32,779 bases of DNA from Desulfobulbaceae bacterium (lineage in GTDB: Bacteria; Desulfobacterota; Desulfobulbia; Desulfobulbales; Desulfobulbaceae), in NCBI GenBank assembly GCA_015493715.1, contig WGCP01000161.1:1-32779 (forward strand), read 5' to 3'. Position 1 is the first letter of the stretch. The number at the start of each line of letters is the position of its first letter. Positions 1-32,779 of this stretch are shown here, piece after piece. The position numbers and the translations under genes were made by a program. The notes under the pieces were generated by a model. That model made no database searches and was not told the origin of the DNA. It saw only the letters and a list, made by a program, of their open reading frames with translations.

Positions 1-648
1 ATCGTCAATGCCGCCACCAGGACAAAGGGAGCGGACATTAATGTCGACAGCCTGAATGCGTTGAAAAACTGTACCCTTTCGCCCCTGGGGAGCTATATTG
101 TTATCGGCGCCGATCTTGACGGCAGCGGCGGCGATCGTATCCAGGTGCGAAACGCGGCCACCGGCGAGGTGCTCTGGGAAGAGCATCAATACGGTCTGCC
201 CAGCCATTTTGACACCCAGGTCGATGAACAGGGTGACGAGGTAATCGTCGGGGTCGGCAAGTCAGACCCATACAAGGGCATGGTCATCAAGCGGCGGCTG
301 TCGGACGGAAAAATAACCGTGCTGGTCGACAAAGGATACGCGAGCCACACCTCGGGCCGCTGCATCAAACGAAAAAACTGGGTTTATGTGACCTACCAGA
401 TCCGTGACAACAATAACTGGTGGCCCTTTCGCAACGAGGTCGTTGCCGTCAAGCTTGACGGCTCCCGGATCGAGCGGCTTGGCAATCTGCATGCCATCAA
501 ATTTAATCACAATTATCTTGCCGAATCGCACGCCTGCCCCTCGCCCGACGGCACCAGAGTGATCTTTGCAAGCGACTGGGAAAAGGGTGATTTTCCTGTC
601 CAGGCCTATGTGATCGATCTGCGTGACAAAGTGATCAGGAAGAGGTAA
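1..648 (+). CDS. C-terminal part of a beta-propeller (TolB/WD40-like) protein, truncated at the window edge
   Basis: The reading frame is open from base 1 to the TAA at 646-648, so the true start lies upstream of the window and 215 codons are visible. The protein has repeated short beta-rich blocks typical of propeller blades: an 'ATGEVLW' turn, and near the C-terminus 'SPDGTRVIFASDW', which is the TolB/WD40-like blade signature. There are no membrane segments or cysteine motifs in the visible part. Proteins of this type are often secreted or periplasmic binding or scaffold proteins, but the N-terminus that would show export is missing. It is followed after 78 bases by the TRAP transporter genes on the same strand; whether it belongs with them is unclear. 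No specific function can be named. Confidence 0.7.
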   Translation: MVNAATRTKGADINVDSLNALKNCTLSPLGSYIVIGADLDGSGGDRIQVRNAATGEVLWEEHQYGLPSHFDTQVDEQGDEVIVGVGKSDPYKGMVIKRRLSDGKITVLVDKGYASHTSGRCIKRKNWVYVTYQIRDNNNWWPFRNEVVAVKLDGSRIERLGNLHAIKFNHNYLAESHACPSPDGTRVIFASDWEKGDFPVQAYVIDLRDKVIRKR

Positions 649-682
649 AAAGTAGGGAAGTTATCGTGCTGACAGTATACAT

Positions 683-699
683 GGCAGGACCTCCCTGCC
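683..699 (+). other. Small hairpin upstream of dctP
   Basis: GGCAGG and CCTGCC (683-688 and 694-699) form a 6-bp stem with a 5-base loop, followed by a short pyrimidine-rich stretch. It sits between the beta-propeller gene and the dctP ribosome binding site. It could be a weak terminator of the first gene or a 5' stabiliser of dctP mRNA; the lack of a real T run argues against an efficient terminator. Confidence 0.35.
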
Positions 700-726
700 C
701 TTCTTATAACCACAAGGAGCGTTCCA

Positions 727-1701
727 ATGAAAAAAACCATCCTCTGTTGCGTGTTGTTTCTGTTTGCCCTGGCCCAGGTGGCCATGGCCGCCCGGACCAT
801 TAAACTGGGCGTGGTGACCAAGCCGGGATCGGCCCAGAATATTGTTGCGGAAAAATTCAAGCAACTGCTTGAACAGCGCTCAAACGGTGCCTGGAAGGTG
901 AAAATTTTTCACTCCAAATCCATTGGCAACGAGACCGAAATCCTGCAGCAGATCCAGATGAACACCGTCCAGATGGGCGTGATTACCGGCGGTCCCTTTG
1001 ACACATTCGATCCCATTACCCGGGTCATCAACTATCCCTTTCTGTTCAAGGATTCGGCCCAGGCTGATCAGATCCTGGACGGACCGCTGGGTAAGGAAAT
1101 CCTCGATGATCTGGCAACGGTGGGGTTCAAGGGGCTCGCTTTTTCGGAAAACGGTTTCCGCAACCTGACCAATAACAAACATCCCGTCAAGACGGCCGCC
1201 GATGTCAAGGGCCTGAAGATCCGGGTCATGGCCTCGCCGCTGCACAAGGCCATCTGGGAGGCGCTTGGCGCCAACCCCACCCCCATGCCCTGGCCCATTT
1301 ATACCGAGCTGGAACAGGGCGTCATCGACGGCCAGGAAAACCCGCTCTGGGTCATGGAGGTCTACAAGTTTTATGAAATCCAGAAATACATGACCCTGAC
1401 CCGACACGTCTACTCGCCCCATATTGATGTCGCCTCCATGCTCTGGTGGAAGACGCTCAAGCCCGCCGACCGGAAAATGATCCAACAGGCCATGGTTGAA
1501 GCGGCAAAATTTCAGCGCAAGGACAACCGGGCCAAGAACGGCACCCGCCTGGCCATGCTGAAAGAAAAGGGCATGATCGTGGAAGAACATCCTGACCTGG
1601 CTTCGTTTCGGGCCAAAGTGGCAAACCTGAAAGACATGGACCTCTTCAAGGAGCCCAAGGTACACACCCTGCTCCTGAAAATTATGGCGGCAACGAAATA
1701 G
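727..1701 (+). CDS. dctP: TRAP transporter periplasmic solute-binding protein (DctP family)
   Basis: 324 residues, beginning with a clear Sec signal peptide (charged MKK, hydrophobic core, AMA-A cleavage site near residue 21). The body matches the DctP/TRAP binding-protein family in length and motifs: 'KLGVVTKPGSAQN' at the start of the mature protein, 'GLKIRVMASP' with the family's carboxylate-binding arginine at about residue 166, and 'ELEQGVIDGQENPL' shortly after. It would bind an organic acid in the periplasm and deliver it to the DctQM permease encoded just downstream. The start is supported by AAGGAG seven bases before the ATG. The family covers C4-dicarboxylates, 2-oxo acids, sugar acids and others, so the exact ligand cannot be told from sequence. 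Confidence 0.93.
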   Translation: MKKTILCCVLFLFALAQVAMAARTIKLGVVTKPGSAQNIVAEKFKQLLEQRSNGAWKVKIFHSKSIGNETEILQQIQMNTVQMGVITGGPFDTFDPITRVINYPFLFKDSAQADQILDGPLGKEILDDLATVGFKGLAFSENGFRNLTNNKHPVKTAADVKGLKIRVMASPLHKAIWEALGANPTPMPWPIYTELEQGVIDGQENPLWVMEVYKFYEIQKYMTLTRHVYSPHIDVASMLWWKTLKPADRKMIQQAMVEAAKFQRKDNRAKNGTRLAMLKEKGMIVEEHPDLASFRAKVANLKDMDLFKEPKVHTLLLKIMAATK

Positions 1702-1765
1702 CCGGCTGGGAGGCGTGGTGCCTCTGGCGGCAGTGTCTGCTCCAGGAAAGGAACACCTCCCCTGC

Positions 1766-1784
1766 CCCGCTGATGGTCAGCGGG
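1766..1784 (+). promoter_or_regulatory. Intercistronic hairpin between dctP and dctQ
   Basis: CCCGCTGA (1766-1773) and TCAGCGGG (1777-1784) form a perfect 8-bp GC-rich stem with a TGG loop, and no T run follows. Its place after the binding-protein gene and before the permease genes fits a processing or mRNA-stabilising hairpin that lets dctP be made in excess over dctQM. It also suggests that dctQ translation begins downstream of it. Confidence 0.55.
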
Positions 1785-1804
1785 ACAAATTCTCAACAAG
1801 GACC

Positions 1805-2293
1805 GTGCTGACAACTCTGCAAAAATTTTGCGCCGCCCTCAACCAGGCCGTCGAATACCTGCTTTTCGGCCTTGGCCTGTCCATGGCCCTTGTTGTTGCG
1901 GTACAGGTATTCTGTCGCTACGTTTTGAACGCCTCCCTGTTCTGGTCGGAAGAACTGGCCCGCTACATGCTGGTCTGGCTCACTTTCTTCGGCGCCACCG
2001 TGGCCTACTACCGAAATCTCCATCCGGGTGTTGACGCCCTCACCGCACGGCTGTCACCCGGAAAAAAACGACTGACCCGACTCATGGTCCACCTGGTCTG
2101 TATGCTGCTGGCCCTGGTCATGATCATCTCCGGGACACAATTTGCCTGGTTTATCCGGCGCCAGATCTCTCCGGCCCTGGGCCTGCCCAAGTGGATCATT
2201 CTCGCCGTCATTCCGGCAAGCGGCTGTATTCTTTTCCTCTACGGACTGGCCTTTTTTCTCAGAATAGCAAGGGATTGCACCGATGGGGCCTGA
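1805..2293 (+). CDS. dctQ: TRAP transporter small permease (DctQ family)
   Basis: About 162 residues with four predicted membrane helices, the expected size and topology for DctQ. Family landmarks are the first helix followed by 'VFCRYVLNASLFWSEELARYMLVWLTF' (quoted here only to mark the FxRYVLN-x-WSEELARY region, residues about 37-60). It forms the membrane complex with DctM and powers uptake with an ion gradient. The start is uncertain: no ATG is in the right place. GTG 1805 and CTG 1808 both follow AAGGA at 1798-1802, with spacings of 2 and 5 bases, so the CTG may be the real initiator. The frame stays open back to GTG 1715, but that would add a tail of no recognisable family content that contains the intercistronic hairpin. 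Confidence 0.85.
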   Translation: MLTTLQKFCAALNQAVEYLLFGLGLSMALVVAVQVFCRYVLNASLFWSEELARYMLVWLTFFGATVAYYRNLHPGVDALTARLSPGKKRLTRLMVHLVCMLLALVMIISGTQFAWFIRRQISPALGLPKWIILAVIPASGCILFLYGLAFFLRIARDCTDGA

Positions 2294-3563
2294 AATTCTC
2301 CTGCTGTCGCTGCTCATCCTTTTTACTATCGGCACGCCGATTGCCGTGGCCATCGGCGCAAGCTCGGTGCTGGCCATCCTGGTCCAGGGGAATTTCCCCC
2401 TGATGATGGTTGCCCAGCGTCTCTTTTCCGGTACCGATTCCTTTCCCCTGATGGCCGTTCCCCTGTTCATGTTTGCCGGGACAATCATGGAGGCGGGTGG
2501 TATCAGCCGCCGAATTATTGATTTTGCCAATGCTCTGGTGGGCTGGCTGCCGGGCGGACTGGCGGCGGTTACCATTGTCTCGGCCATGTTTTTTGCAGGG
2601 ATCTCCGGCTCGGCCGCTGCCGATGCCGCCGCCGTCGGCGCAATCCTGATTCCAGCCATGAAGAACTCCGGCTATGATTCTGATTTTGCGGCAGCGGTGC
2701 AGGCCTCGGGTGGTTCCATCGGCGTTATTATTCCGCCCTCCATTCCCATGATTATCTTTGGATTTCTGACCGGAGCATCCATTGGCAGGCTCTTTGCCGC
2801 AGGCATCATCCCCGGCATCCTCATCGGCCTTTCTCTGATCCTGGTTGCAACCCTGATTTCCATAAAACACGGATATTCGGAGGCGGTTCCCTTTTCTCTA
2901 GCAGAGGTGTGGCGCACGCTGAAACGGGCTTTACTGGCCCTCGGCGCGCCGATCATTATCCTGGGCGGCATCCTGACCGGTGTCTTTACCGCAACCGAAT
3001 CGGCGGCGGTGGCGGTTGTCTATGGTCTGCTGGTAGGAATGCTGATCTACAAAAAAATACACCTCCGGGATCTCTTTGCCCTGTTTCGTGACGGGGCCGT
3101 GACCTCGGCCATTGTCATGTTCATCATTGCCATGGCCTCAATTTTCAGCTGGATCGCCGCCATCGAAGACCTACCGGCGCGGCTGGCCGGTTCCCTGTTA
3201 ACCCTGTCCGATAACCCGGTCATCCTGCTGCTGCTCATCAACCTCATCCTCCTCATAGCCGGCACCTTTGTCGAGACTACGGCTGCGCTTATTCTGCTGG
3301 TGCCCATGATCACGGCCATGTTGCCCGCCCTGCACATCGATATGATCCAGCTTGGCGTCATCGTGGTCACCAACCTGGCCATCGGCATGCTCACCCCGCC
3401 CATGGGTATCTGCCTGATCGTCTCCGGCTCCATTTCCGGAGACAGCCTCGGTGCCGTCTCCAGGCGGGTACTCCCCTTTCTTGCCATCCTGATCATCGAC
3501 CTTCTGATTATCAGCTTCTGCTCGCCGCTCACCCTATGGATGGCCGGGATGGTCGGGAGATAG
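2283..3563 (+). CDS. dctM: TRAP transporter large permease (DctM family)
   Basis: 426 residues, very hydrophobic, with about 12 membrane segments, the normal length for DctM. Conserved blocks are visible: 'GTPIAVAIG' near the N-terminus, 'FPLMAVPLFMFAG' around residues 55-68, 'ISGSAAADAAAVG' around 105-117 and 'GGSIGVIIPPSIPMIIFG' around 140-157. These form the transport path of the ion/solute-coupled TRAP system. It overlaps the end of dctQ by 11 bases, so the two are probably translationally coupled. It is the last gene of the transporter operon; no strong terminator is visible after it. Confidence 0.93.
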   Translation: MGPEILLLSLLILFTIGTPIAVAIGASSVLAILVQGNFPLMMVAQRLFSGTDSFPLMAVPLFMFAGTIMEAGGISRRIIDFANALVGWLPGGLAAVTIVSAMFFAGISGSAAADAAAVGAILIPAMKNSGYDSDFAAAVQASGGSIGVIIPPSIPMIIFGFLTGASIGRLFAAGIIPGILIGLSLILVATLISIKHGYSEAVPFSLAEVWRTLKRALLALGAPIIILGGILTGVFTATESAAVAVVYGLLVGMLIYKKIHLRDLFALFRDGAVTSAIVMFIIAMASIFSWIAAIEDLPARLAGSLLTLSDNPVILLLLINLILLIAGTFVETTAALILLVPMITAMLPALHIDMIQLGVIVVTNLAIGMLTPPMGICLIVSGSISGDSLGAVSRRVLPFLAILIIDLLIISFCSPLTLWMAGMVGR

Positions 3564-3675
3564 CCTTTGCAGGCGCCGTAAAAGCATAAAACAACGCCGG
3601 TATTATCACTGACAAAAGTCATATGATACGCTGCTTTCCGACAGCAAATTGGTATAAATTCCCCCTGCGCAACGG

Positions 3676-3704
3676 TTGTCAAATACGAGCCAATGGGGTA
3701 TGAT
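3676..3704 (+). promoter_or_regulatory. Candidate sigma70 promoter for pyrG
   Basis: TTGTCA at 3676-3681 and TATGAT at 3699-3704 are each 5 of 6 matches to the consensus and are 17 bases apart, the ideal spacing. Transcription would start near 3711, giving a leader of about 250 bases that contains the whole palindromic element at 3741-3920. Confidence 0.6.
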
Positions 3705-3740
3705 AAGTTCCCATCAGAGTATCGTCAACCTGGACAGCTT

Positions 3741-3920
3741 TAACCCGCATATTTCACAAAGGTCGTCGCGAAAGGCCTGAAAAGGCCATGAATGCAAGGA
3801 ACAGTGTAAAAAGGACCGCAGATATATTGAAATATCTCGAGGAATCCTTTTTACGCTGTAACGCAGCAGGCATGGTGTTTTCAGGCCTTGCAGCAGATCG
3901 CTTGTGAAATATGCGGGTTA
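3741..3920. repeat. 180-bp palindromic (MITE-like) element in the pyrG leader
   Basis: The ends are perfect 19-bp inverted repeats (3741-3759 and 3902-3920, outermost bases TAACCCGCAT / ATGCGGGTTA). Inside, further arms pair symmetrically: 12 bp perfect (3772-3783 with 3878-3889), 13 of 14 (3802-3815 with 3845-3858), and AGATAT/ATATCT around the centre (3820-3837). The whole can fold into one long hairpin. There is no open frame of note. Both termini carry TA at the edge, which could be a TA target duplication. No transposase and no second copy are in the window. It is either a small non-autonomous transposable element or a structured RNA leader. The rest of 3564-3962 holds only the promoter and the ribosome binding site. 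Confidence 0.8.
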
Positions 3921-3962
3921 GCCTGTCATATTCTTTTTCTCCATTTCCACAGGAAGGGTGGC

Positions 3963-5630
3963 ATGAAAACAGAGCCGACCAGAAAAACAAAGTTTATCTT
4001 CATTACCGGCGGTGTTCTTTCCTCTCTCGGCAAGGGCCTGGCCGCTGCCTCCATCGGCTCTCTTCTCGAATGCCGTGGCATGAGCGTAACCTTTCAAAAG
4101 CTGGATCCCTATATCAACGTGGATCCCGGCACCATGAACCCCTTTCAGCATGGTGAAGTGTACGTCACCAACGACGGGGCCGAAACCGACCTGGACATGG
4201 GCCATTATGAACGCTACACAGACGCGGTCATGGCACAGAAGAACAACTACACCTCCGGCCGCATTTACTACTCGGTAATTACCAAAGAGCGACGGGGCGA
4301 GTATCTGGGCGGCACCGTACAGATGATCCCGCACATCACCGATGAGATCAAACGGGCGGTCCTCCAGTTAGACGGTTCCGTGGACGTGGCCATTATCGAG
4401 ATCGGCGGCACCGTCGGCGATATCGAGGGGCTGCCTTTTATCGAGGCAATCCGGCAGCTGCGCACCGACCTGGGCCGGGATTACTCCCTGTTCATCCACC
4501 TGACCCTGGTTCCCTACATCAAGACCGCCGGCGAAATAAAAACCAAGCCCACCCAGCATTCGGTCAAGGAACTGCTGGCATCTGGCATTCAACCCGATAT
4601 CCTCATGTGCCGCACCGAGGTGCCGCTGGATGCCTCAATCAAGAACAAAATCGCCCTGTTCTGTAATGTAAAACCAAAGGACGTCATCACGGCCATTGAC
4701 GTTGATTCTATTTACGAAGTCCCGCTCAAACTGCATGCCGAAGGGGTTGATGACCGTATCCTGGAAAAACTGGGCATCTGGACGGGCGCACCCAACATCA
4801 AACCCTGGGAAGAACTGGTCGACAAGATCAAGCACCCGAAACACAGAATCACCATCGGTATCACCGGTAAGTATGTGGATTTGAAAGAGGCCTACAAGAG
4901 CCTGCATGAATCGCTGATCCACGGCGGTATCGCCAACAATGCCCAGGTCGAACTGAAATATATCGCCGCCGATGATCTGGAAAACAACACATCGACCGAT
5001 GAATTACGGGAATGTGACGGCATCCTGGTTCCCGGCGGCTTCGGCAGCCGTGGCATGGAGGGAAAAATCAGGGCCATTACCTATGCCCGGGAAAATAAAA
5101 TTCCCTTCTTCGGGATCTGTCTCGGTATGCAGCTGGCGGTTGTTGAGTTTGCCCGCAATATTGCCGGACTCACAAAGGCCTATTCCACGGAGCTTGATCC
5201 CGACACACCGGAACCGGTCATTTACCTGATGAAGGAATGGTTTGATTTCCGTACCGGCAAGATAGAGATTCGTGATGAAAATTCAGATATGGGCGGAACC
5301 CTGCGGTTGGGCGCTTATCCCTGCAAGCTGATCAAAGATACATTGGCATCTGCCGCCTATAAAAAGGATGAAATCAGTGAACGGCATCGTCACCGCTATG
5401 AGTTCAATAATATCTTCCGCAAACAGTTGCAGGAAGCAGGTCTGGTGATCAGCGGCACCTCACCCGATGACGAACTGGTTGAGATTGTTGAGCTGAACAA
5501 CCATCCCTGGTTTCTGGGTTGTCAATTCCACCCGGAATTTCAATCAAAACCCATGCGGCCGCATCCGCTGTTCCGGGAATTTATCCGGGCGGCACTTGCC
5601 AACAGCTCTAAGGGAAAGAATAAACGATGA
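3963..5630 (+). CDS. pyrG: CTP synthase (glutamine-hydrolysing)
   Basis: 555 residues, the standard length. It makes CTP from UTP, ATP and glutamine. The N-terminal synthetase domain opens with '[20 protein letters not shown]', the CTP synthase P-loop region, followed by the '[21 protein letters not shown]' area with its Mg-binding acidic residues. The C-terminal class I glutamine amidotransferase domain has the nucleophile Cys386 in '[10 protein letters not shown]' and the His/Glu pair in 'FHPEF' near residue 530. ATG 3963 is preferred because AGGAAGGG lies just upstream and the frame further upstream enters the palindromic element. It is the first gene of a four-gene operon, overlapping kdsA by 4 bases. 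The CTP it makes is also used to activate KDO (by KdsB), which makes sense of the linkage. Confidence 0.97.
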
Positions 5631-6472
5631 TGCAGCCTGTTGCCATAACCACCCCTGACGACCGTTACCTGGTCGGTCCCGGTCGCCCCTTGCTTTTGCT
5701 TGCCGGCCCCTGTGTCCTGGAATCCGGGGAACTGGCCTGGGACATTGCCCGGGAGATGAAAGCCATCTGCGCACGCCTTGGTATTTCCTATGTCTTCAAG
5801 GCCTCATTCGACAAGGCCAACCGGACGTCGCTTGAATCGTTTCGCGGTCCCGGCCTGGAAAACGGACTCCGGCAACTGGGGCGTATCCGCAGCGAAGTCG
5901 GGGTGCCGGTGGTCTCGGATATCCATGAATCAAGCCAGGTGGAAATGGCCGCTGATCTTCTTGATATTATACAGATTCCTGCCTTTCTCTGCCGTCAGAC
6001 CGATCTATTGGTGGCAGCCGCCAAATCCGGCGTCACCGTCAATCTCAAAAAAGGGCAGTTTGTCGCCCCCTGGGACATGGTGCATGCGGTGGGCAAGATA
6101 CGGGCCGCAGGTTGTGATCGATTGCTATTAACCGAGCGGGGAACAAGTTTTGGCTATAATAATCTGGTGGTCGACATGCGCTCTTTGCCGGTGTTGCGGC
6201 AAATGGGCTGCCCGGTGATCTTTGATACCACCCACTCGGTGCAACTTCCCGGAGGTCAGGGTGCCAGCTCCGGCGGCCAGCGTGAATTTATACCGCCCCT
6301 GGCCCGCGCCGCCATGGGCGCCGGCATCGACGGACTCTTCATGGAGGTCCATCCCGACCCCGACAAGGCACTCTGCGACGGTCCCAACTCCTGGCCTCTG
6401 GACAGGGTGGAAGCCCTGCTGAAACAGTTGCTGGCCATTCGGGCGGCCATTGGGGAAACCATCGATGAGTGA
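5627..6472 (+). CDS. kdsA: 3-deoxy-D-manno-octulosonate 8-phosphate synthase
   Basis: 281 residues. It condenses phosphoenolpyruvate with arabinose-5-phosphate to give KDO-8-phosphate, the precursor of the inner-core sugar of LPS. Family motifs: '[11 protein letters not shown]' near residue 26, '[12 protein letters not shown]' near 60, '[16 protein letters not shown]' in the middle, and '[17 protein letters not shown]' near the C-terminus. Cys29 in the AGPC motif is the metal-ligand cysteine of the metal-dependent class (Aquifex type); the metal-independent E. coli enzyme has Asn there. The start codon overlaps the pyrG stop (ATGA), indicating translational coupling. Confidence 0.96.
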
Positions 6473-7112
6473 CGGCGGTTGTTCGATCTCAGGATCCGGA
6501 GAGTATCCCTCCGACTGTGAATTGACCCAGGCCCTGCGTGAACGGGCCATGGAGCGGGGTCGCCCTGTTGCACGCAGCAAAGAATGGCAGGCCCTTCTGC
6601 CCAGGGCAAAACTGATCAAACTGTTATTACTGGACGTTGACGGCGTCCTCACCGACGGCACGATTGTGTACACCGAGGACGGCGGCGAATCCAAGGGCTT
6701 TAATACCAGGGATGGATTTGGCCTGCGCATGCTCCAGGACAGCGGTGTTGATGTCGGCCTAATCACCGCCCGAACTTCCGAGGCGGTCCGACGGCGGGCA
6801 GGTGATCTTGGCTTTGCCCATGTGTATCAGGGCCGAAAGGATAAAAACCGAGTCTATGAGGAAATCCTGCAGGCCACCGGTCTACGCCCCCTGCACACTG
6901 CCTACATGGGTGATGACTGGCTTGACCTGCCCCTGCTTGCCCGTGTCGGTCTGGCAGCCGCTCCGGCCGATGCCGTCCCCGAGGTACGACAGCGGGTAAA
7001 TTATGTCTGCAGGCAAAACGGCGGCCGGGGCGCAGTACGCGAGATATGCGACCTTATCCTTGAGGCCAGAGGAGATCTTACACCACTGCTTGTGAAGTAT
7101 AGCGGTCCATGA
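6465..7112 (+). CDS. kdsC: KDO-8-phosphate phosphatase, HAD superfamily, with N-terminal extension
   Basis: 215 residues. It removes phosphate from KDO-8-phosphate, the step after KdsA. The HAD core starts with '[14 protein letters not shown]', the KdsC form of motif I with both catalytic aspartates, then '[14 protein letters not shown]' (motif II), a conserved lysine in 'YQGRKDKN' (motif III) and '[13 protein letters not shown]' (motif IV). KdsC proteins usually begin almost at motif I; here about 45 extra residues precede it, rich in Ser and Gly then helical. ATG 6465 overlaps the kdsA stop by 8 bases and has GGGGAA upstream. TTG 6450 is a less likely alternative. An internal start nearer motif I cannot be excluded. 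Confidence 0.93.
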
Positions 7113-7669
7113 AGAATCTGCGTAATCTCCTCTGGATGGTCCCCCTTGCCCTGCTGGCCACCAGTCCCCTGTGGAAGGGCACTGTTGCCGACTTTCTCAA
7201 GCCACGGGGGGGCTATGACCCGAAACTGGCGGCCGCAGCGGCCCGGGTGCAGCAGAATTTTGTCATGGATTCCCTCACTCTTACCCTGACGACCATGGGC
7301 AAGGAGGAATGGATCATCAATGCCCGGCGGGCCTTTACAGGAAAAACCGATCGGGAACTTGGTATGATCAATGTTGACGCCCTGTACAAGGGCAAGGACC
7401 AGCCGATCACCATTACCAGTAATCGCGGGACCTATTACCTGGATGAACGACACCTGATCCTGATTGACAATGTGGTTATCCGTAAACCCCAGGCCGGAGA
7501 AACCCTGTACACCGATCTTCTCCATTACTATGATGCTACCAAAATGCTGATCAGCCCGGTGGATGTTGATATTAAAACTCCGACATTTACCCTTCAGGCG
7601 GGCCGAATGGACTACGACCTGACCACCGACGGATATGAATTCAGCCAGGGCGTGATTGTTGAGCTGTAA
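7109..7669 (+). CDS. lptC: LPS export system periplasmic/membrane-anchored protein LptC
   Basis: 186 residues with a single N-terminal hydrophobic anchor (about residues 6-22) and a beta-rich periplasmic part, the normal architecture of LptC, which takes LPS from the LptBFG ABC transporter and hands it to LptA. The block 'EEWIINARRAFTGKTDRELGMINVD' region and the later 'RGTYYLDERHLILIDNVVI' (both named here only by position, about residues 68-92 and 108-126) match the LptC/LptA jelly-roll repeat style. It overlaps kdsC by 4 bases (ATGA). In many Gram-negatives lptA and lptB follow directly; here the operon stops and dapL comes next. Confidence 0.87.
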   Translation: MKNLRNLLWMVPLALLATSPLWKGTVADFLKPRGGYDPKLAAAAARVQQNFVMDSLTLTLTTMGKEEWIINARRAFTGKTDRELGMINVDALYKGKDQPITITSNRGTYYLDERHLILIDNVVIRKPQAGETLYTDLLHYYDATKMLISPVDVDIKTPTFTLQAGRMDYDLTTDGYEFSQGVIVEL

Positions 7670-7737
7670 TCTTCATTGCACAGAAACGGTAACCTACCAT
7701 TTTTACAAAATAATCAACTCTGAACAATTAGAAGAAA

Positions 7738-8958
7738 ATGCTGAAAATTAATGAACATTACCTCAAACTGCAGGCCTCCTACCTCTTTTCCGATATTGCC
7801 AAAAGAGTGGCTTCGTTCCAGGAGCAACATCCGGATAAAGACGTTATCAAACTGGGCATCGGTGACGTAACGAAACCCCTTCCTGGTGCCTGTATAGAGG
7901 CCTTCCACACTGCGGTTGATGAAATGGGCACCGAGAGCGGCTTTCACGGCTACGGCCCTGAGCAGGGATATGAATTCCTGCGCCAAGCCATTGCCGAGAA
8001 TGATTTTCAGGCCAGGGGTGCGAAGATTACGGCCGACGAAATCTTTGTCTCCGACGGCGCCAAGTGTGATACCGGTAATATCCAGGAACTTTTTTCGCTG
8101 GGCGCACGGGTAGCCATACCGGACCCGGTCTATCCCGTCTACCTTGATACCAATGTCATGGCCGGCCGTACCGGTGCCTTTGTCGACGGCCGCTACCAGG
8201 GGATCACCTATCTTGACTCTACCCGGGCAAACAACTACGTCCCGGACCTACCCGCCGAACCGGTCGACCTGATTTACCTCTGTTTCCCCAATAATCCTAC
8301 CGGCTCGACAATCAGTAAGGAGCAGTTGAAAATCTGGGTGGATTACGCAAGGGAAAATAAGGCGCTTATCCTCTTTGATGCCGCCTATGAGGCCTTTATT
8401 CGTGACGATGCCCTGCCCCATTCCATCTATGAGATCGAGGGTGCCCGGGAAGTGGCGATCGAGTTTCGCAGTTTTTCCAAGAACGCCGGTTTTACCGGTA
8501 CTCGCTGTGCCTACACCGTTGTCCCCAAGGAGTGCATGGCCTATGATTCAGCAGGCAACAAGCAGCCCGTGCATCCACTGTGGAACCGACGCCACTGCAC
8601 CAAATTCAACGGCGTTTCCTATCCGGTACAGCGGGCGGCCGAGGCAGTCTATTCGGATGAAGGCAAGGCGCAGACCAGCGCTCTTGTCGGCTCCTACCTG
8701 AAAAACGCCGACCTGATCGCCAGGGTCATCGGCGAACTGGGATTCGATTATGTAGGCGGCGATAATTCACCCTATATCTGGATCCACAGCGACAGGGATT
8801 CCTGGAATTTTTTTGATATGCTGCTGGGCAAGACAGGGGTCGTCTGCACGCCCGGGGCGGGTTTCGGCAAATGCGGCCGGGGCTACATCCGCCTTTCCGC
8901 CTTTAATTCCTATGAAAATGTCGAACGGGCCATGGAGCGGATTCGGCAGGCGTTATAA
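7738..8958 (+). CDS. dapL: LL-diaminopimelate aminotransferase
   Basis: 406 residues, the usual DapL size. It is a PLP-dependent class I/II aminotransferase that turns tetrahydrodipicolinate directly into LL-diaminopimelate, for lysine and peptidoglycan. The N-terminal '[20 protein letters not shown]' and '[11 protein letters not shown]' blocks are diagnostic of DapL. '[11 protein letters not shown]' is the aminotransferase substrate/PLP block, and the PLP-binding lysine is Lys248 in '[12 protein letters not shown]'. It lies 68 bases after lptC with only a weak purine-rich ribosome binding site (AGAAGAAA). It may be read from the pyrG operon or from its own weak promoter. DapL is typical of Desulfobacterota, chlamydiae, cyanobacteria and plants. 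Confidence 0.96.
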
Positions 8959-8968
8959 ATGAGTCTGT

Positions 8969-8982
8969 TGTAACTATTCAGG
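8969..8982 (+). repeat. Degenerate end of the GTAAC-type palindromic repeat
   Basis: TGTAACTATTCAGG at 8969-8982 matches the end of the 134-bp repeat that begins at 9013 (TGTAACGGTTCAGG) at 12 of 14 positions and in the same orientation. Between the two lies a small palindrome, CAGGGA-ACT-TCCCTG. It may be a remnant of an older insertion or an extra sub-terminal repeat of the element. Confidence 0.45.
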
Positions 8983-9012
8983 TGGGTGCAGGGAACTTCC
9001 CTGGCCACAGCC

Positions 9013-9146
9013 TGTAACGGTTCAGGAGTGCTCCATATCTGTGCAGGCAGACCTGTGAACTATAGTGATTCCTCTATGAATCAGACCTGACCGTGTAGAT
9101 AGCGAGGTACGAGACTTCGGAGATGGGGTGCTCCTGAACCGTTACA
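9013..9146. repeat. 134-bp dispersed palindromic repeat, copy 1
   Basis: The termini TGTAACGGTTCAGGAG (from 9013) and CTCCTGAACCGTTACA (to 9146) are exact inverted repeats of 16 bp. The pairing continues imperfectly for about 8 bp more (GTGCTCCAT against ATGGGGTG). The core has no coding capacity. A second, diverged copy lies in the opposite orientation at 22214-22321. This is the pattern of a small non-autonomous mobile palindrome. It sits between dapL and uspA; together with the remnant at 8969 it fills most of the gap 8959-9200. Confidence 0.75.
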
Positions 9147-9207
9147 ATCTGTTGATTTTCGCTGAATACTGTTGGGGATAAAGGCAGAAAAAAACTATTC
9201 GCCGTTA

Positions 9208-9236
9208 TTGACATTTTTCATAATCCGACCAATCAT
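9208..9236 (+). promoter_or_regulatory. Candidate sigma70 promoter for uspA
   Basis: A perfect TTGACA at 9208-9213 is followed after 17 bases by AATCAT at 9231-9236, 4 of 6 matches to the -10 consensus. It lies about 65 bases before the uspA start in otherwise unassigned DNA. Confidence 0.5.
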
Positions 9237-9302
9237 TTCCACAAGAGGAGCTATCCGGAGCAATTGTATCCGGGTACGTTATTACTATTGAGGAGATGTA
9301 CA

Positions 9303-9746
9303 ATGGTTGAAATAAAAAAAGTAGTCGTTCCGGTTGATTTTTCCAGCACTACCGACAAGGTCGTTGACTATGCGATGCCGGTTGCCGATAAACTTGGGGC
9401 CGAGGTTCTGTTTTTTCACGCAATCAACGATTTCCTGGGGTATGACATGATGCTGGCCCATCCATCATTCATTGGCATGACCAACGATCTGGAAAAAGAA
9501 GCCAAAGAACGGATGGACGCCCTGGTGGAAGAGTATAAAGATCGGGAATATGGTGTCGGTGGAGACATGGCTATCGGCGATGCCTCCGAGGAAATTATCA
9601 AATACGCCCAGGAACAGAATGCCGACATGATCATTATCGGCACCCACGGCGTTAAAGGACTGGAAAAAATCCTCATGGGTTCCACGGCCGAACGGGTGGT
9701 CAAGAATGCACACTGTCCGGTACTGATTTTTAATCCGTTCAAATAG
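9303..9746 (+). CDS. Universal stress protein (UspA family, ATP-binding type)
   Basis: 147 residues, one complete Usp domain. It starts with 'KKVVVPVDFSSTTDK', the beta-1 strand with the conserved Asp. It ends with the nucleotide-binding motif G-x2-G-x9-G-S: 'IIGTHG' followed nine residues later by 'GSTAERVVKNAHCPVLIF'. Intactness of this motif indicates the ATP-binding subclass. ATG 9303 is preferred over the upstream TTG 9264 because AGGAG (9291-9295) lies seven bases before it and the family begins here. Such small cytoplasmic proteins are produced during growth arrest or stress; the partner is not evident. It is transcribed alone, flanked by repeats on both sides. Confidence 0.92.
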   Translation: MVEIKKVVVPVDFSSTTDKVVDYAMPVADKLGAEVLFFHAINDFLGYDMMLAHPSFIGMTNDLEKEAKERMDALVEEYKDREYGVGGDMAIGDASEEIIKYAQEQNADMIIIGTHGVKGLEKILMGSTAERVVKNAHCPVLIFNPFK

Positions 9747-9800
9747 CCAGTATGGCTGGGCTATATTTTCCCGACCAGCCACAAAAAAAGATGATTACAC

Positions 9801-9825
9801 TGTTCCACTGCAAAGCGGTGGAACA
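9801..9825. other. Hairpin downstream of uspA
   Basis: TGTTCCAC (9801-9808) and GTGGAACA (9818-9825) form a perfect 8-bp stem, with an inner GC/GC pair around an AAA loop. No T run follows, so it is not a clear intrinsic terminator. It directly precedes the REP pair and may be part of the same repeat cluster. Confidence 0.45.
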
Positions 9826-9835
9826 GGAAAAGTCC

Positions 9836-9915
9836 GTAGGAGCGGCTTCAGCCGCGAAATCTTCATGATTATCCTGGTAATTGGGTGAGTTATTCGCGGA
9901 TAAATCCGCTCCTAC
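9836..9915. repeat. REP-type inverted pair (BIME-like)
   Basis: GTAGGAGCGGCTTCAGCCGCGAA (9836-9858, named here by position; core GGAGCGGCTTCAGCCGC) and its inverted partner at 9893-9915 (core GCGGATAAATCCGCTCC) are two 23-bp REP units facing each other across 34 bases. Each unit is itself a hairpin (GCGGC..GCCGC and GCGGAT..ATCCGC). The sequence is the widespread 'TAGGAGCGG...CCGCGA' REP form known best from Pseudomonas, mobilised by RAYT (TnpA-REP) proteins. No RAYT gene is in the window. The rest of 9747-10058 holds the hairpin at 9801 and the terminator at 9965. Confidence 0.8.
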
Positions 9916-9964
9916 AGTACATGCAATAACATGCGTAATCTTATTTTCGGATAAAAAACCGCAC

Positions 9965-10013
9965 ACCCAAAAACAAACGGCCAGCAGACTGATGTTTTCA
10001 GTCTGCTGGCCGT
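9965..10013 (-). terminator. Rho-independent terminator of yajC
   Basis: A perfect 16-bp stem (9977-9992 with 9998-10013) with a 5-base loop is followed, reading the minus strand, by a T-rich run (TTTGTTTTTGGG, 9976 downwards). It lies about 45 bases past the yajC stop, so it ends the minus-strand gene group. It could also stop leftover uspA transcripts, though less well, since the plus-strand side lacks a T run. Confidence 0.85.
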
Positions 10014-10058
10014 GTCAATCTTCATGCACGATGAAGGATATCAGCAACCACCTATCCC

Positions 10059-10403
10059 TCAAGCACCTCCCTTCTTGGCGGGAGCTTGTTTATCACCGGT
10101 AACGGCAGGACCCATTATGGCGCTTCGCGCTACCTTAACGGTTACATTATCGGCAATTTCCAGAGTGATGGCTGCGTCAGTCAATCCGGTAACACGACCA
10201 TAAAGACCGCCGTTTGTGATAACCCGTTCACCCTTTTTTAAATTATTTAGATAGGCCTGATGCTCCTTGGCCTTTTTCTGCTGCGGCCGGATGAGCAGAA
10301 AATAAAAGACGACAAAGATAAGAATAAGAGGGACAAAAGATGCAATACCGCCGGCCGCTCCGGTGGTCGGGATGCCACCCGCTGCGTAGGCAATTCCAGT
10401 CAT
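10059..10403 (-). CDS. yajC: Preprotein translocase subunit YajC
   Basis: 114 residues with one membrane helix (about residues 22-42, 'FVPLILIFVVFYFLLIRPQQKKAKEH' region), where 'FYFLLIRPQQKK' is the YajC signature. The soluble part 'LKKGERVITNGGLYGRVTGL' is the conserved second half. YajC associates with SecDF-YidC and SecYEG in the inner membrane. AGGAG precedes the ATG by eight bases. It follows tgt by 27 bases, the standard tgt-yajC order, but the usual next genes secD and secF are missing: a terminator follows instead. Confidence 0.94.
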   Translation of the reverse strand: MTGIAYAAGGIPTTGAAGGIASFVPLILIFVVFYFLLIRPQQKKAKEHQAYLNNLKKGERVITNGGLYGRVTGLTDAAITLEIADNVTVKVARSAIMGPAVTGDKQAPAKKGGA

Positions 10404-10430
10404 TGAGGATTCTCCTGTTGAAGTAAAAGT

Positions 10431-11552
10431 TCAGTGATTGTTCTGTTCACGTTGCAGATAAAAGGCCTTACGGAATTCTAGAAACCGATCCTCGCGAATG
10501 GCTCGCCGCATATCCGCCATTAAACAGCAGTAATAATGAAGATTATGGATACTATTTAACTGGCAGGCCAACAGCTCATGGCTTTGAAAGAGATGCCGCA
10601 GATAGGCCCTGGAATAATGCCGACAGGTATAACAGTTACACTGTTCATCCACCGGTCGATGATCATCCCGATAACGACTGTTTTTTATAACAAGTCTACC
10701 CGATGAAGTAAAGAGCATTCCATTTCTGGCGTTACGGGTCGGCATCACACAGTCAAACATATCCACACCGCGATACACGCCCTCCACCAGGTCTTCCGGA
10801 GTGCCGACCCCCATGAGATAAACGGGATAGTCACCAGGGAGATGCGTTACGGTTTGGGCAAGCATTTCCAGCATGAGCTCCTTGGGTTCGCCAACCGAAA
10901 GCCCACCCAGGGCATAGCCGTCAAAGCCGATATCAACCAGCTCCTCCACCGCCTGTTTGCGCAGGTCCGGATACATGCCGCCCTGGACAATACCAAAGAG
11001 CAGTTGTCCGGTTTCCGACTGTGCAGTGCGACAACGCCGGGCCCAGCGACCGGTCAGGGCCGTGGCCTTTTCCGCCTGCCGCCGATCAGCCGGATAGGGG
11101 ATACAGGTATCCAGCGCCATCATGATATCAGAGCCCAGAGCTTCCTGTACATGAACGGCATCTTCAGGACTGATAAACAGCTTAGCCCCGTCCAGATGGG
11201 AACGAAACCCGGCCCCCTCTTCCGTGATGGTTGCCAGGTCCTGCAGGCTGAAAATCTGGAATCCTCCGGAATCGGTGAGAATCGGTCGATCCCAGTGCAT
11301 GAAACCATGCAGACCGCCGAACTCCCGGATCAATGCATGACCGGGCCGAATAAAAAGATGATAGGTATTGCCGAGAATAATCTGTGCCCCAAGCTCCACC
11401 AGGTTCTCCGGGGTGACACCCTTAACGGTCGCCTGGGTACCGACGGGCATGAACACCGGGGTCTTAATAACGCCATGCAGGGTGGCAACTTCTCCACAGC
11501 GGGCACGACATTCGCTGGAGCTATGCTGCAGCAAAAAACGGGGGGTCGTCAT
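10431..11552 (-). CDS. tgt: tRNA-guanine transglycosylase (queuosine pathway)
   Basis: 373 residues. It exchanges guanine-34 for preQ1 in GUN-anticodon tRNAs. Visible are '[12 protein letters not shown]' with the substrate-binding Asp94, '[12 protein letters not shown]', '[34 protein letters not shown]' region (about residues 243-276) with the nucleophilic aspartate, and the C-terminal zinc site C-x-C-x2-C with a histidine further on ('CNCYTCRHY' then 'NSIHNLHYY'). The ATG at 11552 overlaps the stop of the upstream FKBP gene (ATGA), which decides this start over GTG 11564. The later pathway enzyme queH is also in this window at 25467. Confidence 0.96.
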
Positions 11553-11968
11553 CGAACGGCACACAATTTGATCGAATAGGCAATGGTTTTTCCGGCCAGG
11601 GGATGGTTAAAATCAACCACCGCGCATTTTGTTTTCAGCTTGACGATGCGGCCGTCGATCTCGGCGCCACCCGGCCCTTCCCCATGGATACGCGCACCAA
11701 CTTCCAAGGCCTCGGCCGGTAGATGATCTTTAGGGATTTCCAGCAAGGCCTCTGCTAGAGAAAGACCATATCCTTTGTCCGGCGGCAGAACTCCGGTCTG
11801 TTCCTCTCCCTCCGCCATGCCGACGAGTACCTCCTCAAGGCCGGGTATCAGATCACCCGAACCCATGGTATATTCGAGGGGTTCCTCATCGTTATTTGAT
11901 TCAATAATCTCCCCATCCTGCAGGGAAAGGGTATAATGAATGGAAATTACCTTACCATCTGAGAGCAT
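11549..11968 (-). CDS. FKBP-type peptidyl-prolyl cis-trans isomerase, SlyD/FkpB-like
   Basis: 139 residues. It opens with '[19 protein letters not shown]' and '[22 protein letters not shown]', the FKBP half typical of SlyD. The insert-in-flap domain follows ('[14 protein letters not shown]' to '[22 protein letters not shown]'), and '[10 protein letters not shown]' is the strongest family marker. The His/Cys-rich metal-binding tail of E. coli SlyD is absent, so it is closer to the short SlyD/FkpB forms. GAGGAA lies six bases before the ATG. Role: cytoplasmic proline isomerisation and chaperone activity. It is translationally coupled to tgt. Confidence 0.92.
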
Positions 11969-12011
11969 ATGTGTTTCCTCATCTGTCGGTTATGATTTAA
12001 AAAACTGGTGT

Positions 12012-12042
12012 CCAATACGTTCTGCAAACAATACCCTGTCAA
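12012..12042 (-). promoter_or_regulatory. Possible promoter for the slyD-tgt-yajC group
   Basis: On the minus strand a perfect TTGACA (12042-12037) overlaps the stop codon of the LysE gene. The best -10 candidate is TATTGG (12017-12012) with a long 19-base spacer, so the match is weak. It would separate the FKBP-tgt-yajC group from the upstream genes. Confidence 0.3.
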
Positions 12043-12680
12043 CTATTCCTGCTGAATGCAAATTGCAGGCCAAGTCCAATCAGGACCACCCCGGTCAAGC
12101 GATCAAACCAGTGACCGATCCGGTAAAATACCCGTCGAACCGAATCATGCCCGAAAAAGAAGGAAAGGCAGGAAAACCAGAGCGCTGTGGCCAGGGCCAT
12201 ATATATTCCATATCCCGCCTGGATAACAAGAGGGGTGGCGGGATCAATAATGACGGTAAACAGGGAGAGAAAAAACAGGGTGGCTTTGGGATTCAGCCCA
12301 TTGGTAAAAAAACCGGTGCGAAAGGCCTGCCCCGCTCCGGGGCGGCGATCTGATGATTTGTCCGCCGCCTCAATGTCGTTTTTTTGCATGGGACGGGTCC
12401 GTACCGCACTGACACCGAGATAAATGAGATACAGGGCACAGAGTGTCTTCATAACACTGAAAACAACCAGGGAGCGGGAAATGAACAGACCAAGGCCAAG
12501 CAGAGAATAGGAGACATGAATCAGGATACCGGTGCCTATCCCGAGGCTGGTCCACAGGGCCGTATTGCGGCCATAGGTTATCGACTGCCGAACGACGACG
12601 GCAAAATCGGGACCCGGACTGGCAACGGCCAGCAGGTGAACAGCGGCAACAGTAATAAACTGACTGAAATAGGGATGCAT
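12039..12680 (-). CDS. LysE/RhtB family amino-acid exporter
   Basis: 213 residues with about six membrane helices. 'LLAVASPGPDFAVVVRQSITYG' near residue 13 is the LysE/RhtB signature (ASPGPD). 'LYLIYLGVSAVRTRP' in the first third and 'FFTNGLNPKATLFFLSLFTVI' in the middle are the other conserved blocks. It pumps small molecules such as amino acids or homoserine derivatives out of the cell; the substrate is not predictable. The frame is open 76 codons upstream, but ATG 12680 is where the family starts and the upstream part has no family content. No good ribosome binding site is seen. It lies 13 bases after the kinase gene, in the same operon. Confidence 0.9.
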   Translation of the reverse strand: MHPYFSQFITVAAVHLLAVASPGPDFAVVVRQSITYGRNTALWTSLGIGTGILIHVSYSLLGLGLFISRSLVVFSVMKTLCALYLIYLGVSAVRTRPMQKNDIEAADKSSDRRPGAGQAFRTGFFTNGLNPKATLFFLSLFTVIIDPATPLVIQAGYGIYMALATALWFSCLSFFFGHDSVRRVFYRIGHWFDRLTGVVLIGLGLQFAFSRNS

Positions 12681-12693
12681 GGACAATTTTTTC

Positions 12694-13800
12694 TCATCTG
12701 CAAGAGGTATCGGCGGCCATAATACTCTGCTGCCATAAAAGGTCAAGCACTCTCCTCTGGTTGTCAATGGAGGCCGCGAGATAAAATTGCACAAGCGCCC
12801 GTTGCAGGTTCTGCTCCGGCCGCTCCACCTTAAAATAAGAATTGCCCGCCAGATAATCGGTAAAAAAGCGAATTCCCAGTTCAAAACTGATGAGAAAAAC
12901 CGCGTCAATCAGCAAATCCCTGTCGGTTTTTCCAAGAAGATCCAAGGCCTTCTCACAGTACCCCGCCATGACGGCCGCAAAAAGACTCCGGTCAAAGACG
13001 ATACGTTCCGGGGAATCAACCTCTTCGCCCGCCGGATTACAGCAGGAACGCAGACAGTCTCCGAGATCATGCAACAGCAGACCCGGCATGATCGTATCAA
13101 GATCAATGAGGCTGACGGCCTGCTCCCCGCCTGCGTCAAAAAGAAAATTCCCCACCTTCGGGTCCCCATGAATAATTGAGGCGGACAGGGACCGGCGATG
13201 TTGCTCGAGGATACCGGCCCGGTCGCGGTACTCGTCAATAAAGGCCGCACACCGCCGTTCCCGCGCACCGGAGAATACACCCTCCGACCGTGATCCGACA
13301 ACCTGATCATACCTGTGCAGGTAGGTGGGCGTGTGATGAAATCCAGGGAGGGGATCATACAGTTTACCCACGGGAAGATCCCTTAATAGATGATGAAAAC
13401 AGCCAAGCAGCCGCCCAATCGCCCTGCCCTGCTCCTCGAAATTGATTGTCGCCATGGTGCAGGTCTCTTCAATCCAGGTGAGCAGCCGCCAGTAGTGTCC
13501 TATGGGGTCAATAAAAGCGGTCCGGCCGGCTGGAGATCGAATGAGACGAGGAAGACGAATTAAGCATTGCTGCTGTTTGCTTTTCTCCCGATCACAGTAG
13601 TCCGTCACCATCGACAGGTTGGCAATGACCTGTTCCGGCTGCGCAAAGACCGATGGATTGAGCTTCTGGAGAATATACCTGCGACCGGACGAAAGGCGGA
13701 CATACAGGGAATCATTGACATTACCGCCGGCAACGGGCACAAGCTCGCTGACCCGACGACCGGGGAGAAAAAAATCAAGCGCTGACCGGGCGGTCCTCAC
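12694..13800 (-). CDS. Aminoglycoside-phosphotransferase-fold kinase, N-acetylhexosamine 1-kinase (NahK)-like
   Basis: 368 residues with the APH/choline-kinase fold. The catalytic loop is 'IIHGDPKVGNFLFD' (Asp213, Asn218), and the metal-binding motif is 'VSLIDLDTIMPGLLLHDLGDCLR' (Asp233, Asp235). The IDLDTxMPGL-x2-DxGD pattern is that of NahK-type sugar-1-kinases rather than antibiotic kinases. The N-terminal lobe has 'GGNVNDSLYVRLSSGRRYILQKLN', with the nucleotide-binding glycines and the ATP-binding lysine. A likely role is phosphorylation of an amino sugar in the cytoplasm for cell-wall or LPS use; the substrate is inferred only. It starts with GTG overlapping the mazG stop (GTGA), preceded by AAAGGA. 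Confidence 0.82.
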   Translation of the reverse strand: MRTARSALDFFLPGRRVSELVPVAGGNVNDSLYVRLSSGRRYILQKLNPSVFAQPEQVIANLSMVTDYCDREKSKQQQCLIRLPRLIRSPAGRTAFIDPIGHYWRLLTWIEETCTMATINFEEQGRAIGRLLGCFHHLLRDLPVGKLYDPLPGFHHTPTYLHRYDQVVGSRSEGVFSGARERRCAAFIDEYRDRAGILEQHRRSLSASIIHGDPKVGNFLFDAGGEQAVSLIDLDTIMPGLLLHDLGDCLRSCCNPAGEEVDSPERIVFDRSLFAAVMAGYCEKALDLLGKTDRDLLIDAVFLISFELGIRFFTDYLAGNSYFKVERPEQNLQRALVQFYLAASIDNQRRVLDLLWQQSIMAADTSCR

Positions 13801-14159
13801 TCCTTTCCCTTCCAGGCAGTATATTTTTTGCAGCTGTTGCGGGCGCGTTCAACCGGATATTTTTCTTCGTTTAATTGCATCTTTTTTTTCGCCGCCGCCA
13901 GAAGATCAATATCAAGGCGGTCACTGAGCCGACAGAGATAAATAAAGACGTCCGCCATCTCCAGGGCAACTTCTTCCCGTTGGGATGGGCTCAGAGCACG
14001 GCTTTCCTGCTCACTCATCCATTGAAAATGCTCGACCAGCTCGCCCGCCTCAACAATGAGCGCCATGGTCAGATTTTTCGGGCTGTGAAACTGCTCCCAG
14101 TTACGCTCATCGGCAAAGGATCGAATAGAACTCAGAAGAGAAGATATGGAATCGGACAT
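13797..14159 (-). CDS. MazG-type nucleotide pyrophosphohydrolase (dCTPase/RS21-C6-like)
   Basis: 120 residues, all helical. It carries the metal-binding pattern of the MazG/iMazG superfamily: 'LIVEAGELVEHFQW' (E-x2-E) around residue 36 and 'EEVALEMADVFIYLCRLSDRLDIDL' (E-x3-D) around residue 63. Members hydrolyse dCTP or modified nucleotides to the monophosphate and pyrophosphate, a house-cleaning task. 'W' residues around 'ERNWEQFHSPKNL' match the RS21-C6 branch. No Shine-Dalgarno is present before the ATG: the upstream bases are pyrimidine-rich and the degP terminator ends only about 10 bases before the start, so it is unclear where its transcript begins. Confidence 0.88.
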   Translation of the reverse strand: MSDSISSLLSSIRSFADERNWEQFHSPKNLTMALIVEAGELVEHFQWMSEQESRALSPSQREEVALEMADVFIYLCRLSDRLDIDLLAAAKKKMQLNEEKYPVERARNSCKKYTAWKGKE

Positions 14160-14169
14160 GGGGAAGAAG

Positions 14170-14211
14170 GAAAATAATAAAAAAGCTCCGGCGCCAAGAG
14201 CGCGCCGGAGC
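14170..14211 (-). terminator. Rho-independent terminator of degP
   Basis: On the minus strand GCTCCGGCGC (14211-14202) pairs perfectly with GCGCCGGAGC (14194-14185) over a 7-base loop, followed by TTTTTTATTATTTT. It lies 19 bases after the degP stop and just before mazG, so mazG needs read-through or its own promoter inside this stretch. Confidence 0.88.
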
Positions 14212-14229
14212 AGGAGAATTGGTTTATGA

Positions 14230-15687
14230 TTATTCGGCCCTGAGAACTACATACTGGCTGTATTCACCGGCACGTACCCTGAGAAGGACCTGTTTTTTAT
14301 TCTTTGTCCGTCGAAGCGCCTTTTTCAGCTCCCTAAGGTTATGGACCCTGATCTTATTGACCTCCTCAATCAGTTGTCCCGCCCGCAAACCGACCCGACC
14401 GGCCGGACTGTCGGGATCAACTCCGGCGATCAAAACGCCCTGCCCCTTCTGGTAACCAAACTGATCGGCCAATTCCGGGGTCAGGTTCTGCAGCGTCAGA
14501 CCCATACTCGAAAGCGGTGAGGCCCCGACCGACTTTGCCATTGATTCAAAATCAGCAGGCTGTTGGCCGATGGTCACGGTAATGGAGTAAGTTTTGCCGT
14601 CACGGATGACCTTGAGGACCAGTTTGGTTCCCGGTACGGTCATGGCAATGGTATTGCGCAGTGCACCCACATTTTCCACGGCCTTACCGTCAATGGCCTG
14701 GACAACATCGCCCTGCTTGAGTCCGGCCTTGTCCGCCGGAGAGTCCTTGCTGACCTCGGAGATCAACACACCCTTATCGGTCTTCAGGTTAAAGGAATGG
14801 GCAAGATCCTCATTCATGTCCTGGATGATAACCCCAAGCCAGCCCCGGGTAACCTTGCCGTTCTTGAGCAATTGCTGTTCAATATTTTTGGCCATATTGA
14901 TGGGAATAGCGAATCCGATCCCCATGTAGCCACCACTTTTTGAAAAGATAGCGCTGTTGATGCCGATGGCCTCGCCGTGAATGTTGAGCAGAGGGCCCCC
15001 GGAATTACCGGGATTGATAGCGGCGTCGGTCTGAATATAATTTTCATACTCACTGATGCCCATCCGGTTGCGCCCCTTGGCACTGACGACACCAACGGTA
15101 ACGGTCTGCATCAATTCAAAGGGGTTGCCAATGGCGATCACCCATTCCCCAACTTGAATTTTATCGGAATTTCCCAAGGGTAAAACGGGCAGATTTTTGC
15201 CGTCAATCTTGATCAATGCGACATCGGACTGTGGATCAGTGCCCACGACCTTGGCCTTGAACTCACGGCCATCAGACAATCGTACGGTTATTTTATCGGC
15301 ATCCGCCACCACGTGATTATTGGTCAGGATATAACCGTCTTTGCCGATAATAAAACCGGAGCCGGCCGCCCGCTGTTTAAATTCCCGTTGCCGGGGAATG
15401 CGGGGATGGCGGAACTGGGGCCCAAAAAACCGTTCAAAAAAAGGATCATTGAAAAAATCATAGGGGTTCGGCCCACCAGCGGCATGGATTGATTTTTCAA
15501 CACCAATATAGACAACCGCCGGTTTTGCCTTTTTCACCACAGCGGCAAAGGCCTTGCCGGTTTTATCGAGCAGGGCGATATTTTCATCATCCCCTGCCAA
15601 AGCGACGGCGGCAGTTGAAAGCAGCAGCACTGAAAAAACAAATACTGCGGTCATGGAATACACTATTGACTTTGATACTCTGTTCAT
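14230..15687 (-). CDS. degP: Periplasmic serine endoprotease DegP/HtrA (Do family)
   Basis: 485 residues: a signal peptide (to about residue 31, 'AVALAG'), a trypsin-like protease domain and two PDZ domains (about residues 255-345 and 380-480). The catalytic triad is complete: His125 in 'TNNHVV', Asp155 in 'DPQSDVALIKI' and Ser229 in 'NPGNSGGPLLN'. The loop after the signal peptide is rich in Phe and Pro ('PYDFFNDPFFERFFGP'), as in other Do-type proteases. It degrades or refolds damaged proteins in the periplasm. ATG 15687 is chosen over the upstream in-frame start because of GGAGAAAG just before it and the signal peptide. A perfect -10 hexamer TATAAT (minus strand, about 15783-15788) lies 95 bases upstream but lacks a well-spaced -35. 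Confidence 0.95.
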   Translation of the reverse strand: MNRVSKSIVYSMTAVFVFSVLLLSTAAVALAGDDENIALLDKTGKAFAAVVKKAKPAVVYIGVEKSIHAAGGPNPYDFFNDPFFERFFGPQFRHPRIPRQREFKQRAAGSGFIIGKDGYILTNNHVVADADKITVRLSDGREFKAKVVGTDPQSDVALIKIDGKNLPVLPLGNSDKIQVGEWVIAIGNPFELMQTVTVGVVSAKGRNRMGISEYENYIQTDAAINPGNSGGPLLNIHGEAIGINSAIFSKSGGYMGIGFAIPINMAKNIEQQLLKNGKVTRGWLGVIIQDMNEDLAHSFNLKTDKGVLISEVSKDSPADKAGLKQGDVVQAIDGKAVENVGALRNTIAMTVPGTKLVLKVIRDGKTYSITVTIGQQPADFESMAKSVGASPLSSMGLTLQNLTPELADQFGYQKGQGVLIAGVDPDSPAGRVGLRAGQLIEEVNKIRVHNLRELKKALRRTKNKKQVLLRVRAGEYSQYVVLRAE

Positions 15688-15844
15688 GACTTTCTCCAAA
15701 CAATGTTCAAATTCACCATATTGACGACCAATACTCCGATCTTCGGCCCGGACTTCCCTCGACAATGATCATAATTGGTACAATTATACCTCCGCACGCC
15801 TTCGTCAAGGCAAAGCGGCTGATTATTTACTTCCGAAAAAACAT

Positions 15845-15887
15845 AAAAAAACCCCGGCAGGAAAAGGAGGGGAGGAACCTGCCGGGG
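15845..15887 (-). terminator. Rho-independent terminator upstream of degP, not tied to a gene
   Basis: CCCCGGCAGG (15852-15861) and CCTGCCGGGG (15878-15887) form a perfect 10-bp stem with a 16-base purine-rich loop (pyrimidine-rich on the transcript). Read on the minus strand it is followed by seven T. No annotated minus-strand gene ends near it; the closest is glk, more than 850 bases away across two plus-strand genes. Confidence 0.85.
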
Positions 15888-15989
15888 AAAAGGAAGAAAT
15901 GTTACAACACAATGTCAACATAATTCAGCAGATTGTACTCTCTTGCCATCCGCTTTCAGTTGTCATTTGCTTTTTTATAGCCAAGACCA
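15845..15989 (-). ncRNA. Candidate small RNA or attenuated leader upstream of degP
   Basis: A good minus-strand promoter at 16024-15996 would start a transcript near 15989, and the strong terminator at 15887-15845 would end it, giving an RNA of about 145 bases. No sizeable ORF lies inside. A 15-codon frame (15949-15902, MAREYNLLNYVDIVL) starts after a weak GAAAGCGG and stops just before the terminator stem. The unit is either a free-standing sRNA or a promoter, leader peptide and attenuator in front of degP, which begins about 160 bases further on. This is inference from signals only. Confidence 0.45.
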
Positions 15990-15995
15990 TGCCAT

Positions 15996-16024
15996 ATTTT
16001 AAAAAAAAATTATCCGACTGTAAA
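15996..16024 (-). promoter_or_regulatory. Candidate sigma70 promoter (minus strand) for the RNA upstream of degP
   Basis: Read on the minus strand, TTTACA (16024-16019) and TAAAAT (16001-15996) each match the consensus at 5 of 6 positions, with exactly 17 bases between them. The spacer is T-rich. Confidence 0.5.
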
Positions 16025-16081
16025 ACCGATATTTTAGTACCATTACCTTTTTTTTCATTGCTACGAAAAAAAAACAACCGT

Positions 16082-16128
16082 AAAAAAAATACCCGGCATG
16101 ATCATGCTCCTGGGTAATTTTTACCCAG
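16082..16128 (-). other. Overlapping alternative hairpins with a T8 tail (attenuator-like)
   Basis: On the minus strand, CTGGGTAA (16128-16121) can pair with TTACCCAG (16117-16110) as a perfect 8-bp stem. The same TTACCCAGG strand can instead pair with CCGGGTA (16096-16090), enclosing the palindrome GCATGATCATGC and followed by eight T (16089-16082), which makes a terminator. The two structures exclude each other, as in antiterminator/terminator pairs. The rest of 15690-16274 is AT-rich; apart from this, the terminator and the promoter I see nothing certain in it. Confidence 0.45.
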
Positions 16129-16274
16129 AACATTCACAAATCAACAGTGGGGGTATTTTCTTGCTTTAGCCGAAATCTTATGTCAACATTATCCTTCATA
16201 TATTACCCGTCTCCGCACCAATGGATTTTCACCGGAAGCATGGGAACAACAACTGTTTTTCAAGGAGATACGCC

Positions 16275-16457
16275 ATGGATGACAAGATGGCCCAGAAATT
16301 GATCAAAGTGGTCCAACATCCCGAAGATTCCCCGTACAGTGAGGCCGTTGAGCTAACCAGAACCTATGCCGGGTCGGCAGGTGCCCAGGCATCGGCCATT
16401 CCGGTGGTCTTTGAAAAAATGTTTGAACTGTTCATCACCGGCAGAGGACAGGGCTGA
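16275..16457 (+). CDS. Small hypothetical protein (60 residues)
   Basis: 60 residues, not recognised. It starts at ATG 16275 with AAGGAG ten bases upstream. The sequence is soluble, mildly acidic at the N-terminus and has no cysteine; a run of small residues ('TYAGSAGAQASAIP') in the middle separates two amphipathic helices, the last being 'VVFEKMFELFITGRG'. It has no signal peptide or membrane segment. It is followed after a single base by the four-cysteine gene, so the two are surely co-transcribed and likely work together. Good initiation signals and the tight spacing argue that it is real. Confidence 0.72.
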   Translation: MDDKMAQKLIKVVQHPEDSPYSEAVELTRTYAGSAGAQASAIPVVFEKMFELFITGRGQG

Positions 16458-16458
16458 T

Positions 16459-16734
16459 ATGAAACGTTCCTCCTCACCTCCGGACAATGACCTGCTCATC
16501 AGGTGCCCGCGCCTTGGCCATGAAATCTATTTTGCCTATTGCCGACAGGAGAACATGGGGTTGCCCTGTTTCAAAATTCTTGACTGCTGGTTTGCCTATT
16601 TCAATGTTGAAGACTATCTTCGTCGGGAAATGTCGGAGCAGGAATGGAAGGATGTTTTTGAGAATCCCGGTCAACCAAAAATTATCTCTCTGCTGGAGAG
16701 TATTCAGGCAGCCAAAAAACAACAGGGCGGTTGA
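16459..16734 (+). CDS. Small conserved-type protein with four cysteines (91 residues)
   Basis: 91 residues. The core is 'RCPRLGHEIYFAYCRQENMGLPC' (about residues 16-38), followed by 'LDCWF', so cysteines are spaced C-x13-C-x8-C-x6-C with a histidine in the first interval, a possible metal or iron-sulfur site. I recall similar 'CPRLG..YCR.E..GLPC....DCW' proteins in sulfate-reducing bacteria, of unknown function; this is from memory and not searched. The C-terminal part is helical ('MSEQEWKDVFENP'). The start lies one base after the stop of the 60-residue gene. The stop is 4 bases from the stop of glk on the other strand, with no terminator between them. Confidence 0.78.
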   Translation: MKRSSSPPDNDLLIRCPRLGHEIYFAYCRQENMGLPCFKILDCWFAYFNVEDYLRREMSEQEWKDVFENPGQPKIISLLESIQAAKKQQGG

Positions 16735-16738
16735 ACCT

Positions 16739-17746
16739 TTATTGCGCGCTCCGCTCTATACCATAGGCTGCCGCACCAAGCAGTGCGGTCTTTGCATTGA
16801 GGATGATAGATACCGGGATTTCGGCAAGCATCTCCCGATATACACCACGGACGAAAAGATCCATAAAACGATCCGCTGTAAAAACCGGCAGCATACGCGG
16901 ACAGAGGCCGCCTCCGATATAAATGCCACCCGTGGTTAGAACCTTGAGTGCGACGTTTGCCGCCTCAGCCGCCAGTATATCGAAAAAAACTGAGAGCGTG
17001 CGTACACAGATATGGCCCTTATTTTCGGCCTTCAAAGCCGCCAGCGCCGTCTGTACGATAAGCGGTGTCTGCTCACCCCGTGCGGCCTGACTAACGGCAA
17101 AATCTTCTGAAACCTGAGAAGAAGCCACCAGAAAAGCATAGATATTGGGCAGGCCGATCCCGGAGCAGACCTTTTCAACGGAAATATGGCGTTCCCGCTT
17201 CCAGAGAAAATCCAGTAATTCAAGCTGCTGCCGGTTGCGGGGCGCAAAATCCGCATGCCCACCCTCCGAGGCAACGGAAAGGCGACGATTGTTTTCCTGC
17301 AGGAGAAAGGCCTCTCCCAACCCTGTTCCGGGCGCAATGACGCCAATATTGCCCACTGGATCTTTTTTGCCCGCATTAACGGGGAAAAGCTCATCTTCCC
17401 CGAGCAGAGGGGCACCCATGGCCGTGGCCACCAGATCATTGATGAGAAAGATTTTTTCTATTGTAAAGCGGTAGGCAAGCTCGCGGCCGTCAATGAGCCA
17501 ATCCAGATTCGTCATCCGCACCCGATTATTGCGAATCGGACCGGCCACCCCGAAGCAGGCAAGGGTCGGTTTTTCCCGGCCTTCGGCAAGAAAAGAGGCG
17601 ACAATATCTGTAATACCGCAAGATTCCCTGTTTTTATACTTCCGTTCCCGCAACGCTCCACCGGGAAAGGAAGCACGTTCAAACAGGGCCAGATTGGTTT
17701 TTGTCGCCCCTATGTCACCGGCAAGAATCAGGTCATCATCCGTCAT
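16739..17746 (-). CDS. glk: Glucokinase (Glk family)
   Basis: 335 residues. It phosphorylates glucose to glucose-6-phosphate with ATP. The actin-like ATPase fold shows 'LAGDIGATKTNLALF' (phosphate-1) at the N-terminus, 'VIAPGTGLGEAFLL' (phosphate-2) near residue 140, 'ASEGGHADFAPRN' with the sugar-contacting Glu/His about 20 residues later, 'EKVCSGIGLPNIY', and the adenosine block 'GGIYIGGGLCPRML' near the C-terminus. This is the Glk rather than ROK pattern. ATG 17746 overlaps the end of the GH15 gene by 11 bases and uses GAGGAG inside that gene. Its partner upstream frees glucose from alpha-glucans, so the pair forms a glucan-to-G6P route. Confidence 0.94.
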   Translation of the reverse strand: MTDDDLILAGDIGATKTNLALFERASFPGGALRERKYKNRESCGITDIVASFLAEGREKPTLACFGVAGPIRNNRVRMTNLDWLIDGRELAYRFTIEKIFLINDLVATAMGAPLLGEDELFPVNAGKKDPVGNIGVIAPGTGLGEAFLLQENNRRLSVASEGGHADFAPRNRQQLELLDFLWKRERHISVEKVCSGIGLPNIYAFLVASSQVSEDFAVSQAARGEQTPLIVQTALAALKAENKGHICVRTLSVFFDILAAEAANVALKVLTTGGIYIGGGLCPRMLPVFTADRFMDLFVRGVYREMLAEIPVSIILNAKTALLGAAAYGIERSAQ

Positions 17747-19727
17747 GGGCGGCCAGCTCCTCGTACTTACGGTTATATTGCTCAACCGCGCTCACATAGG
17801 TGGCATGGCTCCAGGTCAGGGGACTGACCGACAAGGGTTCATTGGTCCGGGGATGCACCTGCTCCGCCATTATGCCGGATTTCAACGTATGATCTGCCGC
17901 CCATTCAATACACTCCAGGGCCGGTTGCAGCTCCTGTACCTGTGTCGCCCGGGCAATGAACCACTGTCCAAGCCAAAGCGTACAGATAAACCAGGGGTTC
18001 CCCGGAATCCTCTTAATATCATCACTGACCTGATGGTATGAATCGTTTTCATAACGTGCCATGCCACCGACTTCACTTTTCACCTCAAGCCTCTCCCGCA
18101 TAGCCTCCATTGTCCTGACGATGCGGGAATCATCGGCCTTGAACATGCCGAATGCCCACAGGCCAATCAATGAAGCATCCATGACCATGTCCATACCACC
18201 GGAAATAGTTTTTTCTCCCATCGGCAGCGAACGGACATATCTCTGTTCCTCCTGATGATACAAATATTTCCGGACCCCGTCCCGCATACCCTGGGCGACC
18301 CGCCGGTAACGGACGGAGAGATCATTTTCACCAAAGGCCTCGGCAAAACCGGCTGCCGCCTGCAGTCCTGCCCATACCGCCGCCACGGTCCAGGCATGGA
18401 CGCCATAGCGTTCCTCCCAGAGGTCCCAGGAGGGCAAGGGCAAGCCTGTTTCCGGATCAACATAGGAACACATCCATTCGGCAGAGCGGATAACCAGACC
18501 ACGGTAATGATGTTTGACGAATTCCACATCCTTAAATCGTCTGTAATGACGCCATAGGGACCATAAAACGAGGGCGGTTTCATCTTCCTGGATAGGAAGT
18601 TGCGCCTTACCGTTGCTGTACCATGCATGCCAGGAGGAGGCCAGGGAACCGTCGGGCGTGTATTTGTGCAATAAAAAGCCCTCATCAGTAATGACCCGGT
18701 GACAAAAATCAAAAAATTTGCGGCTTAATTCAGAGTATCCGGCATTAATCATGGTAGCGGCCACCAGGGCACCGTCCCTGGGCCACATGTACGAATAGGT
18801 ATCACGATTGAATAGTGCAACGTCGTGATCATTGGCGGCAAGAATTGCCCCATGATTATCTATCTGGGTGCGCAGAATGAGTAAACTGCGTCGATAAAGC
18901 GTAACGAGGCGGGCGGGCAGCCGGGCAAACGATTTCTCCTCCTTGTTGGCCCAGAGCCTCCAGAAGGCCGTCGTCCGGTCCAGATAGAAAAGAGGGCCCC
19001 TGTAGACAACGGCTTTATATATCCTGGTCACCGCCCGGAAATCAACACCGGCAATAAGAATTTGTCGGCAGGAGACCCGACCGACCGCCGGAACCTCTAG
19101 ATGGAGGGCGACCACGGAGTCAATGCGTCCCTGGGCCACAGCATTGCCGGAGAGAAGACCATCCTCGGCATCCCGCCACGCCCCTTCCAGACCATTGAAT
19201 CCTTTGATACCGATGGCCCATTGATCAAATCCGGGCTGCGCACTTCCGTCCCTGTCGCGGAAGAGAGCGATCATGAACCAGCGTTTGCCCTTGTAATGAA
19301 AGAGTGCGCCGGTAGACGGCTCGTAATAGGCGGAATCACCGACGGTGGTTCCCGAAAGGGACAAATCATGGCAGAAAAAAAGACGAATTTCGCGCGTCCG
19401 ACCGCCGATATTTTCCACGGTTACCTGCCGGATGAGCAGGTTCTCATGGAAATCAACGCCATCACGAAAATGAAGACGAACCCCTAAGCTTTCGTTTTCC
19501 AGGATGGAAGCTGTTACCAGGGAATCATGTTCATACCGGAGCGACCGCTGCCAGGAGTCATCGTCCAGCCAGCTAAAGCTGTTATCGATCCAGATACCGA
19601 TTCGGCATACCCGGCCATTGGTATGATTTTCCTGACCGACATGCGGCCAGAAAATATCACGAATCTGTCCCGTGTGATCAACATTGACCAACAATGATCC
19701 ATTGCCCATAGGCAGATCTCTTGGCAT
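17736..19727 (-). CDS. Glycoside hydrolase family 15 protein (glucoamylase-like)
   Basis: 663 residues in two parts: an N-terminal beta-sandwich (about 1-270, starting 'RDLPMGNGSLLVNVD') and the C-terminal (alpha/alpha)6 barrel. GH15 landmarks are 'DTYSYMWPRDGALVAATMINAGY' near residue 330, 'SWDLWEERYGVHAWTVAAVWAGL' near 450 with the likely catalytic acid Glu in WEERYG, and 'ARYENDSYHQV' further on. It probably releases glucose from the non-reducing ends of glycogen or maltodextrin. With ATG 19727 (AGGGAGC upstream) there is no signal peptide, so it is cytoplasmic. The frame is open 31 codons further up, but those codons overlap the promoter. It overlaps glk. Trehalose-type substrates are possible in GH15 but less likely here. 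Confidence 0.9.
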   Translation of the reverse strand: MPRDLPMGNGSLLVNVDHTGQIRDIFWPHVGQENHTNGRVCRIGIWIDNSFSWLDDDSWQRSLRYEHDSLVTASILENESLGVRLHFRDGVDFHENLLIRQVTVENIGGRTREIRLFFCHDLSLSGTTVGDSAYYEPSTGALFHYKGKRWFMIALFRDRDGSAQPGFDQWAIGIKGFNGLEGAWRDAEDGLLSGNAVAQGRIDSVVALHLEVPAVGRVSCRQILIAGVDFRAVTRIYKAVVYRGPLFYLDRTTAFWRLWANKEEKSFARLPARLVTLYRRSLLILRTQIDNHGAILAANDHDVALFNRDTYSYMWPRDGALVAATMINAGYSELSRKFFDFCHRVITDEGFLLHKYTPDGSLASSWHAWYSNGKAQLPIQEDETALVLWSLWRHYRRFKDVEFVKHHYRGLVIRSAEWMCSYVDPETGLPLPSWDLWEERYGVHAWTVAAVWAGLQAAAGFAEAFGENDLSVRYRRVAQGMRDGVRKYLYHQEEQRYVRSLPMGEKTISGGMDMVMDASLIGLWAFGMFKADDSRIVRTMEAMRERLEVKSEVGGMARYENDSYHQVSDDIKRIPGNPWFICTLWLGQWFIARATQVQELQPALECIEWAADHTLKSGIMAEQVHPRTNEPLSVSPLTWSHATYVSAVEQYNRKYEELAAHDG

Positions 19728-19778
19728 GGCACAGCTCCCTTGAGGGTGGTCCATGTAATGAAAATCATGGTTTTTCGC

Positions 19779-19807
19779 ACTATAACAGCACGCAAGGAGG
19801 ATGACAA
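19779..19807 (-). promoter_or_regulatory. Candidate sigma70 promoter for the GH15-glk operon
   Basis: On the minus strand TTGTCA (19807-19802) and TATAGT (19784-19779) match the consensus at 5 of 6 positions each with a 17-base spacer. Transcription would begin near 19772, giving a leader of about 45 bases. The other half of the divergent gap, up to 19998, shows no clear plus-strand promoter. Confidence 0.6.
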
Positions 19808-19998
19808 AGCAAAACAGCACATCCCGGCTGGAGGACGCGAACAGGCCATGAACCGGTCTCGACTTACGGCCGAAGACAACCTGCTTCTATTTCTCAACCT
19901 GGATGCTTGCCATTCCCGCATCCCGTTATTACCCTGATCCTGCCCGGGGCTGTTAACCCGATAGAGTTCCCGTTTAGCGCAATCAACAAGGAGACCCA

Positions 19999-22020
19999 AT
20001 GAATACCCTGCAGGATGTGATGACCGCATCGGTTATTACCATTACTCCAGACGCACCGGTGAGTAAGGCCCTGGAGATTATGGAACAAAAAAAAATAAGT
20101 TCCCTGGTGGTTGAAAAGGACAACAAGCCATTGGGAATTTTCACCGAACGTGCCCTTATCCAGCTCCGGGTTCATGGAGATATCGATTATGCCAGGCCCA
20201 TCCACCGGGTCATGAGCAGCCCGCCATTCACCGCCCCTGTTGATATGGACTACCGGGAGGCCTATCAACTGCTGCTTAACCATCGTATCCGCCATCTGGT
20301 GGTCACCGATACGCAGGGACATCTTGTCGGTATTGTTACCGGCACTGATTTTCTCACCCATCTCGGACTTGAATATTTCATGGAATTTAAACGCGTCGGC
20401 CAGGTCATGATGCGCGATGTTCTAAGCCTTGCTCCCTCGGCAACCGCTTTTAATGCCATGAAACTGATGTATGACCGCCGGGTCAGCTCATTGGTGATAG
20501 AACAAAACGGTTGTCCGGAAGGAATTGTGACCGAGAGGGATCTGTTACGCCTGATACGGGCCAAAATGCAGTTGCAGCAGGTACGATTACAGCAGGTAAT
20601 GAGTCAACCGGTGCAGACTATCTTTTCTGATGTCTCCAGTCACAAGGCGGCAAAAGTACTCCAGGAAAAAGGGCTACGCCGCTTGGTCGTTATCAACAGC
20701 AGCGGCCAATGTGTCGGTATTATCACGGAAACCGATTTGATCAAAGGTTTACGGACCAGCTACACCGACCACCTGAAAGAGGTCATCAATCATCAGGCCA
20801 GACAACTGCAAAGAGTTCGAAAACAGATGGAAGAGGCTGAAATACTCGACTCCATGCTGCAATCAGCCGGGGAAATCGCTATTGCCATCATGGATCTGGA
20901 TTTTCATATTCTCCTGCATAATCAAGAGGCTGTACGATTTTATGGCGCCGATGTCGATGATCTCACCGGGCAAGACAGTACCGTATTCCTCCGTAATGGT
21001 GGTATGCTCGCTCCATTTAACCAGGCCCTTGCCACCGCCAGGAAAAACGGTAAATGTGAATTTGTTCTCCGGCAAAAACGCAACAATGCAGTCCATTATC
21101 TCGCAACCACACTCTTCAGCATCCATGACCGCCGGAAAAACGATACCGGTTTTGGCTTGATCGCACTTGATATCACCAGCCAAAAACAGCACGAACTTTC
21201 TCTGCAGGCTGAGCGGGATTTTTCACGAAAAATTATTAACGCTGCGCCCTCCATTATCTGCAGTATTTCGCAGGAAGGGGCAATCCGGTTTATCAATCCA
21301 GCCGGAGAACGACTAACGGGCTACTCCACGGAAGAGTTACTCAATAAAAACTGGCAGGATTACTTTCAGGCCGGAGAAACAGCCCCTGACCGAGACCTGT
21401 TACAAAAATTCCAGAAAAATGATGTTCGTGGGCTTGAGGTTGAACTTAAAACCAAGGACGGGACCCTACGTGACATCTCCTGGAGTTCGGTCACCCGCTT
21501 CGGCGACAAAAAATCTTCTTGTGAAACCCTTATCCTCGGCAACGATATCACCGAAATTAAAAAGGCCTTTCAGGAGATTGAAAAGAAGAAGCAGGAGATC
21601 GAAGAGGCAAACATTGCCTTAAGAGTCATGCTCGACCAGCATACCAAAACCAAAGAAACCATCGAAGAACATATTTCCGTTCGCTTAAAAAGCCTGGTCA
21701 CTCCCTATCTGGATCTTCTTCGTCAGTCCGCAGCCACTGAACAGCAGGCCGAAACCATCAATATCATTACCGCCCATATAGACTCCATTGCCGGATCCTT
21801 CTCCCCCAAAAGCAAGGAGATCCTCCTGGGCCTCTCTCCCCGGGAATCCCTGATTGCAGATCTGGTTAGGCAGGGAAAAACAAGCAAGGATGCCGCTGAT
21901 ATTATAGGCATTTCAGTACGGACGGTGGAAACCTACCGCAATAACCTCAGAAAAAAACTTGGCATCAATAACCAGAAAATTTCTCTGCGCACCTATCTTT
22001 CAACCCATTTCTCCAGGTAA
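19999..22020 (+). CDS. CBS4-PAS2-LuxR transcriptional regulator
   Basis: 673 residues. Four CBS motifs come first, as two Bateman modules: they open at 'VMTASVITITPDAPV' (7), 'VMSSPPFTAPVDM' (about 71), 'VMMRDVLSLAPSAT' (about 136) and 'VMSQPVQTIFSDV' (about 200). Each ends in a 'GI[FV]TE/GT[DR]' type strand. Two PAS domains follow (about 285-400 and 405-515; the second has 'GAIRFINPAGERLTGYS'), then a charged coiled coil ('KKKQEIEEANIALRVML'). A LuxR/FixJ-type helix-turn-helix ends the protein ('LSPRESLIADLVRQGKTSKDAADIIGISVRTVETYR' region, about 610-645). CBS pairs usually bind adenine nucleotides, so it may sense energy state plus a PAS ligand or redox cue. There are no membrane segments. 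AAGGAG precedes the ATG. Target genes are unknown; the next genes are PPK2. Confidence 0.9.
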   Translation: MNTLQDVMTASVITITPDAPVSKALEIMEQKKISSLVVEKDNKPLGIFTERALIQLRVHGDIDYARPIHRVMSSPPFTAPVDMDYREAYQLLLNHRIRHLVVTDTQGHLVGIVTGTDFLTHLGLEYFMEFKRVGQVMMRDVLSLAPSATAFNAMKLMYDRRVSSLVIEQNGCPEGIVTERDLLRLIRAKMQLQQVRLQQVMSQPVQTIFSDVSSHKAAKVLQEKGLRRLVVINSSGQCVGIITETDLIKGLRTSYTDHLKEVINHQARQLQRVRKQMEEAEILDSMLQSAGEIAIAIMDLDFHILLHNQEAVRFYGADVDDLTGQDSTVFLRNGGMLAPFNQALATARKNGKCEFVLRQKRNNAVHYLATTLFSIHDRRKNDTGFGLIALDITSQKQHELSLQAERDFSRKIINAAPSIICSISQEGAIRFINPAGERLTGYSTEELLNKNWQDYFQAGETAPDRDLLQKFQKNDVRGLEVELKTKDGTLRDISWSSVTRFGDKKSSCETLILGNDITEIKKAFQEIEKKKQEIEEANIALRVMLDQHTKTKETIEEHISVRLKSLVTPYLDLLRQSAATEQQAETINIITAHIDSIAGSFSPKSKEILLGLSPRESLIADLVRQGKTSKDAADIIGISVRTVETYRNNLRKKLGINNQKISLRTYLSTHFSR

Positions 22021-22141
22021 GTGTCCCGGCTCTCCGCCTCTGTTATTCTATCGGCTCTCAAAAACACGATAAACAGATACGTATTTTTTATGTATTTTTC
22101 CCGCATTGACTTCTCCTCCATTTTAAGGGAGATTAGTGCGT

Positions 22142-22195
22142 GGTAACTAAGGTATTTCAGGATAATTCAAACTCCGGCTCCTGGAAGACCGGAGT
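22142..22195. repeat. Degenerate repeat end and hairpin beside copy 2 of the palindromic repeat
   Basis: GGTAACTAAGGTATTTCAGGA (22142-22162, named by position) resembles the end of the repeat starting at 22214 with a small insertion. It is followed by ACTCCGG..CCGGAGT (22171-22177 with 22189-22195), a 7-bp stem. The arrangement, an extra diverged end ahead of the full palindrome, mirrors that at 8969-9013. The gap 22021-22401 otherwise holds only copy 2. Confidence 0.35.
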
Positions 22196-22213
22196 GCACG
22201 ATGACCTCAAATG

Positions 22214-22321
22214 GTAACTGTTCAGGAGCACCCCATCTTCGCTCATTTCGGCCTTTTCGAATAGCACAAGTATGCTTCAAAGACCTAAATAAGCAAATAT
22301 GGACCACTCCTGAGCAGTTAC
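22214..22321. repeat. 108-bp dispersed palindromic repeat, copy 2
   Basis: The ends GTAACTGTTCAGGAG (22214 on) and CTCCTGAGCAGTTAC (to 22321) are inverted repeats with one or two mismatches. Reverse-complementing copy 1 (9013-9146) aligns its right end 'TTCAGGAGCACCCCATCT' with 22221-22238 here, and its left end 'ATATGGAGCACTCCTGA' with 22297-22313. The centres differ in sequence and length (134 against 108 bp). The copies are thus two members of one family in opposite orientations. This copy lies 80 bases before the first PPK2 gene and may form part of its leader. Confidence 0.72.
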
Positions 22322-22401
22322 ATTCCAAAATAGATGTAAGGTTTTTATATCTATCTGAATAGTTGCAAATTATTGAACAATGGGCACCAGGAGAACAAGC
22401 C

Positions 22402-23505
22402 ATGGCAACAAAGAAGCAACAAAACTCCACCCGTGAAAATCCGCAGCAGGAGAAAGAGAAAAAAAAGAAAACCAAGGGAGCTGTCTCTTCTTCAAAAACA
22501 ACGACAACAGCCGTCAAACATTCGGGCAAAAAAGGCAAATCACCGGCCGGGAAACGGTCTGCCGGAAAGAAAAGCTCCAAAAATAAGTCGATCAAAAAAC
22601 GGGTCGACAATCCCGAAACAATTTTTGTCGGCAAAAAGGAGGTCGATCTCAAAAAACTGCTGAAGGAGTACAAACAGTTGGAAAAGGGCGAGCCTCGCCT
22701 CAATAAATATCAAAAGAAAGCGATGCGCCGCTACCACAGGGAAGAGGCGCTGAAGCCGTATCAGGCCGAATTGATCCGAATGCAGAAGTGTCTTGAAAAC
22801 AACAAGCATCGCATGATTATCCTCTTTGAAGGGCGTGACGCCGCCGGTAAAGGTGGTACCATCCGCCGGGTTACCCGGTATATGAACGAAAAACATTACC
22901 GGGTGGTCGCCCTGAGCAAACCGACGGATCATGAAAAAACCCAATGGTTTTTTCAACGCTATGTGGCCCAGTTTCCACGAGGCGGCGAGGTCGTCCTCTT
23001 TGATCGCAGTTGGTATAATCGGGCCGTTGTCGAACAGGTCTTTGGTTTCTGCACGCCGGAAGAATATAAAAATTTCATGCGCGGAGTTATAGGCTTTGAA
23101 AAAGACCTGGTTCGCCAGGGAACAACATTGGTCAAATTATACTTTTCCGTCACCAAGGAAGAACAGGCCAAGCGTTTTAAACGGCGTAAAACAGACCCCT
23201 TAAGACAATGGAAACTCTCGGAAATCGATGTCCAGGCCCAGGACCGCTGGGATGATTTTACCACCCAGAAATATGAAATGCTGAAAAAAACCCATACCAA
23301 CATTGCCCCCTGGACCATCATTCGCTCCAATAACAAACACCTTGCCCGCCTGAACGCAATGAAGGTCATCCTCAATGCCGTCCCCTATAAACGAGGAAAT
23401 CCCGATCTCAACTTTGTCCCTAATTCCAAGGTCGTCATATCCGGTGCCAGGGAAAAAGAACTCATGGATGCCCAGCGTATTAAACTCGGCAGTTTTGTCG
23501 GATAA
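22402..23505 (+). CDS. ppk2: Polyphosphate kinase 2 (PPK2) with a lysine-rich N-terminal tail
   Basis: 367 residues. The C-terminal 260 are a PPK2 kinase domain: Walker A 'FEGRDAAGKGGTI' (about 142-154), Walker B with lid arginine 'VVLFDRSWYNRAVVEQV' (about 202), then 'KLYFSVTKEEQAKRF', 'ALS'-type strand motifs and 'WTIIRSNNK', all characteristic of PPK2. The enzyme transfers phosphate between polyphosphate and nucleotides (NDP to NTP or NMP to NDP). The first 75 residues are extremely basic and low-complexity (repeated KK, SGKKGKS, KRSAGKK, KKSSKNKS), similar in style to histone H1 tails. AGGAG lies nine bases before ATG 22402. It is followed by a paralogue after 86 bases. The subclass (I, II or III) is not settled. 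Confidence 0.93.
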   Translation: MATKKQQNSTRENPQQEKEKKKKTKGAVSSSKTTTTAVKHSGKKGKSPAGKRSAGKKSSKNKSIKKRVDNPETIFVGKKEVDLKKLLKEYKQLEKGEPRLNKYQKKAMRRYHREEALKPYQAELIRMQKCLENNKHRMIILFEGRDAAGKGGTIRRVTRYMNEKHYRVVALSKPTDHEKTQWFFQRYVAQFPRGGEVVLFDRSWYNRAVVEQVFGFCTPEEYKNFMRGVIGFEKDLVRQGTTLVKLYFSVTKEEQAKRFKRRKTDPLRQWKLSEIDVQAQDRWDDFTTQKYEMLKKTHTNIAPWTIIRSNNKHLARLNAMKVILNAVPYKRGNPDLNFVPNSKVVISGAREKELMDAQRIKLGSFVG

Positions 23506-23591
23506 GCGCCTCCGATCCGCACGCAAATGAATGCGCCCCCTTCATCGAGACGGGAAACAGAAAAACAGAAAACTAGGAGAAGGAGTAGCCC

Positions 23592-24530
23592 ATGGCCGGC
23601 GGCAACAGTGTACGAAAGAACAAGGCTCACAAAAAGGCACAGAAATATCACCAGGGGAATACCGACAGTCTCCAGCTGCTGGAAGGCAGTCCCCTGAAAT
23701 ATAAAAAGATCAAGCCCGGTAAAGAAACACGCCGGCTATGGATCAAGAAGAGCCATCTCGAATATGAGATCGAGTTAAAAAAACTGCAGATCGAACTGAT
23801 GAAACTGCAGAACCATATGAAGGCAACCGGCATGCGGATTCTGGTTATTTTTGAAGGCAGGGACGCCGCAGGGAAAGGCGGAACCATCAAGAGAATCACC
23901 GCTTTTCTCAATCCCCGCCTGACCAAGGTTATTGCTCTGGCCAGACCAAGTGACACGGAAATGACCCAATGGTATTTTCAACGCTATGTGCCACACCTGC
24001 CGGCTGCAGGCGAACTGGTCCTCTTCGACCGCTCCTGGTACAATCGCGCTATGGTGGAACCGGTGATGAACTTCTGTACCGATGAACAGCACAAGCGCTT
24101 TTTAAAGGATGTGTCGCTGTTTGAAGAGATGCTGGTGAAGGACGGCATCAAATTGTTCAAATTTTATTTTTCCGTTTCCAAAGATGAGCAGGCAAAACGC
24201 TTTGCAGCACGAACAACCGACCTGCTCAAACAGTATAAACTCTCTCCGGTTGACAACCTCGCCCAGAAACTCTGGGACAAGTACAGTGTGAAAAAATTTC
24301 AAATGCTCAATGAATCCAACCGCACCCTCTCTCCCTGGACTATTATTCGCTCAGACGACAAAAAGAACGCCAGGATCAACTGCATGAAATATTTGCTCAG
24401 TAACCTGGAATATGAAGAAAAACTGCCGGTAACGGAACTCCGGCCGGACCCGAAAATCGTTAAATCCGGCATTGACGAGATTAAACATATGGAACAAAAT
24501 CTCTTCTCCCCAAGGGCGCTGCACGGATGA
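23592..24530 (+). CDS. ppk2: Polyphosphate kinase 2 (PPK2), second paralogue
   Basis: 312 residues with the same core as its neighbour: 'IFEGRDAAGKGGTIKRITAFLNPR' region (Walker A about 87-98), 'LVLFDRSWYNRAMVEPVMNFC' region, 'KFYFSVSKDEQAKRFAAR' and 'SPWTIIRSDDKKNAR'. The N-terminus is shorter, with basic residues but no long lysine-rich tail. Strong AGGAGAAGGAG signals precede the ATG. The two PPK2 proteins differ enough to be old paralogues and may differ in nucleotide preference or direction. Because the genes are spaced by only 86 bases on the same strand, they are likely co-transcribed. No terminator is obvious after the stop. Confidence 0.93.
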   Translation: MAGGNSVRKNKAHKKAQKYHQGNTDSLQLLEGSPLKYKKIKPGKETRRLWIKKSHLEYEIELKKLQIELMKLQNHMKATGMRILVIFEGRDAAGKGGTIKRITAFLNPRLTKVIALARPSDTEMTQWYFQRYVPHLPAAGELVLFDRSWYNRAMVEPVMNFCTDEQHKRFLKDVSLFEEMLVKDGIKLFKFYFSVSKDEQAKRFAARTTDLLKQYKLSPVDNLAQKLWDKYSVKKFQMLNESNRTLSPWTIIRSDDKKNARINCMKYLLSNLEYEEKLPVTELRPDPKIVKSGIDEIKHMEQNLFSPRALHG

Positions 24531-24675
24531 GCCATTAGTTCCGACGCGGAGGGCAAACGCTAACCGTTATGAACTTTGCAATCAAGGAACCGCCTGTAGT
24601 GCGGGCAGGAAAATTTCTCTGCTTGGCAGGGTTGTCTTCCTGCACCGGATACTCGCTTCCCCAGCGCTTTACGCC

Positions 24676-24696
24676 AAAAAGGCCCCGGCCACCGGC
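24676..24696 (-). terminator. Weak terminator candidate after rdgB
   Basis: Read on the minus strand GCCGG-TGG-CCGG-GGC is followed by CTTTTTGG, 16 bases after the rdgB stop. The stem is only 4 bp plus a bulged extension, so it is a poor match; the rest of 24531-24711 shows no feature. Confidence 0.3.
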
Positions 24697-24711
24697 TGTC
24701 TCCTGACGACG

Positions 24712-25395
24712 CTACACCATTCGTTCCTGTGACCAGTCATTGTGCTCAAATTCCTTGTGGTCCGGCTTGGGCGGCTTAATCTCTTCCATCCGCTGCTTCA
24801 CCCAAACCAGCACCTTGTCGATTTCGGAGGCAAATTCCGCCAGCGCCCTGCCCCGATGGCTGACTTTGGCCTTCTCTTCCATCGATATCTCGGCAAAGGT
24901 TTTCCCAAGTTCCGGATACAAAAAGACCGGATCATAGCCGAAGCCGGATTCACCATGCCTTTTGGTGGTTATTTCGCCGTCACAACGGCCTTCCCAGGTC
25001 AAAGCAGGGCCACCGGGTGTCGCCAGAGAGAGAACGCATTCAAAATGCGCTTTTCGGTCATCCTTGCCCTCCAACTCCTGCAACAGCTTGTCACAGTTAT
25101 CGCTGTCCGTTGCCTCCTCACCCGCATACCGGGCGGAGTACACGCCCGGTCTGCCGTCAAGTGCGTCAACGACCAGGCCTGAATCATCGGCCAGGCACGG
25201 CAGGCCCAGAACCTTGGCATAATGCAATGCCTTTTTATAGGCATTGTCATCAAAGGTCTCGCCGTCCTCGACAGCCTCCGGCAGAGGACCATAATCCTGC
25301 AGGCATTTGATCTGTACAGGAGTGTCCTGTAAAATATTTTGAAATTCCTTCACCTTGTTTTTATTACTCGTTGCTAACACGATTATATTATACAT
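24712..25395 (-). CDS. rdgB: XTP/dITP diphosphatase (non-canonical purine NTP pyrophosphatase)
   Basis: 227 residues. It clears (d)ITP and XTP from the nucleotide pool. The HAM1/RdgB landmarks are 'IIVLATSNKNKVKEFQNIL' at the N-terminus, 'FDDNAYKKA', 'LADDSGLVVDALDGRPGVYSARYAG' region (about 68-92) with the catalytic aspartates, 'GFGYDPVFL' near 158, and 'VSHRGRALAEF' near 187. The family usually ends about 200; here some 25 extra charged residues follow ('KPPKPDHKEFEHNDW'). AGAGGAAA precedes the ATG. It lies 71 bases after queH and so is probably the last gene of the nifA-like/queH/rdgB group. Confidence 0.94.
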   Translation of the reverse strand: MYNIIVLATSNKNKVKEFQNILQDTPVQIKCLQDYGPLPEAVEDGETFDDNAYKKALHYAKVLGLPCLADDSGLVVDALDGRPGVYSARYAGEEATDSDNCDKLLQELEGKDDRKAHFECVLSLATPGGPALTWEGRCDGEITTKRHGESGFGYDPVFLYPELGKTFAEISMEEKAKVSHRGRALAEFASEIDKVLVWVKQRMEEIKPPKPDHKEFEHNDWSQERMV

Positions 25396-25466
25396 ATTTT
25401 CCTCTTAAAAAGACCACGTTTCGGTCCTGTTCTCCTTATGGGTGCCTTATGCATTCGGACCATTCC

Positions 25467-26033
25467 TTATTCATTTTGTCGGGCACGCCGAAGCTGCTTA
25501 CGCAATTTTTTATCATAGCGTTCCTGCTCGCTGTAAATACAACCGCAGTAGGGCTGGCGGTAAAGATCCATGGCAATGGACTGATCTATGCCCTGCTGCC
25601 AACCTTCCCTGAAATCACGATAGACAAATTGCACAGCATGCTTTTCCGCCAGTCGGGCACATTTTTCCTTAAGCAGTGCGTGATTCTGATACTTTGAATA
25701 CAAAAGCGTTGTGGAAAAACCATCCATGCCCAATTCCGCAGCCCTTGCCGCCGCCCGCGTAAGACGCATATCATAACAGATGGAACAACGTTTTTCCTCA
25801 TGATGCACGACCCTGCGCAGATACTCCGTTAACCCATAATTACGATCAATCTCCAAGGCAAACTTTTTTTCCTCGGCAAAGGCGACAAGTGCGCCTATCC
25901 GTCGTTTAAACTCCCGATATGGATGTATATTGGGGTTATAAAAATATCCGGTCACCTCAATGGACTCGTCCCGCAACACCTGCAGAGGATAGACGGTACA
26001 GGGGCCACAGCAGACATGAAGCAGAATTCTCAT
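25467..26033 (-). CDS. queH: Epoxyqueuosine reductase QueH
   Basis: 188 residues. It reduces epoxyqueuosine to queuosine in tRNA, the final step of the pathway that Tgt (10431) begins to build on tRNA. The family (formerly DUF208) is recognised by '[15 protein letters not shown]' (Cys8, Cys9, Cys12), '[13 protein letters not shown]' (C-x2-C) near 83, '[13 protein letters not shown]', and '[14 protein letters not shown]' near 160 with two more cysteines. These bind an iron-sulfur cluster and a second metal. It replaces the cobalamin-dependent QueG. The start overlaps the stop of the NifA-like gene by 4 bases (ATGA). Confidence 0.95.
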
Positions 26034-27604
26034 TTTTTCACCTTATACTGCCTGGGATCTATGGCGTAGCCATGGATCTTGTAATTAATAATACGCAGGC
26101 TGGTATCCAGATATTTGGCCGCTTTCGTCTGGTTGCCCCGGGTGTGTTTGAGGGCATCAATAATCATGTCCCGCTCGAAATTTTCCACCGAGACCGCCAG
26201 CGACAGGGGGCCACCGGCATGAATGGAATCAGGACTCTGCAAGGTGGGAGGTAAATGGACGGCGCCGATGGAGTCGGAATCACAGATCAACACCGCCCGT
26301 TCCATGCAGTTTTGTAATTCACGGACGTTTCCGGGCCAGTGGTACTGGGTCAGCAGATCAATGGCCGAGGTGGAGATGCGCCGGATCTGTTTTTTATTTT
26401 CCTGACAGTATTTTTCAAGAAAATATTCGGCCAGCAACAAGATATCCGTCTTTCGCTCTCGAAGGGGCGGCAGGTAAACCGGAAAGACATTCAGCCGGTA
26501 ATAAAGATCCTCTCTAAAATGCATTTCACTGACAGCAGTTTCCAGGTCCCGGTTGGTCGCCGCCACCAGGCGGATGTCCGCTTTTATAATCTCAGTGCCA
26601 CCCAGCCGCTGAAAGGTCCTCTCCTGAATGACATTGAGTAATTTAATCTGCACGGCGGGACTAATCTCACCAATTTCATCAAGAAACAGGGTACCGCCTT
26701 TTGCCTGCTCAAAGCGCCCTTTTTTTCTCTCATTGGCGCCGGTAAAGGAGCCTTTTTCGTGACCGAATAATTCACTTTCCAACAGGGTCTCTGGCAATGC
26801 CGAACAGTTGACGACAATAAACGGGCCACCAGCACGATGCGATTTATAGTGCAGGGCCTTGGCAACCAGGGTCTTACCCGTGCCCGATTCTCCCCGTAGG
26901 AGAACGGTAGCATTCGAATCGGCAACCCGGTGGATCATTTCAAAGACTTCCTGCATACGTGAGGACGTCCCGATTATTTCCCGGATACGATTTTTTGAAC
27001 TCAACTCCCTGCGGAGTTGCGAATTTTCCTTACGCAGTGCCTCTTTTTCCTCGTTAGCCTTTTGCACACGTTGCACGGTCTGGGAGATAAGACCACTGAC
27101 CACGGTCAGAAAGCGCAGGTCCTGTTCCGACTGTATCCCCAGATTATCCTGATAGTTCCGGTCAACCGACAGGGCGCCGATGCATTGACTGCTTGCCTTG
27201 ATCGGCACACAGAGAAAGGAACTTTCTTTTTTCCGCTTATCTCCCCTGGTTCTTGTCCGATTGAGAAACAGCGGCTCCTCGCCGATTTGCGGCACCAGGA
27301 TGGGCTCTCCTGTGGAAACGACCTTGCCGGTTATCCCCTCACCCAATCTATACCGCCCTCTTCTTCTTGCTTCAGCGCTGATCCCGTGGGCAACCTCTAT
27401 CTCCAGTTCACCGGTCATTGGGTTGACAATGGTTATTGTCCCGTTATCCATTTGTTTTTCTTCACTGAGGATTTCAACAATTCGGCCAAGTGAGTGCTGC
27501 AGATTGGCGGATGAGGCAAGATTTTTCGTAATCCTATACAGACAGCTTACGTTTTCTTTTTCGATATCCGATGTTGAAAAGGAAATATTTTTCTCTGTGG
27601 TCAT
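26030..27604 (-). CDS. NifA-like sigma54-dependent transcriptional activator (GAF-AAA+-Fis)
   Basis: 524 residues. The N-terminal GAF domain (about 20-175) is followed by a coiled linker ('[19 protein letters not shown]'). The AAA+ domain has Walker A 'GESGTGKT' (238-245), the sigma54 contact loop 'GSFTGA' (285-290; Ser instead of the usual Ala) and Walker B 'GTLFLDE' (304-310), then 'NVRELQN'. A Fis-type HTH closes the protein ('[10 protein letters not shown]', near 497). The GAF-AAA-HTH order and the linker look like NifA, but no nif genes are nearby and there is no cysteine pair of the oxygen-sensing rhizobial NifA, so nitrogen fixation is not implied. No good Shine-Dalgarno is seen. It overlaps queH, an unusual partner. 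Confidence 0.9.
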
Positions 27605-27624
27605 AAATCGAATGTGAGGAATTA

Positions 27625-27653
27625 TTGACAGTATCTTTGCGAAATGGTATTAC
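27625..27653 (+). promoter_or_regulatory. Promoter of the tRNA-Ser pair
   Basis: A perfect TTGACA (27625-27630) and TATTAC (27648-27653, 4 of 6) are spaced by 17 bases. The predicted start, near 27660, is about four bases before the first tRNA. Confidence 0.65.
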
Positions 27654-27663
27654 CTTGCGTGCC

Positions 27664-27749
27664 GGAGGGATGGCCGAGTGGTTTAAGGCGGCGGTCTTGA
27701 AAACCGTTGTACGAAAGTACCGTGGGTTCGAATCCTACTCCCTCCGCCA
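27664..27749 (+). tRNA. tRNA-Ser (anticodon TGA)
   Basis: GGAGGGA at the 5' end pairs with TCCCTCC at 27739-27745, followed by discriminator G and an encoded CCA. The D arm ('GGCCGAGTGGTTTAAGGC'), an anticodon loop CTTGAAA with TGA at 27698-27700, a long variable arm and GGTTCGAATCC are present: a class II serine tRNA reading UCA-type codons. Confidence 0.96.
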
Positions 27750-27761
27750 TAAAACGAACGC

Positions 27762-27854
27762 GGAGAGATGACCGAGCTGGCCGATGGTGCTCGCCTGCTA
27801 AGCGAGTGTGGGGGTTATACTCCACCGAGGGTTCGAATCCCTCTCTCTCCGCCA
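27762..27854 (+). tRNA. tRNA-Ser (anticodon GCT)
   Basis: GGAGAGA pairs with TCTCTCC (27844-27850), then G and CCA. The anticodon stem CTCGC/GCGAG encloses the loop CTGCTAA with GCT at 27797-27799. A long variable arm ('GTGGGGGTTATACTCCAC') and the GGTTCGAATCC T arm complete a class II serine tRNA for AGC/AGU codons. It follows the first tRNA by 12 bases and shares its promoter. Confidence 0.96.
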
Positions 27855-27883
27855 CTTCCCCCCTCCCTGATCAGCCATGCCTG

Positions 27884-28348
27884 TTAATACCCCCAGAGCA
27901 GGCTGCGTTTCACCCAGCCGGAGACTCCTTTCCGGTGGTGAACCTTCACCCAACCGTTTTTCTTTTTCAGTGTTTGAAAGACCACGCCGTAATGGGCCTT
28001 GGCCACAATCCTGCTTCTCGTTCCCGGGCCACTGCGCACATTGATTCGTTTTCTCGACTTTCGGTGAACCTTGACAATCATATGCGGCACCCTATTGACG
28101 ACGTTTTTATTGACCCAGCCAATGGTCCCTTCAAAATCCTGTACCCTGATCCATCCGCCCTTCCTTTTCAAAACCTTCAAGGGAAACCCCGAGCCTAACT
28201 TCCAGAGGATCTTATAGCGAGTCCCGGGACCGGACCGCATATTAATATCATTGCCGGCGATGGAAACCATCCCGGCAAGAGCCGCCGAAGCCTGGAATGC
28301 GCAAACAACAAACAACAGAACAACAAGAAATGATTTACATGTTTTCAT
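27884..28348 (-). CDS. Exported protein with two bacterial SH3 domains
   Basis: 154 residues. A signal peptide (to about residue 25, 'SAALAG') is followed by two SH3b domains, each marked by 'INMRSGPGTRYKILWKL' / 'INVRSGPGTRSRIVAKA' and a closing 'GWVNKNVV' / 'GWVKRSLLW'. SH3b domains bind cell-wall peptides or other ligands; alone like this the protein is probably a periplasmic or envelope-binding factor, very basic (many KR). It lies 17 bases after the polyferredoxin gene on the same strand, with no clear Shine-Dalgarno. It is the last gene of the run beginning at parA, ending 29 bases from the oppositely oriented tRNA genes, with no terminator seen. Confidence 0.85.
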   Translation of the reverse strand: MKTCKSFLVVLLFVVCAFQASAALAGMVSIAGNDINMRSGPGTRYKILWKLGSGFPLKVLKRKGGWIRVQDFEGTIGWVNKNVVNRVPHMIVKVHRKSRKRINVRSGPGTRSRIVAKAHYGVVFQTLKKKNGWVKVHHRKGVSGWVKRSLLWGY

Positions 28349-28365
28349 AGATAAAAATCGGATCG

Positions 28366-29259
28366 CTATTGGTGAGAGGTAACCGCAGGTCTCTTCCCTG
28401 GTTGTCCAAGACGGTAACCCGCTACGTTTACATGAATGGCATCAAAACGGCATGCCTCGGTCATGCATTTCATACAATTAATACATTCTCCGCTACCCGG
28501 AGTTTCGTTGAAATGAATTTCAACAGGACATACCTTATGACAGGCCTTGCAATTTGTACAGGCCTCTTTATCCAAATCCAATTTTACCAGACTAATCTTG
28601 TTAAAAAGAGCATAAAATGCGCCAAGCGGGCAAATCGTTCGGCAAAATGGCCTCGATGCGACCACACTCCAAACGATAACACCTATCAAAATGCAGATCT
28701 TGTTCAGGTAAAGAAATCCAAGGGTTGTTCGCAAATCAGGCACCAAAAGTACCATAGGGATACCGGCTTCCAGGGTCCCTGCAGGACAGACATATTTACA
28801 GAACCATGGTTTCCCCAGCCCGAACTGGTCGACAAAAACAAGCGGCAAAACGATGACAAAGAGTAGAAGAAACCCATACTTACACCAGTTAAGTAAAGGC
28901 GGAATTGAATATTTTTTGGAAGGAATTTTATGCAATAATTCCTGTATAAAACCAAAGGGACAGGCCCAGCCGCAGATAAAGCGACCAAAGCTCGCCCCCA
29001 ACAAGCCCATGCCGCCTAGAACAAAGCTCCCTAAATAATAGTGTCCGGTCTGCAGAGAAAAACGCACACCGAGCAATAATTGCTGCAAACTCCCTATAGG
29101 ACAGTACGTTGTTGCTGCCGGGCATGAATAACAGTTCAAGCCGGGCGAACAGATGACTTTTAAGGGCCCCTGATATAAATTGCCCGTGATAGGGAATCCC
29201 CAAAATCCATTGATCAGAAATATCCATACCGCTTGAATCAGTTTTCGTATCGTCTGCAT
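28366..29259 (-). CDS. Membrane polyferredoxin (NapH/YccM-like 4Fe-4S protein)
   Basis: 297 residues. Membrane helices alternate with cysteine motifs: 'CSPGLNCYSCPAATTYCPIG' (near 37), 'CGWACPFGF' (near 95), 'CKYVCPAGT' (near 153) and 'CRTICPLGAFY' (near 206), the C-x3-CP pairs of the NapH/NosR/RnfB-like family. It ends with two 4Fe-4S ferredoxin-type clusters, 'CTNCKACHKVCP' and 'CINCMKCMTEACRF'. It moves electrons across or along the inner membrane between quinol or a reductase and an unknown partner; no catalytic subunit is encoded next to it. The start lies 3 bases after the CxxC micro-protein gene. Confidence 0.88.
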   Translation of the reverse strand: MQTIRKLIQAVWIFLINGFWGFPITGNLYQGPLKVICSPGLNCYSCPAATTYCPIGSLQQLLLGVRFSLQTGHYYLGSFVLGGMGLLGASFGRFICGWACPFGFIQELLHKIPSKKYSIPPLLNWCKYGFLLLFVIVLPLVFVDQFGLGKPWFCKYVCPAGTLEAGIPMVLLVPDLRTTLGFLYLNKICILIGVIVWSVVASRPFCRTICPLGAFYALFNKISLVKLDLDKEACTNCKACHKVCPVEIHFNETPGSGECINCMKCMTEACRFDAIHVNVAGYRLGQPGKRPAVTSHQ

Positions 29260-29262
29260 CCC

Positions 29263-29406
29263 CTACCCTATCCCTATACATGAAAGGCAAATGGATTTAG
29301 CCTGTTCAAGAACCCGTGTCGGCTCGCCCAAAGATACGCCAACCAACCAGAGAAGAAGAAAAAATCCCAAAAGAATAAAGGGCGTTTTTCGTAACTTTCC
29401 ATTCAT
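29263..29406 (-). CDS. CxxC micro-protein (CD1871A family), 47 residues
   Basis: A 47-residue frame, MNGKLRKTPF.. to ..SICLSCIGIG, with one membrane helix (about 9-25) and a C-terminal 'ICLSCIGIG'. That ending, C-x2-C-IGIG after a transmembrane segment, is the signature of the CD1871A family, whose role is unknown. It starts with an excellent GGAGGAAA seven bases upstream, at an ATGA overlap with the thiamine-binding gene, and ends 3 bases before the polyferredoxin start, so it is very unlikely to be spurious. Families like this often sit next to 4Fe-4S membrane proteins; here it may hand electrons or a thiol to the polyferredoxin. Both cysteines would be membrane-proximal. Confidence 0.85.
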   Translation of the reverse strand: MNGKLRKTPFILLGFFLLLWLVGVSLGEPTRVLEQAKSICLSCIGIG

Positions 29407-29711
29407 GATTTTCCTCCAAGGCGTGTCTGAACGGCACGTCGCTTGTCTCCGATGGCCTGCTCTTTATCGCGCCGGTCATCGAGCATGATATTCGTTACCA
29501 CCCGCTGTGCGCCGCAGGAAAATGGATATTCATGGATATCCGCCGCTAGCTGTAACAGTTCCGCTACCGTCCCATGAATAACCGTTCCCATGTCAGCCAG
29601 TTCGTAGGTGCATCCTCTCTCCTGCAGTAATTTCTGCACACCGGCCACATGGTCACCAACACTGGTAGAGTCGGTACCGACAGGGATTATTGTTATCTGC
29701 ATCAACGCCAT
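29403..29711 (-). CDS. MTH1187-family thiamine-binding protein
   Basis: 102 residues, one ferredoxin-like fold of the MTH1187/YkoF group (formerly DUF77): 'MQITIIPVGTDSTSVGDHVAG' at the start, 'YELADMGTVIHGTVAELLQL' in the middle and 'RVVTNIMLDDRRDKEQ' towards the end. Members bind thiamine or a related pyrimidine; there is no sign of a catalytic site. It starts one base after the parB stop with GGAGGGGAGGGG (in the end of parB) as ribosome binding site, and its stop overlaps the next start. Its placement directly behind parB indicates co-transcription. Confidence 0.88.
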   Translation of the reverse strand: MALMQITIIPVGTDSTSVGDHVAGVQKLLQERGCTYELADMGTVIHGTVAELLQLAADIHEYPFSCGAQRVVTNIMLDDRRDKEQAIGDKRRAVQTRLGGKS

Positions 29712-29712
29712 G

Positions 29713-30606
29713 CTACCCCTCCCCTCCGCTCATCGTCAACAAATTGACCAGCCTATCGAGATCGTCAGCAGAGTAGTAGTCAATTTCAAGGCGGCCGCGG
29801 CCTCCGTTTTGCTGAATCCTGACCTTGGTATTGAAGGTATTAGTCAGTTGATTGGTAATGGCCTTACAGTAAGAGGCAGGGAGGTCGGTACGCTTGCTTT
29901 GTACATCCTGTTGTTTTTTTCTTTTAGGAGGCTTTCGCCGCCCTGCCCTGCATAACTGTTCCGTCTGTCGTACCGAAAGCTTATCACTGACAATCCTGTC
30001 CCTTATTTCAAGCATGGCCTCCTGGTCTCCGTGCAGGCGCAAAAGCACCCTGGCATGGCCCTCGCTCATGCGCTGTTCAATCACATCATCCCGTATGGGC
30101 TCCGGCAGTTTTAACAGACGAAGAGTATTGGTTATGGTTGATCGCTTTTTTCCTACCTTATCGGCGACCTCCTCCTGGGTTAGATTAAACTCTTCAATCA
30201 GGCGGGCATAGGCCACCGCCTCCTCTATAGCATTTAAATCATGCCGCTGAATATTTTCAATAAGCGCCAGTTCCAGCCGTTCATTTTTCGAGGTCGCATC
30301 CATGACGACCACTGGTACCTCATCCTTTTGGGCCATTTTTGCGGCACGCAATCGCCGTTCACCGGCTATGAGATGATACCGGTTTCCCTGCGCACGTGTA
30401 ACCAGGAGGGGCTGAATAACACCCCGCTGGCGAATAGACTCGGACAGCTCCTGCAACCTTTCCGGATCAAAATAGCTTCGCGGTTGTTGCGGATTTGGCT
30501 CTATCCTATCAATATCACACATAAAAAACTTTTCTTCGGCGTCATTCTCCAGGTCATCCGGCAATAACGCGCCTACGCCTCTGCCCAATACGCTCTTTCC
30601 TGCCAT
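29713..30606 (-). CDS. parB: Chromosome-partitioning protein ParB (Spo0J)
   Basis: 297 residues. The N-terminal CTPase domain has 'DIDRIEPNPQQPR', 'GVIQPLLVTR', 'HLIAGERRLRAAK' (box II) and 'LIENIQRHDLNAIEEA'. The HTH follows ('NLTQEEVADKVGKKRSTITNTLRLLKLP', about 139-166), and a C-terminal dimerisation part ends the protein. ParB loads at parS, spreads as a CTP-dependent clamp and works with ParA to segregate the chromosome. It lies 5 bases after parA. A matching parS is at 31465-31480. Confidence 0.96.
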   Translation of the reverse strand: MAGKSVLGRGVGALLPDDLENDAEEKFFMCDIDRIEPNPQQPRSYFDPERLQELSESIRQRGVIQPLLVTRAQGNRYHLIAGERRLRAAKMAQKDEVPVVVMDATSKNERLELALIENIQRHDLNAIEEAVAYARLIEEFNLTQEEVADKVGKKRSTITNTLRLLKLPEPIRDDVIEQRMSEGHARVLLRLHGDQEAMLEIRDRIVSDKLSVRQTEQLCRAGRRKPPKRKKQQDVQSKRTDLPASYCKAITNQLTNTFNTKVRIQQNGGRGRLEIDYYSADDLDRLVNLLTMSGGEG

Positions 30607-30611
30607 TTTTT

Positions 30612-31391
30612 TTACACCTTTGCCCTACGAAGGAATTCATTGCCAAACTTTACATACGCCTTGGCACCCGTACAATTTTTATCATACTCAAGTATTGTCT
30701 TGCCATGACTCGGGCTTTCGCTTAATCGCACATTTCTCGGAATGACCGTTTTATAAACCTGATCCCCAAAATGGCCTCTAATTTCATCAGCCACCAAATG
30801 AGTCAATCGATTTCGCCGATCATACATAGTCAGCAACAATCCCTCTATGTAAAGTCCCTGGTTTAGCGTCTTTTTAACCCTGCGAACGGTGTTAACAAGA
30901 AGGGCTAGTCCTTCAAGGGCAAAATATTCACATTGCAATGGGATTAGGACCGAATCAGCGGCGGTCAAGCCGTTAATGGTCAGCAGCCCTAGAGAAGGAG
31001 GACAATCAATAATGATATATTGAAACTGGTCCAGCACCGAATGCAAAATTGAACGCAGCTTTTTTTCCCGGTCTTCCATGGAAATCAACTCGACCTCAAC
31101 ACCGACAAGGTCAATGGAAGCGGGGAGGATGCTGAGATTTTTTAAATTTGTCGCCTGAACACAGTCGGCCGCATCACTTCCCCCCGTATAACAACGATAG
31201 ATATTTTTTTCTTCACTGGTTTGAAACATACCAACGCCGCTGGATACATTACCCTGTGGGTCTGAATCAACAAGCAGTACCTTCTTCCTCTTGGACGCCA
31301 GCACCGCCGCGAGATTTAACGCGGTCGTTGTCTTTCCTACTCCGCCCTTCTGGTTCGCCAGAACAACTACCTTGGCCTTCATTCTTTTCAT
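30612..31391 (-). CDS. parA: Chromosome-partitioning ATPase ParA (Soj)
   Basis: 259 residues. Deviant Walker A 'KGGVGKTT' (15-22) with the signature lysine, 'LLVDSDPQGN' near 40, and Walker B 'QYIIIDCPPSLGLLT' near 130 define the chromosomal ParA/Soj type without an N-terminal HTH. It moves ParB-parS complexes over the nucleoid. Two starts are possible, ATG 31391 (MKRMKAKV) and ATG 31382 (MKAKV); neither has a strong ribosome binding site. A -10-like TATACT (31432-31427, minus strand) lies upstream without a good -35. Confidence 0.96.
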   Translation of the reverse strand: MKRMKAKVVVLANQKGGVGKTTTALNLAAVLASKRKKVLLVDSDPQGNVSSGVGMFQTSEEKNIYRCYTGGSDAADCVQATNLKNLSILPASIDLVGVEVELISMEDREKKLRSILHSVLDQFQYIIIDCPPSLGLLTINGLTAADSVLIPLQCEYFALEGLALLVNTVRRVKKTLNQGLYIEGLLLTMYDRRNRLTHLVADEIRGHFGDQVYKTVIPRNVRLSESPSHGKTILEYDKNCTGAKAYVKFGNEFLRRAKV

Positions 31392-31464
31392 ACACCGCCC
31401 TACCCTTGTTGTAATTTATGATCGGGAGTATACTACAAACCTTCACAAGGGAGAACTTCTTTCA

Positions 31465-31480
31465 TGTTTCACGTGAAACA
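31465..31480. promoter_or_regulatory. parS centromere site
   Basis: TGTTTCACGTGAAACA is an exact match to the 16-bp parS consensus bound by chromosomal ParB. It lies between parA and nadB, in the 130-base divergent gap, as in many bacteria where parS sites cluster near parAB and the origin. It may also let ParB influence the parA promoter. Confidence 0.97.
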
Positions 31481-31521
31481 TTTTCTCATTTCTTAACAAT
31501 TTTTTCTTTTGGTGCACGAGA

Positions 31522-32779
31522 ATGAAGAGTGATGTATTGGTTATAGGGAGTGGGATCGCAGGATTATCATTCGCCCTGAAGGTTTCGTCTTTTTGTTCGG
31601 TGACCCTTATTACAAAAAAGGTAAGGACCGATACGGCGACAAATCTAGCGCAAGGTGGGATAGCAGCAGTCTTGTCAAAGGGTGACGATTTTGACTTTCA
31701 TGTAAAGGACACTTTGACATCAGGAGATGGCCTTTGTGACGAAGAAGTCGTCCGCCTGGTCGTCGAAAACGGTGAAAAACGGGTCAGAGAGTTAATCGAC
31801 TTAGGTGTTCGGTTCCAACAGGGGAAAAATGGGCAAGAATTTGACCTTGGAATGGAAGGAGGGCACTCCCACCGACGGGTCGCGCACGCCTTTGACCTCA
31901 CCGGCCATGAAATAGAACGGGCCCTTCTGGAAAAAATAAGCCAACAATCAAATGTTGAAATCCTCGAAAATCATCTTGCCATAGATCTTCTCATTGCCTC
32001 CAAAGCACCTGGGAAAAATGATACGACAGGCAGAGACAAATGTATCGGTGCATACGTTCTTAATCGAATGACGGGCGAAGTGGAAACCAGGCTCAGTAAG
32101 GCAACGGTGCTGTGCACCGGCGGATGCGGCAAGGTCTATCTCTATACGACCAATCCGGACATTGCGACGGGTGATGGTGTTGCCATGGCCTACAGGGCGG
32201 GGGCGCGGATTGCCAACCTGGAGTTCATCCAATTTCATCCGACCTGTTTTTATAATTCGAAGATCAAAAATTTCCTTATTTCCGAGGCGGTTCGCGGCGA
32301 GGGTGGGGTCTTAGTCAATAGCAAGGGTGAGGCGTTTATGCGCAAACATGATGAACGCGGCGACTTGGCTACCAGGGACGCAGTGGCGCGTGGTATTGAT
32401 GCCGAAATGAAGACCAGCGGTGCAGATTGCGTGTATCTCGATATTACCCACAAAGATCCCAATTTCATTCGTAACCGCTTTCCAACCATTTATACGACTT
32501 GTAAAAAATATGGGGTTGATATAACTGAAGAACCAATCCCCGTGGTACCGGCTGCTCACTATATGTGTGGCGGTGTTAAGGTCGATGCCTGGGGTGAGAC
32601 CACGATGGAAAGTCTGTTTGCCCTGGGCGAAACAGCCTGCACCGGCCTGCACGGTGCAAATAGACTGGCAAGCAATTCTCTGCTTGAGGCCGTGGTCTTT
32701 GCAGACCGAGCCGCCTACAGATTGCAAGATTTCTGGCCCGAATACCGTAAGAAACCATTTGTGGAAACAGGCGATTGGC
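31522..32779 (+). CDS. nadB: L-aspartate oxidase (truncated at the window edge)
   Basis: 419 codons of about 530 are visible; the frame is open at the right edge. It oxidises aspartate to iminoaspartate with FAD, the first step of NAD synthesis. 'VLVIGSGIAGLSFALK' at residue 5 is the dinucleotide-binding GxGxxG, followed by 'TNLAQGGIAAV', 'EGGHSHRRVAHAFDLTGHEI' (about 113-132), 'IQFHPT' and 'SEAVRGEGGVLVN', and 'AAHYMCGGVKVD' with 'LFALGETACTGLHGANRLASNSLLE' region near 370-395. These distinguish NadB from succinate dehydrogenase, to which it is related. ATG 31522 follows only a weak GCACGAG. Confidence 0.94.
   Translation, partial: MKSDVLVIGSGIAGLSFALKVSSFCSVTLITKKVRTDTATNLAQGGIAAVLSKGDDFDFHVKDTLTSGDGLCDEEVVRLVVENGEKRVRELIDLGVRFQQGKNGQEFDLGMEGGHSHRRVAHAFDLTGHEIERALLEKISQQSNVEILENHLAIDLLIASKAPGKNDTTGRDKCIGAYVLNRMTGEVETRLSKATVLCTGGCGKVYLYTTNPDIATGDGVAMAYRAGARIANLEFIQFHPTCFYNSKIKNFLISEAVRGEGGVLVNSKGEAFMRKHDERGDLATRDAVARGIDAEMKTSGADCVYLDITHKDPNFIRNRFPTIYTTCKKYGVDITEEPIPVVPAAHYMCGGVKVDAWGETTMESLFALGETACTGLHGANRLASNSLLEAVVFADRAAYRLQDFWPEYRKKPFVETGDW

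Follow-up and report, generated by a model that had tools for sequence, protein, structure and literature searches.

A conserved pair of a CxxC or UxxC miniprotein and a NapH-like iron-sulfur membrane protein as a candidate transmembrane thiol-disulfide relay

A gene for a one-helix miniprotein ending in a CxxC motif, or in a UxxC motif with a putative selenocysteine, and a gene for a NapH-like Fe-S membrane protein form an invariant core, which is usually accompanied by a gene for a TlpA-type thioredoxin; the MTH1187 gene is one of several alternating partners of this pair. We propose, with a probability of a little under 0.6, that the two proteins work as a transmembrane thiol-disulfide relay wired by Fe-S clusters, an analogue but not a homologue of DsbD/CcdA. 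We see an even chance that they reduce thiols across the membrane as a system of a new kind, widespread in anaerobes, and that the UxxC form makes up a selenoprotein family not described before. If the proposal is true, such a compact relay would fill a gap in the account of how anaerobes reduce thiol proteins outside the membrane without DsbD/CcdA. A selenoprotein of ~45 residues would also be very small and easily overlooked, as gene callers read a truncated or missing open reading frame (ORF) in its place.

Results and discussion

The gene cluster

The window analysed here is a stretch of 32,779 nucleotides from a Desulfobulbaceae bacterium (contig WGCP01000161.1). Its minus-strand ORFs confirmed the six-gene order given in the original prediction, i.e. 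parA, parB, MTH1187, CxxC miniprotein, NapH-like and SH3b, with gaps of 5, 1, -4, 3 and 17 bases, and profile searches upheld the family assignments of all six genes, the membrane protein being NapH-like and below the NapH cut-off. A scan for consensus promoters and terminators returned few more sites than scans of shuffled sequences, the two numbers being near each other. The last gene (27884-28348, minus strand) encodes an exported protein of 154 aa with two bacterial SH3 domains (TIGR04211 78 bits, cut-off 65), whose only Cys residues lie within the signal peptide; it is the conserved downstream gene of the order, being found in 32 of 40 order-level loci.

A core pair with alternating partners

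Among 80 loci found through the NapH-like gene alone, 79 carry a CxxC or UxxC miniprotein gene adjoining it, with a median gap of 2.5 bp; in the remaining locus (L152) a short extension follows the motif at the C-terminus. The commonest partner of the pair is a TlpA/ResA-type extracytoplasmic thioredoxin, encoded on the same strand at most 2.6 kb away in 52 of the 80 loci; in four loci (L037, L044, L047 and L113) the order is DsbB-DsbA-TlpA-CxxC-NapH.

It had been predicted that MTH1187, the CxxC miniprotein and the polyferredoxin form a redox unit of their own, a link that would be put down to chance if the trio proved scattered among relatives. When loci with and without parAB were surveyed, the trio was not scattered: its adjacency recurs through the order, and since it recurs without parAB (e.g. 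L032-L036, L041, L046, L049, L180, L181 and L184-L186), the trio stands as a redox unit by itself. The unit is real and recurrent, but its invariant part, missed in the original prediction, is the CxxC-NapH pair, with MTH1187 as an alternating partner.

The MTH1187 protein (102 aa; 29403-29711, minus strand) is a cytosolic protein in which no signal sequence was seen, and it belongs to the family of thiamine-binding proteins TIGR00106 (87.2 bits, cut-off 54.7; PF01910 95 bits), with 1lxn, 1lxj and 2eky as relatives in the PDB. Among the 25 genomes of the phylum sample that have both genes, MTH1187 adjoins the CxxC gene in 9, spread over six families, and lies elsewhere in 16. Its presence in 7 of the 80 NapH-found loci rules it out as a core member; it is a real but alternative third partner of the pair.

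The miniprotein and its UGA forms

The miniprotein of the window (47 aa; 29263-29406, minus strand) has a basic N-terminus, one transmembrane helix and the C-terminal sequence EPTRVLEQAKSICLSCIGIG followed directly by the stop codon. It passes the cut-off of the CD1871A family marginally (NF040920, 32.7 versus 32 bits), and both the alignment and the gene context agree with this assignment. The net charge over 149 members is +3.1 on the N-terminal side and -0.5 on the C-terminal side, so that by the positive-inside rule the basic N-terminus predicts a CxxC motif outside the membrane. Cys40 (codon 29287-29289), which is followed by Cys43 (codon 29278-29280), is the position encoded by UGA in relatives; the codon in the window is TGC, with no in-frame UGA at the redox position, and the window copy is therefore the Cys form of the protein and not a selenoprotein.

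A UGA codon for the first Cys of the pattern CxxCIG(I/V)G occurs in 35 of 395 genomes of the phylum, while the reversed-pattern control gave 0, and 18 of the 20 phylum matches that were fetched adjoin a NapH-like gene. Further UGA forms were found in Poribacteria (L173), in L174 and in a clostridium (L207); three of the four pattern matches in Clostridia were taken as chance, because they lack a transmembrane context. A SECIS-like hairpin with a stem of at least 6 pairs around a GGGU loop is present in 21 of 22 UGA loci versus 3 of 154 Cys loci, and it covaries, with four of seven pairs changed on both sides and far lower values in slid controls, although a search of the UGA loci against Rfam at the gathering threshold returned no match. 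SelB scored over its cut-off in all three UGA genomes checked. Related loci therefore combine an in-frame UGA, a SECIS-like hairpin and the Sec machinery (SelB, three genomes), and judged by these sequence features the miniprotein appears to carry selenium in some bacteria. The assignment to the CxxC family in the original prediction stands, but the putative selenocysteine forms in relatives had been missed.

Two other accounts of the UGA loci were rejected. Sequencing errors or pseudogenes are ruled out by the recurrence of the same codon in many genomes of several phyla, and the intact NapH-like gene alongside and the covarying hairpin also speak against them. The known TsoA (LULAXC) is likewise rejected, as the UxxC peptides match only NF040920 in NCBIfam. 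Selenocysteine in place of cysteine marks a redox-active residue. Sec in a CxxC-like motif of a thiol redox protein is a trait shared with known UxxC selenoproteins, such as UGC-containing TlpA, thiol:disulfide interchange protein and TsoA with its LULAXC motif (PMC13188914, Table 1), but the miniprotein is not a thioredoxin fold, consisting of one helix with the motif at the very C-terminus. It is not listed there; an inventory from 2026, which covers 119 selenoprotein families, does not include it. NF040920 is curated as a CXXC family only, and in the sources searched we found no description of a selenium form or of a tie to NapH or TlpA; the literature search found no mention of CD1871A and no biochemistry or genetics of the CxxC-NapH family.

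The NapH-like protein

The NapH-like protein (297 aa; 28366-29259, minus strand) contains a family-specific N-terminal loop of four cysteines (C37, C43, C46 and C53; C-x5-C-x2-C-x6-C), three CX3CP motifs (C96/C100, C154/C158 and C206/C210) and a C-terminal 2x[4Fe-4S] ferredoxin domain (C234-C270), and in two family alignments most of these cysteines are invariant or nearly so. The side of the ferredoxin domain is the most basic part of the protein, which by the positive-inside rule would place it in the cytosol. Its scores with PF12801 (Fer4_5; 75.9 over 22 bits) and PF00037 (Fer4; 28.0 over 21.1 bits) make it an Fe-S membrane protein of this type, while those with TIGR02163 (56.8 of 213 bits) and NF007013 (49.7 of 234 bits) fall far under the cut-offs, so that it is NapH-like and not NapH. 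With NapH/NosR/PceC-type proteins (TIGR02163; NapH-like systems of PMC8238504) it shares the PF12801 domain, CX3CP motifs and the C-terminal 2x[4Fe-4S] domain; it differs in having a further CX3CP motif, the N-terminal loop and a near-obligate CxxC miniprotein partner, whereas no FMN-binding partner was seen beside it. The AF2 model of the protein (pLDDT 85, pTM 0.82) found no fold in the PDB at E<=0.001, the best partial matches being ferredoxin domains, and no solved structure resembling the membrane part; a sequence search of the PDB with the family profile likewise returned ferredoxin domains only. The protein is predicted to be an electron conduit.

Relation to DsbD/CcdA

CcdA/DsbD is encoded in 19 of 29 module-bearing versus 103 of 119 module-free genomes of the phylum (p=0.013) and in 8 of 25 versus 66 of 123 genomes of Clostridia (p=0.078), which combined give an odds ratio of 0.35 (p=0.0024), all these statistics ignoring kinship among the genomes. 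Module and CcdA/DsbD are thus moderately anti-correlated, which suggests overlapping roles: 17 of the 25 module-bearing Clostridia in our sample and 10 of the 29 module-bearing genomes of the phylum show no CcdA/DsbD. As the other 19 have it, and as the genome of the window itself also has a CcdA-like protein beside a thioredoxin, the module is not simply a substitute for CcdA. From the gene context and the anti-association we infer a putative DsbD-like function, i.e. the reduction of an extracytoplasmic thioredoxin-fold protein. The proposed job, which is to supply TlpA/ResA/CcmG-type thioredoxins with reducing equivalents from across the membrane, would be shared by analogy with DsbD/CcdA/ScsB (PF02683), but no sequence relation was found, and a Pfam search of the six window proteins detected no DsbD transmembrane domain. 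Moreover, the module consists of Fe-S clusters and a separate one-helix (C/U)xxC protein, whereas DsbD/CcdA/ScsB have a cysteine-pair membrane core.

The proposed relay and its alternatives

In the relay that we envisage, reduced ferredoxin or a comparable cytosolic donor would feed electrons into the C-terminal 2x[4Fe-4S] domain of the NapH-like protein, along whose cysteine-ligated sites they would cross the membrane. Outside, the miniprotein would receive them at its C-terminal (C/U)xxC tail and, as a shuttle of the dithiol or selenol-thiol type, may hand them on to a TlpA/ResA-type thioredoxin-fold protein; the pair would thus do the job of DsbD/CcdA with iron-sulfur wiring in place of a cysteine-pair membrane channel. 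No thioredoxin is present in the window's own operon. In this lineage the operon has the cytosolic MTH1187 protein and the exported SH3 protein instead of TlpA, and the gene for the thioredoxin acceptor would lie in another part of the genome. MTH1187, to which the relay itself assigns no task, probably senses a small ligand or acts as a modulator connected with the oxidative state.

Electrons might also flow in the reverse direction, the miniprotein accepting them from extracytoplasmic thiols, as a DsbA-like oxidant does, and the NapH-like protein delivering them to the menaquinone pool or to cytosolic acceptors, which would make the pair an anaerobic counterpart of DsbB/VKOR. Against this, characterised TlpA/ResA-type proteins, the type to which the commonest partner belongs, are reductants, and the ferredoxin domain at the C-terminus is well matched to a donor of low potential. 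The DsbA-like proteins in the four clusters mentioned above fit the reverse direction, but DsbB is usually encoded there too. It would also agree with the interaction with quinol that is assumed for described relatives of NapH (PMC8238504). On balance we regard the reverse direction as unlikely but worth keeping in mind.

Somewhat less probable still is that the miniprotein serves to assemble or metallate the NapH-like protein, its CxxC donating or carrying Fe-S or metal, with the unit feeding a respiratory or other reductase and the thioredoxin partners being incidental. The nearly universal 1:1 pairing at such short distance would agree with this, as would the invariant GIG C-terminus, which resembles a docking tail; however, the recurrence of TlpA partners and the exchange of Cys for Sec at one position only point to the chemistry of thiol exchange more than to structural or metal ligation.

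The parAB genes and MTH1187

The coupling of chromosome segregation to a membrane redox module that had been suggested for the window was not supported. parA (30612-31391, minus strand; AAA_31 217 bits) and parB of the chromosomal type with DNA-binding and dimerisation domains (29713-30606, minus strand; PF02195/PF17762/PF23552; TIGR00180 180 bits, cut-off 58) lie near a parS site, the perfect palindrome TGTTTCACGTGAAACA (31465-31480, plus strand), which is located upstream of parA, between it and the divergent nadB, and has 0 mismatches, where shuffled sequences average 0.10 matches with 3 mismatches allowed. Co-expression tying chromosome partition to redox state might be read from the tight spacing and from an order that the own family shares with certain Desulfocapsaceae-like neighbours (L068, L104 and L108). 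However, a leading parAB is confined to the Desulfobulbaceae-like family and some neighbours; most relatives bearing the unit lack parAB at this position, and PilZ genes, TlpA, DsbB-DsbA-TlpA or TatB/TatC-like genes occupy it elsewhere. Even within the family of the window, L052, L056 and L059 keep the unit next to nadB without parAB, and in L018 and L020 the spacing behind parB is loose (>250 bases). This restriction of the synteny to one clade speaks against a functional coupling, for which we see hardly any chance: parAB-parS is the usual partition locus of a chromosome and stands before the redox unit in this family by coincidence.

Equally improbable is a thiamine-handling unit, in which the membrane proteins would help in the uptake, reduction or delivery of thiamine or its pyrimidine and redox would be secondary: it draws on the family name of MTH1187, but the core pair usually occurs without this gene, which mostly lies elsewhere. 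The window protein is a member of the MTH1187/TM0486/YqgV family (TIGR00106, PF01910) and matches 1lxn, but its gene sits in an operon with a membrane redox pair and its thiamine binding is putative; the literature search found no mention of MTH1187 together with thiamine binding.

As a separate observation, the MTH1187 gene is divergent to ccdA in five genomes (L208-L212), all from a single family, an arrangement that we take as a lead only, because it is confined to one clade.

The six-gene cluster of the window

An ORF check returned the six genes at the positions originally predicted, all on the minus strand and with gaps of 5, 1, -4, 3 and 17 bases, and profile searches upheld the family identities: ParA; ParB, with N-terminal, HTH and C-terminal domains; an MTH1187 thiamine-binding family protein (TIGR00106/PF01910, 29403-29711); a CD1871A-type CxxC miniprotein of 47 aa (NF040920, 32.7 bits against a cut-off of 32, 29263-29406); a NapH-like Fe-S membrane protein of 297 aa (28366-29259), hereafter NapH, which carries Fer4_5 and Fer4 and scores far under the NapH cut-off; and an exported SH3 protein (TIGR04211, 27884-28348). 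Two tandem tRNA-Ser genes (tga and gct, 27664-27854, plus strand) converge with the operon just past the SH3 gene, and two successive genes at 22363-24530 (plus strand) resemble, as read by eye, polyphosphate kinase 2 paralogues.

Since a perfect parS palindrome (31465-31480) lies between parA and the divergent nadB, the window locus is an ordinary chromosomal ParABS. When 57 relatives were searched with NF040920 and their loci read, the order MTH1187-CxxC-NapH(-SH3) was found throughout the taxonomic order; within 2.6 kb, the 40 order-level loci, the window's included, contain SH3 in 32, MTH1187 in 22, parB in 16, PilZ genes in 14 and TlpA in three. parAB lies upstream of the unit in most genomes of the window's own family and, outside it, in the close relatives L068, L104 and L108, and is absent from three own-family loci that retain the unit beside nadB (L052, L056 and L059); the tie is therefore lineage synteny and no functional rule, and the emphasis that had been laid on a coupling of parAB to redox functions was misplaced. 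In the NapH tree, Desulfobulbus elongatus (L106) clusters with G023, an own-family genome, with full support, so that the window's family is probably Desulfobulbaceae-like. In L032, L033, L035, L036, L041, L046 and L049, which belong to other families of the order, the position of parAB ahead of MTH1187-CxxC-NapH is taken by one or two PilZ-type genes together with an uncharacterised protein (cluster c11).

The core pair and its partners

The suspicion that MTH1187, the miniprotein and NapH constitute an undescribed redox unit proved sound once modified: the unit is the miniprotein, in its CxxC form or with UGA (selenocysteine) at the first Cys (UxxC), together with NapH and usually TlpA. A genome scan with the NapH alignment gave 80 loci, whose sources include Desulfobacterota-type genomes, Clostridia, Aminicenantes and Poribacteria. 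The miniprotein adjoins NapH in 79 of them (median gap 2.5 bases), and in the remaining one, L152, the motif is present with three additional residues. Of the 80 loci, 52 have a TlpA/ResA-type thioredoxin no more than 2.6 kb away. Partners of the core pair alternate, as the labels change repeatedly on the NapH tree (MTH1187, 11 changes, at least five forced by well-supported branches; TlpA, 15 and at least nine). The order DsbB-DsbA-TlpA-CxxC-NapH was found at L037, L044, L047 and L113, and TatB- and TatC-like genes, read by eye, lie directly upstream of CxxC-NapH at L179 and L191. Genome G056 has one module with parAB-MTH1187 (L068) and one with DsbB-DsbA-TlpA (L047); G053 likewise has two (L037 and L051), the partners in these two-module genomes being DsbB-DsbA-TlpA versus parAB-MTH1187 or none.

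CD1871A and PF01910 are both present in 25 genomes of the phylum sample and, counted from coordinates, adjacent in nine, from six families (G000, the window's genome; G037; G072/G109/G144/G172; G120; G154; G181), against about 0.02 expected under random placement within 1 kb; the trio is thus real but not universal. MTH1187 is also divergent to an adjoining ccdA in five genomes of one other family (L208-L212), which hints at a wider association of MTH1187 with thiol-redox membrane proteins.

In the miniprotein a basic N-terminus is followed by one helix, and the C-terminus almost always ends in (C/U)xxC-(I/V/M)-G-(I/L/V)-G. Because net charge in 149 members is +3.1 ahead of the helix and -0.5 behind it, the motif is predicted to lie outside the membrane. 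Cysteines that are invariant or nearly so in the NapH alignments include, on the predicted outer side, C37/C43/C46/C53 and C158 and, on the predicted inner side, C96/C100, C206/C210 and those of the ferredoxin domain. The AF2 model of NapH is confident (pLDDT 85) apart from the C37-C53 loop, and a fold search with it found no match to the membrane part among solved structures.

Apparent selenocysteine forms of the miniprotein

Loci without a recognised CxxC gene were read, and in L098, L173 and L174 a UGA stands precisely where the first Cys would be encoded; the same holds for L207, a clostridium. The DNA pattern TGA-N6-TGYATHGGNDTNGGNTRR matched in 35 of 395 phylum genomes (reversed control, 0) and in four of 391 Clostridia, one of these with the protein context; among 20 phylum loci fetched, NapH adjoins in 18 and a clear TlpA-like protein in nine. 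A stem of at least six contiguous pairs that encloses a GGGU loop, 21 bases past the UGA, is found in 21 of 22 distinct UGA loci versus 3 of 154 Cys loci; as the pattern runs to the stop codon, no more than two bases of the hairpin's 3' arm, the first two, are set by it. Over 23 sequences 90.7% of cells are paired, both sides have changed in four of seven pairs, and every slid register gives far lower values. UxxC forms with this conserved SECIS-like hairpin comprise L227-L246, L207, L173, L174 and L098; gene callers would truncate these forms at the UGA, and the NF040920 score of several falls below the cut-off. The family is absent from Table 1 of PMC13188914, an inventory from 2026 that covers 119 families of prokaryotic selenoproteins, and the UxxC form is apparently an undescribed selenoprotein form.

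SelB was tested in three UGA genomes and scores above cut-off in each, as it does in the window's genome. The window's own miniprotein is the Cys form (TGC). Its organism probably makes selenoproteins, judging from SelB at G000:C77 and two genes for AhpC/TSA-type proteins with in-frame TGA (L252, G000:C389:12687-13082; L253, G000:C375:3-302).

A possible route of electrons

Replacement of one Cys of a CxxC by selenocysteine points strongly to catalytic thiol chemistry. Given a motif and thioredoxin-fold partners outside and a ferredoxin domain at the other end of NapH, the simplest scheme is that cytosolic low-potential electrons would enter the Fe-S sites of NapH, pass to the (C/U)xxC tail of the miniprotein and from there reach TlpA/ResA; gene order, pairing, the alternation of partners and the UGA forms with their hairpin are what the data show, and direction of flow, acceptor and topology, as well as the role of MTH1187 and SH3, are what we infer. 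DsbD/CcdA is missing from 10 of 29 module-bearing genomes versus 16 of 119 others in the phylum sample, and from 17 of 25 versus 57 of 123 in Clostridia, i.e. it is scarcer with the module in both (Mantel-Haenszel OR 0.35, p=0.0024, uncorrected for phylogeny). As the window's genome encodes a CcdA-like protein with a thioredoxin next to it (L214) and several AhpC/TSA-type proteins, including the two with in-frame TGA, the acceptor in this organism could be any of them.
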